64,000 nt of DNA from Natronogracilivirga saccharolytica (lineage in GTDB: Bacteria > Bacteroidota > Rhodothermia > Balneolales > Natronogracilivirgulaceae): assembly GCF_017921895.1 (NCBI RefSeq), contig NZ_JAFIDN010000006.1, positions 124,001 through 188,000 on the forward strand, written 5' to 3'. Made by a program: the position numbers and the translations under genes. The notes beneath the pieces were generated by a model. The model made no database searches. It saw nothing but the letters and a program-made list of their open reading frames with translations, and was not told where the DNA came from. Below, piece by piece: positions 1 through 64,000 of this stretch; positions within the stretch are counted from its first letter, which is position 1, and each line of letters starts with the position of its first letter.

Positions 1-880
1 AAAGTGAAAAAACGGCATTGGGGCCGCACTCGGCTTCTCCATTGATCATACGTGTGCAATGGACACCAAGAAAGGGGAACCGCTCATCCGGAAGGGGATA
101 AATCAGATTGCGGACAAGGTGCTGTTTCCCGGATTTGATTTTGTAGTATTCGCCCCGGAAAGGTATGATTCTTGCCCCGGGATCCTGTCCCGCCATAAGG
201 GCGATCCGATCGGACTGAAGGCCGGCACAATTAATCAGAAACCGGGCATTCAGATCACTTTCACCACCACCGGGATGATTGACGGAACGCAGTTTCAGGC
301 GAAGCCCGTCATGTTGTACAGCAACATCCGAAACTTCCTTTTCCAGATAAATACTTCCTCCATTCTGTCGAATCAATTCGGCCAGTTTTTGACATATTAG
401 GCTGAAGTCGGTGATGCCTGCAGATCCCACCCTGATGGCAGCTGCTCCGCTGCAACCCGGCTCCAACGAACGCAGCCTGCGCGCATCCAGCAGTTCAATA
501 TCTTCAATTTTGTTTTCTTTGCCGCGTTCATACAGCTTATGAAGCTGATCAGTCTGAGACTTGCGGGTGGCAACTATGACCTTGCCGCACATCTCAAAGG
601 GGAGGTTGTGCTTTCTGCAGAAGGCCACCAGCCGGTTCTTTCCGTCACGGCACCAGGAAGCTCTCTTTGAATCCGGACGGTAATAAATGCCTGAATGAAT
701 GACACCGGAATTATGTCCGGTCTGATGTGCGGCCGGACCTGCTGCTTTGTCCACTACCGCAACATGGTCACAGAGTTTGTTATCAAGCAGATGCCAGGCT
801 GTGGCCAGGCCCACGATACCGGCTCCTACGATAACTGGGCCATCCACCACAATTTCATTGTTTGAACCGGTCTTGTGCAC
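1..880 (-). CDS. lhgO: L-2-hydroxyglutarate oxidase/dehydrogenase (LhgO-like), 3' part outside window
   Basis: FAD-dependent oxidoreductase of the DAO family that oxidises L-2-hydroxyglutarate to 2-oxoglutarate. The reading frame runs from a GTG at 880 off the left edge; an in-frame TGA directly upstream of that GTG bounds the start, and a second GTG at 850 is an alternative. About 293 residues are visible. The Rossmann dinucleotide motif VIVGAGIVGLATAW lies near residues 16-29, followed by HQTGHNSGVIHSGIYY, the signature of this family, and later GEYYKI. It begins 31 nt downstream of the ppiD-like gene on the same strand, so co-transcription is possible. The family call is firm; the exact start is not. 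Confidence 0.85.
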   Translation of the reverse strand, partial: MHKTGSNNEIVVDGPVIVGAGIVGLATAWHLLDNKLCDHVAVVDKAAGPAAHQTGHNSGVIHSGIYYRPDSKRASWCRDGKNRLVAFCRKHNLPFEMCGKVIVATRKSQTDQLHKLYERGKENKIEDIELLDARRLRSLEPGCSGAAAIRVGSAGITDFSLICQKLAELIRQNGGSIYLEKEVSDVAVQHDGLRLKLRSVNHPGGGESDLNARFLINCAGLQSDRIALMAGQDPGARIIPFRGEYYKIKSGKQHLVRNLIYPLPDERFPFLGVHCTRMINGEAECGPNAVFSL

Positions 881-911
881 TCACAATCGGATTATTCTTC
901 CGTGAACGGGA

Positions 912-3014
912 TTACATTGGCCCGGCCGGAGCCTGAGGCTGCGCCATCCGCTGTTGCGTTCTGAAATCACGGATGTCCGCATCGTGCTTGATGCGCTCAG
1001 TCCACACATCTCCGAAAGCAGTATTTTTTCTCTGCTGCAGCTCTTCGCGAATCTGACGGCGCTCTGCTGTTGTCATATCACCCGGATCGGCCATTCTTCT
1101 ACTGTCAACAGTTAGCACAAAAACGGCATTGTTGCCGGCTATAGCCGATGACAGCTGCCCTTCAGGCACTGAAAATGCAGCTCCGACCACTTTTGGTTCA
1201 CGACCGGCTCCCGGCACCGTTGCCGAGCTAAGGCGCACCCGCTCAGCTTCCTGAATCGTTTTATCCTGCTGTGCGGCCAGTTCGTCCAGACTCATGCCCT
1301 CCTGCAGCATTTCATTTACTCTTTGGGTCAGAATTTCTTTGCGCTTCTGATCCCGTACAAGTGATTCAACCTGTGACCGTACTTCGTCAAGCGGACGCGT
1401 ACCTTCCGGAATAACTTCATCAACGCGGAAAATCAGAAATCTGTCTTCGGTTTCGATCACATCAGAGATATCACCCCGTCTCATGGTTGCCAGTTCATTA
1501 AGGATCATCCGGCTTTGGCCCAGTCCGGAAATAAATGGATTGCCTTCCGTTGCCACGGCTTCATTCACTTCATAGCCGCTTCTTTCGGCTTCCTCCCTGA
1601 ACCCGTCAGCTTCAGCGAAGTACTGAAAGTCTTCGGCGTCATTGGCAAGCATTTGTACTGTTTCAAACGGGTCTGCCTCGATATCCTGACTCAGATCCGC
1701 AAAACGGATATCCCTGTTGGTCCGGTCGACAACCATGTAAATAAAAATGCCGTCCTCATCCTCCATCGGATCAAGCAACGTTCCGGGCGAGGCATTGAAA
1801 ATTGCGTTTGCACGTGCTTCCGGCTTGTCATCTCTGGTGATGTAGCCCATGTCACCGCCGTGCTCGGCTGAGCCGCTGTGAGTTGAGTAGTTTTCGGCAA
1901 GTCTGCTGAAGGATTCACCATCCCTGATCCGGTCTGTCAGGTCTGATGCAAGCTGCCGCCCCTCATCGTCAGCTGACAACCTGATTTGCCTGACTCTGGT
2001 ATATGTCTGATCTGCGGGGCGCTCTTCAAGGAGCCTGAGCATGTGTGCGCGGTTTCTGTAAATAAACGGCTCGGAAACCTCGTCAATATCCAGTTCGAAT
2101 GCCCGGAGGTGTTCACGTCTCACTTCAGAAGGCCTGAGAAAACTGTCATAGTAATCGGTTTCAGAATAATTCTGGGAAAGAAAGCTCTCGACATCCTCGG
2201 CTTCTCTGAAGGCATCCCTCATTTCTTCCATTGCCTGAAGTGTCCTGGCAGTATCCTCGGCAGTGGGGGAAATATCAAAACTTACATAGGAAAATTGCCA
2301 GGATTTGCTGCGCTGGAACCGGTGTTCATTATTCCGGTAAAACGATCGTATTTCGGAATCGCTGACTTCAATTTCATCTCTGCTGACATCGGAAAATGGA
2401 AACCGGACATATCTGAAGTCGGCCCGGCTGTTCTGCCCCTTGTAGTGCTGCTGAATTTCAAAATCACTTACTCTCAATGATGCTTCCAGATACTGATTCA
2501 GTTTTTGCTGGCGGCGCTGTTCGCGCAGCTGCTGTTCGATCATAATCCAGATTTCACGATTTTCAGGAGCTTCGATGGCATTTTGAAGTGCGGCCCGGTC
2601 AAGTGTTCCGTCTTCACGGGTGAACTGCTGACGGATGAACGGGTCCGGATTGTCACCGGTCACCATTTCAATGAGTTCGGAATCCGTTACGGCTATGCCC
2701 ATATCGTGCATTTTCTGCTTGAGGATTTTGTCGACAACCAATTCATCCCAGGCCATTTCTTCATACTGTGCCCGGACCTCGCTGTCAGGGCTGGCTCCCG
2801 TCCGCTCTCTGTGCTGCTCTGTGTACAGATTTACCCTCTGATTGAATTCTGCCCATGAAATGGGCTCTTTGTTGACTTCACCCATATTTTGCGGGCCTGC
2901 CATCATGGCATCAAATACCTGCGTATCTGCAAGAACCCAAAGCAGTCCGAATGACAAGATGAGGATCCAGATGATGTATTTGGTTCCTCCTCTCAGTTTT
3001 TGCATCAAACCCAT
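912..3014 (-). CDS. ppiD: PpiD/SurA-type membrane-anchored peptidyl-prolyl isomerase
   Basis: Periplasmic folding chaperone anchored in the inner membrane. The 700-residue protein has one N-terminal membrane helix (about residues 12-30), a SurA-like N-terminal chaperone domain (about 35-200), and a parvulin rotamase domain (about 335-435) with the typical FSRLAENYSTHSGSAEHGGDMG run. A weaker second rotamase-like stretch lies near 500-590, and the tail is rich in Pro, Gln and Ala. Length and order match PpiD of Bacteroidota, which are longer than the E. coli protein. It lies 167 nt downstream of mlaD, and a good promoter-like site in that gap suggests its own transcription. It probably assists the folding of outer-membrane and T9SS proteins; that role is inferred from the family. 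Confidence 0.88.
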   Translation of the reverse strand: MGLMQKLRGGTKYIIWILILSFGLLWVLADTQVFDAMMAGPQNMGEVNKEPISWAEFNQRVNLYTEQHRERTGASPDSEVRAQYEEMAWDELVVDKILKQKMHDMGIAVTDSELIEMVTGDNPDPFIRQQFTREDGTLDRAALQNAIEAPENREIWIMIEQQLREQRRQQKLNQYLEASLRVSDFEIQQHYKGQNSRADFRYVRFPFSDVSRDEIEVSDSEIRSFYRNNEHRFQRSKSWQFSYVSFDISPTAEDTARTLQAMEEMRDAFREAEDVESFLSQNYSETDYYDSFLRPSEVRREHLRAFELDIDEVSEPFIYRNRAHMLRLLEERPADQTYTRVRQIRLSADDEGRQLASDLTDRIRDGESFSRLAENYSTHSGSAEHGGDMGYITRDDKPEARANAIFNASPGTLLDPMEDEDGIFIYMVVDRTNRDIRFADLSQDIEADPFETVQMLANDAEDFQYFAEADGFREEAERSGYEVNEAVATEGNPFISGLGQSRMILNELATMRRGDISDVIETEDRFLIFRVDEVIPEGTRPLDEVRSQVESLVRDQKRKEILTQRVNEMLQEGMSLDELAAQQDKTIQEAERVRLSSATVPGAGREPKVVGAAFSVPEGQLSSAIAGNNAVFVLTVDSRRMADPGDMTTAERRQIREELQQRKNTAFGDVWTERIKHDADIRDFRTQQRMAQPQAPAGPM

Positions 3015-3081
3015 AACTTACCTCTGAAACGTGAAATTGAAAGATGATTTCGGCAGAATAATCTGACCATATAATAGCTTG

Positions 3082-3112
3082 AAAATATACGGGAATTACC
3101 GCGATTTACAAA
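3082..3112 (-). promoter_or_regulatory. candidate Bacteroidota-type promoter for the ppiD-like gene
   Basis: On the minus strand TTTG (3109-3112) is followed after exactly 19 nt by TATATTTT (3082-3089). The primary sigma factor of Bacteroidota recognises TTTG near -33 and TAnnTTTG near -7, so only the last base deviates. Transcription would start about 60 nt before the start codon at 3014. Confidence 0.55.
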
Positions 3113-3181
3113 GTCATTAGGTATAACGTCTGCATTTGTTGTTTCTTGTGATTTTACCCCGGAATACGGGATTAAGCCCCG

Positions 3182-4114
3182 TTAAAATATGTCAATTAAC
3201 CTCATGTGTTTCAGGAAGTGATGAGGATCTTCCTCCATTTTCCTGGAGATGTTTTTGAGATTTATGGCCAGACTGTCAAGATTCTCATACAGTGACGGGT
3301 CCTGTATCAGCCTGCCGACCGTCCCGTCCCCGCTGTTAATATTCTGCATCATGGTGTTAAGTTCGGTGCTGACCCCTCCCAGTTCTTCCGAAATCAAGCC
3401 CAGCTCCTTGCTTGTTGTTTCCAGGTTGATGAGAATTTCATCCAGCTGGGTTTGCCGCCCATGACTCAGCGTATCGAGATTGGCCATGAACTTGCGCAGA
3501 CTGACAATGGACTGGTCCAGATCTTCGCTTCTGCGTTCCAGCAGCGTGTTGACCTGCTGTGAAGAGCTGTTAAGTGCCACCAGTGCCTGATTGATATTTT
3601 CACGGCCACCGTCTTTCAGAAGCTGATCCACTTCTTCCAGTACTTCGGCAAGACTTTCGGTCGACCGCGTCACTCCCGGGCGAATTTCATCAGCAAAATG
3701 TTCCAGTTCTTCAATTCCGGTCCTCTCATACACCCCTTCAATATATCCGCCGTCTTCAACCATTTCGGTTTCGCGGGAAAACTGAATCCGGATGCGTTTT
3801 CCGCCGATCAAATCGGATGATTCGATAAAAGCTTTGGATCCCACAGGCACACCTTCGGTATAGGACAGGTTCATAACCACCAGAACACTGTCGGGACCTT
3901 CGAGTCTTACCCGGTTTACCGATCCGATTTTAACACCCGACATATATACGGAACTTCCTGCACTGATTCCGTCCACACGTTCAAATGACGTATTCAACTG
4001 CAGGCTGGGTCTGAATATGGGGATATCCTGCATCAGACGGAATCCGATGATGGCTATCAGCATCGCGATGACGATCGTCAGACCAATTTTTATCTCGTTA
4101 TGAATCTTTTTCAA
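3182..4114 (-). CDS. mlaD: MlaD-family MCE protein (periplasmic phospholipid-binding subunit)
   Basis: Substrate-binding MCE protein of the Mla phospholipid transporter, which moves lipids between the outer and inner membranes. The 310-residue protein has an N-terminal membrane helix (about 10-28), one MCE domain (about 38-118, with SAGSSVYMSGVKIGSVNRV), and a long C-terminal alpha-helical part with heptad-like patterns (about 140-295). That part is longer than in proteobacterial MlaD but usual in Bacteroidota. It lies 18 nt downstream of the ATPase gene, forming mlaE-mlaF-mlaD. No mlaB or mlaC is seen nearby, as is common in this phylum. Confidence 0.88.
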   Translation of the reverse strand: MKKIHNEIKIGLTIVIAMLIAIIGFRLMQDIPIFRPSLQLNTSFERVDGISAGSSVYMSGVKIGSVNRVRLEGPDSVLVVMNLSYTEGVPVGSKAFIESSDLIGGKRIRIQFSRETEMVEDGGYIEGVYERTGIEELEHFADEIRPGVTRSTESLAEVLEEVDQLLKDGGRENINQALVALNSSSQQVNTLLERRSEDLDQSIVSLRKFMANLDTLSHGRQTQLDEILINLETTSKELGLISEELGGVSTELNTMMQNINSGDGTVGRLIQDPSLYENLDSLAINLKNISRKMEEDPHHFLKHMRLIDIF

Positions 4115-4132
4115 TGTATGCTCCGGTAACTT

Positions 4133-4867
4133 TTAAATAGAATATTCGCTTGCCTTAATAAACTGGTTGAGGGACTTGTGGCTGCTGTTCCGCAACTCAT
4201 CCAGCGTGCCGTACCAGCTCAGTTTCTGCTCATCCAGAAATGCCACCTTGTCAGCTACCCGCAGCACGCTGTGCATATCATGGCTGATAACAATGGATGT
4301 AATGTCGAGGGATTCGGCCATATTGATGATTAGATCATTTATTTCATCGGATGTCTGGGGGTCAAGTCCGGAAGTGGGTTCATCATACAGAAGATAATCG
4401 GGTTTGAGGACAATTGCGCGTGCAAGTCCAACCCGCTTCCTCATTCCTCCGGACAGCTCAGCGGGGGATTTGTTTCCGATTTTGCTCAGGTGAACCATTT
4501 CAAGTGATTCCAATACACGTTTTTCTATCTCATTGTCATCCAGATCTGTAAAGAAGCGAAGCGGAAACGCCACATTTTCAAATGCTGAAATCGAATCGAA
4601 CAACGCCGCACCCTGGAACAGAACGCCGAAACGCTGACGCAGTTTTCTGAGCCGGGCATATCTCATGTGAAAAACATTGACACCGTCGATCAACACAGCG
4701 CCGGAATCCGGGTAAAGCAGCACATTCAGATGCTTCATGAGCACGGACTTACCGGAACCGGACTTTCCAATGATCGCCAGCGTCTCTCCGTCTTCTATGG
4801 TAAGGCTCACATCCTCCCAGATCAGATTGTTTCCGAAGCTTTTGGTTAGATTTTTAATTTCTATCAT
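4133..4867 (-). CDS. mlaF: MlaF-family ABC transporter ATPase
   Basis: Cytoplasmic ATPase subunit that powers the Mla phospholipid transporter. In its 244 residues the Walker A is IGKSGSGKS (about 34-42), the Q-loop is FGVLFQGAALFDS, the ABC signature is LSGGMRKRVGLARA, the Walker B is YLLYDEPTSGLDP, and the switch histidine lies in VISHDMHSV. The DEPTSGLDPQTSD and GAALFDS stretches are typical of MlaF rather than of other ABC ATPases. It sits between the permease and MCE genes in one operon (55 nt and 18 nt gaps). Confidence 0.9.
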   Translation of the reverse strand: MIEIKNLTKSFGNNLIWEDVSLTIEDGETLAIIGKSGSGKSVLMKHLNVLLYPDSGAVLIDGVNVFHMRYARLRKLRQRFGVLFQGAALFDSISAFENVAFPLRFFTDLDDNEIEKRVLESLEMVHLSKIGNKSPAELSGGMRKRVGLARAIVLKPDYLLYDEPTSGLDPQTSDEINDLIINMAESLDITSIVISHDMHSVLRVADKVAFLDEQKLSWYGTLDELRNSSHKSLNQFIKASEYSI

Positions 4868-4922
4868 GGTAACAGATCAAACGTAAACTTATGGCGCGTA
4901 GCGTGTATAAAAGCTGTAAGTA

Positions 4923-5660
4923 TTACAATAGCACAAAGGCGAGCACAAAATCGGCTATAAGTATGTAAATACAGCTCAAAACTGCGGCCTGGGTTGTTGC
5001 CTTCCCTACTCCTTCTGCACCTCCAGTGGCAAAATAGCCTTTAAAGCAGGAAATCGAGGTAATTATATATCCGAATACAAAAGATTTTATGATCCCGAAG
5101 CTGACATCCGCGGGTGAAAAGACCTGCCTTGCCCCGGTCATAAAATCGGCCACCGGCACTGTTCCTGTCATAATGCCTGCCAGCAGACCTCCTGTCATTC
5201 CGGCCACTGATGCCGCCACGTAAATCACCGGAAACATGAACACCCCGGCAAGCACCCTCGGCATGACCAGAAATGTCACAGAATTAAAACCCATGGACTC
5301 CAGGGCATCGATCTGCTCGCTTACGGCCATGGTGCCGAGTTCGGTTGCAATCCGTGCACCCACGCGTCCGGCAAGTACCAGAGCACTTATCACCGCCGCC
5401 AGTTCGATCAGGAGAGACTGGGAGACGATGGACCCGATTGTAGCCGGCGGTATGAATCCGGCCACGAGCTGATAGGAAGTCTGTATCGTCATTACCGCAC
5501 CGGTAAAAAATCCTGCCAGCATGATAATCGGAAGCGAATCATAGCCGGTTTTGATCATCTCGGAAATCAGGTTCTTCCAGTACATGCCGAATTCCGTCGA
5601 CGACCTGATAGCCTCGTAGATCAATCTGCAATAGCGCCCTACATCAACAAATAATTGCAT
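4923..5660 (-). CDS. mlaE: MlaE-family ABC transporter permease
   Basis: Inner-membrane permease of the Mla phospholipid transporter. From the ATG at 5660 the protein has 245 residues, close to the usual family length, and starts MQLFVDVGRY. An in-frame ATG at 5783 would add 41 residues unlike the family and collide with the divergent porQ start, so I prefer 5660. About five or six membrane helices are visible, with the MlaE hallmark LAAVISALVLAGRVGARIA followed by MAVSEQIDALESMG. It is the first gene of mlaE-mlaF-mlaD and lies head to head with porQ across about 122 nt. Confidence 0.86.
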   Translation of the reverse strand: MQLFVDVGRYCRLIYEAIRSSTEFGMYWKNLISEMIKTGYDSLPIIMLAGFFTGAVMTIQTSYQLVAGFIPPATIGSIVSQSLLIELAAVISALVLAGRVGARIATELGTMAVSEQIDALESMGFNSVTFLVMPRVLAGVFMFPVIYVAASVAGMTGGLLAGIMTGTVPVADFMTGARQVFSPADVSFGIIKSFVFGYIITSISCFKGYFATGGAEGVGKATTQAAVLSCIYILIADFVLAFVLL

Positions 5661-5782
5661 GAAACAGCCGTTTACTTGATTATATCTTAAAGAGTAAATA
5701 TAACGCCCGCCACAGAATTTTCTATAAAAGTTCTGCGCTTTCTCATATTTTCCTGTAACCTTCAGAAAAACATCCTGACACA

Positions 5783-6793
5783 TTGAAACCCTACCTTCCG
5801 GATTTGAAGCACAAGGCCTGCACTATCCTCCTGATACTGTTCCTGTTGACCGGACTCAGCCCCGGGTCTTACGGCCAGAGCAGCAACGAAACGGTGTTCG
5901 GTTTTCTGAATGTTCCCGGCTCTGCCCGCACAGCTGCTCTCGGAGGCGAACATGTTTCTCTTAACAGTGGAGGAACAGCGATGTTTACAACCAACCCGGC
6001 GTATGTCAGTGGTGTCAATCACAAAGAGTTCAGTGCTTCCTATCTGAATCATCTCGCTGATATTTACATGGCCAATGCCCACTTTTCCTGGCATATCAAT
6101 GAAATCGGCACTTTTTCAACCGGAATCCGGCTCCTGAACTACGGAAACATTACACGGGTTGACAGTGACGGTATTGAGGACGGTTCTTTTGGCTCATACG
6201 ACTTTTCCTGGAGTGCTGCCTTTTCCCGCACCATTTTTGGCAATCTGCAAGGCGGCGCCGGCACGCGCATCATTACCAGCAGCTATGACACCTATCAGTC
6301 CACCGCCATAGCACTTTTTGGCGGGCTCTATTACACCTTTAATGATGATCTCACACATCTGGGAGTTTCATTCCGCAACCTCGGCTCCCAGCTTACACTG
6401 TTTGATGAAACCAGGGAAAAGCTTCCGTTTGATCTCTCTGCAGGCGTTACTCACCGCCTGATGCACCTGCCGCTGCGTTTTAACCTGACCCTCCATTCAC
6501 TGAACCGGTGGGACCTGCCCGTCTTCGACGATGAAGAGGACCCGGGCATTTCCGAGAACCTGCTGCGAAGGATGCGTTTTGGAACCGAAATCCTGTTTTC
6601 CGATAATTTTCATCTGCGCCTCGGCTATGACCACCTGAAAAATCAGGAACTGAAGGGTGACCGGCGTATTGACTTGTCCGGCAGCGGCATCGGTCTGGGA
6701 ATTGAAATCCGGGATATCTCCATTGACCTCAGCCGAACTTCTTTCAGTGAGACCGGCGGACTGTTTCAGCTCAGCCTTGCCACACAGTTCTGA
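5783..6793 (+). CDS. porQ: type IX secretion system protein PorQ
   Basis: Outer-membrane beta-barrel component of the type IX secretion system, of the PorV/PorQ group. The 336-residue protein has a signal peptide (about 1-32, ending GSYGQ), then VFGFLNVPGSARTAALGG, the conserved PorQ start, and an NPAYV motif. The rest is alternating aromatic and polar beta strands. The only plausible starts are TTG codons: TTG at 5783, or TTG at 5807, which would give a shorter signal peptide. No ATG precedes the mature region. PorQ takes part in anchoring or processing T9SS cargo at the cell surface; two likely cargo proteins lie at 44.8-50.4 kb and porX at 21-22.5 kb. Confidence 0.82.
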   Translation: MKPYLPDLKHKACTILLILFLLTGLSPGSYGQSSNETVFGFLNVPGSARTAALGGEHVSLNSGGTAMFTTNPAYVSGVNHKEFSASYLNHLADIYMANAHFSWHINEIGTFSTGIRLLNYGNITRVDSDGIEDGSFGSYDFSWSAAFSRTIFGNLQGGAGTRIITSSYDTYQSTAIALFGGLYYTFNDDLTHLGVSFRNLGSQLTLFDETREKLPFDLSAGVTHRLMHLPLRFNLTLHSLNRWDLPVFDDEEDPGISENLLRRMRFGTEILFSDNFHLRLGYDHLKNQELKGDRRIDLSGSGIGLGIEIRDISIDLSRTSFSETGGLFQLSLATQF

Positions 6794-6914
6794 CATTCCT
6801 GATACTCCGTACAACAGGCAAACACAGTTCTCAGGGTTTTTCCCTATATTTACAGCCTGTTAAAAAGCACTTTTCGCACTGCTTTACTGCCATCACCCTG
6901 ATAAGTACTTGCCA

Positions 6915-8096
6915 ATGATTCGATATTTAACTGCCGGAGAATCCCACGGACCTGAGCTGACCGGAATCATCGACGGGCTCCCTGCCGGTCTTCCGCTTTC
7001 TGAAGATGCCATATCCAGACAACTTTTCAGAAGACAACAGGGTTATGGCCGGGGCGGGAGAATGGCTTTCGAGCAAGACAAGGCTCAGATCGTTTCGGGG
7101 GTCCGCTTCGGAAAAACCATGGGTCACCCCGTCGCACTGAAAATGATCAACAGAGCTTATCACAAGGACAAAGACAACTGGCCCGTGGTTATGTCCTCAG
7201 TTCCCGTCAAAGACCAGATTGAAAAAATCACTTTGCCCAGGCCGGGACATGCCGATCTCGTCGGAGTGCAGAAGTTTCGTTTTGATGATATCCGCCCGGT
7301 AATAGAGCGTTCCAGTGCAAGGGAAACCGCTATGAGAGTTGCCTGCTGTGCCGCTGCCCGTGAGCTGCTCGGCTTTTTTGGCATACAGATCGGCGGTCAT
7401 ATCATACAAATCGGGGAGAGCGGATATGCCTCCTGGGAAGCCGTCAGGGATACAGCAGATCCGGTCATTTCCGAAGGTGGCAATGCGCTCTCCGAAACAG
7501 CCGACAAATCGGAGGTTCGTTGTATTGATTCCGGAATATCTGAGCAAATGGTCGCTGAAATCAAAAAACGCCGGAAAGATGGAAGTTCCCTTGGTGGTAT
7601 TTACGAGATTGTCGTTACGGGCCTTCCTGCCGGAATCGGAACGTACACGCAATGGGACCGCAAACTTGAGGGGCTTCTTTCGCAGGCTGTCATGAGCACC
7701 CAGGCAATGAAAGGTGTGGAAGTCGGAATCGGATTTGAAGCCGGTAAGCGCCACGGCCGCAACGTACATGATGAAATTACCTGGGAAGATGACCAATACG
7801 GCCGCAGGACCAATCGTGCCGGAGGACTCGAGGGCGGCATTACCACGGGTCAGCCGCTGATTATCCGCGGTGTCATGAAACCCATCCCCACCATGCTCAA
7901 ACCATTGCAGACCGTGGATATTGTTTCGAAAGAGTCTCGTGAAACACGTTATGAGCGTTCGGATGTCTGTGCCCTGCCGCGGGCGCTGGTCGTTGTAGAA
8001 AATGTTATTGCCCCGGTACTTGCCAACGCTTTCCTGGAAAAATACGGCGGTGACTCCGTCGGGGAAATATCTGAAAGGTACCCGGCCCGCAACTGA
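6915..8096 (+). CDS. aroC: chorismate synthase
   Basis: Last step of the shikimate pathway: converts 5-enolpyruvylshikimate-3-phosphate to chorismate using reduced FMN. The protein starts MIRYLTAGESHGPELTGIIDGLP, the classical AroC N-terminus, so I chose ATG 6915 over the in-frame TTG at 6909. Other signatures are RSSARETAMRVA (about 136-147), GRRTNRAGGLEGG and DVCALPRALVVVENV near the C-terminus. At 393 residues it is a full-length long-form enzyme. It stands alone, with no other aro genes near, and is followed after 69 nt by a TPR gene. Confidence 0.95.
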   Translation: MIRYLTAGESHGPELTGIIDGLPAGLPLSEDAISRQLFRRQQGYGRGGRMAFEQDKAQIVSGVRFGKTMGHPVALKMINRAYHKDKDNWPVVMSSVPVKDQIEKITLPRPGHADLVGVQKFRFDDIRPVIERSSARETAMRVACCAAARELLGFFGIQIGGHIIQIGESGYASWEAVRDTADPVISEGGNALSETADKSEVRCIDSGISEQMVAEIKKRRKDGSSLGGIYEIVVTGLPAGIGTYTQWDRKLEGLLSQAVMSTQAMKGVEVGIGFEAGKRHGRNVHDEITWEDDQYGRRTNRAGGLEGGITTGQPLIIRGVMKPIPTMLKPLQTVDIVSKESRETRYERSDVCALPRALVVVENVIAPVLANAFLEKYGGDSVGEISERYPARN

Positions 8097-8165
8097 AAAG
8101 TATTCAATTGCATTATCAGAAATGAGTCCGGACTATCGTTAGTTTGATAATTAAATCGTTGCGAA

Positions 8166-8489
8166 ATGAATCAATCCAGAATGCAAAAGCTGGTGGGTTT
8201 TCTGAAGGAAAATCCGCAGGACAGTTTTTCCAGGTTTGCCCTGGCGCTTGAACAGCTCAAAGCCGGAGATGTAAACAAGGCGAGGGAGCATTTTGAGTTC
8301 ATCCAACTCAACGACCCGGGATATGTCGGTGTTTATTACCACCTGGGCAAATTGTATCAGAACACCGGGAACCCTGAAAAAGCGATTAAAACATTTACCA
8401 ACGGCATTTCAGTGGCCCGCAATGCTCAAAACCACCATGCGGCAAGTGAACTGGAACAGGCACTTCAGGAAATTGAAACCGAAGAGTAA
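8166..8489 (+). CDS. small tetratricopeptide-repeat protein
   Basis: A 107-residue protein made of about two and a half TPR units: DSFSRFALALEQLKAGDVNKA, then YHLGKLYQNTGNPEKAIKTFTNGI, then a partial repeat. There is no signal peptide or membrane segment, so it is probably cytoplasmic and acts in protein contacts. It ends 8 nt before the LysM gene on the same strand, so the two are likely co-transcribed. Small TPR proteins like this are common in the phylum without a known job. Confidence 0.75.
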   Translation: MNQSRMQKLVGFLKENPQDSFSRFALALEQLKAGDVNKAREHFEFIQLNDPGYVGVYYHLGKLYQNTGNPEKAIKTFTNGISVARNAQNHHAASELEQALQEIETEE

Positions 8490-8497
8490 TCAAAACC

Positions 8498-9700
8498 ATG
8501 CGTTTAAGACTGATCTTCTTTTTAATACTGGTACTGGCAGCGGGATATACTTTTGCACAAAGCACGCACCATACCGTTCGGGCCGGTGAAACACTCTTCA
8601 GCATATCCCGCCAGTACGATGTCTCTGTACAGCAGCTCAGGGAGTGGAATGATCTATCCGACAACGTTATCCGGGTCGGACAACGCCTTGTTGTCAGCAC
8701 TGTTGACGACGAGGATCCGGCAGACACGCCGGCTGAAGATCGTGCGGCCAGCGAAGATGACGAAGAAGTTTCCAGTCACACGGTCAGAGCCGGGGAAACG
8801 CTTTTCCGGATTTCCCGGATGTATGATGTTTCGGTGGATGATCTGAAAAAATGGAATAATCTGGACTCCAACACAATCTCCATCGGACAGGAGCTTGTTA
8901 TACGCGCTGACGAACGCATGGATGAGCCCGATGAAACACCGGATGACGAAGCACTTGCATCAGATGATGAAGGCGCTGCGGAAACAGAAGATGATGAAGA
9001 AGCTGAAGAGACCCCGGCATATTATGAAGTGCGTCCGGGTGACACTATGTATGCCATTGCAACACGCCACAACCTGTCGGTTGATGAACTCAGGGAGATG
9101 AACAACCTGGATGATACGACCCTTCATGTGGGCCAGGAGTTGCGTATTCGCCGCGGACCTGCACCACCGCCTTCTGTTACGGCTGAATGGGATATGGAAA
9201 GCACTCCCCAGGGCAAGTTTGTCACTTATACCTTCTCCGAAGAGGATACCCTTGACCAGTTGCTTCAATATCATAACATGGACCAGAGTGAGTTCAGGGC
9301 TCTCAATCCCGGGCTTTCCCCTTCTGATATCCGCACCGGTGACGACATAACGCTCCTTCTTTCAGCAACTTCCCGGCAGAAAAACCCGTACCGTAAAGAT
9401 ATTTCCGGTGAGGAATCTGCAGAAATGAGAGTCACACGATATCCGGAAGAGAGACGCGGACAGACAACTACCAGCGGAGATCTTTATAACCCCAGCGCAC
9501 TGACAGCCGCACATCCCAGCCTTTCCCTTGGTTCCGTCGTCTTCGTGAAAAACCCTGAAACCGGCCGCGGTGTGTTTGTCCACATCAACGACCGGACACC
9601 TGAAAACCGGCTGCTGCTTTCTGACGCTGCTTTTCAGGCACTGGGCTACCATGACTCAACCCAATTGACAGCAAGAATTCATCAGGCTGATGATAATTAA
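8498..9700 (+). CDS. secreted protein with three LysM domains and an RlpA-like C-terminal domain
   Basis: Probable cell-wall protein. It has a signal peptide (about 1-21, ending YTFA), then three LysM peptidoglycan-binding domains (about 24-67, 91-134 and 174-217), each with the HTVRAGETLF or YYEVRPGDTMY start and the NxxxxIxxGQxLxI end. Between them are Asp/Glu-rich linkers. The last part (about 305-395, YNPSALTAAHPSLSLGSVVFV and VHINDR) resembles the double-psi beta-barrel of RlpA, but the usual catalytic His-Asp arrangement is only partly clear. Candidate septal or peptidoglycan-binding protein; enzymatic activity is uncertain. It follows the TPR gene by 8 nt. Confidence 0.82.
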   Translation: MRLRLIFFLILVLAAGYTFAQSTHHTVRAGETLFSISRQYDVSVQQLREWNDLSDNVIRVGQRLVVSTVDDEDPADTPAEDRAASEDDEEVSSHTVRAGETLFRISRMYDVSVDDLKKWNNLDSNTISIGQELVIRADERMDEPDETPDDEALASDDEGAAETEDDEEAEETPAYYEVRPGDTMYAIATRHNLSVDELREMNNLDDTTLHVGQELRIRRGPAPPPSVTAEWDMESTPQGKFVTYTFSEEDTLDQLLQYHNMDQSEFRALNPGLSPSDIRTGDDITLLLSATSRQKNPYRKDISGEESAEMRVTRYPEERRGQTTTSGDLYNPSALTAAHPSLSLGSVVFVKNPETGRGVFVHINDRTPENRLLLSDAAFQALGYHDSTQLTARIHQADDN

Positions 9701-9862
9701 TTTAATTTATTCAGCATGATTTATTAACTTAAGCGATAAGGTTGTATGAGTATCAGTACTTTGCAACCATTTTGGCTTTTACCGGAATTGTGTTAATCAT
9801 TGCAGTGTTTTTCTTCAACAAAGCATTTTCAGCCAACAAACTAATCAATTGTTTAATACCCG

Positions 9863-10438
9863 ATGGCGCATTTGACAAGGGAGGAGTTTCAGAAACAGCA
9901 GGACTTTAATGATGAAATTCTTCCGCACCTTGATGCTATTTACAATTTTGCCCTGAAATTGACGGCCAACAATGACGACGCCGAAGATTTGGTGCAGGAT
10001 ACCATTGTCAAGGCCTATCGTTTTTTCAACAGTTATGAAAAAGGCACCAATGCCAAGGGCTGGCTGTTCCGGATACTGAAAAATTCCTACATCAATAATT
10101 ACAGAAAAGCTTCCAAACAGCCGGGCAAAGTTGATTACGACGAAATTGAGCCGTTTTACGAAAGTATACGAAGCGAACAGTCCAACACCACCGACCTTGA
10201 AAGTCAGATGTACGGTGACATGATGGATGATGATGTCACTTCCGCCCTGAATCGCCTGCCGGAGGATTTTCGCACCGTTGTTCTGCTCTGCGACATTGAA
10301 GGATTTACCTATGAAGAAATAGCAAACATGCTTGATGTGCCCATCGGCACCATTCGTTCAAGATTGCACAGAGGAAGAAATCTGCTCAAAGCGGAACTGA
10401 CCGAATACGCTTCAAGACGCGGTTACAGCGGCGAATAA
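9863..10438 (+). CDS. sigma-70 family (ECF-type) RNA polymerase sigma factor
   Basis: Alternative sigma factor of 191 residues. Region 2 spans about residues 22-95 (IYNFALKLTANNDDAEDLVQDT, then GWLFRILKNSYINNYRK), and region 4 about 125-180 (LPEDFRTVVLLCDIEGFTYEEIA, then TIRSRLHRGRNLLKA, the helix-turn-helix). Region 3 is absent, as in ECF factors. No anti-sigma gene follows; the next gene is a convergent histidine kinase 11 nt away. ECF sigmas standing alone with a region 2 like this one are common in Rhodothermota and Balneolota. Confidence 0.88.
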   Translation: MAHLTREEFQKQQDFNDEILPHLDAIYNFALKLTANNDDAEDLVQDTIVKAYRFFNSYEKGTNAKGWLFRILKNSYINNYRKASKQPGKVDYDEIEPFYESIRSEQSNTTDLESQMYGDMMDDDVTSALNRLPEDFRTVVLLCDIEGFTYEEIANMLDVPIGTIRSRLHRGRNLLKAELTEYASRRGYSGE

Positions 10439-10449
10439 TCCCATCTGAT

Positions 10450-11790
10450 CTATGCCGCTTTCTTTCTCCGCCCGGCAGCCAGCTTTCCATTTTCTCCCAG
10501 AGGAAGTACCAGCCGGAACGTCGTGCCTTCCCCGGGCACCGACTTGTAAACATAGATTCTGCCCTTGTGATAGTCCTCAATAATCCGGCGTGTCAGACTG
10601 AGCCCAAGTCCCCAGCCACGCTTCTTCGTACTGTAACCCGGATTAAAAATCTCACTTCTCAGCTTTTTCTCAATTCCCTTGCCCGTATCCGTAACATCAA
10701 TAATGTAGCTGTTGTTATATTCACGGGCTTCTATGTGCACACTGTCGTCGTTGTTTCCATTTCTGGAATCAATGGCATCCAGTGCATTTTTCAAAAGGTT
10801 TTCAATCGCCCAGGCGAATAATTCCTTGTTGACCGGTATCCTTCTCTCGGAATTCAGTTCCATCGAAAGTGTGACATGTTTACCGATCTGGGGCATTCTT
10901 CGCTCAAGATAGTCCATAACTTGCCTGATTATCGGGCCGGCTTTTGCCGGTTTCAGCTCAGGCTCAGAACCAATTTTGTTGAACCGCTCGGCAACCGTCT
11001 GCATGCGATGCAGGTCATTGGAAATTTCATGGGCGATGTTCAGCGTTTCCTGGTCATTGTTTTGCTGCTTGAGCAGCTCAATCCAGCCGTACAGACTGGA
11101 CAGCGGCGTGCCCAGCTGATGGGCTGCCTCGCGGGCCATTCCTACCCACAAGTTGGACTGTTCTGTTCTCTTGATACTGCTCAGACTCATGTATCCCATG
11201 CCCAGAAACAGAGCAAGCAGACCGAACTGCACATACGGAAAATAGTGCAGCGTCCGGATGATCGCGCTGTCGCCATAATAGATAAACTGCTCCTGTTTCA
11301 TGTCTCCTGACCCAAGCTCAATGCGTATCGGGTCATTCAGGGAAGCAAATTCAGCGATAATACCCTCCTCAAGCTCACGGTTGCCGGTGTTCCGGGAATG
11401 CAGAATTTCCTGATCTTCATCGACCACGACTGACGGAATTTCAAAACGGTTTTTGATAATCAGCTCCGATGCAACAAAGTCCAGTGAGGAGTTGGACAGG
11501 TCTGATTCAGCGCGTTCAAGTGTCCGGATCCAGCGGCTTCGAGTCATGGTATCAATACCATCCATGGCCGAGAGCTCCATCATTATAGATTTGAGGTCAT
11601 TGCGGGTATCTTCATAGTGTGGTTTGCTGTGATACTCCATCGCCCTTGCCCAAAGCTCCACTCCGGAGCGCTCTTTATCACGGATCTTTTCGATGAGATA
11701 CTGAGTGTATACAAACGAACCGATTGCTGTGATCACAAGGAAGAAGACAAGTACCCCCTTGATCCTGTTTGATGTGCTTTTGAAAAACAT
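10450..11790 (-). CDS. membrane sensor histidine kinase
   Basis: Two-component sensor kinase of 446 residues. There are two membrane helices (about 10-28 and 186-208) around a 155-residue periplasmic sensor region that I do not recognise. The H box is REAAHQLGTPLSSLYG (phospho-His near 225), the N box is WAIENLLKNALDA, and the ATP lid has DTGKGI, GWGLGLSLTRRI and GEGTTFRLVLP. No HAMP domain is obvious and no response regulator gene is adjacent, so it is an orphan here. It converges with the sigma-factor gene. Because kinases of this type often pair with distant regulators, its partner cannot be named; PorX at 21 kb is one possible but unsupported candidate. Confidence 0.87.
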   Translation of the reverse strand: MFFKSTSNRIKGVLVFFLVITAIGSFVYTQYLIEKIRDKERSGVELWARAMEYHSKPHYEDTRNDLKSIMMELSAMDGIDTMTRSRWIRTLERAESDLSNSSLDFVASELIIKNRFEIPSVVVDEDQEILHSRNTGNRELEEGIIAEFASLNDPIRIELGSGDMKQEQFIYYGDSAIIRTLHYFPYVQFGLLALFLGMGYMSLSSIKRTEQSNLWVGMAREAAHQLGTPLSSLYGWIELLKQQNNDQETLNIAHEISNDLHRMQTVAERFNKIGSEPELKPAKAGPIIRQVMDYLERRMPQIGKHVTLSMELNSERRIPVNKELFAWAIENLLKNALDAIDSRNGNNDDSVHIEAREYNNSYIIDVTDTGKGIEKKLRSEIFNPGYSTKKRGWGLGLSLTRRIIEDYHKGRIYVYKSVPGEGTTFRLVLPLGENGKLAAGRRKKAA

Positions 11791-11953
11791 GGTTTTCAGG
11801 TGTTCGTAAATGTTTTAAATAACAGCCAAACTTCTGTGAACGGCACCCCGGCTTGTTTCCGGTGTATCGCCGTCTGTATGCCGTAAAACGATAACGAGCG
11901 GGCCTGAAAAACTATTTTCACACCTTAAGCAGGATCAGGTCATTTGTCCGGCT

Positions 11954-13204
11954 TTAAGCGGAGGCCTTGTGTTTTTTATATACCGGAGGTGCGTGAGATG
12001 CAATCGTGTCTTTTGTAATGATGCATCGCTCCACATTTTTCATGGTCGGGAGTGTGAACATGATGTCCAGCATGGCCCGCTCCATGATCGACCGGAGCCC
12101 CCGCGCACCCGTTTTCCGCTTCATTGCCTGACGCACAACCTCCTGAAGCGCCTCCTCCTCAAACTCCAGATCGACTCCTTCCATCCGGAAGAGCTTTTTG
12201 TATTGCTTTACTATGGCATTTTTTGGCTTGAGCAGGATATTGATCATCGCCTCTTCCGACAACTCGCTCAGGCCGGAAATAATCGGCATTCTTCCGATAA
12301 GTTCAGGGATGAGTCCGTATTTCTGAAGATCCTCCGGTTCAACATGGGTAAAGATTTCAGGATCGTCTTTGTCAAATTTGTCCTGATGATCTGCAGTGAA
12401 TCCCATGTTGGATGATGAGAGTCTTCTCGATATGATCTCGTTAAGCCCTTCGAATGCACCACCGCAGATGAAAAGAACATTGCGGGTGTCTACGGTGATG
12501 AAACTTTGCTCCGGGTGTTTTCTGCCTCCTTTGGGCGGCACATTGGCTGTGGTGCCTTCGAGCAGCTTCAGAAGGGCCTGCTGCACACCCTCTCCGGAAA
12601 CATCCCGGGTAATTGACGGATTGTCTCCCTTGCGGGCCACCTTGTCAACCTCATCAATATAGACAATGCCTTTTTGTGCTCGTTCTACATCATAATCTGC
12701 CGCCTGAAGCAAATTGGACAGAATGCTTTCAACATCTTCACCGACATAACCGGCTTCCGTAAGCGCTGTGGCATCAGCAATGCAGAAAGGCACGTCAATA
12801 ATACCCGCCAGTGTCCGGGCCAGAAGTGTTTTACCCGAACCCGTCGGACCCAGAAGCACGATGTTGCTCTTTTCTATCACAGAGTCGTCGTCATCATCCA
12901 GCACCTGGGAGCTTATACGCTTGTAGTGATTGTAGACAGCGACAGAAAGTGTTTTTTTTGCATCCTCCTGGTCAATCACATAGTCATCCAGATAGGCTTT
13001 GATCTCGATGGGTTTCAGGTCATTGCGAAAATCGGTTTCCTTTTTTTGCTCTTTGCTGTCCGAAAGGTCACTTTCCACAATGCCGGAGGCATCGGCGATG
13101 CACTGGTCACAGATATAAACACTGGGTCCGGCAACCATGCTGTTGACCTCGTGGCTTGATCTGCCACAGAAAGAACAACGAATTTTTTTATTCTTGTCAC
13201 TCAT
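11954..13204 (-). CDS. clpX: ATP-dependent Clp protease ATP-binding subunit ClpX
   Basis: AAA+ unfoldase that feeds tagged proteins into ClpP. The 416-residue protein has the N-terminal C4 zinc domain (Cys10, Cys13, Cys32, Cys35), Walker [10 protein letters not shown], Walker [10 protein letters not shown], the [17 protein letters not shown] run and the pore and sensor motifs, ending with the arginine-finger region [15 protein letters not shown]. It lies 99 nt downstream of clpP in the usual tig-clpP-clpX order. smpB, which tags substrates through tmRNA, lies at 33.9 kb. Confidence 0.96.
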
Positions 13205-13303
13205 TTCGCAATGCTTGTTTTAACGTTCAACATGTAATAATAGCAGTACAACAGATCAATATGTTCCGGAAATCATCCATCTGCCGGAACCATGTGCTCC
13301 CGG

Positions 13304-13957
13304 TTACTTTTGCGTTGACGGGCGCTCGAGAACTTTATCTACCAGTCCGTAATCCAGCGATTCTTTGGCATCCATCCACTTGTTGCGGTCCGAGTCGCGA
13401 ATGATATCATCGGCTTTTTTCCCGGTGTGACTTGCAAGTATATCACTAAGGGTCTGTTTGATCCGGATGATCTCCCGGGCTTCGATTTCTATGTCGCTTG
13501 CCTGACCCTGAGTACCTCCCAGCGGCTGATGGATCATGACCCGGGAATGAGGAAGCAGGTTCCGCTTTCCTTTTGTTCCGGCAGCCAGCAGTACGGCTCC
13601 CATGGATGCCGCCATTCCCATGCAAATGGTGGATACGTCACAGCGTACATGCTGCATGGTATCATAAATTGCCAGACCGGAAGAGACAACGCCGCCCGGA
13701 CTGTTGATATACAGATTAATATCCTTTTCAGGGTCATCAGACTCAAGAAACAGCATTTGTGCAACGATAGTGCTGGCAACCGCATCATTAATGGGTGTTC
13801 CCAGTATGATGATCCGGTCCTTGAGCAGCCTGGAGTAAATATCAAAAGCGCGTTCCCCGCGGCTTGTGGTCTCAATGACCATGGGAATCAGGCTGTTCTG
13901 TGTTTGGGATCCGTCAAAGCTGTTGTCGTCGAACAGCGGTTGGTTGAATGGGTTCAT
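13304..13957 (-). CDS. clpP: ATP-dependent Clp protease proteolytic subunit ClpP
   Basis: Serine peptidase that forms the tetradecameric degradation chamber. The catalytic triad can be placed in the 217-residue sequence: Ser118 in [11 protein letters not shown], His143 in [10 protein letters not shown] and Asp190 before RNKWMDA. An N-terminal extension of about 25 residues precedes the conserved [19 protein letters not shown]. It overlaps the end of tig by 4 nt (ATGA), so the two are translationally coupled, and clpX follows. Confidence 0.96.
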
Positions 13958-15261
13958 GAGTCGTTCTCTTCGTTACGTTCTTTTTTCTTTTTTTCCTGAT
14001 ACGCCTCTTTGTCGAGTTCGTTCAGGGATATTTCATCAATTATTCTGTCAAAAAGCTTGTCGGTCCGGATATTCTGCCTGAGGTTTTCCAGCTGGTCACC
14101 GGACTGGGCATAGAAGTTTTTGACCATTTCCGTCGGAAGGCCGTATCTGGCAGCCTCGGATGCCAGGCGGGCGTCGATATCCTCCTCGGTAATCTCAAGG
14201 TCTTCGTGCTTTTTGCCGAGTTCATCCAGAATAAACGCCCAGCGGGCTTCACGCTCGGCATCTTCCCTGACAGACTCCTTGTACTCCTGCTCATCAAAGC
14301 CGTCCGGCAGCGGCTGACCCTGTTGCTGCTGTTTCATTCGTTCCAGTAACGAGTCCTGGACTTTTTCCACCAGTGCCGTCGGCACCTCCATATCCGAGTG
14401 AGCTTCGATCAGCTTATCCATGATTTCCTGCTTCACCATATCAGCTGATACCTGATCATAGTAATCCTGGATTTGACTGCGGAGTTTGCTCCGGTAGTCA
14501 TCAACACTCGACAACTGCCCCTGGGTTGCCCCCTTCACAAATTCTTCGTTAAGCTCAGGAATGACTTTCTCATATACCTTTTTGACGGTAAGCTGGAAAG
14601 TTTCCGCATCGTCTCCTTCACCCAGGGTGACCTTTACCTCATCGCCTGCTTTTGCACCTTTCAGACCCTTGCGAAAATCGGCGTTTTCGTCATCGTTGAG
14701 ATCCAGTTCTTTGTCGGTATCCTGCTCATCGGCCTTCGGCTCGCCTTTTTCATCAAGGGGAACAGCATCCACGGTGACCTTGCTTGTTTCCTCAACCGGC
14801 TGATCCGACTCCTTCCACGTTGCAGCGCGCTCAAGTGAACTGTTTAGCTCCTCATCAACCTCTTCATCCGTCACGTCGTGTACCATCTTGTCGATTTCAA
14901 GGCTTGACAGATCGGTCATTTCAAAATCAGGTTTGACACCAATCCCGATCTTTACTTCCAGCTGCCCGTTCTCCCAGCTCATATCCTCAAAGCGCGGCTC
15001 ACCAACCGGCTCATATTTGGGTACAATTTCATCACGGAATACTTCCTGGACATAATTGTTGATTTCTTCGGATTCAATCTCTTTGCCGAACCTTTTTTTA
15101 ACAATTGAAACGGGTACCTGACCGGGGCGAAAACCGGGCATATTGATCTTCTTCCGGTACTCCCGAAACGCCTTTTCAAATCTCGGTTTCAGATCTTCCT
15201 CGGTGGCTGTGATCGTAATAACTTTATCAACCTTGCTTTTGTCTTCTACGGATATATTCAC
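13954..15261 (-). CDS. tig: trigger factor
   Basis: Ribosome-bound chaperone for nascent chains, 435 residues. The ribosome-binding domain carries GFRPGQVP (about 44-51), a one-residue variant (Lys to Gln) of the usual GFRxGKxP loop. The middle PPIase region (about 155-250) is divergent and very acidic, with a [15 protein letters not shown] insertion. The C-terminal chaperone arms (about 255-425) are helical, and the tail is basic ([12 protein letters not shown]). First gene of tig-clpP-clpX. Confidence 0.93.
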
Positions 15262-15353
15262 TTATATAAGAAATTAGGGTTCACGTATTAAAAAAGAATG
15301 TCGTTATGTATCTGCCAGTTAACAGTTTCCGCACCCGGAAGGGTTCCGCCAAG

Positions 15354-15435
15354 TACGAGAGGGGGGACTCGAACCCCCACGCCTTTCGGCACTAGATCCT
15401 AAATCTAGCGTGTCTACCAATTTCACCACTCTCGC
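15354..15435 (-). tRNA. tRNA-Leu (anticodon TAG)
   Basis: An 82-nt class II tRNA on the minus strand. The acceptor arms GCGAGAG and CTCTCGT pair with a G1-U72 wobble. The anticodon stem-loop CTAGATTTAGGATCTAG puts TAG in the loop, there is a short variable arm, and the T-loop is GGTTCGAGTCCC. The 3' CCA is not encoded. Confidence 0.95.
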
Positions 15436-15579
15436 ATCACTTTTCCGGCCCGTCCTGCCTGCTGATTACTGACGGCCTGTTCTGCCAGTACCTGTATCGA
15501 AATTAGCCTGTTAATATACTTAAAAGAACGCCATTTATCAACGAATGGGGAGGGTTGCAGATTTTGTGATTTGTCGTGT

Positions 15580-15609
15580 TTTGTGTTACTGGCTGAATCA
15601 TTATTTTTT
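15580..15609 (+). promoter_or_regulatory. candidate promoter for cutA
   Basis: TTTG (15580-15583) is followed after 18 nt by TATTTTTT (15602-15609), close to the Bacteroidota TTTG / TAnnTTTG pattern. It lies about 70 nt before the chosen cutA start. It argues against the longer reading frame that opens at 15545, upstream of this site. Confidence 0.4.
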
Positions 15610-15679
15610 CATCAGCATTTTCTTCTTTCTGTTTTGCCTGTTCATAAAACCTGCGGAATCTTTCACCAAGGAAAAACAC

Positions 15680-16015
15680 ATGAATTATCTCTTTGTCTAC
15701 ATCACAGCATCAGACAGAAAGGAAGCAGAGACCATAAGTGACGCACTGATCAGCGAACGGCTTGTCGCATGCACCAACATTATTGATACCATGAGCGCCC
15801 TGTTCTGGTGGGATGGCGGGGTGCAGAGTGAAGACGAGGTTGTACTGATCGCAAAAACAACTGCAGAAGCATTCCCGAAACTTGAACAAAGAGTACTGGA
15901 TCTTCACAGTTATGAATGCCCGTGCATTATTGGTATGCCCATTGCTTCAGGCTATCAGGGATATCTGGACTGGATCAGCGAGGAGGTCCGGCCCGGATCG
16001 AAACGTCAATCATAA
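15680..16015 (+). CDS. cutA: divalent-cation tolerance protein CutA
   Basis: Small trimeric CutA1 protein of 111 residues, fitting the family (about 105-115). Motifs: VYITASDRKEAETISDALI at the start, RLVACTNI, FWWDGGVQSEDEVVLIAKT, and HSYECPCI near the end. The frame is open from 15545, but the extra 45 residues are hydrophobic and unrelated to CutA. ATG 15680 is preceded by AAGGA, a Shine-Dalgarno-like run. CutA is linked to metal tolerance in some bacteria, but its biochemical role is unsettled. The hydratase gene follows 19 nt downstream. Confidence 0.92.
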   Translation: MNYLFVYITASDRKEAETISDALISERLVACTNIIDTMSALFWWDGGVQSEDEVVLIAKTTAEAFPKLEQRVLDLHSYECPCIIGMPIASGYQGYLDWISEEVRPGSKRQS

Positions 16016-16034
16016 CCGCTAACAACTACCGCCC

Positions 16035-16799
16035 GTGGCTGTCGTAGAAGTAAAGAAAAAAAAACATATATACTGGGCTGAGATCAACCGCCCCGACTCC
16101 AACAACTCCATTGATTTCGAGGTTATGGACATGCTTGAGAAGCTCCTCGATGAAATGGAAAAGAACAACCATATCCGCGTTCTTGTTTTCAGCGGTGCCG
16201 GGCAGGATTATTTTGTTTCTGGTGGCAATATCAAGGCGTTTTCATCCCTGAAAACAGAAGAAGAGGGACGTGAGATGGCAAGCCGCATGGCTTCCATACT
16301 GGAAAGGCTGGAAAACAACCGGTTCTGGACTCTGGCCTGTGTGAATGGAGAAGTTTACGGGGGCGGATGTGAACTGCTGCTCGCTTTTGATTTTGCCATT
16401 GCCAGCAAAACCGCGACTTTTGCCTTTACGCAGTCCCGTCTGGGCATACCTCCGGGATGGGGCGGTGTCACCCGGCTGGTGGAGCGGGTAGGACGATCCA
16501 GGGCTCTTGAATGGCTGGGAAGCAATCAGACTATCAGTTCTGATGATGCACTTCAAACCGGATTGATAAATAAACTGTCCATCACATCTGAGCTGCGGCG
16601 AAATACCTGGGAGTGGGCGCTGGAGTTGTCACGTGTTGAACCCGATCTGATCGAGGAGCTCAAAAAGGGTAGTAAATACGCCCTTGATGCACCGCGGGAT
16701 GAGTCCCTGAAAAGAGAGCTGGATCAATTTGCCCGTTTCTGGGGCACAAACCAGCATCATGAAAAAGTGGCCGACTATCTGGCAAGGTCCCGGAAATAA
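16035..16799 (+). CDS. enoyl-CoA hydratase/isomerase family protein
   Basis: Crotonase-fold protein of 254 residues, starting at GTG 16035. Visible features are INRPDSNNSIDFEVMDML, the oxyanion-hole stretch FSGAGQDYFVSGGNIKAF (about 54-71), and CVNGEVYGGGCELLLAFDFAIAS (about 97-119) with the second oxyanion region. The Glu of GGGCELL and the downstream SRLGIPPGWGG are consistent with hydratase or isomerase activity on an acyl-CoA. The substrate cannot be told from the sequence; no other beta-oxidation genes are near. It lies 19 nt after cutA, and its stop codon is 1 nt before a tandem repeat. Confidence 0.86.
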   Translation: MAVVEVKKKKHIYWAEINRPDSNNSIDFEVMDMLEKLLDEMEKNNHIRVLVFSGAGQDYFVSGGNIKAFSSLKTEEEGREMASRMASILERLENNRFWTLACVNGEVYGGGCELLLAFDFAIASKTATFAFTQSRLGIPPGWGGVTRLVERVGRSRALEWLGSNQTISSDDALQTGLINKLSITSELRRNTWEWALELSRVEPDLIEELKKGSKYALDAPRDESLKRELDQFARFWGTNQHHEKVADYLARSRK

Positions 16800-16800
16800 C

Positions 16801-16874
16801 CGCACTGTCTCAGTTTTACCGCACTGTCTCAGTTTTACCGCACTGTCTCAGTTTTACCGCACTGTCTCAGTTTT
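16801..16874. repeat. exact 19-bp tandem repeat, 3.9 copies
   Basis: The 19-nt unit CGCACTGTCTCAGTTTTAC occurs at 16801, 16820 and 16839 without a single difference, and a fourth copy of 17 nt ends at 16874. It fills the whole space between the convergent hydratase and nrnA genes, and the fourth copy supplies the TGA stop of nrnA. Perfect identity suggests recent expansion by slippage. Confidence 0.95.
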
Positions 16875-17856
16875 CAGGGTTTTCCTTGTCACGGATCAGC
16901 GGAGAAAAATAATCTATCAGATCATCAATGGACTTGTCCAATGGTCCGCCATGCCATCCCCCGGCAGCATTAAAATGACCCCCGCCCTGAAAATCACGCG
17001 CCACCTTGTTCAGATCTATTCTGGATTTTCCGCGAAAGCTGATTTTATACCGATCCTCTCTCTCATACAGCAATAAGGATACCCATACCCCATTTATGCT
17101 AAGGGCGTAATTGACAAACCCCTCAATATCATCCTGACTGCATCCGGTATCCCGGAGCATCTTTTCTGTGACATAAGTTACGGCCAGCCTGTCGTTGCAG
17201 TACAGTGATATATTGTTCAGCGTAAGTCCCAGCAAATGATACTGTGAAAGGGATTTACTATCGTAGATCTGTTCATATACATCACTCGGCTTAATCTTGC
17301 CGAGTGAGATAATTTCACTTATGGCAGAATGGGTCTCGGCTGTTACAGAATCAAACCGGAATGACCCGGTATCGGTCACGATTCCGGTGTAGAGCGCCTC
17401 GGCAACTTCCTTGTTGATTAAACTGCGGTCAACGGCAGTAAACAGCTTGAATACAAGATAGGCGGTGGAACTGGCTTCCGGATTCCAGCAGTGACCGGCA
17501 AAAAAGTTCTCCGGAGGATCCAGATGGTGGTCTATCAGGTAAATTGGCTTATCGGTTTTCTCAAAATAGTCTGACATGTTCCCGAATCTCGACGGGTGAT
17601 TGCCGTCAATAAATACGAAGGCATCGCATTCGTCAAGTTTTTCTTTTTCCGGGACCGTGATTTTTTCCTGATGTGTCAGCCACGTCAGATTGTCCGGCAC
17701 AGGGTCATCATTGAACATCCGGGCCTCAATCCCCTGTTTCCTGAACCAGAAATAAAGAGCCAGCTGGGAACCAATCGCATCACCGTCCGGACTGATGTGC
17801 GTTATCAGGCCGGGCTTTTTGAGGGATGCCAGAGTTTGGGCAAATGTTTTATACAT
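16867..17856 (-). CDS. nrnA: DHH-family phosphoesterase (NrnA-like oligoribonuclease / pAp phosphatase)
   Basis: Degrades short RNA oligonucleotides and/or dephosphorylates pAp; both activities are known in the NrnA family. The 329-residue protein has the DHH domain with THISPDGDAIGS (about 18-29), FIDGNHPSR (about 87-95) and LIDHHLDPP (about 108-116), which hold the metal-binding Asp and His residues. The DHHA1 domain ends with GGGHFNAAGG (about 295-304). It converges with the hydratase gene; its last codons and stop lie in the 19-bp repeat array. Confidence 0.92.
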   Translation of the reverse strand: MYKTFAQTLASLKKPGLITHISPDGDAIGSQLALYFWFRKQGIEARMFNDDPVPDNLTWLTHQEKITVPEKEKLDECDAFVFIDGNHPSRFGNMSDYFEKTDKPIYLIDHHLDPPENFFAGHCWNPEASSTAYLVFKLFTAVDRSLINKEVAEALYTGIVTDTGSFRFDSVTAETHSAISEIISLGKIKPSDVYEQIYDSKSLSQYHLLGLTLNNISLYCNDRLAVTYVTEKMLRDTGCSQDDIEGFVNYALSINGVWVSLLLYEREDRYKISFRGKSRIDLNKVARDFQGGGHFNAAGGWHGGPLDKSIDDLIDYFSPLIRDKENPEN

Positions 17857-17946
17857 GTTGTTTATTTTGTTCTGATTACTGCATCTTCATATAATCACGC
17901 TTTCCCGAAATAATTCAAAATTTATAAAAATCGTTTTACCGGCTTT

Positions 17947-18594
17947 ATGCAATTTCTTGTAGTGGCCAATGGTGAAAGACCATCACGCGGACTTTTTACC
18001 ATGCTTCATCAGTATTGTGATTCCATGATCGGCGCCGATGGCGGGGGCCATACCGCGCTTGCCTACGGATACCGGCCCGACGCAATAGTCGGTGACCTGG
18101 ACAGCTTTCCGGAAACCGGGAAGCTGACCTGCGAGATTATTCACAACCCCGATCAGGAAACCAACGATCTTGAAAAGGCTCTGGATTACGCCCTCACTCA
18201 CGGCGCCACGCGGGTTGATGTCATCGGAGCCACCGGTCTGCGAACCGACCAGACTCTGAAGAACCTGTCGGTCTTGCAGCAGTTTTCACCCCGGTTCGAA
18301 CACCTGGCTTTCTGGGATGACCAGCTGTACATGCGCATTGTGCCCAAAAGTTTTTCAATAGAACTGCCGCCCGGAAACCTTGTTTCACTTTTCCCGATGT
18401 CAGGAAAAGTAAAGGGAATCAAAACTTCCGGACTGCGTTATCCTCTGAATAATGAAACACTCCGGAACGGGTACCGGGACGGTTCATCAAATGTCGTGAT
18501 TGACGGAAGTGTTACCATAACCTATCAGACAGGCGCGCTGCTGTTTATGACTGCCACCGGCGAACATCTGGTAAAGACTAAAAAAGATTCCTGA
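17947..18594 (+). CDS. thiamine pyrophosphokinase
   Basis: Makes thiamine diphosphate from thiamine and ATP. The 215-residue protein has the ATP-binding VANGERPS, the IGADGGGHTAL motif (about 30-40), PDAIVGDLDSFPE (about 46-58), NDLEKALDYAL and the GATGLRTDQTLKNL run (about 96-110). The C-terminal thiamine-binding beta domain follows. No TPP riboswitch is visible upstream. The symporter gene starts 4 nt after its stop codon, which suggests co-transcription and possibly uptake of a thiamine-related solute (inference). Confidence 0.93.
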   Translation: MQFLVVANGERPSRGLFTMLHQYCDSMIGADGGGHTALAYGYRPDAIVGDLDSFPETGKLTCEIIHNPDQETNDLEKALDYALTHGATRVDVIGATGLRTDQTLKNLSVLQQFSPRFEHLAFWDDQLYMRIVPKSFSIELPPGNLVSLFPMSGKVKGIKTSGLRYPLNNETLRNGYRDGSSNVVIDGSVTITYQTGALLFMTATGEHLVKTKKDS

Positions 18595-18598
18595 TCCC

Positions 18599-19981
18599 GT
18601 GCACGGCATCGACTTCATTATTATCGCCGCGTACTTCACCGGCCTGCTGGCTCTTGGATTTTTCAGGCGGGGTTCAACCGAAACAGAACAAAGTTTTCTG
18701 CTTTCAGGCCGCACCATTTCTCTGCCGGCATTTGTAGCAACGCTTGTTTCAACCTGGTATGGGGGAATACTGGGTGTCGGCGAATACAGCTATCAGTTCG
18801 GGATTTCACAATGGGTATTGTTTGGACTGCCTTATTATGTATTTGCACTTCTGTTTGCCGTTTTTCTGGCGGGAAAAATACGCGAAAACAAAGCACTCAC
18901 CATTCCCGAAGCCCTTGCCAAAACCTATAAATCCAAAACCGGCAATGTCTCTGCGGTTCTGATTTTTCTGCTGGTCAGCCCGGCCCCTTATATTCTTATG
19001 CTGGGGATGCTTTTCCGTTTTGTGACCGGCTCTGATGCTCATCTGCTGATTTTCGCATCCCTGACAGCCCTGTTTTCGGTACTTTATGTCAGCATTTCCG
19101 GATTCCGGGCCGTCATCCGAACCGATATTCTGCAGTTTGCCCTGATGTTCATCGGATTCATCGTTCTGATTGCCCTTGCCATCCAAAGTGCAGGCCCGCC
19201 CCGGGATATCTGGAGTCAGCTGTCGGAAACACATCAGGATCCCCTTGGCGGACATAATATTCAGTACCTGCTGGTCTGGTTTTTTATAGCTCTCTGGACC
19301 TTTGTCGACCCTTCGTTTCATCAGCGCGCCGCAGCTGCAAAAACCCCGGCTACTGCCCGGAAAGGAATTTTTCTCTCTGTAGGCTTCTGGTTTTTGTTTG
19401 ATATTCTGACTGTCCTTGGCGGCCTGTACGGATTTGTTATCCTTGGTGAAATTGACAACCCGGTACTTGTATATCCCGAACTGGGAGCTTATCTGCTGCC
19501 CGCCGGGTTGTCCGGAATCTTCTTCCTGACGCTTCTGGCCACAATTATGTCGACCCTTGACAGCTTTCTTCTTATTTCCGGTCAGACAATAGGAAGGGAC
19601 CTGGCCGCGAAACTCTGGAAACCGGAGAAAAGTATTTTGCTTACCCGATGCGGTATGCTTCTGTCTGCCATACTTGGCATCATTCTGATTGTCATCTACC
19701 CGAGTGTGGTAACGTTATGGTATGTAATCGGTTCTGTTCTGATACCGGGATTGCTGTTTCCGGTTCTGGGTATTTATCTTCCTGTTTTCAGACTGCAAAG
19801 GGACAAGGCGACTCTTTCACTGATTATTCCGGTGCTGGTTTCTTCGGCCTGGATGATGCTTGGCACACTCACTGCTGACGACCTGTACAGTTATGCCTTT
19901 CTTGGACTGGAGCCCTTTTACCCCGGTTTGATTAGCGCAGCGGCACTTTGGTATTTCGGACGTCAGCAAACGGCAGAATAA
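18599..19981 (+). CDS. sodium:solute symporter family transporter
   Basis: SSS-family secondary transporter of 460 residues with about 12-13 membrane helices, starting at GTG 18599, 4 nt after the thiamine pyrophosphokinase stop. Family features are FFRRGSTETEQSFLLSGRTI, LVSTWYGGILGVGEYSYQFG in the first core helix, and the Na+ site region TLLATIMSTLDSFLLISGQTIGRDL (about 310-334). The substrate is unknown; close coupling to a thiamine kinase gene hints at a vitamin precursor, but this subfamily is uncharacterised. Confidence 0.88.
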   Translation: MHGIDFIIIAAYFTGLLALGFFRRGSTETEQSFLLSGRTISLPAFVATLVSTWYGGILGVGEYSYQFGISQWVLFGLPYYVFALLFAVFLAGKIRENKALTIPEALAKTYKSKTGNVSAVLIFLLVSPAPYILMLGMLFRFVTGSDAHLLIFASLTALFSVLYVSISGFRAVIRTDILQFALMFIGFIVLIALAIQSAGPPRDIWSQLSETHQDPLGGHNIQYLLVWFFIALWTFVDPSFHQRAAAAKTPATARKGIFLSVGFWFLFDILTVLGGLYGFVILGEIDNPVLVYPELGAYLLPAGLSGIFFLTLLATIMSTLDSFLLISGQTIGRDLAAKLWKPEKSILLTRCGMLLSAILGIILIVIYPSVVTLWYVIGSVLIPGLLFPVLGIYLPVFRLQRDKATLSLIIPVLVSSAWMMLGTLTADDLYSYAFLGLEPFYPGLISAAALWYFGRQQTAE

Positions 19982-20122
19982 CACAACTGCGATCTGGCTC
20001 CGATTAGCCTCCGATCAAGCTGTTCATGAACCTGATCATGTATATGCTATATGTACATTCTGCAGGTATGCCTTTTTCAGGAACCGGACCTCCCTGTGTT
20101 CCGGAAAGTCAGAACTTCTTAG

Positions 20123-20401
20123 CTAAACGTTTTTCAAAAGGTGGGACAGATTCAGCTTATGAATCGGAATCAGGTATTTTGTTTCAAAAGCATCTTTATG
20201 GATGCCGTACTCCCCCGTACCGCGAAAATCGACAATACAGAAACGGTCTACCACTTTCAGAATCTCCCCGATCCCGTAAAATTCGGGACATGGTCCGTAA
20301 TAGACAAGATCTCCGGTGTTCAGGTCATTCATTGCCCTTCTGTGAAAGGGCAGAATGACCGGCAACCGGTCGATGCGATATGGCAGCCGTTTAGTTTCCA
20401 T
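20123..20401 (-). CDS. small conserved hypothetical protein, SH3-like
   Basis: A 92-residue protein with no clear family. The core is NTGDLVYYGPCPEFYGIGEILKV, then DRFCIVDFRGTGEYGIHKDAF: a short beta-rich pattern like an SH3-type barrel with a G-D-x-V turn. A later ATG at 20332 would give a 69-residue protein starting MNDLNTGDLVYY, which fits the conserved-looking core better. It lies 31 nt downstream of tsaE on the same strand, which supports it as a real gene. I cannot assign a function. Confidence 0.6.
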   Translation of the reverse strand: METKRLPYRIDRLPVILPFHRRAMNDLNTGDLVYYGPCPEFYGIGEILKVVDRFCIVDFRGTGEYGIHKDAFETKYLIPIHKLNLSHLLKNV

Positions 20402-20432
20402 GCTTTATCTGAAAAATGCAAAAATACAAAAT

Positions 20433-20924
20433 TCAGTCCTGACGATGAATTGAAATTTCTCTGATTTGTTCACTGACGTGGGTTATGCTGACCTGCCAGA
20501 GGCCGTCCGGCAGCAAGCCGGCGATCTTTTCCGGCCACTCTATAAGAGTAATCCCGTTACCGTACAAATATTCATCAAGTCCGAATTCGAGAGCTTCATC
20601 AGGATGATTCAGTCGATAGCAGTCGAGATGATAGACCGGGATCCGCCCCTGATATTCGTGGATCAGAGTAAACGTAGGAGACTGCACCTCGGCGTGCGGA
20701 ATATCAAAAAACTCAGCTATGCCTTTAGCGAAGTGTGTTTTCCCGGCACCGAGATCACCTGAAAGCAGAACGATGTCTCCTCTCTGCAGCTGTGCGGCGA
20801 ATAATTTGCCTGCCTCAATGGTCTGCTCTTCTGATACAGAACGTGTATGGAACTGTGGGTTTTCAGGTTCGGGATTAGCCGAATTACTGGCTCCGGTAAT
20901 TCTCTTGTTGCTGGGTGACGTCAT
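20433..20924 (-). CDS. tsaE: tRNA threonylcarbamoyladenosine biosynthesis ATPase TsaE
   Basis: P-loop ATPase that works with TsaB and TsaD to install t6A at position 37 of ANN-decoding tRNAs. In the 163 residues the Walker A is GDLGAGKTHFAKG (about 57-69). SPTFTLIHEYQG (about 83-94), HLDCYRL and GITLIEWPEKI are diagnostic. A 25-residue Asn/Pro-rich N-terminal extension precedes the usual start. It is 52 nt downstream of porX; TsaE next to porX is a recurrent pairing in this phylum as far as I recall. Confidence 0.93.
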   Translation of the reverse strand: MTSPSNKRITGASNSANPEPENPQFHTRSVSEEQTIEAGKLFAAQLQRGDIVLLSGDLGAGKTHFAKGIAEFFDIPHAEVQSPTFTLIHEYQGRIPVYHLDCYRLNHPDEALEFGLDEYLYGNGITLIEWPEKIAGLLPDGLWQVSITHVSEQIREISIHRQD

Positions 20925-20976
20925 CCTGAATAAGAGTAATCACTGCAAGACAGCAGTGCTGTGATAAACTGGATTA

Positions 20977-22527
20977 TTATGATTTCGGGGTCAGATGAAC
21001 CAATGGCAGGATCATCTCTTCCATGGAGGCTCCTCCATGCTGAAATGTATCCCGGTACTTGTTTTGAAATTTGTTGTAGTTGGTCGGATACACAAAATAG
21101 TAATCTTCTTTGGCAATGATGTAATTGGTATTCATGTTTGCCCTGGGCAGGAAATAGTCTCCCGGCCGGGTGATATGGATGGCCGCATCATCATCACATT
21201 TAAGGTGTCTGCCGAACTTGTACCTGAGACTGGTGGATGTGTCGCGATCACCAAGCACTTTGGTATCCCGCATGGCACGAATGGATCCATGATCTGTGGT
21301 AATGATGATGTTGACATCCTGCTCCGATAACTTCTTGAGCATCTGGAACAGCGATGAATGGGCAAACCAGGTCTGGGTCAGCTCCCGGAAAGCCGTAACA
21401 TCCGGCGCAATCTCCTTGAGCACCTGAGAGTCAGACCTGGAATGGACAAGCGTGTCCACAAAGTTGATCACAAACGCACTGAACTGAGACTGCGTGTAAT
21501 TCAAAATCTTGTCCGAGATCTTCTTTCCTTCGGCAGTCTGGAGTATTTTTTCGTATTTGGGCCTGATACCCGTTTTCTTTCTTTCAAACTGTGCCGCAAG
21601 CAACTCTTCCTCATGCTGATTCAGTGACGTCTCATTTTCATCTCCGTGTGTCCACAGCTTCGGATAGTGCTTCTCAATCTGAGAGGGATACAAGCCTGCA
21701 AAAATGGCATTTCTCGAATACGGTGTTGCCGTAGGCAAAATGGAGTAGTAAAAGTCGGTGGTTATCTGATAATAAGGACGCAGCATCTTCTCAAAAACCA
21801 GCCACTGATCATATCGCATGCAGTCGATCAAAAACAAAAAGGTACTTTTTCCTTCATCCATTTTCGGCATCACCACCTCGCTGACCAGGTCCGGAGACAG
21901 CATCGGTCTGTCCTCCCTGCTGGCCCTCAGCCAGTCATAGTATTCGTTTTCGATAAACTTTCCGAACTCCAGATTGGCGGTTTCGAACTGATCCTGCAGG
22001 ACCTGCTGCAACCCTTCTTCCGAACCCTGAAGCTCCATATGCCAGTTCGTCAGCCGCTTGTAGATTGTGATCCACTCGTCCCAGTCCGGCTGCTCGTTTA
22101 TCATCATCGTGATTTCATTGAAACTGCGCAAATAGGTCTGGGCGGACTTCTCATCCCTGATGCGTCGGCGGTCCAGAATCCGCTTGACAGTCAGCAGAAT
22201 CTGATTGGGATTGACAGGCTTTATGAGATAATCGGAAATCTTCCCCCCGATGGCATCTTCCATGATCTCCTCTTCTTCGCTCTTGGTGATCATGACAACG
22301 GGTATTCCCGATTTCAGCGTTTTGATCTCATTCAATGTGGCCAGCCCGTCCATTCCCGGCATCTGCTCATCCAGAAAGATGATATCATAATCCTGCTTTT
22401 CAATCAGTGCAAGAGCGTCTTCGCCGTTTGTGACGGGTGTCACATTGAAGCCCTTGTTCTCAAGAAATATCATGTGCGGTTTGAGCTGGTCAATCTCATC
22501 ATCAACCCAAAGAATCGAAATACTCAT
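20977..22527 (-). CDS. porX: PorX: response regulator with PglZ (alkaline-phosphatase-superfamily) domain
   Basis: T9SS two-component regulator. The receiver domain (about 1-120) starts [17 protein letters not shown], the near-invariant PorX start; the phospho-acceptor is Asp53 in [10 protein letters not shown], with Asp9/Asp10 and Lys103 as partners. A helical linker (about 125-220) leads to a PglZ-type domain (about 230-510) with likely zinc ligands in [29 protein letters not shown] and ITTDHGSI. In Porphyromonas PorX is phosphorylated by the PorY kinase, dimerises, and controls T9SS gene expression; its effector domain hydrolyses oligonucleotides. No PorY gene is adjacent. The ComEA-like gene lies 21 nt upstream and tsaE 52 nt downstream. 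Confidence 0.93.
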
Positions 22528-22548
22528 TAACTGTCCGTTTGCTGTGGT

Positions 22549-23220
22549 TTAATCTGGTTTTTCCTTTATATCAAAAACTATGTACTCCCGAATATTTTCT
22601 AATGTAACGGGGCCAATGCCCGAGACGTTCAATAAATCATCCGGCCCGGAAAAGTGTCCGTTTTTATTGCGATATGAAACTATACGCTCCGCAGTGACCG
22701 GACCGATTCCCGGAAGGCGCGTCAACTCATCTGCTTCAGCACTTTGAATATTCACCGGTTCCGTCTGATCACCGGCATCATCACGGTCATAACCGGCGGA
22801 ACCCTCCGAATCCAACTCCTCCTTTATTCCATCATCTGAAGTTGCATTGCGGTGAGAGAAATTCGCTGACGCAAGTTCTTCATTCTGAAGACGCTGAAAT
22901 TCCGGGTTTATTGTAACAACAGGTTCGGACGGAACGACCGCTCCCGACTGCTGCACAGCTTTTTCAAACACTTGCCTGTTGCGAAGTGGAAAATATTGCG
23001 CCAGGACAAGTTGCCGCTCCCGCTCTTCTATCCCTGACAGGCGCTTGAACTCAGCAATTACGGGTTCATAATAACTCATATCATAGACAGTCCGGGATGG
23101 CATGACATATGTAAACCCGCTTATTATCAGATTGGCTGATATGAGTAAAAGGATCACCCGCCGCTCCCCTGCAGTAATCTGCAACTCCTCCATCCAGAAA
23201 AAAAACTGTCTTTGCCACAT
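22549..23220 (-). CDS. ComEA-like helix-hairpin-helix DNA-binding protein
   Basis: Probable membrane-anchored DNA-uptake receptor. The 223-residue protein has one N-terminal membrane helix (about 20-40, VILLLISANLIISGFTYV), a charged variable middle, and two helix-hairpin-helix motifs at the end (about 155-215: ADELTRLPGIGPVTAERIVSYR and PDDLLNVSGIGPVTLENIREY). An ATG ten codons in is an alternative start. comEC lies at 40.7 kb. It is 21 nt upstream of porX in the same direction, so the two genes may be co-transcribed. Confidence 0.85.
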   Translation of the reverse strand: MWQRQFFFWMEELQITAGERRVILLLISANLIISGFTYVMPSRTVYDMSYYEPVIAEFKRLSGIEERERQLVLAQYFPLRNRQVFEKAVQQSGAVVPSEPVVTINPEFQRLQNEELASANFSHRNATSDDGIKEELDSEGSAGYDRDDAGDQTEPVNIQSAEADELTRLPGIGPVTAERIVSYRNKNGHFSGPDDLLNVSGIGPVTLENIREYIVFDIKEKPD

Positions 23221-23347
23221 TGCACTTATTGGGTTTGTTTAGGGTTGTCTGTTGATCAGAACACGGTGTTCTACCTGTTCGTGACTGTCAGACAAACAAA
23301 CCCCGCAGCCCTTACATCCATGGCAAAAAATGGTACAAACCGGAAGG

Positions 23348-24958
23348 CTATTTTTTGAACCTGAGCAGGTTTTCCTCCCCGACAGCCTCAACGGCCGTAT
23401 TGAGCGCATACATGCTTTCAAAAAGCACAATCGGATGCCCTTCAATGTCAAATGTCACATTGGTTGAATAAGCGGCTTTAAGTTTGGCTATCACCTTCTC
23501 ATCATCCGGCAGCCAGCGTGCGGCAATATATGTCGTAGGCGTCAGGTTTATTTCTGCCTTGTACTCTGTTTTCATGCGATGTTCGACAACCTCAAACTGC
23601 AGCGCACCGACTGTACCGAGCAGCAACTCATTGCCAACGCCGCCGGGCACTTCAAAAACATTGACCACACCTTCTTCTGAGAGCTGTTTGAGTCCTTCCC
23701 GCAACTGTTTTCTTTTGAACGGGTCTTTGGAGGTAGCCTTGCGGAAATGTTCCGGAGAAAAAAGCGGAATCACGTCAAAATTTACCGGCTCACCATAATA
23801 CAAGGTACTGCCGATCCGGAAATCACCCGGATTGAAGAGTGCCACAATATCACCGGGATAGGCCGTGTCCAGCAGCTTACGCTCCTCTCCCATAAGGCTG
23901 TGCGGAGTGGCCATCCTCAGCTTCCGGCCGTTATCTGCCAGCTTCACCTCCATTCCGCGTTTAAACATGCCCGAAGTAACCCGGACAAATGCGGTACAAT
24001 CGCGGTGCTCCGGATTCATGTTTGCCTGGAGCTTGAAAACGAAACCGGAGAAATCCTTTTCCAGATTGTGCAGCTCACCTTTGTCGTTTTCGTAGGGTTT
24101 GGGCGCAGGGGCAAGCTCCCGGAAATAATTCAAAAACAGATCCAGTCCGAAATTGTTGAGCGCCGAACCGAAGAAAACCGGAGAGGCCTCGCCGTTCTGA
24201 AACTGGCCGCGATCCATGGCATCAAACTCATCGCCGATGAGCTCAAGCTCTTCGAAGTACGCTTCTCTCGCTGCCTGGCCCAGGGTGCTTTCTTCCAGTC
24301 CCTGTTCCAGAGGCAGAAGCTCAGCATCGGCTTTCAGTGCGCCATGCTTGTTCTTTTTGTAAAGGTTCAGTTCTTTGCCGATGAGATCATAGACGCCCTG
24401 GAAATCGGCGCCGTAGCCAATCGGCCAGCTTGCGGGTATGGCAGTCACCCCCAGCTTTTCTTCAATATTGCTCAGCACCTCCAGCGGCTCCATACCCGGA
24501 CGGTCGCACTTGTTGACAAACGTGATCACCGGAATTTTTCTCAGCCGGCATACTTCAAACAGCTTTTCAGTCTGCTCTTCGACACCCTTGGCAACATCTA
24601 TCACCATAAGCGCACAATCCGCAGCAATAAGTGTTCGGAATGTATCTTCGGAAAAGTCTTTGTGACCGGGGGTGTCCAGCAGGTTATACCTGATACCGTC
24701 TTTTTCAAACCTCAGCACCGAGGAGGTTACGGAGATGCCACGCTCCTGTTCGATGGCCATCCAGTCGGAGGCAGCGTGCCTGGCGGCTTTTCGCTGCTTG
24801 ATGGATCCGGCCTCATGGATGGCGCCGCCATAGAGAAGCAGCTTTTCTGTCAATGTGGTCTTACCCGCATCGGGATGGGAAATGATGGCAAACGTTCTGC
24901 GCGACGCGACTTCCCCGGCAATTCCGTTTTCTTTCACTTTGGTCTGGACTTCAGGCAT
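23348..24958 (-). CDS. prfC: peptide chain release factor 3
   Basis: Translational GTPase that recycles RF1/RF2 after termination. In the 536 residues G1 is ISHPDAGKTTLTEK (about 26-39), switch II is LLDTPGHKDFSEDTF, G4 is FVNKCDR, and the RF3-specific ASDWMAIEQERGISVTSSV lies in switch I. The C-terminal FKLQANMNPEHRDCTAFVRV is also characteristic and separates RF3 from EF-G. It stands alone, 127 nt before the ComEA-like gene. Confidence 0.96.
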   Translation of the reverse strand: MPEVQTKVKENGIAGEVASRRTFAIISHPDAGKTTLTEKLLLYGGAIHEAGSIKQRKAARHAASDWMAIEQERGISVTSSVLRFEKDGIRYNLLDTPGHKDFSEDTFRTLIAADCALMVIDVAKGVEEQTEKLFEVCRLRKIPVITFVNKCDRPGMEPLEVLSNIEEKLGVTAIPASWPIGYGADFQGVYDLIGKELNLYKKNKHGALKADAELLPLEQGLEESTLGQAAREAYFEELELIGDEFDAMDRGQFQNGEASPVFFGSALNNFGLDLFLNYFRELAPAPKPYENDKGELHNLEKDFSGFVFKLQANMNPEHRDCTAFVRVTSGMFKRGMEVKLADNGRKLRMATPHSLMGEERKLLDTAYPGDIVALFNPGDFRIGSTLYYGEPVNFDVIPLFSPEHFRKATSKDPFKRKQLREGLKQLSEEGVVNVFEVPGGVGNELLLGTVGALQFEVVEHRMKTEYKAEINLTPTTYIAARWLPDDEKVIAKLKAAYSTNVTFDIEGHPIVLFESMYALNTAVEAVGEENLLRFKK

Positions 24959-25276
24959 ATGTAATAATCAATTTTTGACAACTGGGCAATATACGAAAAA
25001 TTGGAATTATTCTCCCGCTTACCGTAACGCCTAACCGGTTTCAGCCGCCGGAACCGGCATCCGGTATCCCATATCCGCCATCCCGCAATTTTTTACATTG
25101 AAATTGGTTCCCGTTTCTGCCATATTCAACTCTGCATTTATAGAAACAGCATGTTCCATTACAGGGACGTACATGGAACCACATCAGGCCGCTGATCAAA
25201 AGTATTGCGATCGCTTTGCGGTTATCTGATAACTATTAATAAAAATGTGAGGTATAGTGACGTGGACGCACAGGGC
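24959..25276. other. intergenic region, no gene recognised
   Basis: 318 nt between the divergent prfC and symporter genes. It must hold both promoters, but I find no convincing TTTG / TAnnTTTG pair, no hairpin with a U-run and no small coding frame. An in-frame extension of the symporter frame to 25205 is possible but unlikely. Confidence 0.5.
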
Positions 25277-27145
25277 ATGGTTTCGACCTTGACAACACTG
25301 GACTGGATGCTGGTGGCATCCTATTTCGTACTTTCACTTGGCATAGCACTTTATTTCTATTCCCGTGCCGGTCGGAATACCACTGAATTCTTCCTTTCCG
25401 GACGCAACATGCCCTGGTGGATTATCGGAACAAGCATGGTTGCTACCACGTTCGCCGCCGACACGCCGCTGGCTGTCACGGAGATGGTGGCCGAAAACGG
25501 AATTGCCGGAAACTGGCTTTGGTGGAACTTCCTGATGGGTGGCATGCTGACCGTTTTCTTTTTTGCCCGACTGTGGAGACGAAGCGGCGTCCTGACCGAT
25601 GTCGAGTTTATTGAACTTCGCTACAGCGGGCCTGAGGCAGCATGGCTGCGCGGACTCAAGGCTATATACTTCGGCCTTCTGATGAACGTCATCATTCTGG
25701 GATGGGTCAGCCTCGCTATGGAATCCATATTCAATGTCCTGTTTCCGGGCATGACCTTCTTCGGACATGAATACTTCTCGTTTCTGGGTGTCACCGTGAG
25801 CGCCCCGCTGGCACTGGTCGGCTGCCTGATCATTTTCGTTGCCGTTTACTCGCTCATCTCCGGGCTTTGGGGAGTTGCCGTGACGGATATCTTCCAGTTT
25901 GTCATCGCACTCGGCGGGACCATTGTCCTCGCCTTTTATGCCGTCAACATTCCGGAAATCGGCGGTATTTCCGGCCTGCAGGAGCAGCTTCCGGATGAAA
26001 CCTTCAGCTTCCTTCCCACCGTCGGCCAGACTGCCGAGGGGGTCGCCGTACTGACACTCAGCGTCGGCGCCTTTGCCGCCTACTTCGGTGTCCAGTGGTG
26101 GTCCAGCTGGTACCCCGGATCTGAGCCCGGCGGCGGCGGCTACATCGCCCAGCGCATCATGAGTGCAAAAGATGAAAAACACTCGCTCTTTGCCACACTT
26201 TGGTTCAACATCGCTCACTACTGCCTCCGGCCGTGGCCCTGGATTATAGTCGCCCTTGTATCACTGGTGCTCTATCCGGACCTCTCCGATTCACGGGAAG
26301 GCTTCGTGCTGGTGATGCGGGATGTACTGCCGCCCGGCCTGCTCGGGCTGCTGTTTGCAGCTTTCCTGGCTGCCTTCACCAGTACCTTTGCTGCTCATCT
26401 GAACTGGGGGACATCCTACCTGGTAAATGACTTCTGGCGGCGGTTTATCAAGTCGGACGGCACTGAAAAATATTATGTCGCTGTATCCCGTATCGTGACT
26501 TTCCTGCTTGCCGTTACCGCTTTTATCGTCACCACACAGCTCGACACCATCAAACAGGCATGGGGGCTGGTGCTGACAGCATCCGGCGGACTTGGACTGG
26601 TGCTAATTCTGCGGTGGTACTGGTGGCGGATCAACGCATGGAGCGAGCTGGCCGCATCGCTTACACCCATTTTCCTGGTGATACTGGTTCTTTTCGGTGT
26701 GCCCGTACCCGGCCTGACCGATCCGTTCCCGCTGAATCTTTACTACGTAGTGGCAATTACCACCGTTGTCTGGCTTCTGGTCACGTATCTGACAAAGCCT
26801 ACCGAACACAAAAAGCTCACTCATTTTTACCGTCGTGTCCGGCCGGGCGGACCGGGATGGAAGCCGCTTGAAGCTGAAAATCCGGACATTTCTTCTGACG
26901 GGTCGCTCTGGCCGCTTCTGGGCAACTGGGTTGCCGGTGTCGTTCTGGTCTACATGGTTCTGTTCGGGTTCGGACACTTCCTGTTCGGAAACTACGGATA
27001 CTTCCTGATCTGTGCTATATTTGGATTGGGCGCCATCGGATTCCTCTACTGGGATCTGAGCAAACGCGGTTTTGATACGGTGATAGAACATGATCCGTCC
27101 GGAAAAGACGCTGGCGGCAATGACAAAACAGACTCTGGCAGTTGA
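25277..27145 (+). CDS. sodium:solute symporter (SSS family), long form
   Basis: Secondary transporter of about 622 residues with about 14 membrane helices. ATG 25277 gives MVSTLTTLDWMLVASYFVLSLG, a normal first helix; the frame stays open to 25205, but the extra 24 residues look untypical. Motifs: FFLSGRNMPWWIIGTSMVATTFAADTPL (core helix 1), and FAAFLAAFTSTFAAHLNWGTSYLVNDFW in the Na+-site region (about 365-395). The extended C-terminal part and the tryptophan-rich QWWSSWYPG loop resemble SSS members near sugar or inositol transporters; the substrate is not predictable. Confidence 0.87.
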   Translation: MVSTLTTLDWMLVASYFVLSLGIALYFYSRAGRNTTEFFLSGRNMPWWIIGTSMVATTFAADTPLAVTEMVAENGIAGNWLWWNFLMGGMLTVFFFARLWRRSGVLTDVEFIELRYSGPEAAWLRGLKAIYFGLLMNVIILGWVSLAMESIFNVLFPGMTFFGHEYFSFLGVTVSAPLALVGCLIIFVAVYSLISGLWGVAVTDIFQFVIALGGTIVLAFYAVNIPEIGGISGLQEQLPDETFSFLPTVGQTAEGVAVLTLSVGAFAAYFGVQWWSSWYPGSEPGGGGYIAQRIMSAKDEKHSLFATLWFNIAHYCLRPWPWIIVALVSLVLYPDLSDSREGFVLVMRDVLPPGLLGLLFAAFLAAFTSTFAAHLNWGTSYLVNDFWRRFIKSDGTEKYYVAVSRIVTFLLAVTAFIVTTQLDTIKQAWGLVLTASGGLGLVLILRWYWWRINAWSELAASLTPIFLVILVLFGVPVPGLTDPFPLNLYYVVAITTVVWLLVTYLTKPTEHKKLTHFYRRVRPGGPGWKPLEAENPDISSDGSLWPLLGNWVAGVVLVYMVLFGFGHFLFGNYGYFLICAIFGLGAIGFLYWDLSKRGFDTVIEHDPSGKDAGGNDKTDSGS

Positions 27146-27230
27146 TTTATTCTTGATAATTACGTATCACGGGTAATAATACTTTTATTGTATTGGGGAT
27201 CGTGACCATCAACCGGGCCAAACTATTCTC

Positions 27231-29828
27231 GTGTATACACCTGAACCACAAATATCTGTCATCTGCGTTTTTCGGAACCGCAAGGAGTCGATCACGCCTA
27301 CTGTCAAAGCTCTTTTTTCCATTAAGGAAGTCCCTTGCGAGTTTATTATTATTGATGATGCCTCCACTGACGGCAGTACGGAAAAACTGCGGTCACTCAT
27401 GGAGTCTTATCAGAACGAACAGACCTATTTTTTTGAACTGGACTCTCCGCGTGGCCGCGGCAACTGCCTGAATATGGCACTTGAGCACATTCGCGGACGG
27501 ATTATCTGGATCCCTGAAAGTCTGCACACCGTGGATCAGGAGCTGCTTGCAGCAGCAGCCGGGGAACTCAGATCCTCAGAGAGTCCCCTTGCAGTGGCCA
27601 CAGAAGAACCCTTGCCCGGGTCTGCCATTGACTGGCTTCAAATGCTCAAGAATGATCGTATTCCCTTCGACCGGAACTACCTTTTTGATATCGAAAAAAT
27701 CCCGCCCGCTCAGCAGTTTGCCGACCCGCACTGGTCCTCAAGGCATGCTTCGGAATGGGCAATGCGGCTGCATTCAAGGCATGACATTATTTCCGTTAAA
27801 CCATTTGCCGACGGAAGCAGCGACCATCTTGCCATGGATGACCGCACCCGGAAAGAATGCGTTTATTCGCTGCTGCGCGATCCGGAACTGTCGTTTTCCA
27901 GTCAGGAAAAAGCCTTCCGGATGCTTCGGAGTTTCGGCCATACGGATAGTGAGCAGGACGCAGAAAGCTCTGAAATTTTATACAGCCAGGCTCAATCCCT
28001 GTTCAAAACCGGTGACAGTGTGTCGGCCCTCGATCTGCTAAACCGCATTCTGGCCAGCGATCCCGGTCACAAAAGGTCGCGTTCATTCAAGATCTCTATC
28101 CTTGAAAAAATGCGGCGTTATGTTGAAGCCGCTGAGGAGAAACACTCAATCCAGTCCCGTGATTCATCGGAAGAGGTCCCCGATGAGCAGGAAGCCATTC
28201 CGGAACTACAGGATTCCTCGCAGAAGGAACCGGCAGAATCCGGTCAGGATTATTCTGAAGAAACCGGACAGACTCCGGAATCTGCTGAACCGGCAAGCGA
28301 AACTGAAAAAACATCAGTACAAGCCGATCCTGCAGAAGAAACTGAAAAGATTCCGGAGGCTCCTGAATCAGCGGACGATATTTCAGATTCAACGGAATCA
28401 GCTGAGCTGACCGACTCCACCCAGGAAGACACTGCCTTCAGACGACAAGGTGATGCGCGGGAAGATGAAACAACCGGACAACACCACACTGCTGCCGGCA
28501 CCTCTGTCAGGGTGAACTATCGCAAGGAAATCAGCAATCAGCTACCTTTAACCATCATTATCCCCACCTCAACCATCAGGCGGCAGGTGCTTGAAGACTG
28601 TCTGACCTCCGTATTCCGGTACACCGCCTCCGGGCAGACAAAGATTATTGTCATCGATAACGGATCCGTTGACGATACCGACGAGTACCTGGACTCACTT
28701 ATCCGTGAAAATCGTCCCGTCACCGTTCTGAGCAACGAACGAAATCTCGGATTTGCCGCAGCTGTCAACCAGGGACTTGCAAAAGCCGGGGATGGAATTG
28801 TTGTGGTCATGCACAATGATGTTATTCTGCGCGGACCTGTACCTGCGAGGCTGGCACGGGTGCTTGATGAAAATCAGGACATCGGACTGGTAGCACCAAA
28901 AGCCGATCGCACATGGAGTCCCCTTCAGCACCTGAACGGTATCGGTGATGACACCCGGCAAAATCCTGAAACCGATTCTGACAGTCCGTTTACAGAAGTG
29001 GATCTTGTCGACGGATACATGATGGCCTTCCGTAATGAACCCGGACTCACAATGAGCAAAGATTACGGGCTGGCTTACTTTGATGATGCGGATTTCTGTT
29101 TCCGGCTGCAAAAAAAGGGATACCGCATTGTCATTGACAATCGTGAAACGGTTACTCACTTGTACGGGCAGACAACCAGTGATCTCGGGCTGAATATGCG
29201 CGGCAAGGCTTACTGGAAGAACGCCGCATTGTTTCAAAGCGAATGGAGCCTGGAGCCGCAGTTCCCCGCAGAAAATACCGTTGACGACTCCATCCGCCAG
29301 TTCATTATCATCGGTGAACTGATCAACCCCTTCTATCCCGAAAAGCATCTTCTCGACTACTTCTGGAAACTGTTCACCAGCGAACAGAAAACAAGAGTTT
29401 ACAATTCGGATTTCCCGTCCGGCGAACTGAAAGCGATGATCAGGGTGATGATGGCGGCAAACCAGCGTGAAATCCTGCGCCGGCTTGAACAGCAGCTGAA
29501 TTCTTATCCGCCGGATATGCAGCTTTATCATGACCTGATCGTGTTCTACTTTGACCGGACGATCTATTCACGATGCAAGCTCTATCTGGACAAAATCGGT
29601 GATCATGAGATGCCCTCTGATCTGGCCATCTACCAGCTGAAAATTGCAATCGGTGAAAAAGATTACGGAAAGGCTGCAAAACTGCTGGAAAACCTGATGG
29701 AGGAACTTCCTACTCATCCTGAGATCCTGCTGTCGGCTGCGGAGATCCACAGAAAAAGCGGAAACAGGGAACAGTCTGAGAAGTTCATGTCACTTGCCAG
29801 GACCTTCAATCCGTACATCCGGCCCTGA
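27231..29828 (+). CDS. two-domain family 2 glycosyltransferase with TPR region and acidic linker
   Basis: An 865-residue protein starting at GTG 27231. The first GT-A-like domain (about 7-200) has SVICVFRNRKESI and FIIIDDASTDGSTEKL but is short and lacks a clear DxD. It is followed by a TPR-like stretch (about 245-295), then a 130-residue linker built mostly of Glu, Ser, Pro, Thr and Ala (about 297-425). The second GT2 domain (about 437-670) is more complete: LTIIIPTSTIRRQVLEDCL, IVIDNGSVDDTDEYL, SNERNLGFAAAVNQGL and VVMHNDVIL, with YFDDADFCFRL further on. The C-terminus (about 700-865) is again TPR-like. Probable polysaccharide or protein glycosylation enzyme; acceptor and donor are unknown. 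No other glycan genes are near. Confidence 0.83.
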   Translation: MYTPEPQISVICVFRNRKESITPTVKALFSIKEVPCEFIIIDDASTDGSTEKLRSLMESYQNEQTYFFELDSPRGRGNCLNMALEHIRGRIIWIPESLHTVDQELLAAAAGELRSSESPLAVATEEPLPGSAIDWLQMLKNDRIPFDRNYLFDIEKIPPAQQFADPHWSSRHASEWAMRLHSRHDIISVKPFADGSSDHLAMDDRTRKECVYSLLRDPELSFSSQEKAFRMLRSFGHTDSEQDAESSEILYSQAQSLFKTGDSVSALDLLNRILASDPGHKRSRSFKISILEKMRRYVEAAEEKHSIQSRDSSEEVPDEQEAIPELQDSSQKEPAESGQDYSEETGQTPESAEPASETEKTSVQADPAEETEKIPEAPESADDISDSTESAELTDSTQEDTAFRRQGDAREDETTGQHHTAAGTSVRVNYRKEISNQLPLTIIIPTSTIRRQVLEDCLTSVFRYTASGQTKIIVIDNGSVDDTDEYLDSLIRENRPVTVLSNERNLGFAAAVNQGLAKAGDGIVVVMHNDVILRGPVPARLARVLDENQDIGLVAPKADRTWSPLQHLNGIGDDTRQNPETDSDSPFTEVDLVDGYMMAFRNEPGLTMSKDYGLAYFDDADFCFRLQKKGYRIVIDNRETVTHLYGQTTSDLGLNMRGKAYWKNAALFQSEWSLEPQFPAENTVDDSIRQFIIIGELINPFYPEKHLLDYFWKLFTSEQKTRVYNSDFPSGELKAMIRVMMAANQREILRRLEQQLNSYPPDMQLYHDLIVFYFDRTIYSRCKLYLDKIGDHEMPSDLAIYQLKIAIGEKDYGKAAKLLENLMEELPTHPEILLSAAEIHRKSGNREQSEKFMSLARTFNPYIRP

Positions 29829-29864
29829 CCGCAAGTCTGCACCGAACCTCAGGACCCGGCCGTC

Positions 29865-30740
29865 TCAGCAGGCAACAACGTATTCAAGCAGACGCTCAAG
29901 CTCTCTCACCCTTTGTGTGCAGCCTCGCTTTTCGTAGCTGATTTTCAGATTTCGTATGGTTCTGGCCAGCATATCGGTTTCCAGTGCCCTCTCAAAATGG
30001 ACTGACTTCGGAACAATCCCGCTTTTCCTCAAAAAATAGGAGCACTGATCCAGACTGACAATCCGGCCGCCATTATAAGGATCTATAAATGTGGAAGTGC
30101 TTTCGGTTTCATATTTAATGAGAAAATGAATCGGCATGTTGACGCCGTACAGCGGCATATCAAGCCGGGAGGCTACAAACAGCATCACCATACTAAGCGA
30201 CAGCGGGATACCCTTCCTCCGCTGAAGCACTTTGTGAAGGTAAGAGTTGTCCGGACTCGTGTAATCTTCGGTATCGCCCTTGAAGTATTCGTTTTTGAAG
30301 AAAAAGGAGATAAACGTCTCGAGCTTCTCGCCGGAGGTAAGACCGGCACCGAGCGAAGGCTCAAGGCGGGCAGCCATCCTGTCCAGCTGGCGTTTGTACA
30401 GATCGGTCCGCAGCGTGGGATTGTCCAGACGGCAAAGCATCAGCTGGATGCGTTCCAGGGACCCCGGAGAATCGAGTCCGAGATCCATCAGTTCGGCAAA
30501 CTCCTGCTCAAACGACGGGAATGTGAGCTTGTGGATCAACCCGGAAAGCCGGTTCCTGAGGGAAGTGTCGCTGATTTCTTCTCTGATCTCATCGAGCAAC
30601 GGCACATCCTGTTCTCCGAGCAGTGACAGCTGCTCATTGACCCTGGACTGTACAAACGTATCGGGATCATCCATGAGAGCAACAATAGCTCTCAGCTCGT
30701 TCCTGGTAATTTCCCTGGTTGATGTCTTTGCGGTAATCAC
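29865..30740 (-). CDS. SirB1-family protein (transglutaminase-like fold, TPR-associated)
   Basis: A 291-residue member of the SirB1/transglutaminase-core-2 family. The N-terminal half (about 1-110) is helical; the core has DNSYLHKVLQRRKGIPLSLSMVML (about 167-190), GVNMPIHFLIKY (about 201-212) and FIDPYNGGRI (about 219-228), which contain the conserved His and Asp. The catalytic Cys of true transglutaminases appears as Ser in GIPLSLS, which is usual in this family. It is divergent from the arginine deiminase gene. The function of SirB1 proteins is not established. Confidence 0.85.
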   Translation of the reverse strand: MITAKTSTREITRNELRAIVALMDDPDTFVQSRVNEQLSLLGEQDVPLLDEIREEISDTSLRNRLSGLIHKLTFPSFEQEFAELMDLGLDSPGSLERIQLMLCRLDNPTLRTDLYKRQLDRMAARLEPSLGAGLTSGEKLETFISFFFKNEYFKGDTEDYTSPDNSYLHKVLQRRKGIPLSLSMVMLFVASRLDMPLYGVNMPIHFLIKYETESTSTFIDPYNGGRIVSLDQCSYFLRKSGIVPKSVHFERALETDMLARTIRNLKISYEKRGCTQRVRELERLLEYVVAC

Positions 30741-30981
30741 TTTCGCGCCACTGGGACTGATTTATGGTTCGTATCGAGGTAACATATCTGCAATCAGAAT
30801 CGTTTAAATTGATTTTGAGCTTTATCATACACCCTTTACCTTTGACTTCTGCTGTGTCATTCACTTTATGAGCATTGATAATGTGCAGCAGGGGTCTGGT
30901 TCAAACCGCCGGAACCGGAAAAACGCAATACAGTTACATCCATACCTAAAACCGCATCGTCCCCCACAATTACATATTTTC

Positions 30982-32214
30982 ATGAAGCTGCATGTCTATT
31001 CCGAAACAGGGCCGCTCAGCGCAGTGATTGTTCATACTCCCGGGAAAGAGGTCTCGCTTGTAAATCCGGAGTTGCGAGAACAACTTCTTTTCGATGACAT
31101 CATATTCGAGGCGGATGCCCGGCAGGAGCATCTCGAAATGATCGAGATTTTCAGAGCCGCCGTTCCCGACAGAAAAAATGTATTTGAGATCTGTGACCTC
31201 GCAATTGAAACACTCGCAATTGAACGTGCGCGGATATTCTTCATTGATGAGCTTATCCGCTCCCTCCCCGGTTCGAACATCCATCCGCTGCGCTCTGAGC
31301 TGCTTGACCTTGACGCTGCCGGCCTGCTGGAGCTGATTGTCACCGGCATGACCGCCAGCCTGCCGAAGCTCACGCTCGATCCGGCACCAAACATGCTGTT
31401 TACCAGGGATCTGGCTTCCGTCGTCAATGACCGTATTATTCTTTCACGTGCCGCCAAACCGGCGCGGGTCCGGGAATTCCTGCTGATGGAAACCATCGCC
31501 CGGTTCCATCCCCTTTTTGACTCGCTGAAGAAAAACATCATACACATCGGGAAGCAGGACAGTGTGGAAGGCGGGGACATCCTTGTTGCTTCTGAAGAGG
31601 TGGTACTGGTGGGCATAAGCGAACGTACTACGTTCAGCGGCCTGCTGAGCATCACGGAAAAACTGCTCCGGGACAGTGTCCGGCATGTAGTGGCGGTGGA
31701 TATGCCGAAGCAGCGCTCATCCATGCACCTGGACACCATTTTCACCTTCGCACGTCAGGATGAATGCATTGTCTTCCCCCCGGCAATAACCGAGCGGCGC
31801 AACAACATATCGGTTTTCAGCCGCGTCGGCGACCGTATTGTAGTAGAACGAAGGGAGACCCTGCAAAAAACGCTTGAAGAACTTTTCGGGCACCCGGTGA
31901 CCTTTATAAAATGCGGTGGAGAAAACCTGACCAATCAATACCGCGAGCAATGGACCGACGGCGCCAATGTCTTTGCACTTGCACCCGGGGTTATTGTCGG
32001 ATACGAGCGAAATACCGAAACGTTCAAAATGATGAAAAAACATGGTTACCGCATCCTTAACCAGAGGGAGTTCACCGAGGAATGGCGCGACAAACCCTTC
32101 CGTCCCGGGCCGGATGAAAAACTCGCCATTACTTTCCAGGGCAACGAACTTTGCCGCGGTCGCGGCGGGGCCCGCTGCATGACTCTGCCCATAATCCGCC
32201 ATAAGGCATTTTAA
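30982..32214 (+). CDS. arcA: arginine deiminase
   Basis: Hydrolyses L-arginine to citrulline and ammonia. ATG 30982 gives 410 residues starting KLHVYSETGPLSAVIVHTPG, as in ArcA; the frame is open upstream to 30868, but those residues are not family-like. Catalytic elements: NMLFTRD (about 141-147), EGGD (about 194-197), the His in MHLDT, and the nucleophile Cys near 399 in RGGARCMTLPI. It is 1 nt before the M50 protease gene. No ornithine carbamoyltransferase, carbamate kinase or arginine/ornithine antiporter gene lies in the window, so the classic pathway is not clustered here. Confidence 0.92.
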   Translation: MKLHVYSETGPLSAVIVHTPGKEVSLVNPELREQLLFDDIIFEADARQEHLEMIEIFRAAVPDRKNVFEICDLAIETLAIERARIFFIDELIRSLPGSNIHPLRSELLDLDAAGLLELIVTGMTASLPKLTLDPAPNMLFTRDLASVVNDRIILSRAAKPARVREFLLMETIARFHPLFDSLKKNIIHIGKQDSVEGGDILVASEEVVLVGISERTTFSGLLSITEKLLRDSVRHVVAVDMPKQRSSMHLDTIFTFARQDECIVFPPAITERRNNISVFSRVGDRIVVERRETLQKTLEELFGHPVTFIKCGGENLTNQYREQWTDGANVFALAPGVIVGYERNTETFKMMKKHGYRILNQREFTEEWRDKPFRPGPDEKLAITFQGNELCRGRGGARCMTLPIIRHKAF

Positions 32215-32215
32215 A

Positions 32216-33406
32216 ATGAACCCTCTGACTGCCCGGATCATATTTCGTCATTCACTTCTGTTCGTCCTGACATTCCTTTCAGCATCGTTTACCGGTGCCC
32301 TGTTTGTCGGACATACGTCCGGTCTGCCTGATGAATTCATCCTTTTTTCCGGCGAAGGGCTGGCTTTATACATTACGGAGGTTGTTATCTGGGAAGGCGT
32401 TCTCTTTGCCACCCTTCTGCTTGCCTTTCTTGGTGTGCACGAATTCGGACATTACTTTGCTGCGGTCAGACATCGCATTGATGCCTCGCTTCCCTATTTC
32501 ATCCCGTTCCCGATATCACCTATCGGCACCCTCGGAGCGGTCATCCGGATTCGCAGCCGCATTCAGAACTCGATCCACATGTTTGATGTCGGGGCAAGCG
32601 GTCCCATTGCCGGGTTCATAGTTGCACTCATCATCCTGATTTACGGTTTTTCCACGCTGCCGGATCCTGATTACATGCAGAACTTTGCCGGACACGAAAC
32701 CCTCAATGAGTACATTGAAGAACATGGCACTTTTCCGGACGAACCCGTGACTGACACCAGCCAAAATGAGGCCGAAGTCATGGTGCTTGGCAACACCCTG
32801 CTCTTCTCCCTCATCGCATCTTTTTTTGATGATGTGCCGCCGATGTGGGAGTTGTATCACTATCCCTTCCTGTTTGCCGGATGGCTTGGATTGTTCTTTA
32901 CGGCGCTGAATCTGCTGCCGGTCGGACAGCTTGACGGCGGCCACATACTCTACACCCTGATCGGATACCGCCGGCACCGGCTTGTGGCACGGTGCTTCCT
33001 GGTCCTGGTGATGACACTTGCCGGTCTTGGCGCCCTGCCACTGATCCAGATGATTGCATCGGAATACGACGTCCCGGAAAAGCTGGTTGCCTGGGTGCTA
33101 TGGGGAATACTTGCCCTCACATTGCTGAACCGGGCTTTTCGCGGCAACCTGGTCTGGACTTTCATCAGCTGGAGTGTGGTACTGCTGGCGAATCTGGTCC
33201 TGCTGACTGTCTTTGATCCAACCGTATTTTCCGGGTTCACCATCTGGATTTTTTGGGCTTTTTTTATTGTTTTCCTTGTCGGAATCGAGCACCCGCCTGT
33301 CTTGTACGAAGTCCCGCTGACTCCTGAAAGAAAGGCTCTCGGATGGATCTGCATGGCGATCTTTTTGCTGTGCATCAGTCCAAACCCTATTTATTTTACT
33401 CAATAA
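32216..33406 (+). CDS. site-2 protease family membrane metalloprotease (M50)
   Basis: Intramembrane zinc protease of 396 residues with about eight membrane helices. The zinc site is HEFGH (about residue 75, in LLAFLGVHEFGHYFAA), and the third ligand Asp lies in LLPVGQLDGGHILY (about 235-248). The AVRHRIDASLPYFIPFPI run is typical of this soluble-loop subfamily. No PDZ domain is present. Its start codon is 1 nt after the arginine deiminase stop, so translation is probably coupled. Substrates are unknown; such proteases usually cleave membrane-bound regulators such as anti-sigma factors. Confidence 0.9.
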   Translation: MNPLTARIIFRHSLLFVLTFLSASFTGALFVGHTSGLPDEFILFSGEGLALYITEVVIWEGVLFATLLLAFLGVHEFGHYFAAVRHRIDASLPYFIPFPISPIGTLGAVIRIRSRIQNSIHMFDVGASGPIAGFIVALIILIYGFSTLPDPDYMQNFAGHETLNEYIEEHGTFPDEPVTDTSQNEAEVMVLGNTLLFSLIASFFDDVPPMWELYHYPFLFAGWLGLFFTALNLLPVGQLDGGHILYTLIGYRRHRLVARCFLVLVMTLAGLGALPLIQMIASEYDVPEKLVAWVLWGILALTLLNRAFRGNLVWTFISWSVVLLANLVLLTVFDPTVFSGFTIWIFWAFFIVFLVGIEHPPVLYEVPLTPERKALGWICMAIFLLCISPNPIYFTQ

Positions 33407-33428
33407 TCGTAATAAAAACTTTCCTGCT

Positions 33429-33812
33429 ATGCGTACCATCCTTTCATTGTTACTGGCAATTGTCATTGCCTTTGCCGCCGGCTGCAGTCCGGATTCCGAA
33501 TCCACGGAACAAGCTGTCAACCAGCTGTCAGAAGAAGGCGAATTTGAAGAAGCACTTGATCTGGCCAGAACCAAAGCGGATGAAACCGGAGATGAAACAC
33601 TGCTCATCGAAACACATCTTGCTTATGCAAATTACCTGACACATGAAGCCGACCACCTGGCCATGGGTGAGAGGATGGGCGATGCCCTGGCTCATTACAG
33701 AAGAGTCCTTGAGCTTGACGAAACCAATTCACAGGCTCAGTCACACATTGAGCTTATCGAGGGGATCTACGACCAGATGGGTCGCGATGTCCCGCAGGGC
33801 GTTGCCGAATAA
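33429..33812 (+). CDS. small lipoprotein with TPR-like repeat
   Basis: A 127-residue secreted lipoprotein. The signal peptide ends in a lipobox FAAGC with Cys19 as the acylated residue, followed by SPDSESTEQ. Two helical TPR-like units follow (AVNQLSEEGEFEEALDLARTKA and GDALAHYRRVLELDETNSQAQ). It starts 22 nt after the M50 gene and is probably in the same transcript. The lipid anchor and function are inference. Confidence 0.75.
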   Translation: MRTILSLLLAIVIAFAAGCSPDSESTEQAVNQLSEEGEFEEALDLARTKADETGDETLLIETHLAYANYLTHEADHLAMGERMGDALAHYRRVLELDETNSQAQSHIELIEGIYDQMGRDVPQGVAE

Positions 33813-33834
33813 GTCAGATTATTTAGTATCTTTC
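33802..33834 (+). promoter_or_regulatory. candidate promoter for smpB
   Basis: TTG (33802-33804) followed after 22 nt by TATCTTTC (33827-33834), one base off TAnnTTTG. It overlaps the 3' end of the lipoprotein gene and lies about 35 nt upstream of the smpB start. A moderate match only. Confidence 0.35.
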
Positions 33835-33868
33835 TGCACAATGCAAAATTAACAAACAGAAGCAGCCC

Positions 33869-34354
33869 GTGGCATCCGGAAAAAAAAAGGAACAGAAAAC
33901 AGGCACCCCGTCAATAAAAAACAGGAAGGCATGGCATGAATTTTCCATAGAGGATTCATTTGAGGCCGGCCTGGTACTTACCGGGACCGAAGTCAAATCC
34001 CTTCGCAATGGAAATGCCAGTTTTGGCGATGCCTTTGCCTATCTGAAATCGGGAGAGGTATGGCTGAAAGACCTGTATATCAAACCGTTTGAACAGGGAT
34101 CCTACAACAATCACGATCCGAGACGGGAACGAAAGCTGTTGCTGAAACGTGATGAAATACGCAAACTCGACAGGGCGGTCAATCAGAAAGGGGTAACCCT
34201 GGTGCCTCTCAAGCTCTATTTCACCAGAGGACTGGCAAAGATTCAGCTCGGTCTTGCCAAAGGCAAGAAAAAATATGACAAGCGGGCCAGCATTGCGGAG
34301 AAAGATGTCAAGCGGGATCTGGACAGGGAGCTTAAAAAAGCCCGTATGGGCTGA
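33869..34354 (+). CDS. smpB: SsrA-binding protein SmpB
   Basis: Binds tmRNA and delivers it to stalled ribosomes for trans-translation. The 161-residue protein begins at GTG 33869. Signatures are the WHEFSIEDSFEAGLVLTGTEVKSLR core, GEVWLKDLYIKPFE, HDPRRERKLLLKRDEI, and the basic C-terminal tail GKKKYDKRASIAEKDVKRDLDRELK. It converges with the RNase P RNA gene, whose terminator lies inside its 3' end. Confidence 0.95.
   Translation: MASGKKKEQKTGTPSIKNRKAWHEFSIEDSFEAGLVLTGTEVKSLRNGNASFGDAFAYLKSGEVWLKDLYIKPFEQGSYNNHDPRRERKLLLKRDEIRKLDRAVNQKGVTLVPLKLYFTRGLAKIQLGLAKGKKKYDKRASIAEKDVKRDLDRELKKARMG
34334..34352 (-). terminator. intrinsic terminator of RNase P RNA, inside the 3' end of smpB
   Basis: On the minus strand AGCCC-ATAC-GGGCT forms a 5-bp hairpin followed directly by six T. 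It lies 19-37 nt downstream of the RNA 3' end and overlaps the last codons of smpB. Confidence 0.55.
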
Positions 34355-34370
34355 CCCTTATTAAAAAAAG

Positions 34371-34762
34371 AACGACAGGATTGCCTGTAAGCCGAATTCT
34401 GTGATCTGCAGCCGCAGGCGGATGCAGACCGGTAATCATTTGTCTGGCCTCACCATTGCTGATGAGGTCTTGCAGTCTACCCGGCAGTGTTGTGACGGAC
34501 GGCACACTGCCATGCTTGACCTTGCACCCCGCGGGGTTTACCCTGCCCCGTTCTGTTACCAGAACAGGCGGTGAGCTCTTACCTCACCTTTTCACCCTTA
34601 CTCCGGACAAATCCGGAGCGGTCTGTTTTCTGTGGCACTATCCATCTTTCACAAAGTGAAAGTCCCCGGATTTCCCGGGGCGCGGTGTCCGTCGGTGTTC
34701 GGACTTTCCTCTCTCACCGGTAAAACCAGGCGAGAGCGATTACCCGGCAATCCTGTCCGTAA
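34371..34762 (-). ncRNA. rnpB: RNase P RNA (bacterial type A)
   Basis: About 392 nt. On the minus strand the two hallmark segments are present: GAGGAAAGTCCGAAC near the 5' part (about 34699-34713) and ACAGAATTCGGCTTAC near the 3' end (34387-34402), which form helix P4. The outer ends, GGACAGGATTGCC at the 5' side and GGCAATCCTGTC at the 3' side, pair as helix P1. Several internal GC-rich stems are visible, for example GGGACTTTCACTTTGTGAAAG. The ends are estimated to within a few nucleotides. Confidence 0.93.
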
Positions 34763-34855
34763 GTAAAAAACGGACAAAACATATTCTGAAGTATCCCTGC
34801 TTGCACAACTGTCCCTCTACTGACTGCAGCCTCAACGGATTCGGATGCCGGGCCG

Positions 34856-35593
34856 TCAGTTCAGGTTCAGCTGTTTCCGGGCTTCATCGAAAAAACTCGG
34901 GTCAACTACAATGCGGCCCGAATTCTCGTCAAATATGATCTTGTTTTTTCTTCTGACTTCAACCTGAACCTGCGGGGGGAGCATCATGCCCAGACTGGAT
35001 CCTTTTTCCATGGGCACAACGGCCATGCCGTTATTGAGGCCTTTGCGGAGCCGCTCATAGCTGCGAAGATATCTTTGATCGAGTTTTTCTACGGCTTCTT
35101 CCCGCTTTTTATGGAGCTCTTCCTCTTCTTTCCGGGTGCTTTCGATAAGTTTGTCGAGGTTCTCCTTTTTCTCTTTCAGAAGATTCTTCGTTTCCTCGAG
35201 CTTGACCTCATTTTCGGCAACGGTATTCTCTAACTCTTCCTTCTGAAGGGCGATTTCTTCCAGGCGGGACTGTGCATTTTCCTTGATCTTCTTCTGTGTC
35301 TCGATTTCCTTGGTCAATGCATCATACTCACGATTGTTCCGCACTGTAAGCTGCTGCTCTTCGTATTTCTCAACGAGGGAATCCGCTTCCGTGATTTCAA
35401 GTTCAAGATTTGAGTTTTCTACAGTAAGATCCTTGATTTCCGCCTTGGCCCTTTTGATGCGGGTTTCCAGACGGGTGATCTCTGTTTCAATATCCAGGAT
35501 CTCCTCCGGCAGGTCACCGCGCAATCGCCTGAGTTCGTCAATGCGGTTATCAATGAATTGCAGATTGGTCAGATTTTGGAGTACTTCTACCAT
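34856..35593 (-). CDS. coiled-coil protein of the CdsZ/C4-zinc-ribbon family, without cysteines
   Basis: A 245-residue protein. Residues about 8-190 form one long coiled coil rich in Glu, Lys and Leu. The C-terminus (about 195-240) aligns with the zinc ribbon of the CdsZ family (C4-type zinc ribbon), whose usual pattern has four Cys around IPPQ and the final GRIL. Here the scaffold is kept (MLPPQVQVEVRRKNKIIFDENSGRIVVD), but the whole protein contains no Cys. It starts 8 nt downstream of the Nif3-like gene, a pairing that is widely conserved. Members have been linked to chromatin or secretion functions in other phyla; the role here is unknown. Confidence 0.82.
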   Translation of the reverse strand: MVEVLQNLTNLQFIDNRIDELRRLRGDLPEEILDIETEITRLETRIKRAKAEIKDLTVENSNLELEITEADSLVEKYEEQQLTVRNNREYDALTKEIETQKKIKENAQSRLEEIALQKEELENTVAENEVKLEETKNLLKEKKENLDKLIESTRKEEEELHKKREEAVEKLDQRYLRSYERLRKGLNNGMAVVPMEKGSSLGMMLPPQVQVEVRRKNKIIFDENSGRIVVDPSFFDEARKQLNLN

Positions 35594-35601
35594 AGGGTAT
35601 G

Positions 35602-36450
35602 TTATTGCTGTTTACTGGGCTTATTGTTTAAAAAATAGCTTACGGGGTTGGTATTGACCTTTGTTTCAAGAACCCCGATTCCGGGAAAACGTTCCTGCAG
35701 CCGGTCGCACAGTGTCCCGACAATGGGAACCTCTGTTTCATAGTGTCCGGCATCCACAAGTAAAAAAGATCCGGTTTCGGTGAAAAAATCATGGTACTTC
35801 AGATCGGATGTAACAAAGGCATCCGCCTGCTGCCTGAGCGCTTCTCCCGCAAGAAATGATCCCGCGCCGCCGCAGACAGCTACTTTGCGGATGTATTCGG
35901 GCGATCCGCTGTATCGTATTCCCCCGCAATTGAGTTTTTCTGAAACAAGCGAGAGGAAATCTTCAATGCTGACCGGTTCCGGGAAGCTTCCGATGGCACC
36001 AAAGCCTGCAGGCTGCCTGTTTTGCCCGACAGATGCATTTCCCTCATCCCCGGCAGGGATCTCTTCTTTCAGGAACTGAACTCCCTGCAGACCGAGTCGT
36101 TCAGCCATTACATGGGAAACACCACCGGGAGCGGCATCCAGATTGGTATGGGCCGCAATGAGGCTTATATCATTACGGATCAGTTTGTAGATCAGCGAAC
36201 CGGTCATGTCAGACCGGGTAATGCGGGAGAGCTTTTTGAAGATAAGGGGATGATGCGCAATGACAAGATCTGCGCCGGCAGCTGCTGCCTCGTCGGCAAC
36301 ATCCTCCGTAACATCAAGACAGGCAAGTATTTTACTGACGTGCTGGTTATGGTCCCCTACAAGTAATCCAACATTATCATATTCGAGCTTGGTGCTTTGC
36401 GGCGCCCATTCTTCCAGAAACTCGAGGATATGATTGTTGGTGTACTTCAT
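35602..36450 (-). CDS. Nif3-like dinuclear metal center protein
   Basis: A 282-residue member of the Nif3/YbgI/DUF34 family, whose subunits form a hexameric ring with two metals per site. Metal ligands are visible in LVIAHHPLIF (about 61-70), AAHTNLDAAPGG (about 98-109) and VDAGHYETE. An insert around 130-155 is typical of the longer form. Members act in metal handling or as GTP cyclohydrolase-like proteins, but the reaction is not settled. It lies just upstream of the coiled-coil gene (8 nt) on the minus strand. Confidence 0.92.
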   Translation of the reverse strand: MKYTNNHILEFLEEWAPQSTKLEYDNVGLLVGDHNQHVSKILACLDVTEDVADEAAAAGADLVIAHHPLIFKKLSRITRSDMTGSLIYKLIRNDISLIAAHTNLDAAPGGVSHVMAERLGLQGVQFLKEEIPAGDEGNASVGQNRQPAGFGAIGSFPEPVSIEDFLSLVSEKLNCGGIRYSGSPEYIRKVAVCGGAGSFLAGEALRQQADAFVTSDLKYHDFFTETGSFLLVDAGHYETEVPIVGTLCDRLQERFPGIGVLETKVNTNPVSYFLNNKPSKQQ

Positions 36451-36634
36451 ATTCTCGAGGAGCAGCCCCCTTCCTGCCCTGTGCTTGTTTCGGCAACGGC
36501 GGGTTCGTATCTGTAAATGGTGTCTTTGTTGCAGTACACGATAAGTGACACAGTCAGTATTTTTGAATCAGACACGCAAGATAAAAACTTTTACACTTAT
36601 ATAAAAGTCAGCGAATCTGTATCTTTCCAATACC

Positions 36635-37435
36635 ATGAACGCCGATGCTGTTTACGGTAGTATCATGAGCGTGAAAGATGTTTTATACATCACGGAAACA
36701 CCGAAAAATACCATTACAAAAAAATCAGGTTCTTTAGTTGTGATCGGGAAAAACAGAGATTTTATCCGGCAGACCATCAGCGATATTTGTGACAAATGCG
36801 GCCGGGACCCCGGTGATATCCGCATTATCGCTGTAACCAAAACCCATCCCGCCGAAGTTATAGAGAATGCGCACCAGGCCGGATTGCGGGATTTCGGAGA
36901 AAACAAGGTACAGGAACTGGTGCCGAAAATGGACCGGCTGCCCGATGACATTATCTGGCATATGGTCGGCGTCGTTCAGACCAACAAGATCAAGGACATG
37001 GTGCACCGTGTAAACTGGATCCACTCCATCGCAAAAGCTAAATATCTGAAAGAGATCGAAAAACGTGCTTCGCGCGTGGACAGAGTCATAAATGTCCTTA
37101 TTCAGGTTAACATCAGCGGGGAGGAACAAAAAAGCGGATGTGACGCCGGAGAGCTTGCAGGCATCCTCGAGTATGCTTCCGGGCTGCAGCATGTATCCGT
37201 GCGCGGACTGATGGGCATGGCCTCCCTGACGGCCGACCGCGATGAGATCCGGAAGCAGTTCCGCATGCTGCGCCAAATCCGGGATGATCACAGACTCCTG
37301 GAGTCCGGCAATGTCAGCCTTGACGAACTCTCCATGGGAATGAGCGGAGATTATGATATCGCAATTGAGGAAGGGGCAACCATGATCAGGCTGGGTACAT
37401 CTCTGTTTGGCAGCCGGAATTACGAAAAACAGTAG
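36635..37435 (+). CDS. yggS: YggS/YlmE-family pyridoxal-phosphate-binding protein
   Basis: PLP homeostasis protein with an alanine-racemase-like barrel but no known catalysis. Features: IIAVTKTHPAEVI with the PLP-binding Lys, FGENKVQELVPKMD, WHMVGVVQTNK (usual form WHFIGxLQxNK), VRGLMGMASL, and the end SMGMSGDYDIAIEEGATMIRLGTSLFG. At 266 residues it is longer than usual (about 225-235), and the ATG at 36665 or a later start may be the real one. It precedes a small membrane protein and divIVA, as ylmE does in the division cluster of Gram-positives. Confidence 0.92.
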   Translation: MNADAVYGSIMSVKDVLYITETPKNTITKKSGSLVVIGKNRDFIRQTISDICDKCGRDPGDIRIIAVTKTHPAEVIENAHQAGLRDFGENKVQELVPKMDRLPDDIIWHMVGVVQTNKIKDMVHRVNWIHSIAKAKYLKEIEKRASRVDRVINVLIQVNISGEEQKSGCDAGELAGILEYASGLQHVSVRGLMGMASLTADRDEIRKQFRMLRQIRDDHRLLESGNVSLDELSMGMSGDYDIAIEEGATMIRLGTSLFGSRNYEKQ

Positions 37436-37445
37436 GCGTAAACAG

Positions 37446-37469
37446 GGACACTGATATTCATCGGTGTCC
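37446..37469 (+). terminator. stem-loop after yggS, possible terminator
   Basis: GGACACTGAT and ATCGGTGTCC form a 10-bp stem (one G-U pair) with a 4-nt ATTC loop, 10 nt after the yggS stop. No U-run follows on the plus strand (CGAAAATATG), so it may only stabilise the 3' end. Confidence 0.4.
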
Positions 37470-37617
37470 GAAAATATGTATCTTGCAACCGGGAAGCGGA
37501 TTCTGTCGTAATACCGAAAAAGCTATTGCCGGCAGCGTTTTGTCTGTATGAGCATCATATCCATGCACATAAAAGAAACATCTACGGCGCTGACATCCAT
37601 GCCGAAATACAGAGATC

Positions 37618-37965
37618 ATGTTCAACTCCATACTTATCACCCCGCTTGAAGCTCTCGTAGCCATTGTAGCCATTATAGCCGTGTTCGGACTTTCAGGCTA
37701 CATCATTTTAAAAATTATTCAGCTGATTGCTGAAGCGATCCGAAGCCGCCGCCAGGTCCATACCGGCGGAGATCTTATTCAAAGGCTGGAGCAGTATGAA
37801 CTGCGCCAGGAGCAGCTGCTTAAGCGGATCCAGAACCTGGAAACCATCATTGTCGATGCCGACCTGGGTAATCCCCGGTTGAAAAGCCGGCAATCAGAAG
37901 ATCAAATCACTGAGGGACAAAAAGAAGCTCCGGACCGTCCGTTGAAAAATAAGCTCAGAAAATGA
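37618..37965 (+). CDS. small membrane protein with PspB-like layout
   Basis: A 115-residue protein: one membrane helix (about 10-36, LEALVAIVAIIAVFGLSGYI), a basic stop-transfer patch (RSRRQ), and a short coiled coil (about 52-80, LIQRLEQYELRQEQLLKRIQNLE) followed by a hydrophilic tail. The helix plus coiled coil and the NLETIIVDAD ending resemble PspB of the phage-shock system, but similarity is weak. It lies between yggS and divIVA, 72 nt before divIVA. No pspA or pspC is near. Function unknown; the PspB link is inference. Confidence 0.6.
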   Translation: MFNSILITPLEALVAIVAIIAVFGLSGYIILKIIQLIAEAIRSRRQVHTGGDLIQRLEQYELRQEQLLKRIQNLETIIVDADLGNPRLKSRQSEDQITEGQKEAPDRPLKNKLRK

Positions 37966-38036
37966 CCTTTTTATTGTGTTGAAGTACTTTGTCTGTTAAA
38001 TTGATACAATTAACCCAAGTATAGAAGCCCTCATTT

Positions 38037-38648
38037 ATGAAATTATCAGCTCTGGAAATCAAACAGCAATCATTTGCCAAATCAATGCGGGGTTATGATG
38101 TTGCAGAAGTGCAGTCTTTCCTCAATGTCATTTCCAATGAATGGGAACACTTGTCGAACAAGTGCAAGGATCAGGAGCGTGAAATACAACGCCTGTCCGA
38201 GAAGCTGACGCACTATCAGAAAGTGGAAGAAGCCCTCCACGAAACGCTTCAGACGGCGAAAAAATCCGCTCAGGAACGCGTCGACTCTTCCAAACAGGAA
38301 GCACAGAACAGAATTGCCAAGGCCAATCTTGAGGCCGAGCGAATTATTCAGGATGCCCAGCACGAGCGGCAGTCCATCCGGAGAAGCATTCAAAGACTCC
38401 TCGAACGACGTTATGAAATTATCCGGGGAATGCAGTCCTATCTCGACATGGCATCCGAATCACTTGAGTCCTTCAAAAAAGACGATGCCCATATATACGC
38501 CATCCCCACTGAAGATGAGTACGACACCGATTTTCCCTCCGGGCAACCTCCAAAGACCAATGATTTCGGCAACAACCCGGAATCATCTTCCCCGGATGAG
38601 GAAACGGAAGATCTTGACGATCTTGTTGATGACCTCGACGACAAATAA
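38037..38648 (+). CDS. DivIVA-domain protein
   Basis: A 203-residue protein. Residues 1-30 form the DivIVA N-terminal domain (KLSALEIKQQSFAKSMRGYDVAEVQSFL), which senses membrane curvature in Gram-positives. Coiled coil runs from about 30 to 145, and the tail (about 150-203) is highly acidic (DLDDLVDDLDDK). In Gram-positives DivIVA places division and polar growth proteins; its job in Gram-negative Bacteroidota is poorly known. It sits behind yggS and a small membrane protein and 11 nt before a nucleoside phosphorylase gene. Confidence 0.9.
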   Translation: MKLSALEIKQQSFAKSMRGYDVAEVQSFLNVISNEWEHLSNKCKDQEREIQRLSEKLTHYQKVEEALHETLQTAKKSAQERVDSSKQEAQNRIAKANLEAERIIQDAQHERQSIRRSIQRLLERRYEIIRGMQSYLDMASESLESFKKDDAHIYAIPTEDEYDTDFPSGQPPKTNDFGNNPESSSPDEETEDLDDLVDDLDDK

Positions 38649-38659
38649 TCAGTGCAGCC

Positions 38660-39499
38660 ATGCCCCATTTTGAAACTATTGAATCTTCGCGAACCAAAAA
38701 GCAGGAAGCGCTCGGTTATCTTAACGCTCAGACCGATTTCAAACCCGATTACCTTATTATTCTCGGTACGGGGCTCGGACGACTGGCAGAGGAAATCCGG
38801 GTCGAAACAACCGTATCATATACAGATATTCCGCATTTTCCGGTTTCAACCGTTGAGAGTCATGCCGGCAGATTGATCTTCGGCACGTTAAGCGGCAAGA
38901 AGGTGATCGCCATGCAGGGCCGATTCCATTATTATGAGGGATATACGATGCAGCAAATCGTCTTTCCCGTCAGGGTGGCGCACGCACTTGGTGCTCATAC
39001 CATGCTGGTTTCCAACGCCTGTGGCGGCATGAACCCGCATTTCCGCCGGGGTGATATCATGTGCATCACCGATCACATCAACCTTCTCGGTGACAATCCG
39101 CTCATCGGTCCCAACGATGACGACCTTGGTGTCCGGTTTCCGGATATGAGCGAACCCTATTCTGCTGAACTCATTTACCTTGCAAGGGAAGTTGCACTGC
39201 AATCGGAAATCCGCATGCATGACGGGGTCTACATTGCCGTGGCCGGACCAACCCTGGAAACCCGGGCAGAGTACCGCTTCCTCAGACAGATCGGCGGTGA
39301 CGTTGTCGGGATGAGTACCGTTCCCGAGGTCATTGCAGCCGTTCATATGCGGATGAAGGTTCTGGGCATTTCGGTAATTACCGACGAATGTTTCCCGGAC
39401 GCACTGGAACCCGTAAAAATGGAAGATATTCTTGAAGCTGCCGATATGGCCGAACCCAAAATGACACAGGTCATGAAAGGAGTGCTTGAAAAATTGTAG
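38660..39499 (+). CDS. purine-nucleoside phosphorylase (trimeric family)
   Basis: Phosphorolysis of purine nucleosides to base and ribose-1-phosphate. In the 279 residues the ILGTGLGRL motif (about 34-42), HAGRLIFG (phosphate site), MQGRFHYYEGY, NACGGMNP and VAGPTLETRAEYR (with the base-binding Glu) are all there, then VGMSTVPEVIAAVHM. The residue that is Asn in 6-oxopurine-specific enzymes (N243 of human PNP) appears as Asp in VITDECFPD, as in methylthioadenosine phosphorylase. It is 11 nt after divIVA. A purine salvage role beside sahH (54 kb) is plausible. Confidence 0.92.
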   Translation: MPHFETIESSRTKKQEALGYLNAQTDFKPDYLIILGTGLGRLAEEIRVETTVSYTDIPHFPVSTVESHAGRLIFGTLSGKKVIAMQGRFHYYEGYTMQQIVFPVRVAHALGAHTMLVSNACGGMNPHFRRGDIMCITDHINLLGDNPLIGPNDDDLGVRFPDMSEPYSAELIYLAREVALQSEIRMHDGVYIAVAGPTLETRAEYRFLRQIGGDVVGMSTVPEVIAAVHMRMKVLGISVITDECFPDALEPVKMEDILEAADMAEPKMTQVMKGVLEKL

Positions 39500-39656
39500 C
39501 AGGTGACACTTTCGCGGATAATGCCGGTAATTCAAAGCAAAAGCAGCACACTAATCAACCAGTCACATTCGTAACACTAAACGATTGACAAAATATCGTT
39601 GTCAGATTTTCGATTACCACTGCTGAGTTAATTTTTTTCAGAAGCGAGCCTTTTTC

Positions 39657-40478
39657 ATGTATTCATTTGGTGACCAAAATATTTGGGACGAACACGACTG
39701 GGAGTCTCATATCAATGAGATGACACGCCGGCACGAAAAACTGCGTAATCTCATCGAGACGGATCACGACAAGTCCCCCAGATGGCTTGAACACCTGAAA
39801 AACACACCCACCAAACTCGACGCTGTGGACGCCTTTATCGAGGAAGAGCTGCTCATTGAAGAGTCCCACTTTCCGATGGATGAAGAAGACATGGATGAGG
39901 ACGAGGAACTTTTTCCTGATGAGGAGGATGAATGGGAGCCCGATGAAGAAAACGGTGATCTGTTTGAAGAACAGGGCGAAGGCAATGATCTATATGATGA
40001 TGAGGAAGAGGAAAACGACCATCAGGATGACGACGACATAGAAAACCTGTTTGAGGATATTTTTGAGGATGAAGCAGCCGAAGCATCCCTTTATGATTAC
40101 ACATCCCTCGAAAATATTGCCATCTATACCGATGCCCGGGATCTTTCCGCCGACCTGCTGGTTTTCAGCGACAGCCATCCCGGCTACATGAGCCATCCGG
40201 GCTTTCTCGGGCTTGTTTCAGACACACTGATTATCAGTTCCAAACTTGCCGCTGCCTATTCCATGGGGTTTGATCTGGAAGTTTTGGGTGCCAATATCGC
40301 TTACTGCAAAAAGGCGCTTGCCCGGGCCAATGAGGCACTGGAACATCTGCAGCGTCTCAAGGACGACCCGCTGCAGGCCTCCGAATACTATGATATTCAC
40401 CGGCGGCTTTTTGAATTGCGAAATAATATTGCCATTCATATACAGGATACACGACGTTTTTTCAACAGTCAGCTGTAA
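39657..40478 (+). CDS. very acidic hypothetical protein
   Basis: A 273-residue protein I do not recognise. The N-terminal part (about 1-70) is mixed. Residues about 74-142 are almost only Asp, Glu and spacers (DEEDMDEDEELFPDEEDEW, then DLYDDEEEENDHQDDDDIE). The C-terminal part (about 155-273) is a helical domain with conserved-looking stretches: YTDARDLSADLLVFSDSHPG, SSKLAAAYSMGFDLEVLGANIAYCKKAL, ANEALEHL and LFELRNNIAIHIQDTRR. No signal or membrane segment, so cytoplasmic. It stands between the phosphorylase and comEC genes. It could be a DNA-mimic-like or scaffold protein, but that is speculation. Confidence 0.7.
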   Translation: MYSFGDQNIWDEHDWESHINEMTRRHEKLRNLIETDHDKSPRWLEHLKNTPTKLDAVDAFIEEELLIEESHFPMDEEDMDEDEELFPDEEDEWEPDEENGDLFEEQGEGNDLYDDEEEENDHQDDDDIENLFEDIFEDEAAEASLYDYTSLENIAIYTDARDLSADLLVFSDSHPGYMSHPGFLGLVSDTLIISSKLAAAYSMGFDLEVLGANIAYCKKALARANEALEHLQRLKDDPLQASEYYDIHRRLFELRNNIAIHIQDTRRFFNSQL

Positions 40479-40676
40479 TCTGACGGTGAGTATGCTGCCC
40501 CTTTCCTGCGTTCGGGAATTCACGCTGCACTGATGCACAGAAGCTTTCCCGGCGCGCTATCCTCCTGGCCTGTTTTTGAGATTTCTCCCCTTTTTGTGTG
40601 CCGGCATGTAAGGACGCATCCTCCCGCATCTCTTGTCCTGAAACAGCCTCTTTAAAATATATACGGATGGCCGGCA

Positions 40677-43139
40677 ATGTCAGGAGAATCCAGAATTGCG
40701 TTTCGACCGGGCTCATTTCCCGCCTTGCGGGTCGCTCTGTTTTTTGCGGCAGGAATCGTTGCCGGAAACATGGTTACGATTTCCGGCGAACATCTGCTCC
40801 CGGCCTGCCTGATTCTGTTTGCAGCTGTTACCTTTTGTCTGATGCTTCTTGTGCTCAAATCACGCAGCACGTTTTTTTCCGGCCTGCACTCGCAGGCAGT
40901 TTCCGCAGTCTATTTACTGTGCATCAGCGGCACGGGTTTTATTCATTTCCACAATCAAAGCCAATCGGCCGACCCTGAAGAGCTTCTGCTCCGGCATTTT
41001 GACAGCAGCGACCTGGTTTTTCACGGATCTGTTTTGTCCGACAGAGCAACCAGAACAGGAAACCGGATGCTCCGCATAGAGATTGATTCTGTCCGGATTC
41101 ATGAACTGCCCACCTGGCATGTTTCTTTCAAAACAGAAGCATTGATGCGCTCCGGGGTATATGACGCGTCGGCGGACAAAGAATCGCCGGTGACAGCCGG
41201 CCGGTATATTCACTTCCGGGGTGATCTCCGTCAGCCCAATAAACCGACCAATCCCAATCAGTTCGATTATGCCACCTTCCTTGCGCGTCAGAACATCTAT
41301 ACTCAAATTTTTATCACAAGCCTGGAAGACAGTTACCCTGATCCCGGTTCTGCTTTTTGGCTGAAACGTCAGATACATATTCAGTCGGCCATTTCGAGGC
41401 TTTTTTCCGAAGACAATGCTCCTCTTGCCAGAGCCATCATACTTGGAGACAGATCCGATCTGGATGCGGAGCTGCGGACGGCTTTTTCGCGGGCCGGCCT
41501 TGCCCATCTCATGGCTGTATCAGGCATGCATGTCGGATTTATTCTGCTCCCTGTCTGGTTTGTTTTGCCTTGGTTTCGCAAGTCGGGATACTTGAAATGT
41601 ATTGGCCTGACTGCAGGCGGCCTGCTGCTTTTGACTTATGCCGGAATTACGGGGTTCTCTATTTCGGTTTCCAGGGCCTCGCTTATGGCTTTCTTCCTGA
41701 TGCTCGCCCGGCTGTTCCACAAACCGGGTACATCCATGAACATTCTCGGAGCCGCCGCTTTTATACTGCTTTTAATTGATCCGCTTTTTCTTTTTGATGT
41801 CGGGTTTCAACTCTCTTTTGCAGCTGTCATGATCATCCTTACCACACTTCCGGGAACCCGCTTCATGCTGCCCAAAAAACATCGCTACCGGTACACCGGC
41901 GCACTGTTTCAGTTTGTTATGGTCAGCGTACTCGTCCAGGGCGGTTTGTACCCTGTTCTTATGATCTACTTCAATGAATTCTCTGTCGCCGGCCCGCTCA
42001 GCAACACACTTGCGGTACCATTTGTGCAGTTCATGTTTCTCTGGTCCTTCATAGCACTTGGTATTTCCTTTCTGGAACCGGCAGCAGGCATACTGCTCAA
42101 CATGCCGGGAGACTGGATTTTATCCGGCCTGACCGGTTATGTCCGCTACATCGGATCTCATCCGTCCTCCTGGATTGAAGGAACTGCCGGATCCGTCTGG
42201 ATCTTCGGGATCTGGTTTTTTGCGGTATGCCTTCTGGCCTCACTGCGAATGCCGGGCCTCAGATGGAAAATGGCAGCCGGTGTTCTGGTTTTTCTGTTGC
42301 TGATCCGCGCCGAAGCGGCTGTCAACCATTTCCGCACACCCGCTCTTTCCCTGACATTTTTCGATGTTGGCCAGGGAGATGCCGTTCTGATGCAGACACC
42401 GGGCGGGCTTAACTATCTTTACGACACCGGCGTCTGGACTCCGTCGTACGATTCGGCTGAACGAACACTGCTAACCGAACTGAAAGCCAGAGGCATTTCC
42501 AGGCTTGACGGCATCATACTTTCCCATCCCCATGCCGATCACATCGGTGGCATAGTTACACTAATGGAGAACGTTGCCATTGACACCATTTACCAGTCCC
42601 CGGTAAAATACGAATCAAGATTATATCACCGCTACATGAAGCTGGCCGGTGAAAAGCAAATTCCGGTCAGACTGCTGCAAACCGGCGACATGATCACTAC
42701 AGACCCCTCCATGCCCATGCTTGTCCTTGCCCCTTCGGATGATATCACTGCCCGTGACGCCAACAACATGTCCGTTGCAGTGCAGGTACATTACGGTGAA
42801 AGTGTGCTGCTGCTTTCCGGAGATGCAGAAAAAGAAGCCGAGGCATTTATGGTATCCAGGTTTGGCGATTTCCTGAAATCGGACCTGCTGAAAATCGGTC
42901 ATCATGCAAGCCGCACCAGTTCAACAGCTTCATTCCTTGACCGTGTAGGTGCCACCAAGGGAGCGGCATCCCTGGCATTGAACAACAGGTACGGGCATCC
43001 TCATGAAGAAGCTGCCCGAAGACTGCAGAATGCCGGCGTTCATACCCGGTACACCAGTCTTCAGGGTGCTGTCAAATTCAGGAGCTGCGGCAAACGTTTC
43101 AGGCACATCGACTGGAGAGCCGGACCGGCTTTTCCATGA
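40677..43139 (+). CDS. comEC: ComEC/Rec2-family DNA uptake channel
   Basis: Inner-membrane channel for single-stranded DNA uptake in natural transformation. The 820-residue protein has an N-terminal OB/DUF4131 region (about 30-200) with two or three helices, a competence core (about 225-510) with AHLMAVSGMHVGFILLPVWFV and many membrane helices, and a C-terminal metallo-beta-lactamase-like domain (about 555-815) with FFDVGQGDAVLM, LSHPHADHIGG, LLLSGDAEKEAE and KIGHHAS. The HxHxDH metal site is intact, so nuclease activity is likely. Length and order match full-length ComEC. A ComEA-like gene lies at 22.5 kb. Confidence 0.93.
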   Translation: MSGESRIAFRPGSFPALRVALFFAAGIVAGNMVTISGEHLLPACLILFAAVTFCLMLLVLKSRSTFFSGLHSQAVSAVYLLCISGTGFIHFHNQSQSADPEELLLRHFDSSDLVFHGSVLSDRATRTGNRMLRIEIDSVRIHELPTWHVSFKTEALMRSGVYDASADKESPVTAGRYIHFRGDLRQPNKPTNPNQFDYATFLARQNIYTQIFITSLEDSYPDPGSAFWLKRQIHIQSAISRLFSEDNAPLARAIILGDRSDLDAELRTAFSRAGLAHLMAVSGMHVGFILLPVWFVLPWFRKSGYLKCIGLTAGGLLLLTYAGITGFSISVSRASLMAFFLMLARLFHKPGTSMNILGAAAFILLLIDPLFLFDVGFQLSFAAVMIILTTLPGTRFMLPKKHRYRYTGALFQFVMVSVLVQGGLYPVLMIYFNEFSVAGPLSNTLAVPFVQFMFLWSFIALGISFLEPAAGILLNMPGDWILSGLTGYVRYIGSHPSSWIEGTAGSVWIFGIWFFAVCLLASLRMPGLRWKMAAGVLVFLLLIRAEAAVNHFRTPALSLTFFDVGQGDAVLMQTPGGLNYLYDTGVWTPSYDSAERTLLTELKARGISRLDGIILSHPHADHIGGIVTLMENVAIDTIYQSPVKYESRLYHRYMKLAGEKQIPVRLLQTGDMITTDPSMPMLVLAPSDDITARDANNMSVAVQVHYGESVLLLSGDAEKEAEAFMVSRFGDFLKSDLLKIGHHASRTSSTASFLDRVGATKGAASLALNNRYGHPHEEAARRLQNAGVHTRYTSLQGAVKFRSCGKRFRHIDWRAGPAFP

Positions 43140-43241
43140 ACCGTGCCCGGGCCGGAAACTCCGGTTCCCAAAAAGCTGTTCTCAGTATGTCATGCCGTGC
43201 ACGTTTTTATGATCCTGCACGTTTTTTGACCCGAATGTCAG

Positions 43242-43251
43242 TCACATGTGA
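43242..43251. promoter_or_regulatory. perfect 10-bp palindrome upstream of the phosphoesterase gene
   Basis: TCACATGTGA, 50 nt upstream of the start codon at 43301. Its half-site TCACA also appears in the larger inverted repeat upstream of tlpA, but the arrangement differs. No promoter element is clear next to it. Confidence 0.3.
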
Positions 43252-43300
43252 TTCCTGACCTCAGCTGTCACATTGCAGCCACTATAACGCTTATACAAAG

Positions 43301-44710
43301 ATGGACCGGTTTATCCAGTTTTTGATTTTTTTTGTCATCATTTCCTCCGTTTTCGGATTCATGCAGTGGTATGTCATCCGATCCTACTTCAGGTGGGTCC
43401 GGCTGGCTTTTGCACAGGAATCAGTGAAAAAGATTCGCACGATCACAATTTTGCTGCTCATCGCGGCAAATATTCTATTCTTCCTTCGCTTTCCCTCCAC
43501 CGAACTGGGATGGTATGAGCACACGCTGTTTCAGGCCGTGGTTATTTATCCGGGCGGAATTTTTTTCGGGGCTGTTGTACTGGCATTTCTTATCCTTCTC
43601 CCATTCAATACCTCCGCATTTTTTTACAGGATCGTCACCAGAATATCCACGTATCTTGACAGCTTGCGGAATCGCATCCGGGGTTCTGCTGTCAACCGAA
43701 GCCAAAAACAACACGAAAATGCACCTTCTGAAACGGCAGCGTCTGCAGATGAGACCTTCGCTTCAGAAACAGAGCTGAACGATCATTCGCCGGCAGATTC
43801 TTTTCCGGTTTCACAGTCTTCAGGCGCTGCTTCGGGCTCAGCCATGTCAGATTTCATCAGCAGAAGAGACTTCATCAAAACCACGGGAACGGTGCTGTCA
43901 GCTGCTCCGCTTGGAATCACAGTCATGGCCTCGGCAGCCACTGCTCACGATTATCAAATCACGCGCAAGACGCTCTACTATCCGGATCTGCCGTCGGGCC
44001 TCGAGGGGCTCCGTATTGCTCAGCTAAGTGATATCCATTCCGGAATCTACATGACGGAAAACCAGATGCGTGATATTTTCCGGCTGACCAATGAGGAGAA
44101 TCCTCACCTGGTAACGATTACCGGAGACCTGGTCGATAATTCTGTTTCCGAGATTCCGGCCCTGTATCGTGCTCTGGAAGACCTTAAAGCGGAATATGGA
44201 ATTTACGCATGCCTTGGCAACCACGATCACTATGCTTCGGCCGGTGCCGTCAGTGACGCGATGATTGAAAGGGGTTTACACATGCTCACAAATACCCACG
44301 AATCGATAGCTATAAACGACGAGACGGTTTCCATATTTGGTGTCGACGATCATGAATCCGGCTGTCCAAAAGAGCTGCGCATGCAGAATGCGACTGCCAA
44401 CATGCCTGAGCATGGATTCCGTGTGCTTCTAAGTCACCGTCCCGATCTTTTTGATGATGCCAGAAACTACAATATTCAACTGACACTGGCCGGACACACG
44501 CACGGTGGCCAGGTTGGTTTTGATGTGCTGGGTATGCCGTTTTACCCGATACATCTGTTCCACGAATATGCCAAAGGGCTCTACGATTACGGCGCTCACA
44601 AAGCCTATGTCAATGTTGGTATCGGCATGGTAGGCGCCCCTGTACGGCTCGTCAAGCCCGAGCTTTCTGTATTCGAGCTGACGGGAAATCCCGGTAAAGC
44701 AGCCTCCTGA
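43301..44710 (+). CDS. membrane-anchored calcineurin-like phosphoesterase with internal twin-arginine-like motif
   Basis: A 469-residue protein. Three N-terminal membrane helices (about 4-24, 46-64, 80-103) are followed by a Ser/Ala-rich loop (about 130-180), then SRRDFIKTTG (about 187-196) and a hydrophobic stretch, which together look like a Tat signal placed inside the protein. The metallophosphatase domain (about 215-460) has all motifs: LSDIHSG, TGDLVDN, LGNHDHY and LAGHTHGGQ. A periplasmic phosphoesterase of the YkuE/UDP-diacylglucosamine hydrolase type is likely; the substrate is unknown. Confidence 0.88.
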   Translation: MDRFIQFLIFFVIISSVFGFMQWYVIRSYFRWVRLAFAQESVKKIRTITILLLIAANILFFLRFPSTELGWYEHTLFQAVVIYPGGIFFGAVVLAFLILLPFNTSAFFYRIVTRISTYLDSLRNRIRGSAVNRSQKQHENAPSETAASADETFASETELNDHSPADSFPVSQSSGAASGSAMSDFISRRDFIKTTGTVLSAAPLGITVMASAATAHDYQITRKTLYYPDLPSGLEGLRIAQLSDIHSGIYMTENQMRDIFRLTNEENPHLVTITGDLVDNSVSEIPALYRALEDLKAEYGIYACLGNHDHYASAGAVSDAMIERGLHMLTNTHESIAINDETVSIFGVDDHESGCPKELRMQNATANMPEHGFRVLLSHRPDLFDDARNYNIQLTLAGHTHGGQVGFDVLGMPFYPIHLFHEYAKGLYDYGAHKAYVNVGIGMVGAPVRLVKPELSVFELTGNPGKAAS

Positions 44711-44765
44711 TTTTGGCCCGGGACTTATTTCATCCTGCATCCATCCCGTTCCTTTTGCATGCCAG

Positions 44766-47387
44766 TTAGTTCGGACCGCGCAGAATCGTCATTTTGTGGG
44801 TATCAACATGGTCACCTGCATGCATTCTGGCAATATAGACGCCGCTGGCGAGGTTCTGATTCTGAAATGAGATAGTAGAAACACCGGCCTGCAGCTCCTC
44901 ATTAAAAATGGTTCCTACCCTTCTGCCGGTTACATCGTACAGCTCCACCCGGACCCGGATTCTGTCTTCCACTGTGTCAGGAATATTGATATCAATTTCC
45001 GTGCTTTCAAAAAACGGATTGGGATAATTTCTCAGCAATTCAAATTTGTCCGTTTCGACCATTCCGGGCGTATCTTCATCAACAGGCACTCTGCTAAGAA
45101 TACGTGTGTTCATCACCAGATTTTTATGGTCGTTATCATTATCGATATCGTCATCTCCCATCAGTCTGGACCATCCTACACCACCATCGGCATCAAACCC
45201 GGCAAGCAGTGTACGAACCGGATAGTAATTGGCATCCGACTCATCATTTGATCCCTGATCGAATGCAAACAGCAGGCTGGCGTCATCGGATTCATCCATC
45301 ACTTCAAACACAAAATGGTAATTGCGTCCGGCCTCCATTTCGATCTCAAAATCGGAAAAATCAACTTCGTTGGTTGATGTCGTCAGCTCATCGAAATCAA
45401 GATCCACATAGGCGATGGCATCAGACGGTGCAAATACGGCACCCGTTCCACTGCCACTGATCTGTTCCGATTCAGTAAGGGCAACACGAAGCACACCGCT
45501 TCCCTCTATGGCATCATCAGTGTGCCAGAGGTCAACATCGACTCCGCGCAGTTCGCCGTCGTATTCAGGATCCACGCGTACCGAAATGGCCCGGAACGTA
45601 GTCTGTTCATCAAATTGCATTGGCATGGGTACATAACCTGCCAGCGGATTGACCGCATAATTAATATCCACAACCCTGACTTCTCCGGGTGTCCATTCCG
45701 CATCGTAGCTGAACTCACGGCTTCCGTAGTTGGAAGCGGACTGGACTACAGGGTTCACAGACACCAATACAACCGATACGTACATCCCGCTCAGAGAAAT
45801 TTCATCTCCATCAACAACCATAACTTCCCTGTCACCGTGCTCATCCTGCGCAACCACATAATGGCGTATTTCCGAAGGTGAATTGAGAGTGATGGTGAGA
45901 TCCTCCACATCGCGCCAGTTGGTATATTTTGCCCCACCATACCGCAGCCTGACCGGTTGGTTGGTTACCCACGGGCGATCGCCGCTGTCAAATCTTCGTC
46001 CGGGCGTGGAAACTCTGACACCAGAGAACTGGGGAAGCGTGTATCCATACAGTCCGTTCCCGATTTCAACATCATTGAGCCAGTTGGCAATGTAGAAATC
46101 CGTCAGCACCTGCCGGAATTCCAGGTCTTCCTCAGCTTTGTCAATTGCGCGCTGATACTGCACCCACGGTGACCCGGAGGCACTCTGTGTTATGCCGCCA
46201 ACGGCCTCCAGGCCGATTCTTTCGTAGAGATAGCCATGAAAAAGCTGCGCCCGCTGATAATCCTCAAGCACCTCGGGTTCTCCGGTCCGCCACCGCAGAA
46301 AACCATCCTGTTCCTGGCTCTCGACATTTCCGCTGACTTCATCCGGATCATTCAGGAATACCATGGAACGGGAACCGAACCCGTTGAAGATTTCAGCTAT
46401 TTCGGACTGACCTTCATCCATAAACGTTATCAGATTTCCGCGTCCGGCCTGGATAAGGTGCTGAAACTCATGAGCAACCGTGCTGAGAGGCCGTGAAGGA
46501 TCCGTGGGCATGTCATCGGTATAAATTCCGGGATAGGAGTTTATATACAGGATAGCCGCTTCGTTGCTGTTACTGTTTGATGTTCTGGGGGCCAGGTCGC
46601 CGGGGTTGAAGAAGCCGGCTGTGTAACCTCCGCCCGTATCCGGATCCCAACCGTCCTGTATATCTGAAATCAGAACTTTAACCTTGCCGGTACCCGCAGG
46701 ATCGGGGACAAGGCCGGGATTTCCCTCTGCAAAAATATCAATATTGTTCAGAATGATTCCCTGCTCCGGATTGACAGACCGTGGCGGCGTACGCTCTTCG
46801 AGAGCGATCATCATCGAATCCACCACACCATCGTCGATTTTCCCCGGCTGATACTCATCCTGCTCAACCCAAATCTCAGATTTCTCACCGATGGCACGAA
46901 GCTCGAAAAGTATCTCGTCAAAAACGGCTGCGCCGGGTTCGCTTTCCTCAAGATTGTAGACAAAAAACTCACGGGTGTCACCCACTTCATAAACGACTTC
47001 GTCCTGCATCACCTGAAGCTCATGCGGCGCCTGGTCTCTGAGCCTCAGGTATTCCTCATACGCCTCCTTAATGGACGGCTCCCTGTATAGATAATCTGTC
47101 AGGTGAATAATCTTATCTTCATCACGCGCATGACCCTGTGCATGCATATCCAGCATGCCGTGGGAAGACTCCAGCTGGCCGGACCGGCCGTCGGTCTGAA
47201 ACAGGGCGTCCGTGTGAAAAAGGGTTTCAAGTGAACCCGGATGTGTTATAACGGGTGTGCCGGGCGGACTTTCGGGACTCTGCTCTCCGGGTTGAGCCGC
47301 CGGTATGGAATAGCCGGCAAATAAGATTGTAAGAACAGCAAAGGTGAATGCTCCTGCCGGTCGTGTCAGTAAAGCTTTTGAAGGCAT
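44766..47387 (-). CDS. secreted zinc metallopeptidase (M30-like) with T9SS sorting domain
   Basis: An 873-residue secreted protein. Signal peptide about 1-31; the catalytic core (about 230-480) has VAHEFQHLIQ near residue 305 with downstream DEGQSEIAE, the HExxH zinc site and its third ligand, resembling hyicolysin-type M30 peptidases. A beta-rich region (about 500-760) precedes the C-terminal sorting domain (about 785-873), which begins LLRNYPNPFFEST and ends LASGVYIARMHAGD, the standard T9SS type A pattern. It follows the CotH operon at 161 nt on the same strand. Likely exported and cut at the surface by the T9SS sortase. Confidence 0.85.
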   Translation of the reverse strand: MPSKALLTRPAGAFTFAVLTILFAGYSIPAAQPGEQSPESPPGTPVITHPGSLETLFHTDALFQTDGRSGQLESSHGMLDMHAQGHARDEDKIIHLTDYLYREPSIKEAYEEYLRLRDQAPHELQVMQDEVVYEVGDTREFFVYNLEESEPGAAVFDEILFELRAIGEKSEIWVEQDEYQPGKIDDGVVDSMMIALEERTPPRSVNPEQGIILNNIDIFAEGNPGLVPDPAGTGKVKVLISDIQDGWDPDTGGGYTAGFFNPGDLAPRTSNSNSNEAAILYINSYPGIYTDDMPTDPSRPLSTVAHEFQHLIQAGRGNLITFMDEGQSEIAEIFNGFGSRSMVFLNDPDEVSGNVESQEQDGFLRWRTGEPEVLEDYQRAQLFHGYLYERIGLEAVGGITQSASGSPWVQYQRAIDKAEEDLEFRQVLTDFYIANWLNDVEIGNGLYGYTLPQFSGVRVSTPGRRFDSGDRPWVTNQPVRLRYGGAKYTNWRDVEDLTITLNSPSEIRHYVVAQDEHGDREVMVVDGDEISLSGMYVSVVLVSVNPVVQSASNYGSREFSYDAEWTPGEVRVVDINYAVNPLAGYVPMPMQFDEQTTFRAISVRVDPEYDGELRGVDVDLWHTDDAIEGSGVLRVALTESEQISGSGTGAVFAPSDAIAYVDLDFDELTTSTNEVDFSDFEIEMEAGRNYHFVFEVMDESDDASLLFAFDQGSNDESDANYYPVRTLLAGFDADGGVGWSRLMGDDDIDNDNDHKNLVMNTRILSRVPVDEDTPGMVETDKFELLRNYPNPFFESTEIDINIPDTVEDRIRVRVELYDVTGRRVGTIFNEELQAGVSTISFQNQNLASGVYIARMHAGDHVDTHKMTILRGPN

Positions 47388-47548
47388 GCTGTAGCGTAAA
47401 TTTGATTCTCATTTTCCGGAATGCAGGCTGATCGTTGCAAACAGGTAATGTTGCGGAAAAATCATCAGTCCGTGCCGGCGCAACTCATAATGGTACGAAA
47501 TAACAGTGAAATTGAAACGGACAAAACGGGCATTGCGTATTCGGATGG

Positions 47549-50440
47549 TCAACGTATTATCGTCATTTTCCGGGACTTTTGTATAGTCTCAGACCTTGTT
47601 TCCGGCCGGAATTTCATCCTGTAGAGATAAACACCGCTTGCCATTCCCGCTGTGTTAAAATGCAAAGTATGCGTTCCAGGTTCAAGTACGCCTTTATCTG
47701 TCCGCTTTACCTTCCTTCCGTCAGCTGTAAAAACATCAAGAACCACACCGGAACGTTCCGGAAGTTCAAATGGAATATTGGTCTGATCGTTAAACGGGTT
47801 CGGATAATTTTGACGTAAACGGAATGTTTTTGGCAGACTTTCACTGTCCTCCCTGTCTGCATCCGTCTTTGCCGGACCGAACACAGCAACAATCTCCATG
47901 TCATCTTCGGGATACCAGCGAAGCCCGGCACCTGTGTGAGAAGAACCATTCTCAAATCTGATATCTTCTCTGTCCAGCGGCCGGCCGTTTTGGTCACGCC
48001 ACTCTATGAAAATGTAACCCTCTGCAGGAACAGCGGTTATATCCACCGGAATATCGTTGAAGTACATTCCTGTCCACTGCGAAATATCGTCCGGAACACC
48101 CTGCGTCCCGGAACGAATATCCGTGCTGTCCAAACGTACATGTCCGGCTGTTTCACCGTCGAGCCCACCCTGAACAGCGATATTCAGGTCCGCTGTTCCG
48201 CCCAGATCAAAGTGATCCAGAATGTGAGACCGCATATAGCCGGGGCGTTTTTCTGCAAATTCAAGCATGACGTCAATGTGCTCATTCCATCCATCCGGGC
48301 TTCCTCCGGCGCTTCGCTGATGACGCCGTATGTGTTCTTCGATTTCCGGCCGGTAGGATTTACGGAATGCGTCAATCCGTTCTGAAACATGCGATGATGC
48401 AAACCGGGTATTCAGGTCCGTAGCCATCAGATTGACAAAGCGCCGGCGGAATTCCTCGTTTTCAATCAATCCTTCAAACAGATCATTAACCCACTCAGAA
48501 GGGGCCCTCGGATTCCCCGTTCCCGTGATCCATTCAAGCATATTGTGATCATATTCAGCCCACCATGCATTTTCACCGCCATATGGAAATCCGAAAGTGG
48601 CATCGAGGTCAAAAATCATCCAGCGCCACCTGCCGTCCGCACCGTAAGACGCATCCGGACGAAATTCATCAGTACGCTTTCGCCAGAAACGGATATTGTT
48701 GTGCGGCCAGTCCGCATTGGCTGCATATACCTTCATCATCAGATACTTCAGATAGTTTTCGACATCCATCATGCCGGCTACATGATCAAAATGATCCGGA
48801 TCGGACAGGTCCTGGTCACGGGCATAGTCCCTCATTTCCAGATAGTGATCCCGGTCATCCGGATTGCCCCGGTTCACCTCGGCATTTCCGGTCAGAATCA
48901 CCACATCATCACGGTGAATGCCGTAATTGGTCTCCACATACCAGCCGTCGTACCGCTCACGGATGTTGTGAATGCCCCAGTATTCGCCGTTGATGAAGAC
49001 CACCGCGGGTCGGTAAGCCTGCTGATCGACATTCCGGTCACTGTACAGCGACTGAACCATGGCATCCTTGAACATCGTGTGGAACCAGTCGTCACCGGAT
49101 GAGCGCAATATCAGCCGCTTGTATTTGTCCGGAGGCTGATCGGAGCCGGTTTTCGTGTTGCCGGGAAACAGAGGCCAGGTAATATCGGGATTCCAGTCAT
49201 AATCGCTGCGGGAATAGATTCGTATGGATTTCTGCGGGTATCGCCGTGTTGCGCCGCCGTGAATTCGGATACCGATATTTTGTGAAAATCCGTACGTGCC
49301 GGAATCATTGTCCGGCGTGCCGTCAATAAACGTTAGATGTGCCGGCCGTTCCCATTCCCGGCCCCGTTCGTTATAATTGCCGCTGCCAACCGGGTTATCC
49401 GGATCGTATTTGTCACCGGGTACAAACAATCCCGTTTCGTCACTGAAAAGATGGACCGAGTCGGTCACGATGGACAGAACCGGGAAGCTGTAGCGGTCAG
49501 CACCAGCGGGATCCACAAACCATGTCCCTGAAACCGGATCGCTTTGGCGGTACCCGTCCCGCACGGCAATGGCCCGGACAACATTCCCTTTGAAGACCGG
49601 TCCGTCAGGTGGCTGCCAGTGTGCCGGAGCTTCCGGCGGCCCCGGACTTGTTGGTATGGTTGACAAACGGTTTGGCTCCCCTTCCCGTGATTCAATGAGG
49701 ATGGAGTCGCCGTATACCGGCGAGTCTGTTGTCGGTTCCGATCCGTCGAGTGTGTAATGAATGCGCGCATGCGGATCCTCGGTTTCTATCGACAAATGAA
49801 ACGCGTCTGTATAAAATCCCGGATCCCGGGAAAAAGCGGGACCGGATGTGATTCCCTCATACGGTGATGTCGTGTTTGGTGCCCCCGGAGTTGGCTCAGG
49901 GAATAGAAACCAGTTTTCGGTTCCGTCCGGGTAACGGCCGAAAGAATAGTCAGACGGGATCGGGGTCGGCTCCAGTTCGTCGATGACGGGAGTGTTGCGG
50001 CCGGGAAGATTCGTGAAATAGCTCAGTATAACCTCTTCGCCTTCAGATTGTATGCTGAATCCGGCATGAAGCGGCGCTTCGGGATCACGCCGATCCTTGC
50101 CGGATGCCCAGACCAGCAGAAATTCATCCGGACCGATGTGGCTTCCTTCAGGGAAGACCCACCGGTAAAGGTTATCATAATCGTCGGAGAGGCCAAAGCC
50201 GCCAAGCCAGACGGTATCGGAACCCGGGTTGTACAGCTCCACCCAGTCCTCATAATCGCCGTCCTCATCTGCGATAGTTTCGTTGTTGGAAGCCTGGACC
50301 TCATTGATTACGACGGGTATCATGTTCGACTCTGGCTCTTCTTGCGGAGTCTGCGATTCTGCACGGGCGGACAGAAACGTGAAAAAAAACGGGATCAGCA
50401 GGGAGATGAGGGCTGCGCGGGGCATCGGGGAGATCGTCAT
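47549..50440 (-). CDS. CotH-kinase protein with lamin-tail, chitobiase-like and T9SS sorting domains
   Basis: A 963-residue secreted protein. Signal peptide about 1-27; a lamin-tail domain (about 44-180, VINEVQASNN to YFTNLPG); a CHB_HEX_C-like domain (about 205-270, YTLDGSEPTTDSPVYG); a CotH kinase domain (about 380-640) with IRIHGGATRRYPQKSI, IHNIRERYDGWYVETNYG and the metal-binding MIFDLDATFGFP near residue 610; and the T9SS type A tail (about 880-963, LRQNYPNPFNDQT). CotH proteins phosphorylate other surface proteins in Bacillus spores. It is the last gene of the operon, 8 nt after the HlyD-like gene. No substrate is obvious. Confidence 0.87.
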   Translation of the reverse strand: MTISPMPRAALISLLIPFFFTFLSARAESQTPQEEPESNMIPVVINEVQASNNETIADEDGDYEDWVELYNPGSDTVWLGGFGLSDDYDNLYRWVFPEGSHIGPDEFLLVWASGKDRRDPEAPLHAGFSIQSEGEEVILSYFTNLPGRNTPVIDELEPTPIPSDYSFGRYPDGTENWFLFPEPTPGAPNTTSPYEGITSGPAFSRDPGFYTDAFHLSIETEDPHARIHYTLDGSEPTTDSPVYGDSILIESREGEPNRLSTIPTSPGPPEAPAHWQPPDGPVFKGNVVRAIAVRDGYRQSDPVSGTWFVDPAGADRYSFPVLSIVTDSVHLFSDETGLFVPGDKYDPDNPVGSGNYNERGREWERPAHLTFIDGTPDNDSGTYGFSQNIGIRIHGGATRRYPQKSIRIYSRSDYDWNPDITWPLFPGNTKTGSDQPPDKYKRLILRSSGDDWFHTMFKDAMVQSLYSDRNVDQQAYRPAVVFINGEYWGIHNIRERYDGWYVETNYGIHRDDVVILTGNAEVNRGNPDDRDHYLEMRDYARDQDLSDPDHFDHVAGMMDVENYLKYLMMKVYAANADWPHNNIRFWRKRTDEFRPDASYGADGRWRWMIFDLDATFGFPYGGENAWWAEYDHNMLEWITGTGNPRAPSEWVNDLFEGLIENEEFRRRFVNLMATDLNTRFASSHVSERIDAFRKSYRPEIEEHIRRHQRSAGGSPDGWNEHIDVMLEFAEKRPGYMRSHILDHFDLGGTADLNIAVQGGLDGETAGHVRLDSTDIRSGTQGVPDDISQWTGMYFNDIPVDITAVPAEGYIFIEWRDQNGRPLDREDIRFENGSSHTGAGLRWYPEDDMEIVAVFGPAKTDADREDSESLPKTFRLRQNYPNPFNDQTNIPFELPERSGVVLDVFTADGRKVKRTDKGVLEPGTHTLHFNTAGMASGVYLYRMKFRPETRSETIQKSRKMTIIR

Positions 50441-50448
50441 CCCGAAAA

Positions 50449-51540
50449 CTAACGAGTTATAAGCCGCATATCAACAATTTCGCCGGGCATCAGGTCCAGC
50501 TCCCGGTTGATGCGGATGCGCACCGGCAGACCGGTGGTTTCGAATGGTTGTTCGGGAAACAGCTGGCTTAACTCTTCAATCGTCTCCATTTGCACACCGA
50601 CCTGATCCACCACCATTATAGCCTCTTCACGATCGCGGGTCTGTTTTCTGACCAGCACCTCCATTCCGGGCTCCGGTTTCACAAATACCGGATGACGAAC
50701 ATGGCCAATAATATAATCCGGAGTGGGTGACTGGATGTTCATAACGATATCGCCCTGTTCTACGAATTCGCCGTTACTTTTCAGCACCTCGGAAACCTGT
50801 CCGCTCACCGGCGCCTCCAGCGTAACAGGCATCATTTCGGCTTCAATTTTTTCGATAGTCCGCTGGTGTACCTTGATTGCCGCTGCACGCGGATCATCTT
50901 CTTTCCAAAGTTCGGGGACTCTGTCAAGGTCAATAGCCTCAAGGCGTTCATCCAGCCGGTCAACCAGCTGCGCAATCACTTCAACCTCCTGCTCCAGTGA
51001 CCGGAATTCGGTCCTGGCCTCATCCACAGCTTCGTCGGTAGTCAGACCAAGCTCATCGAGCCGCTCCACTCTCTGCAGTTCCCGTTCGGCCTGCTGCTTC
51101 TGTATGGTGGCCATAGCCAGGCGTGCGCGGTTTTCCATCAGATCCATCTGCATGGATTCATAGTTCAGAATGTTTCGCTGCTGATCGGCGAAGGGATCCA
51201 TGGACAGGCGCGTCAGCTCAAGTTCGGCCAGGACGACGGCGAGCTCGGCTTCCATGATCTTTGGATCGGTTGTTATAAGCCTGCCGACCGGATCACCGGC
51301 TGAAACGGAATCAAAATCCTGTACTGTAATTTCCGATAGCGCGCCGGCCTGCGGGCTGCGAACTTCTGCCTGTTGCCCGACAACGCGTCCGACCATGGTA
51401 GTGGCGTCCATACGGTCTTGCCAGAGCCAGGCAACTACACCGGCTACGACTACAAAAACTGCGAAGGGGATGATGCGAACCCGGATTTCTCTCCAGCGTT
51501 GGGATGGAGGCACCGGTATTTTTTCGTGATTATTTGCCAT
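50449..51540 (-). CDS. HlyD-family periplasmic adaptor protein
   Basis: A 363-residue membrane fusion protein. One N-terminal helix (about 22-42, IIPFAVFVVVAGVVAWLW), a lipoyl-like barrel start (VVGQQAEVRSPQAGALSEI), a long coiled-coil hairpin (about 95-215), the second barrel half (VTLEAPVSGQVSEVLKSNGE), and a short C-terminal beta domain. No ABC or RND partner and no outer-membrane factor is near. Its position between DUF4956 and CotH suggests that it links the inner-membrane proteins to something outside; this is inference. Confidence 0.85.
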   Translation of the reverse strand: MANNHEKIPVPPSQRWREIRVRIIPFAVFVVVAGVVAWLWQDRMDATTMVGRVVGQQAEVRSPQAGALSEITVQDFDSVSAGDPVGRLITTDPKIMEAELAVVLAELELTRLSMDPFADQQRNILNYESMQMDLMENRARLAMATIQKQQAERELQRVERLDELGLTTDEAVDEARTEFRSLEQEVEVIAQLVDRLDERLEAIDLDRVPELWKEDDPRAAAIKVHQRTIEKIEAEMMPVTLEAPVSGQVSEVLKSNGEFVEQGDIVMNIQSPTPDYIIGHVRHPVFVKPEPGMEVLVRKQTRDREEAIMVVDQVGVQMETIEELSQLFPEQPFETTGLPVRIRINRELDLMPGEIVDMRLITR

Positions 51541-51553
51541 GGTGGTAATGCGG

Positions 51554-52240
51554 TCAGACTTCCGATTCTTCTTCGGCTTTCATTGTGGTTACACGGGAAA
51601 CAGCGGTATTGGCCTGCAGCTCATTAAGCAGATCCTGGATGCGGGACGGATCGCGGAGCAGCAGCCTGTAGGACAGGTCGGCCCCTTCGTCATCTCTCAC
51701 GGAGCGCTGGCTTGCCATATGCACCTTCAGGGAGTGGCGCTCCAGCAACTGCTGCAGTTCGCTGAGTTTTTTCAGTGATTCGGACCAGTGCAGATTCAGT
51801 ATGAGATCATAGCGTTGCCGGCTCCCGAAAGATGTAAACCAGATATAGATCAGCACGGATGAAGCAATTAACGTCCCGATCAGTGCGGTTGAAAATTTCT
51901 GGGTCCCGCAGGCCATGCCGATAACGATCAGGCTGAGAATATAGACCGTATCAAGAGTATCACGTACGATATTACGAAAGCGTACGATGGCAAAGACGGC
52001 CATCAGACTGAATGCGGTGACCAGGTTGTTGTCCAGCACCATCATGACCAGTGCAACGGTAATAGGTATGAGTATAAGTGAACTCACATACGTGCGGGAG
52101 TATGAGAGTCCGGAATGGGTGTACATGTACACCCAGGCCAGAAGCTGTCCGCACAAAAAGGCGAGCAACAGCGCCATGATGAGCGCCGAAAAGTCGGTAG
52201 GGAGCGGCGCTACATCGCCGAGGTAAATCCAGTCTGACAT
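51554..52240 (-). CDS. DUF4956 membrane protein
   Basis: A 228-residue inner-membrane protein with about four helices (about 15-42, 48-72, 77-95 and 103-135) and a cytoplasmic C-terminal domain (about 145-228). The core is SYSRTYVSSLILIPITVALVM, then FSLMAVFAIVRFRNIVRDTLD, the DUF4956 signature. Proteins of this family are found mostly next to VTC-domain and CotH genes, as here (13 nt to the HlyD gene, 33 nt from the VTC gene). Biochemical role unknown; a partner of the VTC protein is likely. Confidence 0.87.
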   Translation of the reverse strand: MSDWIYLGDVAPLPTDFSALIMALLLAFLCGQLLAWVYMYTHSGLSYSRTYVSSLILIPITVALVMMVLDNNLVTAFSLMAVFAIVRFRNIVRDTLDTVYILSLIVIGMACGTQKFSTALIGTLIASSVLIYIWFTSFGSRQRYDLILNLHWSESLKKLSELQQLLERHSLKVHMASQRSVRDDEGADLSYRLLLRDPSRIQDLLNELQANTAVSRVTTMKAEEESEV

Positions 52241-52273
52241 AATTACGGTTTAAAACTTTATGCGGGCGATGTG

Positions 52274-53029
52274 TTACACATACGCCCTGAAAAATTGTTG
52301 TTCTCCCATGTTCTCGATGCCGTCCACGTACTTCGCTGCGCTGCCGGCACGCAATCCGAACACCTGTACCAGGTCTTTGAACCAGTTGGGAAAACGATTA
52401 GTGAATTTGAGTTCCAGTACCAGGTTGTTACCGAAGACATATCTCGGGTTTTTCAACCGGGATGAAAATGTGATTTGATTTTCCGGCTCGCTGCGGACCT
52501 TGCGGTCGATGGTAACCCTGATCTTGTTGGAACCGTCGGCAACCCAGGCCTCGCGGTAGTAGGCCACATGAACTTTGGGCCCGGCATTCAGATGGTAAAC
52601 AAGCCGGGTGAAATCGTGCAGCGCATCAAGCTGTTCTGCTGTCGGATTCACCAGGCTGTCCCTGTCCGGAATGAACCCCCGCGTCATATCATAAGCGGCT
52701 TCCCGGTGGACAATAGCCCGTTTTTTTGCAATTACCTTGTCATGCCGCCGCTTTATCTCAAAATAAACCGGTGAATCATCTGTTTTTTCGTAAAATCGAA
52801 TCCGCAGCTTGTAACGGTTCCGGTCACCATTAATGGTTTCCTGATAGGTACGCAGATCGGGCGAGTCCAGATAGAGACTGTGCACGGGATACGAAAGATT
52901 GGGTTGCGTCGCTCCGTAGCTGTCCAGGTCCAGATACGACGAAACAAAGTCACGTATCCCGAGTGCAACATCTTCATTTATGATGTACTTGTGCTCGAAA
53001 CGTTGTCTTTGCAGTCTGTCGACACCCAT
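52274..53029 (-). CDS. VTC-domain protein (polyphosphate-polymerase-like)
   Basis: ATG 53029 gives 251 residues starting MGVDRLQRQRFEHKYIINED, the usual VTC-domain start; the frame is open to 53122, but those residues are unlike the family. The basic tunnel residues that hold ATP and polyphosphate in the yeast VTC4 polymerase can be recognised: RFEHKY, HSLYLDSPDLRTYQETINGDRNRYKLRIRFY, VYFEIKRRHDKVIAKKRAIV and FGNNLVLELKFT. It lacks the SPX domain and membrane helices. First gene of the VTC-DUF4956-HlyD-CotH operon. A polyphosphate or nucleotide-polymer product is plausible but unproven in bacteria of this kind. Confidence 0.85.
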   Translation of the reverse strand: MGVDRLQRQRFEHKYIINEDVALGIRDFVSSYLDLDSYGATQPNLSYPVHSLYLDSPDLRTYQETINGDRNRYKLRIRFYEKTDDSPVYFEIKRRHDKVIAKKRAIVHREAAYDMTRGFIPDRDSLVNPTAEQLDALHDFTRLVYHLNAGPKVHVAYYREAWVADGSNKIRVTIDRKVRSEPENQITFSSRLKNPRYVFGNNLVLELKFTNRFPNWFKDLVQVFGLRAGSAAKYVDGIENMGEQQFFRAYV

Positions 53030-53101
53030 GATTTCCTGCGCTATACTATCTCTGTGTTTATATAAGTAAATAATATCAAAGCAATATGCTGTATAAAAAC
53101 C

Positions 53102-53114
53102 GTTGCTAAGCAAC
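53102..53114. promoter_or_regulatory. palindrome upstream of the VTC operon
   Basis: GTTGCTAAGCAAC: two 6-bp arms around one base, perfect. It is 73 nt before the VTC start and a candidate operator for the CotH operon. Confidence 0.35.
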
Positions 53115-53431
53115 CACAGCAAAAGTAAACTTTAAGAGCCCGATCCGATGCAACCTTCATGACGGTGTTGCCCTTATGAAAAATTGTTGCATAATCAAGC
53201 ATTAAAAAATAACAAAAAAATAACATAGACTCCATAACTCACGATAACCAAAAATATGTACCCTTGAAATCAGACTCTTGCTGCAGATTTGCGTCGGCCT
53301 GCATGCTTTGGCTGCCTTCTTTTTCCTGATAACGGCTTGCTTTATCTGTTAACTATTTACTTTATCATGATATTTGTCAGGGAATCGGGCTTCAGAATTT
53401 CTGACCGGATTTATTTATATTGAAAGGTTAT

Positions 53432-53454
53432 ACCGTCTTAATACGGAAGACGGT
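53432..53454. repeat. 8-bp stem-loop upstream of tlpA
   Basis: ACCGTCTT and AAGACGGT form a perfect 8-bp stem around the 7-nt loop AATACGG. No U-run follows. It may be an RNA element or a protein-binding site; about 105 nt before the tlpA start. Confidence 0.4.
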
Positions 53455-53489
53455 CTTACCTCCGGCACGATTCCGGATCATTTTGCGTT

Positions 53490-53510
53490 TATGTGATACG
53501 AAATCACATA
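53490..53510. promoter_or_regulatory. inverted repeat, candidate Crp/Fnr-like operator upstream of tlpA
   Basis: TATGTGAT-ACGAA-ATCACATA: two 8-bp arms, perfect, 49 nt before the tlpA start. It resembles a Crp site (TGTGA-N6-TCACA), but the spacing between the two half-sites is 7 rather than 6 nt. Confidence 0.4.
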
Positions 53511-53559
53511 TCTGTGCTGATCTGGACTGATCAAATTACTCATACTTAAGACTTCTACT

Positions 53560-54078
53560 ATGCGACGAACTGTCGGCGTTGTTGCGCTTTTAATACTGGT
53601 CATTGCTGGTTTTAAACTGGCCTCCTCCACGGAAAGCAGCCAGCCGGAATCTGCTGATGCTACGGAGATTCTGCAAAATGCTGTATTCACCGACCTTGAC
53701 GGAGGTGAGGTGACCATCCATGATTTTGAGGGAAAAACCGTGCTCATCGACATCTGGGAAACCTGGTGTACACCGTGCATCCGAAGCATGCCCACACTGC
53801 AGGAGCTGATGGATGACTATCCGGACGATTTTGTCGTTCTTGCCGTTTCACCCGGTTATATGGACTCCGAAGAGCAGGTCAGGGAGTTTGTCGCAAACAA
53901 TGACTATGATTTTGCATTTGTATTCGGGGAACAGCTGGCAGAGGATTTTAATGTGCAAAGCATTCCCTACAAAGTTTATGTGAGCCCGGGCGGCGAGTAC
54001 ATTGAGTCCGTCCTTGGTACGCAGGGACCGGAACTCGATTATGAGAAAACACGCGAAATTATTGAAAAACATCTATAA
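53560..54078 (+). CDS. TlpA-like thioredoxin-fold protein
   Basis: A 172-residue periplasmic disulfide reductase of the TlpA/ResA group. One N-terminal helix (about 4-22) anchors or exports it; the active site is WCTPC (about 68-72, in WETWCTPCIRSMPTL), and the cis-Pro lies in SIPYKVYV. It ends 18 nt before sahH on the same strand, so the two are probably co-transcribed. Two inverted repeats lie upstream. Roles of such proteins include cytochrome c maturation and general thiol repair. Confidence 0.88.
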   Translation: MRRTVGVVALLILVIAGFKLASSTESSQPESADATEILQNAVFTDLDGGEVTIHDFEGKTVLIDIWETWCTPCIRSMPTLQELMDDYPDDFVVLAVSPGYMDSEEQVREFVANNDYDFAFVFGEQLAEDFNVQSIPYKVYVSPGGEYIESVLGTQGPELDYEKTREIIEKHL

Positions 54079-54096
54079 ACCTAATACTGAGATTTT

Positions 54097-55410
54097 ATGA
54101 CGACGACTGTAAAAGAGAAGAAGTTGCCTTACAAAGTTGCAGATATTTCCCTGCACGAATACGGCCGGAAGGAGATCCGGCTTGCAGAAGCCGAAATGCC
54201 CGGCCTTATGGCCCTGAGGGAGGAATTTGGCCCGCAGAAACCATTGAAAGGAGCACGCATTGCCGGATGTCTGCACATGACGATCCAGACCGCAGTGCTC
54301 ATCGAAACACTCGTTGAACTCGGCGCAGATGTCCAGTGGTCATCATGCAACATTTACTCGACCCAGGACCATGCAGCGGCAGCAATAGCCAAAGCCGGGG
54401 TACCGGTGTACGCATGGAAGGGCATGACCGAGGAAGAGTACGACTGGTGCATTGAACAGACCCTTTACTTCAGGGATGGCCAGCCGCTCAATTTGATTCT
54501 GGATGATGGCGGCGACCTCACCAATATGGTTCTGGACAATTACCCCGAACTGGCAAGCAAACTCAACGGTATTTCCGAAGAGACCACGACAGGTGTACTG
54601 AGACTGTATGATCGCATGAAGGCCGGAACGCTGCCTGTGCCGGCTATTAATGTCAACGACTCCGTAACCAAGTCCAAGTTTGACAATAAATACGGTTGCA
54701 AAGAATCCTGTGTGGATGCCATCCGTCGTGCCACCGATGTGATGATGGCCGGCAAAGTCGCCGTTGTAGCAGGTTACGGTGATGTCGGCAAAGGCTCGGC
54801 TGCCTCCCTGCGCGGTGCTGGAGCCCGCGTTATCGTCACTGAAATAGATCCGATCTGTGCACTGCAGGCTGCCATGGACGGCTACGAAGTCAAAAAGATG
54901 GCCGATGCCGTGGAAGAGGCCGATGTGGTCATTACCGCAACCGGCAACAAGGATATCCTGACCGATGTTCACTTCCGGAGCATGAAAGACAAAGCTATTG
55001 TCGGAAACATCGGTCACTTTGACAACGAAATCGACGTCAAATGGCTGAAAGACAATGCCGAAGAGATCAACATCAAGCCCCAGGTTGACCTGTTCCGTTT
55101 TGATGACGGACGCGAAATCATCCTTCTGTCACAGGGCCGGCTCATGAATCTGGGCAACGCTACCGGTCATCCGAGTTTCGTGATGAGCAACAGCTTCACC
55201 AATCAAACACTGGCTCAGATGGCACTCTGGCAGCGTCCCGATGACTTCGAAGTTGGTGTGCATGTCCTGCCGAAAGACCTGGATGAAAAAGTAGCGCGTC
55301 TCCACCTGAAGAAAATCGGCGTGGAGCTTGACGAACTGAATGATGGGCAGGCGCAATACATCGGAGTCCCGAAAGAGGGCCCGTACAAATCCGAAATGTA
55401 CCGTTACTAA
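54097..55410 (+). CDS. sahH: adenosylhomocysteinase
   Basis: Splits S-adenosylhomocysteine into adenosine and homocysteine. In the 437 residues the substrate domain has [15 protein letters not shown] and [17 protein letters not shown], then the catalytic stretch [13 protein letters not shown]. The NAD domain has [18 protein letters not shown] and [17 protein letters not shown], with the C-terminal YRY. It lies 18 nt after tlpA and ends before a terminator and tRNA-Arg. With the Asp-type phosphorylase at 38.7 kb, adenosine recycling could be completed, but deaminase and kinase genes are not in the window. Confidence 0.96.
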
Positions 55411-55435
55411 GAATACACTGACGGCAATTTGCAAT

Positions 55436-55479
55436 AAGGGCTGACCGGGGGAGACACATTCCGGCTCAGCCCTTTATTG
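55436..55479 (+). terminator. transcription terminator after sahH
   Basis: AAGGGCTGACCGG and CCGGCTCAGCCCTT form a 13-bp stem with one bulged C and a 12-nt loop, followed by TATTGTGTTATT. Confidence 0.7.
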
Positions 55480-55507
55480 TGTTATTCTCAAAAACCTCTT
55501 ATCTTTG
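55477..55507 (+). promoter_or_regulatory. candidate promoter for tRNA-Arg
   Basis: TTG (55477-55479) followed after 20 nt by TATCTTTG (55500-55507), an exact TAnnTTTG. Transcription would begin just upstream of the tRNA at 55524. Confidence 0.5.
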
Positions 55508-55523
55508 AATTCTCGGCAAAAAT

Positions 55524-55597
<74 letters not shown>

Positions 55598-55919
55598 CCC
55601 GAATACAAAGCCCTGTGTTGCAATACATTATAGCAATGCAGGGCTTTTGTTATTTTGGGACGAAAAATGACATTTTTTTAACCTTGATATTCTGAACAAG
55701 CTGATTGGATTTTGCAACTTCCCGGATTGTGACACTTGCATGTTAATCGATACATTTTAAAGACCCGTTGACGGTACTTGGGGTGGTGCTGCTTGCCGGA
55801 TAAGCATGCATGAAATAAAATACAGGGGAGTCAGCCTTTTGCAAAGGTGTGCCTTGTAATACGATATTTTGCAGGATTCATGAGTCCTGGCTAAGAGCAA
55901 TGCGTGTTACACTCCCAGT
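55598..55919. other. intergenic region with the tRNA-Arg terminator, no gene recognised
   Basis: 322 nt. After the terminator (55607-55657) the rest is AT-rich, with a weak hairpin near 55839 (TTGCAAAGG/CCTTGTAA) and no credible coding frame. It is the boundary of the toxin-antitoxin segment; no duplicated tRNA 3' end, which would mark an integration site, was seen. Confidence 0.5.
55607..55657 (+). terminator. transcription terminator after tRNA-Arg
   Basis: AAAGCCCTGTGTTGC and GCAATGCAGGGCTTT form a 15-bp stem with two wobble pairs and an 11-nt loop, followed by TGTTATTTT. Confidence 0.85.
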
Positions 55920-56186
55920 TCAACCGTAATGAGTCCACATACGAATCACTTTTACAATTTTTTCTTTCTCGAGTACCTGGTAGACCAATCGGTGCCGGAT
56001 ATTTATACGCCTGGAGTACGCCCCCTCTAATTTCCCAATAAGTTTTTCATAAGGAGGATATTCTTCAAAAGGATTCTCTTTAATTATTTCCAATAACTCT
56101 TTAATCTTGGGCTTTAACCCTGAAGAAGCCGCTTTTCCGGCATCTTTTTTTGCTTGTTTTGTGTAAACGAGTTTGTATTTACTCAC
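55920..56186 (-). CDS. yoeB: YoeB-family toxin (mRNA interferase)
   Basis: An 88-residue RelE-fold toxin that cleaves mRNA at the ribosome. Diagnostic motifs are NPFEEYPPYEKL (about 38-49), SRRINIRHRLVYQV (about 58-71) with the catalytic Arg and the RH pair, and the last residues MWTHYG, where the C-terminal His-Tyr is part of the YoeB active site. It overlaps the antitoxin by 4 nt (ATGA). Low GC compared with the flanking genes. Full length, so probably functional. Confidence 0.9.
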   Translation of the reverse strand: MSKYKLVYTKQAKKDAGKAASSGLKPKIKELLEIIKENPFEEYPPYEKLIGKLEGAYSRRINIRHRLVYQVLEKEKIVKVIRMWTHYG

Positions 56187-56425
56187 CAGTCAAGCTCTTC
56201 ATCGGTTTCTTCAACAGGGGTCTGCAGTCCTTCAATTATGGATTCCTGCATTCCAGGAATGGAAGACAGATAGAGTGTTTCCTGAATCGAACGCCAGTCA
56301 TCCTCGCTGATAAGTACCGCATTGGTTCTCTTACCTGTAATTTGAATTGGCTCATGAGTTTCAGAAGCCTCATCCAATAGCCGGTAAATCTCTTTACGAG
56401 CCTGGGTCGCAGTTAATGTCTTCAT
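56183..56425 (-). CDS. yefM: YefM/Phd-family antitoxin
   Basis: An 80-residue antitoxin. The N-terminal Phd/YefM fold has TLTATQARKEIYRLLDEAS (about 3-21), ITGKRTNAVLISEDDWRSIQETLYL (about 29-53) and a C-terminal toxin-binding tail rich in Glu and Asp. It precedes and overlaps the toxin gene by 4 nt. A promoter with twin GTAC-core operators lies upstream. Confidence 0.9.
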   Translation of the reverse strand: MKTLTATQARKEIYRLLDEASETHEPIQITGKRTNAVLISEDDWRSIQETLYLSSIPGMQESIIEGLQTPVEETDEELDW

Positions 56426-56464
56426 AATAGTGTGGACTTAATTATGTTATCCATCATAATCAAT

Positions 56465-56493
56465 AACGTACGTTAATCCGTACTTGTTGTCAA
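56465..56493 (-). promoter_or_regulatory. yefM-yoeB promoter with twin GTAC operator sites
   Basis: On the minus strand TTG (56491-56493) and TACGTT (56465-56470) are 20 nt apart. The palindrome AACGTACGTT (56465-56474) covers the -7 element, and a second core CCGTAC (56478-56483) lies in the spacer. The GTAC cores (56468 and 56480) are 12 bp apart, the geometry known for the E. coli yefM-yoeB operator. Confidence 0.55.
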
Positions 56494-56569
56494 GCTTTAG
56501 AAGTAAGGTAGCAAAATGACCCATCCGGGCTGTCCCATCACCTCATGATGATAGTAGTCCTTATCCGCC

Positions 56570-57520
56570 TTACGGGGTTATCACCATCTTGCCCCTGGTA
56601 TGCAGTAATTCGACCTGCTCCAGCGCCTTGCCCGCTTCTTCCAGGCGGAATGCCTTTGTCACCGGCGCTTTCAGTTCGCCGTTGTCCGCCAATTCACTTA
56701 TCTGCTCCAGCTGACGCGCATTCGGCTCAACAAACACATACTGAAACCGGATGTCGGACCGCCTGTCCGGGTTGCTGTTCGTGATGGATACGAGCCTGCC
56801 ATTTTTTATCAGCGTATCCATACTCTGCGCCAGTGCCTCGCCTCTTGAGCAGTCAAAGATCATATCCACACCGGCCGGGACAATTTTCTCCACAGCTTCC
56901 CCTACGTGTCCCTCTTTATAGTCCACCGTATCATCAGCACCAAGCTCCTTCAGGTAGTCGTGGTTTTTGCTGCTTGCCACACCGATCACCCGCGCCCCAT
57001 TCCATTTCGCAAACTGGACCGCGAACGTGCCTACGCCTCCGGATGCTCCGAGGATCAGAACCGTATCTCCTTTCTGCACCTTGCCGGCATCAAACAGTGA
57101 CTGCCAGGCCGTAAGTCCGGCCAGCGGAATACCCCCGGCTTCTTCCGTGGTGAGATTTGTCGGGCTGTGCGCCAGGTAGCTTTCGGGCAGCGAGATGTAT
57201 TCGGCAAAGGCTCCGTGCTGAATCAACGGTCTCCGCGCATATGCATATACCGCGTCTCCTTCGCTGAAACGCCGTGCAGCATGTCCGCGCGCTTCCACAA
57301 CCCCCGCCACATCCCATCCTGGAATCAGCGGAAATTCCGAAGGAATAAAATCTTTCAGCATTCCACGGACTATTGCGCTGTCAACCGGGTTCACGCCTGC
57401 CGATTTCACACGGACAAGTACTTCTCCCTCCCCGGGTTCCGGCCGGTCCAGTTCTCCGGTTGTAACCGAATCCGGTCCGCCAAACGCTGCTATGTAGGAC
57501 GCCTTCATTTTTTTACTCAT
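56570..57520 (-). CDS. NADP-dependent zinc-independent quinone-oxidoreductase-like protein (MDR)
   Basis: Medium-chain dehydrogenase/reductase of 316 residues. The N-terminal domain (about 1-130) has LVRVKSAGVNPVDSAIVRG and PLIPGWDVAGVVEARG, but not the Cys and His ligands of zinc alcohol dehydrogenases. The Rossmann domain has VLILGASGGVGTFAVQFAKWNGARVIG (about 146-172). The family reduces quinones or enals; the substrate is unknown. It lies between two toxin-antitoxin modules, with GC like the core genome. Confidence 0.88.
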   Translation of the reverse strand: MSKKMKASYIAAFGGPDSVTTGELDRPEPGEGEVLVRVKSAGVNPVDSAIVRGMLKDFIPSEFPLIPGWDVAGVVEARGHAARRFSEGDAVYAYARRPLIQHGAFAEYISLPESYLAHSPTNLTTEEAGGIPLAGLTAWQSLFDAGKVQKGDTVLILGASGGVGTFAVQFAKWNGARVIGVASSKNHDYLKELGADDTVDYKEGHVGEAVEKIVPAGVDMIFDCSRGEALAQSMDTLIKNGRLVSITNSNPDRRSDIRFQYVFVEPNARQLEQISELADNGELKAPVTKAFRLEEAGKALEQVELLHTRGKMVITP

Positions 57521-58116
57521 AATCGTCTTGTTTAATGTTGATCGTTAATGGATATCGTTTATGGCATCTATCGGTAAAACAGTTGCCGGAGAGCATACGT
57601 TTCGAGACGGCATTGATCGATCATATCCCGACGCAATCGACCGCAACACCGAACTCGCACCGCTTGATTGGGTGCGGCAGCTGCCCTGGATTTTTTTGAT
57701 GTCGGATAAACAGCCAAATAAACTGAGGTATCGGTGTGTACTGCCCCTGCTCCGAGATGCACCATAACTGGAATGGCGGATGATTGCCATAGCCAAACGT
57801 TTGATCATCCGGGTTCAGGGAACGCAATATTTTCTATGGCCGTCCAATAGACCTTGGGCCGGTGAGTGCCGGAATCGTTCCGGACACGTCAACCGTTGAG
57901 CCTCTATATATGTTTGGTGCAGTCACATGAACTGTAAAACCGATTCTGAAAATTGTTTGCAGTACAAAACTGTTAAAAGACAGCGGAATCGCTTAGGCCG
58001 GAAAGGATTCTTTACTGGTCAGGGATGAATATTGCCTGTTGACAATGGAGGCCATATATATGTTACAGAGCTGATTAAGGATGGGCTTCTAATTTCAGGA
58101 ATCTTATTTTTGGATA
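57521..58116. other. 596-nt region without a recognised gene
   Basis: No frame in this stretch has a family match or good codon pattern. One small hairpin is clear: GTGCCGGAA-TCG-TTCCGGaCAC (57866-57887, one bulged A), followed by the palindrome TCAACCGTTGA. It may be decayed accessory DNA. Confidence 0.5.
57866..57887. repeat. 9-bp hairpin with bulged A
   Basis: GTGCCGGAA, loop TCG, TTCCGG(A)CAC. No U-run follows. It stands inside the gene-poor region. Confidence 0.4.
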
Positions 58117-58269
58117 TTATTTACTGCGAACCGAATGTTTTTGCCTTCTTTGCCGGAAATAGTCCAGAATTTCTTTGGCAGACTTTCCCTTCGTATCGGC
58201 CGCGATCCGATCACGCTCTTTACGGACTGTTTTTACACAATCAAATTTTTTTTCAGTTGTCGTCTTCAT
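58117..58269 (-). CDS. 50-residue putative antitoxin partner of the PIN toxin
   Basis: A short gene, ATG at 58269 to TAA at 58117, that overlaps the end of the upstream PIN gene by 17 nt in another frame. The product begins KKFDCVKTVRKERDRIAADT and continues with KGKSAKEILDYFRQRRQK. This pattern (K-K-F-D-x-V, R-x-x-R-D-x-I, then a Y/F-x-R helix) recurs in small proteins encoded next to PIN toxins of this kind, as far as I recall. No membrane or signal segment. Antitoxin role is inferred from context. Confidence 0.65.
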   Translation of the reverse strand: MKTTTEKKFDCVKTVRKERDRIAADTKGKSAKEILDYFRQRRQKHSVRSK

Positions 58270-58717
58270 AATCAAAAGATTCACGAGGGTTTCTTATTTC
58301 CAACGTTTGATATCCGAATTTAAGATTGACCGAATTATACCCTTGAATTCGCTCAATGTTTACAATGTGCTTGAAATTCCAACTTACGAGCAAATCTGCT
58401 TTTTGGATTGTTGCAATCGCAATGTGGAAGCAATCGGCCATACTTGATGGACCTACAACGTTCTCGGCGATGTAATTTTTTGCCAGTTTTACGGCTTCTT
58501 CACCCAGATTTACATGTTGCAACCTATTGTCAGGAATAGAGTTGACAAAACTGGTAATGTCATCGGGTGCAGAAGAGAGCTCATCGTCGATAACATCTGA
58601 ATACAGGAGGATAATGTCAGTTTGAAACACACGATCAAAAAATTTATCTGTCCAAAAAGCAAATTCATCATCGAATTTGCCTCCAAAAACGGATGTATCA
58701 AGGTAAAAAGTTCTCAT
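58253..58717 (-). CDS. PIN-domain protein, VapC-like toxin
   Basis: A 154-residue PIN-domain nuclease. The acidic metal ligands are Asp7 in FYLDTSVFGGKFD, the Glu in DVIDDELSS, and the Asp in SSMADCFHIAIATIQKADLLVSW; NFKHIVN is the usual end of the fold. The extended C-terminus (about 128-154) is charged. Its gene overlaps the small downstream gene, giving toxin-first order. AT-rich like the other toxin genes. No YefM-like gene is upstream. Confidence 0.85.
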   Translation of the reverse strand: MRTFYLDTSVFGGKFDDEFAFWTDKFFDRVFQTDIILLYSDVIDDELSSAPDDITSFVNSIPDNRLQHVNLGEEAVKLAKNYIAENVVGPSSMADCFHIAIATIQKADLLVSWNFKHIVNIERIQGYNSVNLKFGYQTLEIRNPRESFDYEDDN

Positions 58718-58839
58718 AGACTCAATATAGCCACTGAGTGTCTGGAGACAAATATTAGATTACTATATCCCGTGATAAGGAGTACTTCCCTATTGGCATT
58801 ACATCAAAACTGCAAATCAATGAAGCTCTCCAACGGCCA

Positions 58840-58913
58840 GTGTTTTACCGGAAGGCGGTAATTATGAACAGAAAAGACTGGCGAAAATCAGTCCGCCTGT
58901 CCGGTTGAAACAC
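58840..58913. repeat. 19-bp imperfect inverted repeat with two bulged bases beside vapC
   Basis: Left arm 58840-58858 and right arm 58893-58913 pair over 19 bp, with one G-U pair and two single bulges, both on the right arm (G58899 and T58906); the loop is 34 nt. It begins 4 nt beyond the vapC stop codon. It resembles a folded recombination site of integron cassettes in its bulges, but the GTT core is not present. Confidence 0.6.
58872..58894 (-). terminator. possible terminator of the phd-vapC operon
   Basis: On the minus strand GGACTG and CAGTCT form a 6-bp stem (one G-U) around ATTTTCGC, followed by TTTCTGTT, 24 nt after the vapC stop. It uses bases of the larger inverted repeat, so only one of the two structures can form at a time. 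Confidence 0.4.
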
Positions 58914-58917
58914 AATG

Positions 58918-59355
58918 TTACGTTTCGGTACCAGAAAATTCCCAAGGATTAATGATATGAACTCCAGATGGTTTCATATCACTGACATTTCTTGTCACCA
59001 CACTTAAATCATGGACCAGAGCCGTTGCTGCAATTAAGCCGTCAATAGCCGGTAGAGGTGTACCCTTGGTTTCAGAGAATGCCTGAATCTCGCCCCATTT
59101 TTTTACCTCAGCCATAGTAACGTCAAGAACCCGATTTCGAAACCTTTGCTTAAAATCATTATTGACCCAGTTAACAAGTGTGGTCTTTTTCTTTGATGCC
59201 GATAGTTTTTCGATGCCCTTAATCAACTCCCCGAAAGTAATAACACTTAAATACATTTCGGTTTCATCGTTGTCGGAAAACCAGGTTTTTACATTTGGCT
59301 CTGGCTGATTTTTTGTGAGTTCAGAGATGCAGCAGGTGTCAATCAGGAAGCTCAT
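58918..59355 (-). CDS. VapC-family toxin (PIN-domain ribonuclease)
   Basis: A 145-residue PIN toxin of the FitB/VapC type. Metal ligands are Asp6 in SFLIDTCCISELTK, the Glu in ITFGELIKGIE, and Asp in LPAIDGLIAATALVHDLSVVTRN, with the last stretch PSGVHIINPWE typical. It overlaps the upstream antitoxin by 4 nt. VapC proteins cut specific tRNAs or rRNA; the target here is unknown. Confidence 0.9.
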   Translation of the reverse strand: MSFLIDTCCISELTKNQPEPNVKTWFSDNDETEMYLSVITFGELIKGIEKLSASKKKTTLVNWVNNDFKQRFRNRVLDVTMAEVKKWGEIQAFSETKGTPLPAIDGLIAATALVHDLSVVTRNVSDMKPSGVHIINPWEFSGTET

Positions 59356-59606
59356 AACGAAACATCGCGTGAAGAGGATTTGTCCCTTCTGGTATCAAGT
59401 TCGACAGAGTTGAGAGGGGACGACTGCAAAAAATTGACAAGTGAGTTTCCGGGACGGTCCAGTTTGCGATAGTCCTCAATGGAAAGGACGACCACAGAGT
59501 CTTTTCCGTGTTTACTGACAAACTGAGGTCCATCTTCGGAAGCTTTGCGAACCAACTCGCTGAACCTGTTTTTGGCGTCTTGTAAGTGCCACTTTTTGAT
59601 TTTCAT
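59352..59606 (-). CDS. Phd/YefM-family antitoxin
   Basis: An 84-residue antitoxin: KKWHLQDAKNRFSELVRKA (about 4-22), then PQFVSKHGKDSVVVLSIEDYRKL (about 27-49), the Phd/YefM DNA-binding fold. The tail (about 60-84) should bind the toxin. Its gene is first in the operon and overlaps vapC by 4 nt. A promoter and palindromic operator lie directly upstream. Confidence 0.88.
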   Translation of the reverse strand: MKIKKWHLQDAKNRFSELVRKASEDGPQFVSKHGKDSVVVLSIEDYRKLDRPGNSLVNFLQSSPLNSVELDTRRDKSSSRDVSL

Positions 59607-59621
59607 GCCATTTATATATGT

Positions 59622-59634
59622 CTAGACTGTCTAG
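59622..59634. promoter_or_regulatory. palindromic operator of the phd-vapC operon
   Basis: CTAGAC-T-GTCTAG, a perfect 6-bp inverted repeat around one base, 16-28 nt before the antitoxin start and just downstream of the promoter -7 element. It is where an antitoxin-toxin complex would bind for autorepression. Confidence 0.55.
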
Positions 59635-59637
59635 TTT

Positions 59638-59670
59638 GAAATATACCTATAAAACTTGAACCATGACAAA
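59638..59670 (-). promoter_or_regulatory. candidate promoter of the phd-vapC operon
   Basis: On the minus strand TTTG (59667-59670) followed after 21 nt by TATATTTC (59638-59645), one base from the consensus TAnnTTTG. The operator CTAGACTGTCTAG overlaps the expected start of transcription. Confidence 0.55.
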
Positions 59671-59802
59671 TTATTGTCGATCACGGTATGCAGCGATCAG
59701 AAACTTAACTGGTTATTATATGTCAAAACAGTTCATACGGAAATCTTAATATTTCATTCCAGCCTAAAGTGCTGAAGTTATTTTTACTATTAAAAGAAAA
59801 CT

Positions 59803-60345
59803 ATGAAAAAGATCGCTTACGCTGCATTTGCATGCTTAGTTTCTGTATTCGTATTGACCAGCTGCGGGATATTTGGTTCGGACGACGATGATTCCATCAA
59901 TGGTAATAATGGCAATTGGCCCAGGGATACCGAAACCGAGGTGGTCGATGTCACCAATCCTGAAACAGGACGCATCTGGATGGATCGCAATCTGGGTGCT
60001 TCGCGCGTGGCGACCTCTCCCGTCGACCCCGAGGGTTATGGCGACAGATACCAGTGGGGCCGCCCGGCCGACGGGCACCAGGAGACCCCCTTTTCAACTA
60101 TTTCCGCATTAAGCCGCTTTGACCAGCCTGGCCACGGGCATTTTATCACAAGCAGCAGTGAGTATAATTTGGATTGGCGCAAAAGCAATGGTTCGATCTT
60201 CTCTACCGGTGCCCCTTATGGCCACTATTGGTCGAGTACCGTATCCGATAGCCACGCACAGTCACTGGAATTCAGTGTGCCTGCCCACGTACGAGATTTC
60301 GGCCGGGTGTCGGGTCTCTCTGTCCGCTGCATCAAGGACGAATGA
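59803..60345 (+). CDS. FISUMP-domain lipoprotein, shortened
   Basis: A 180-residue lipoprotein. The signal peptide ends in LTSC with Cys21 as the lipidated residue, followed by a Gly/Asp/Asn-rich spacer. The FISUMP domain (Fibrobacter succinogenes major paralogous domain) starts VVDVTNPETGRIWMDRNLGASRVATSP and has YGDRYQWGRPADGHQ, then ends YWSSTVSDSHAQSLEF and SVRCIKDE. The usual middle stretch with PCPSGYRLPTxAEW is missing, so about 60 residues have been lost while the frame is kept. Function unknown; the family is a surface protein domain. Confidence 0.82.
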   Translation: MKKIAYAAFACLVSVFVLTSCGIFGSDDDDSINGNNGNWPRDTETEVVDVTNPETGRIWMDRNLGASRVATSPVDPEGYGDRYQWGRPADGHQETPFSTISALSRFDQPGHGHFITSSSEYNLDWRKSNGSIFSTGAPYGHYWSSTVSDSHAQSLEFSVPAHVRDFGRVSGLSVRCIKDE

Positions 60346-60348
60346 GCC

Positions 60349-60525
60349 TTAGAATTCCTTTTTCTCAACAGGCTTCAAAACTACGATCAGGAAGGTTGCG
60401 ACCGGACCAATGAGCAGCGATATCAGCCACCAGGCCAATCCGCTCCGTCCTTTGCTTTGTGCCAAACCGGCGTTGATAAGCGAAAGTGTTCCCCATCCTG
60501 CGGCGTATGGTGTCGGATCATTCAT
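60349..60525 (-). CDS. 58-residue small membrane protein
   Basis: ATG 60525 to TAA 60349. The product has a short N-terminal part (NDPTPYAAGWGTLSLINAGL), a basic turn (QSKGRSG) and one membrane helix (about 30-52, LAWWLISLLIGPVATFLIVVL) with a basic end (KPVEKKEF). The pattern GRSGLAWWLxSLLxGP is seen in small conserved proteins of unknown role. It converges with the FISUMP gene (3 nt between stop codons). Confidence 0.65.
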   Translation of the reverse strand: MNDPTPYAAGWGTLSLINAGLAQSKGRSGLAWWLISLLIGPVATFLIVVLKPVEKKEF

Positions 60526-60710
60526 AATTTCGGATTGATTCGGTTATTAGTTGATTGAATGTTGATTGAATCCGGGTTATTAAGATGATTAGCCGGTGCC
60601 CGGCGGGGTGAACGATTGTGCTACGCGAAAACGGCGGACAAAACCGCAATAACACATCCGCATAAATATCAAACATATACCGGAATAACAAAAGGAATTG
60701 CTGAGACAGC

Positions 60711-62069
60711 TTACGGAATGCTTTGAATCTTTTCCAGGCGATCTTCGAGCCTTGAGGTTTCGGGATACAGTGTGATTGCGAGTTCAAATATCTTTTGCGC
60801 TGTCTCCGGCTGTCCCCTCTCCAGATAAAAATCGCCGAGCCGGATGAACTCACTCAGACTGAAGTCGCATTCATCGCCGCGCTCTTCTCTCAGTTCACTG
60901 TAAAATAATATGGCTTCTTCGATTCCACTTTGCTCAATCACACTTCCCAATACATGGGAAACCGGTTCTCTCACTTCAACAGATGCAGAAAGCCCGAACA
61001 GCAAATCACGCAGTGCAAAATAGGTTCGCGAGGTACACTGTTTGGTATTGTCCAGAATGATCAATGTATAGTCGCTGAACGCGAAGTATGTCAGCTGAGA
61101 AGAAAATCCGTGTATATTGCCGGAGTGACTCACCACCAGATCATTTTTAGACCCGATACGCTGGCTTCCGATGAAAACACCGTATCCGTAGTCCTCTTTC
61201 TGGGGTGTAACCATATTTTGCAGATATTCCTGATCCTCGAGCAACAGGCCGTCAAACAGCGCCCTCGTCCATTTGAAAAGATCTTTCGCTGTTGAGTACA
61301 TCATACCCGCCGAAAAGCCGGCGCTTGAGTGGAAAAAAGGTGCACGCTCATATCCGGCCGGTGTTCTTTCATAACCCTCCGCAAGCCGTTCTATGATTTT
61401 TCCCGTAGCAGCGTACCCGGTGTCCTCCAGTCCTGCCGGCTCCAGAATGTATTTTTGCAGCGCTTCTTCATAGGTAAGGCCGCTGGCCTGCTCAATGATG
61501 AGTCCGAGCAGGTAATATCCGGAGTTACCGTAGTTCCAGTCCGTACCCGGTTCAAACTCAAGTTCCAGTTCAGAAAAGTGTTTTACAAACTCATAGCGGT
61601 CATGTTCATGAATCGCTTTTTCTTCCAGGAACCCGGGCAGCTCCAGGTAATCGGGAATACCCGCTGTCTGAACCAGCAGTTGTTCGATGGTGATGCGATT
61701 ACCGGGCCCGGCGGGATAATCCGGCAGGAAATCGGTAATGACGTCATCAAGAGCAAGCTTGTCAGCTTCAACAAGGCACAGGACCAGATTGGCAGTAAAT
61801 GATTTGGTGATGGAAGCTATTTTAAACCTTGTATCTGTGGTGTTCGGGATATCCCACTCGAAGCTGGCCGTCCCGAATGCTTCGTGATAGATGATATCAT
61901 CGCCGTCTGCCGCCAGGACCACGCCGTTAAACAGGCCAAAGTCATGCAGACGGGAGAGTGTTTCATCGATCGCATCCGCCGGATCATTTGTCAGGCCATG
62001 GGCCGGACTGATGGAGCACAGGATCAATCCGGAAGCAAAAACGATTCGATATAGGAACCGATTAATCAT
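60711..62069 (-). CDS. class C beta-lactamase-like serine hydrolase
   Basis: A secreted serine hydrolase of the beta-lactamase/D-alanyl-D-alanine carboxypeptidase fold. ATG 62069 gives a 452-residue protein with a signal peptide (about 1-25, ending PAHG); the frame is open to 62123. The active site is SITK (about 86-89), the second motif is YGNSGYY (Tyr-x-Asn), and the third is HSGNIHG in place of KTG. The C-terminal tail (about 400-452) is TPR-like (FYLERGQPETAQKIFELAI). Probably not a resistance enzyme; the substrate may be a peptide or ester. Confidence 0.85.
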   Translation of the reverse strand: MINRFLYRIVFASGLILCSISPAHGLTNDPADAIDETLSRLHDFGLFNGVVLAADGDDIIYHEAFGTASFEWDIPNTTDTRFKIASITKSFTANLVLCLVEADKLALDDVITDFLPDYPAGPGNRITIEQLLVQTAGIPDYLELPGFLEEKAIHEHDRYEFVKHFSELELEFEPGTDWNYGNSGYYLLGLIIEQASGLTYEEALQKYILEPAGLEDTGYAATGKIIERLAEGYERTPAGYERAPFFHSSAGFSAGMMYSTAKDLFKWTRALFDGLLLEDQEYLQNMVTPQKEDYGYGVFIGSQRIGSKNDLVVSHSGNIHGFSSQLTYFAFSDYTLIILDNTKQCTSRTYFALRDLLFGLSASVEVREPVSHVLGSVIEQSGIEEAILFYSELREERGDECDFSLSEFIRLGDFYLERGQPETAQKIFELAITLYPETSRLEDRLEKIQSIP

Positions 62070-62468
62070 ACTCTGAAAATGGGACTGTATGTAATTATGA
62101 CCGGCTTTGAAAAATTTCAGCATTCCGGCCGGACAAAAATCGGATGCCGGTAAATATTAGTTGATCTGTATTGGTCGATCATCCCGTCCGCCAGTGCAAA
62201 ACTAAGAACCACATGTTAATAAAGTATGTAGTTATATGTTTTTCCTCAAGACGCGGCCAGCCGTGCTGCGCCCAGATGGGGTGACCCAGACCCGGCATCA
62301 TGTGAAGTGAGAGATTTGATGTCAGACAGAAGCCAAGGTATATCCATACAGATTACCCTTGCTCAAACGTTTATACGTAAATTACGATATCAGGCTGCCG
62401 GACACGTATTCCATCGGCTTACCGGATGCACCGTTTTCCGTAAAACTTTTTACATGGGGGGATAAACA
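62070..62468. other. intergenic region, no gene recognised
   Basis: 399 nt between the divergent serine hydrolase and SDR genes. No small gene, RNA or clear promoter pair was found. A strong Shine-Dalgarno-like GGGGGG run lies just before the SDR start, unusual in this window. Confidence 0.5.
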
Positions 62469-63446
62469 ATGAAATCGCGTACGGTTATTATTACCGGGGC
62501 CAATTCGGGAATCGGAAAGGCCGCCGCCATCAGATTTGCATCCGAAGGACATACCGTCATTATGGCGTGCCGGGACTCTGAGCGAAGCCGGCTGGCTTTC
62601 AAAGAGGTACGGCAAACTTCCGGCAGTGAGAACGTCTTTCCCGAATTTGTGGATATGGGCTCGTTCGGGTCGATCCGGTCATTTTGTTCATCCTTCAAGA
62701 AGACGTACGGCTCCCTGGATATACTTATTCACAACGCCGCCTACGTCAGCCACGGCGCGCCCTATCAACTTTCTCAGGATGGAATAGAGATAACATTCGC
62801 CACAAACACGGCTGGCCCGTTCCTGATGACCATGATCCTCAAGGAGCTGCTGGCCGGATCCGACGACCCGCGCATTCTGCATGCCGGAAGCAATATCATC
62901 AAACATTTTTTTAATCCCAAAAAGGAGCTTGATTTTTCCGATTTGCAGGGAGAAGCGGGCAAAAACCGCAATCACAGTGTCTATATCACCTATCGTAACT
63001 CCAAGATGGCACTGCTGATGCTCACCCGCAGAATGGCCGGTGAATTCAAAGAGTCCGGAATCAAGGTGAATTACCTTCAGATCAACGGAGCAACGATGTC
63101 AAAGGAAACGCTCAACAAAATGAAACCCAATTGGAGAGCAATCGCCCGGATCCAGAACCTGTTTTTCCGTCCGCCTGAGTTCACGGCAAATTGCTATTAT
63201 GAGATCTGCACTTCCGAAGCATTCAGAAATGTAACCGGACAGGCGATCAATCACCGCCTGGAAATCATGCAACCCGCAGCGGAAAAACCGGGATTACTCA
63301 TGGATATCAGGCAGTCTTTGGGTGCAGGCTATATCCCCTTTTATGCCCGGCGGGATGAGGTGATTGCCAAAGTCTGGGACAAATGCATGGAACTGACGGA
63401 AATGGCACTTACGGAACAGGCAGAGCCGGAACCTGATGTCCCTTAA
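62469..63446 (+). CDS. short-chain dehydrogenase/reductase (SDR)
   Basis: NAD(P)-dependent oxidoreductase of 325 residues. The cofactor motif is TGANSGIGKAAA (about 9-20), then ACRDSERSR, LDILIHNAAYVSHG (NNAG-like) and the active-site YRNSK (Tyr-x-x-x-Lys, about 177-181). The pattern is close to retinol-dehydrogenase-like and WW-domain-oxidoreductase-like SDRs. A C-terminal extension (about 255-325) is longer than usual. The substrate is unknown. A G-rich ribosome-binding site precedes the ATG. Confidence 0.88.
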   Translation: MKSRTVIITGANSGIGKAAAIRFASEGHTVIMACRDSERSRLAFKEVRQTSGSENVFPEFVDMGSFGSIRSFCSSFKKTYGSLDILIHNAAYVSHGAPYQLSQDGIEITFATNTAGPFLMTMILKELLAGSDDPRILHAGSNIIKHFFNPKKELDFSDLQGEAGKNRNHSVYITYRNSKMALLMLTRRMAGEFKESGIKVNYLQINGATMSKETLNKMKPNWRAIARIQNLFFRPPEFTANCYYEICTSEAFRNVTGQAINHRLEIMQPAAEKPGLLMDIRQSLGAGYIPFYARRDEVIAKVWDKCMELTEMALTEQAEPEPDVP

Positions 63447-63497
63447 ACATTAGCTCGAATCTGAATCATTCAACTTTCATGATTAATCCCGCCATCA

Positions 63498-64000
63498 ATG
63501 TCCACGTACCCTTCTTCTCAAGAACGCCAAAGCGATGCGGCATTATCCGTAGCCGACGCCGGTTTCATCTGCACTCCTTTCGAGCTGGTGATAAACCCGA
63601 TGGAACGTCTGCTGCTCATCAACATTGAAAACGATCCGGATTCACTCTATATCGGGTTTGAGCCGCAGGTGTTTGACGATGAAATCAACGGCAGCGGTAT
63701 CCTGGTCATCGCATGGCGAACTGACGGACGGGTGGATGTGTACCATCAGCCCCAATTGCAGCCCGATCCCGCCAGATATGACATCGCCGGAAAAGGACTT
63801 GCACACATGATTGAGCATCCGCTGGAAGGGGCTTATCTGGAGGTGGATGACCGCGGCGCACAGACGTGGTTTGCTTTTGAGGATATCGACGGGCGTCCGG
63901 TTGAAGTCACTGTTTCGGAGGCTCATCCCGCCAGGCGGAAACCGTTCGGACTGCTTGCACCGATGGGTGATGCGGCAGAAAGCCCATCAGCCATGCCGCT
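63498..64000 (+). CDS. hypothetical protein, 3' end outside window
   Basis: Frame opens at ATG 63498 and runs off the window (167 codons seen). The product begins MSTYPSSQERQSDAALSV and has VADAGFICTPFELVINPMERLL, YIGFEPQVFDDEINGSGILVIAW and VDVYHQPQLQPDPARYD, an all-beta-looking pattern with repeated Asp-rich turns. I recognise no family. It starts 51 nt after the SDR gene. Confidence 0.6.
   Translation, partial: MSTYPSSQERQSDAALSVADAGFICTPFELVINPMERLLLINIENDPDSLYIGFEPQVFDDEINGSGILVIAWRTDGRVDVYHQPQLQPDPARYDIAGKGLAHMIEHPLEGAYLEVDDRGAQTWFAFEDIDGRPVEVTVSEAHPARRKPFGLLAPMGDAAESPSAMP

Follow-up and report, generated by a model that had tools for sequence, protein, structure and literature searches.

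A VTC-DUF4956-HlyD-CotH gene cluster of Natronogracilivirga saccharolytica may encode part of an envelope-spanning system

VTC and DUF4956 proteins of bacteria occur widely, as do extracellular CotH kinases, and no joint function has been proven for them in the literature searched. The window, that is, the whole stretch of 64,000 nucleotides analysed here, contains all three in a single run of genes, together with an adaptor of the HlyD family, which raises the question of what such a set of proteins might do in common. The features concerned are the following:

52274..53029, minus strand: VTC-domain (TTM) protein, 251 aa, predicted polyphosphate polymerase (Pfam VTC, 2.9e-40)
51554..52240, minus strand: DUF4956 membrane protein, 228 aa (Pfam DUF4956, 1.7e-12)
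51974..51982, minus strand: RFR motif of DUF4956 (R87-F-R89), in a loop between predicted membrane helices
50449..51540, minus strand: HlyD-family periplasmic adaptor, 363 aa, EmrA-like (Pfam Biotin_lipoyl 3.6e-10, HlyD_3 1.7e-9; also NCBIfam)
51013..51072, minus strand: tip of the alpha-hairpin of HlyD, RVERLDELGLTTDEAVDEAR, residues 157-176
47549..50440, minus strand: CotH kinase-family protein, 963 aa, exported (Pfam CotH 9e-45; Pfam/NCBIfam)
47612..47806, minus strand: T9SS type A sorting domain of CotH (TIGR04183, 25.7 bits, cut-off 23)
44766..47387, minus strand: likely fifth member, a T9SS-tailed protein of 873 aa with a metalloprotease-like motif

The ORF coordinates bear out the order VTC-DUF4956-HlyD-CotH on the minus strand, the genes being 33, 13 and 8 nt apart, as described in an earlier note on this DNA. 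VTC and DUF4956 are each present in a single copy in the genome. The four-gene cluster is repeated in close relatives, so that a chance arrangement can be ruled out. The fifth gene, which was overlooked in the first reading, starts 161 nt past CotH, and its protein combines a conserved AHEFQHL...EGQSE metalloprotease-like motif with a T9SS tail; in close relatives, too, its place is downstream of CotH, and in the CotH-less loci L012 and L022 it follows immediately on HlyD. The genes of the cluster include no MFS, RND or ABC pump and no TolC gene in cis; several TolC-family (OEP) genes are located elsewhere in the genome. The reading favoured here, with a probability of roughly one half, is that VTC feeds a DUF4956-HlyD-TolC conduit, probably with polyphosphate, and that this conduit serves CotH kinases at the cell surface.

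The earlier note had counted the HlyD-like protein between DUF4956 and CotH among the new features, and had named rarity of these genes as neighbours in relatives as a refutation of its proposal. The related loci show that HlyD is no odd insertion and uphold the idea that the genes belong together: VTC and DUF4956 lie side by side in several phyla, and it is HlyD that is a core member and CotH that varies. A HlyD gene on the same strand adjoins DUF4956 in 46 of 48 VTC-bearing Balneolales loci, the two misses being contig ends, as well as in 29 of 40 loci of other Bacteroidota and 9 of 13 of Verrucomicrobiota, which rules out a restriction to the host clade. The same is true for all 14 VTC-less Balneolales loci read. 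VTC, DUF4956 and HlyD also occur together in Gracilimonas mengyeensis (L027). Because the evidence comes from related genomes, beyond the window cluster alone, HlyD can be taken as a core partner, with a placement that varies (VTC-DUF-HlyD or HlyD-VTC-DUF); hhalign confirms the homology of the divergent HlyD groups (99%, E 5e-18 and 4e-18, against <1% in reversed controls). Neither HlyD nor TolC was found in five Gram-positive loci, and HlyD is missing from two Alphaproteobacterial loci and one Sinorhizobium locus although these organisms are diderm. DUF2490, which has weak outer-membrane-barrel matches, takes the place of HlyD in 8 of 40 loci.

A search of the PDB with the single VTC sequence returned nothing useful, and a profile was needed to match the yeast Vtc4 structure 3g3q (E=5.7e-22). 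Residues K14, R72, K74, R76, R78, E91, K93, R159, E206, K208 and K233 are invariant in an alignment of 39 homologous sequences. The loss of the basic tunnel residues had been named beforehand as a finding that would speak against the proposal; they are present, and, judged by its sequence, the window protein keeps the Vtc4 tunnel with basic residues and catalytic glutamate intact. It is thus a predicted polyphosphate polymerase of TTM fold. The yeast complex (Vtc1/Vtc3/Vtc4) couples polyphosphate synthesis to membrane translocation (PMC9911596), and the two systems would share the catalytic fold, the tunnel residues and the siting of synthesis at a membrane protein. The window VTC differs in having neither an SPX domain nor a fused membrane domain, its membrane partner being DUF4956, and HlyD/TolC are without counterpart in yeast.

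In the host's family, PPK1 was not found in 13 of 17 VTC-bearing genomes, one of them 98% complete, and for this reason VTC may be the sole polyphosphate polymerase there; if it is, gene-removal tests would be easy to interpret. Among the Balneolales genomes that lack VTC and yet keep the DUF4956-HlyD-TolC set, 22 of 24 have PPK1, which fits a polyphosphate cargo, short of proof. Since these genomes retain the set, the cargo could also come from a source other than VTC.

The HlyD protein consists of an N-terminal membrane helix, a lipoyl domain and a long alpha-hairpin (model pLDDT 82.7). Its profile matches EmrA (4tko, E=2.5e-17), and EmrA of EmrAB-TolC is also the best fold match of the model (E=7.6e-17). 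R157 at the hairpin tip is invariant in 34 homologues, and the tip presumably resembles those of TolC-docking adaptors. By sequence and predicted fold, HlyD thus looks like an EmrA-type adaptor that docks on TolC. The comparison with EmrAB-TolC, a tripartite efflux pump of the MFS type, extends to the TolC-family gene that relatives encode in cis; it ends at the pump, in that the unit has no MFS, RND or ABC pump and DUF4956 would occupy the inner-membrane position.

Altogether, 17 loci carry a TolC-family gene in cis with DUF4956-HlyD. These are the 14 VTC-less Balneolales loci read, all of the DUF4956-HlyD-TolC-like type, the loci L162 (CotH-DUF4956-HlyD-OEP-VTC) and L050 (OEP-VTC-DUF4956-HlyD; OEP 7e-40), and a Hymenobacter plasmid (HlyD-DUF4956-TolC). 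The TolC-like protein of the VTC-less loci, 413 aa long, was recognized by hhalign (95.8%, E 8e-9, versus 0.4% for the reversed control) and has weak Pfam OEP matches in 3 of 14 members; taken singly it gave no Pfam match, and even as a profile it gave no match in the PDB. Because of these 17 loci, the passage of a product through HlyD, part of the model in the earlier note, gains support. It should be noted that most VTC-bearing loci, including that of the window, have no TolC gene in cis, as would be expected if the trio made polyphosphate into the periplasm only, without an outer-membrane factor, and HlyD served VTC/DUF4956 as scaffold or sensor. The long alpha-hairpin, with its tip like those of docking adaptors, the closeness of the fold to EmrA, the 17 loci and the several TolC-family genes elsewhere in the window genome argue against such a system, which is regarded as quite unlikely.

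The inner-membrane neighbour of HlyD that recurs in relatives is DUF4956. Its model, of moderate confidence (pLDDT 78.5), has predicted membrane helices and a C-terminal ACT/ferredoxin-like domain; a Foldseek search against the PDB gave no hit at E<=0.001, only ACT/ferredoxin-like matches on that domain, for which sequence matches of the ACT type are weak (Rel ACT, E=0.037). The RFR motif is found in 93 of 101 DUF4956 proteins of the main locus set, in all 14 VTC-less loci and in 7 of 7 loci of the plasmid collection, the inspected exceptions being RYR. The layout, membrane helices followed by an ACT-like domain, recalls the MgtC/SapB family, which likewise comprises small multi-helix membrane proteins. 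The profiles of DUF4956 and MgtC give a collinear match (22.5%, pairwise E 9e-4, versus 1.8% for the reversed control) that is too weak for a claim of homology, and an MgtC origin is at most possible. Together with the ACT-type matches, this could indicate that DUF4956 is a regulator of VTC and of HlyD-TolC efflux, sensing phosphate, nucleotide or Mg and carrying no cargo. However, these loci would then encode no recurring inner-membrane partner for HlyD, and this role for DUF4956 appears very unlikely. We propose instead that DUF4956 is the inner-membrane component of a conduit; it may act as the channel itself. From gene order and fold, DUF4956, HlyD and TolC look like such a conduit.

The CotH protein is composed of an LTD (residues 42-139), a CHB_HEX/Fn3-assoc region, the CotH domain (391-736) and the T9SS tail (879-943). 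The CotH match covers the full 322-position Pfam model, LTD, CHB_HEX_C_1 and Fn3_assoc were also matched, and G390, R392, G395, D451, N484, E495, D577 and D611 are conserved; a PDB search with the single sequence yielded nothing useful. With a complete domain and conserved core residues, as in the spore-coat kinases of the family, it is a predicted kinase; it differs from these in being a large, exported, multi-domain protein of a T9SS-bearing bacterium. The tail falls narrowly under the cut-off of Pfam PF18962 (26.9 versus 27.0); with the TIGR04183 domain, and with SprA in the genome (1575 bits) marking the presence of a T9SS, the protein is by its sequence a T9SS type A cargo. The earlier note had seen a novelty in this tail and suggested testing whether CotH always has it where HlyD is present. 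Neither idea holds: among 13 CotH matches in the window genome the tail is on all 8 scanned and is thus ordinary, and tail-less CotH neighbours are found in the HlyD-bearing loci L150, L162 and L163, which rules out a tie between tail and HlyD. The CotH neighbours of loci elsewhere are often lipoproteins.

CotH is encoded near the VTC-DUF4956-HlyD trio in 12 of 24 well-flanked Balneolales loci and 2 of 11 of Verrucomicrobiota. Its absence beside many trio loci and its 13 matches in the window genome might suggest that CotH and the trio are unrelated, brought together by chance or by a general clustering of surface genes. Nevertheless, across 129 Balneolales genomes CotH occurs in 70 of 73 with DUF4956 and 14 of 56 without, in raw counts that ignore phylogeny; in VTC-less genomes, where the two genes are not adjacent, the figures are 23 of 24 and 13 of 55, again ignoring phylogeny. 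CotH adjacency is also repeated in Gram-positive and published loci, and an absence of any relation is highly improbable.

The clustering of VTC, DUF4956 and CotH was, as the earlier note had stated, already known: in streptococci, clostridia and bifidobacteria, Pel polysaccharide loci carry the three as accessory genes (PMC7112168), and NELoc-2 of C. perfringens combines VTC with its membrane partner and CotH in a single operon, with a glycosyltransferase in the run (PMC2879425). The window cluster shares this core, adds HlyD, has no Pel genes beside it, and its CotH, a T9SS cargo, has LTD and beta-sandwich domains; no report linking HlyD/TolC to VTC-DUF4956-CotH was found in the open literature searched. 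The Pel loci raise the alternative that the product of VTC is a phosphate polymer, or a phosphorylated precursor, destined for a surface polysaccharide, that DUF4956 and HlyD assemble or export this glycan and that CotH decorates or regulates it, the cargo not being polyphosphate. A glycosyltransferase lies in the same gene run on a Planococcus plasmid as in NELoc-2, and a Cthe_2159 carbohydrate-binding protein adjoins the cluster in L145 and L150. However, neither pel genes nor other glycan-synthesis genes were found among the scanned genes beside the window cluster, nor glycan-synthesis genes among the scanned neighbours of related loci, and a glycan cargo is considered unlikely.

According to the favoured reading, a conduit serving CotH, VTC would act as a cytosolic triphosphate-tunnel enzyme that builds a phosphate polymer from ATP at the inner membrane, and DUF4956 would be the inner-membrane subunit receiving its product. 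The EmrA-like HlyD would dock on DUF4956 and bridge the periplasm as far as an outer-membrane factor of the TolC family, which would be encoded elsewhere in the window genome and in cis in relatives. At the cell surface, CotH kinases exported by the T9SS or as lipoproteins would use the arriving product, most likely polyphosphate or a derivative. ATP is scarce outside the cell, and for this reason the product might be their phosphate donor. What the cargo is, which way it moves and that CotH uses it are inferred here. A further-reaching version, that DUF4956, the EmrA-like adaptor and TolC form a new class of tripartite exporter distinct from the ABC, RND and MFS types, and that VTC polyphosphate powers ATP-independent phosphorylation by CotH at the surface, is rather doubtful and is put forward as speculation.

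Through the conserved DUF4956-HlyD-TolC gene set, DUF4956 acquires a specific role that can be tested: it would form the membrane part of a conduit across the envelope. If the favoured reading is true, it would also explain the phosphate source of an extracellular kinase, namely, a phosphate polymer that is made inside the cell and then exported.

The four minus-strand genes of the cluster, the intergenic distances of 33, 13 and 8 nt and the domains were all confirmed as described in the earlier note (gene calls are six-frame open reading frames), and a fifth gene can be added:

52274-53029, minus strand, VTC
51554-52240, minus strand, DUF4956
50449-51540, minus strand, HlyD
47549-50440, minus strand, CotH with type IX secretion (T9SS) tail
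44766-47387, fifth gene, T9SS-tailed protein with a conserved AHEFQHLIxAG...EGQSE metalloprotease-like motif

A Pfam scan of the fifth gene gave no protease match. It comes after CotH in close relatives, and directly after HlyD in two loci in which CotH is missing (L012, L022). The genome has one VTC gene, one DUF4956 gene and 13 CotH matches, and the presence of SprA indicates a T9SS.

The reading under test is that DUF4956, HlyD and TolC would form an envelope conduit, fed by VTC and serving surface CotH kinases. Related loci were retrieved with sequence patterns of the window DUF4956, which biases them toward close homologues, and the phylum sample is independent of this bias. The survey took in 103 DUF4956 loci (Balneolales, other Bacteroidota, Verrucomicrobiota, Alphaproteobacteria) and a further 14 from Balneolales genomes without VTC. 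A same-strand HlyD gene adjoined DUF4956 in 46 of 48 VTC-bearing Balneolales loci (including L029, the VTC side of which is cut off; both exceptions, L051 and L053, stop at a contig edge), in all 14 VTC-less loci, in 29 of 40 loci of other Bacteroidota and in 9 of 13 of Verrucomicrobiota, with divergently oriented HlyD in three more, and in neither of the two alphaproteobacterial loci. The order alternates between VTC-DUF4956-HlyD and HlyD-VTC-DUF4956, which argues for function beyond mere common descent of one arrangement. HlyD is highly divergent in the rotated-order and VTC-less groups, and these are homologous by profile comparison (99%, E 5e-18 and 4e-18; reversed controls <1%). DUF2490 takes the place of HlyD in eight Bacteroidota loci. 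Its members weakly match outer-membrane barrels and porins, which suggests an alternative outer-membrane partner in VTC-DUF4956-DUF2490 loci.

Further arrangements were observed. Loci L164-L173 represent the VTC-DUF4956-DUF2490 variant. The entire four-gene cassette is tandemly duplicated in L024 (7028-16684; the second CotH is truncated by the locus end). Genomes G347 and G147 have three VTC loci apiece, one of which (L166 and L169) is of another type, with the order DUF4956-CotH-VTC and a large CotH protein; the alphaproteobacterial L060 has the same order. In L145 and L150, a Cthe_2159 carbohydrate-binding protein directly adjoins HlyD-VTC-DUF4956.

In all 14 VTC-less loci read, DUF4956 and HlyD are followed by a protein of about 413 aa that sequence comparison identifies as a divergent member of the TolC family (hhalign 95.8%, E 8e-9, against 0.4% for the reversed control; Pfam outer-membrane factor domain OEP in 3 of 14 members, best 9.8e-6). 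These clusters (L208-L221) also contain YceI-like and DUF6580 proteins and a short-chain dehydrogenase, and are tied to CotH at the genome level only. Two VTC-bearing loci have the orders CotH-DUF4956-HlyD-OEP-VTC (L162) and OEP-VTC-DUF4956-HlyD (L050; OEP 7e-40), and a Hymenobacter plasmid has HlyD (by profile), DUF4956 and a 'TolC family protein' (NCBI annotation). Several TolC-family proteins are encoded elsewhere in the window genome. Neither HlyD nor TolC was found in five Gram-positive DUF4956 loci (Planococcus, Nonomuraea, Paenibacillus, Acetoanaerobium, Enterococcus; VTC in four of five), as expected from an envelope-crossing role, and HlyD is absent from the gene lists of published Gram-positive loci (PMC7112168, PMC2879425).

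The HlyD profile matched the EmrA structure 4tko (2.5e-17), and the best fold match of the HlyD model (pLDDT 82.7) was EmrA of EmrAB-TolC (7.6e-17). The predicted structure combines a lipoyl domain with a membrane helix at the N-terminus and a long hairpin of two helices (residues 121-163 and 169-202). The hairpin tip, RVERLDELGLTTDEAVDEAR in the window and R...LF..LIS..EYE in many relatives, is similar in appearance to those of TolC-docking adaptors.

The T9SS tail of CotH, regarded as new in the earlier note, proved ordinary: of the genome's CotH genes, all eight that were scanned carry one. The window CotH retains the conserved core residues. CotH lay on the same strand at a distance of up to 8 kb in 12 of 24 well-flanked Balneolales loci, 16 of 37 of other Bacteroidota and 2 of 11 of Verrucomicrobiota. 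Tail-less neighbours (L150, L162, L164, L165, L171) start with a lipobox-like signal, so that export is predicted for CotH, whichever the route. Among 129 Balneolales genomes, CotH occurred in 70/73 with DUF4956 versus 14/56 without (Fisher 3e-18), and among VTC-less genomes in 23/24 versus 13/55 (9e-10), phylogeny being ignored in both tests; it did not adjoin DUF4956 in the VTC-less loci read. In two genera (g10, g12), 11 genomes have both genes, seven neither and none only one.

The tunnel lysines, arginines and glutamates of VTC are invariant in 39 homologues, whose profile matched yeast Vtc4 (5.7e-22). Yeast VTC couples synthesis with translocation via a membrane channel (PMC9911596). PPK1 is also present in the window genome, and gave no match in 13 of 17 VTC-bearing genomes of the same family (G000, G110-G128), one of them at 98% completeness; in this family, PPK1 may have given way to VTC. 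PPK1 occurs in 22 of 24 VTC-less DUF4956 genomes (the other two are 63-67% complete). Thus, almost all DUF4956 genomes possess one polyphosphate route or more, which is compatible with, and weak as proof of, polyphosphate as the cargo.

Clustering of VTC, DUF4956 and CotH was known from Pel accessory genes (PMC7112168), and VTC and CotH occur together in NELoc-2 (PMC2879425). In the open literature searched (subscription papers and preprints lie outside this scope), DUF4956 turned up in three papers only, with no mention of HlyD or TolC in the passages covered, and their association apparently is unreported. The DUF4956 model (pLDDT 78.5) has a membrane-helix group and a C-terminal beta-alpha-beta-beta-alpha-beta domain, resembling ACT domains; an R-F/Y-R motif on an inter-helix loop is found in nearly all members. 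The layout is similar to that of MgtC, but the profile match is weak. The main result is the association of DUF4956 with HlyD and TolC, and from gene order we infer that DUF4956 would take the place of the pump in an adaptor-TolC system.
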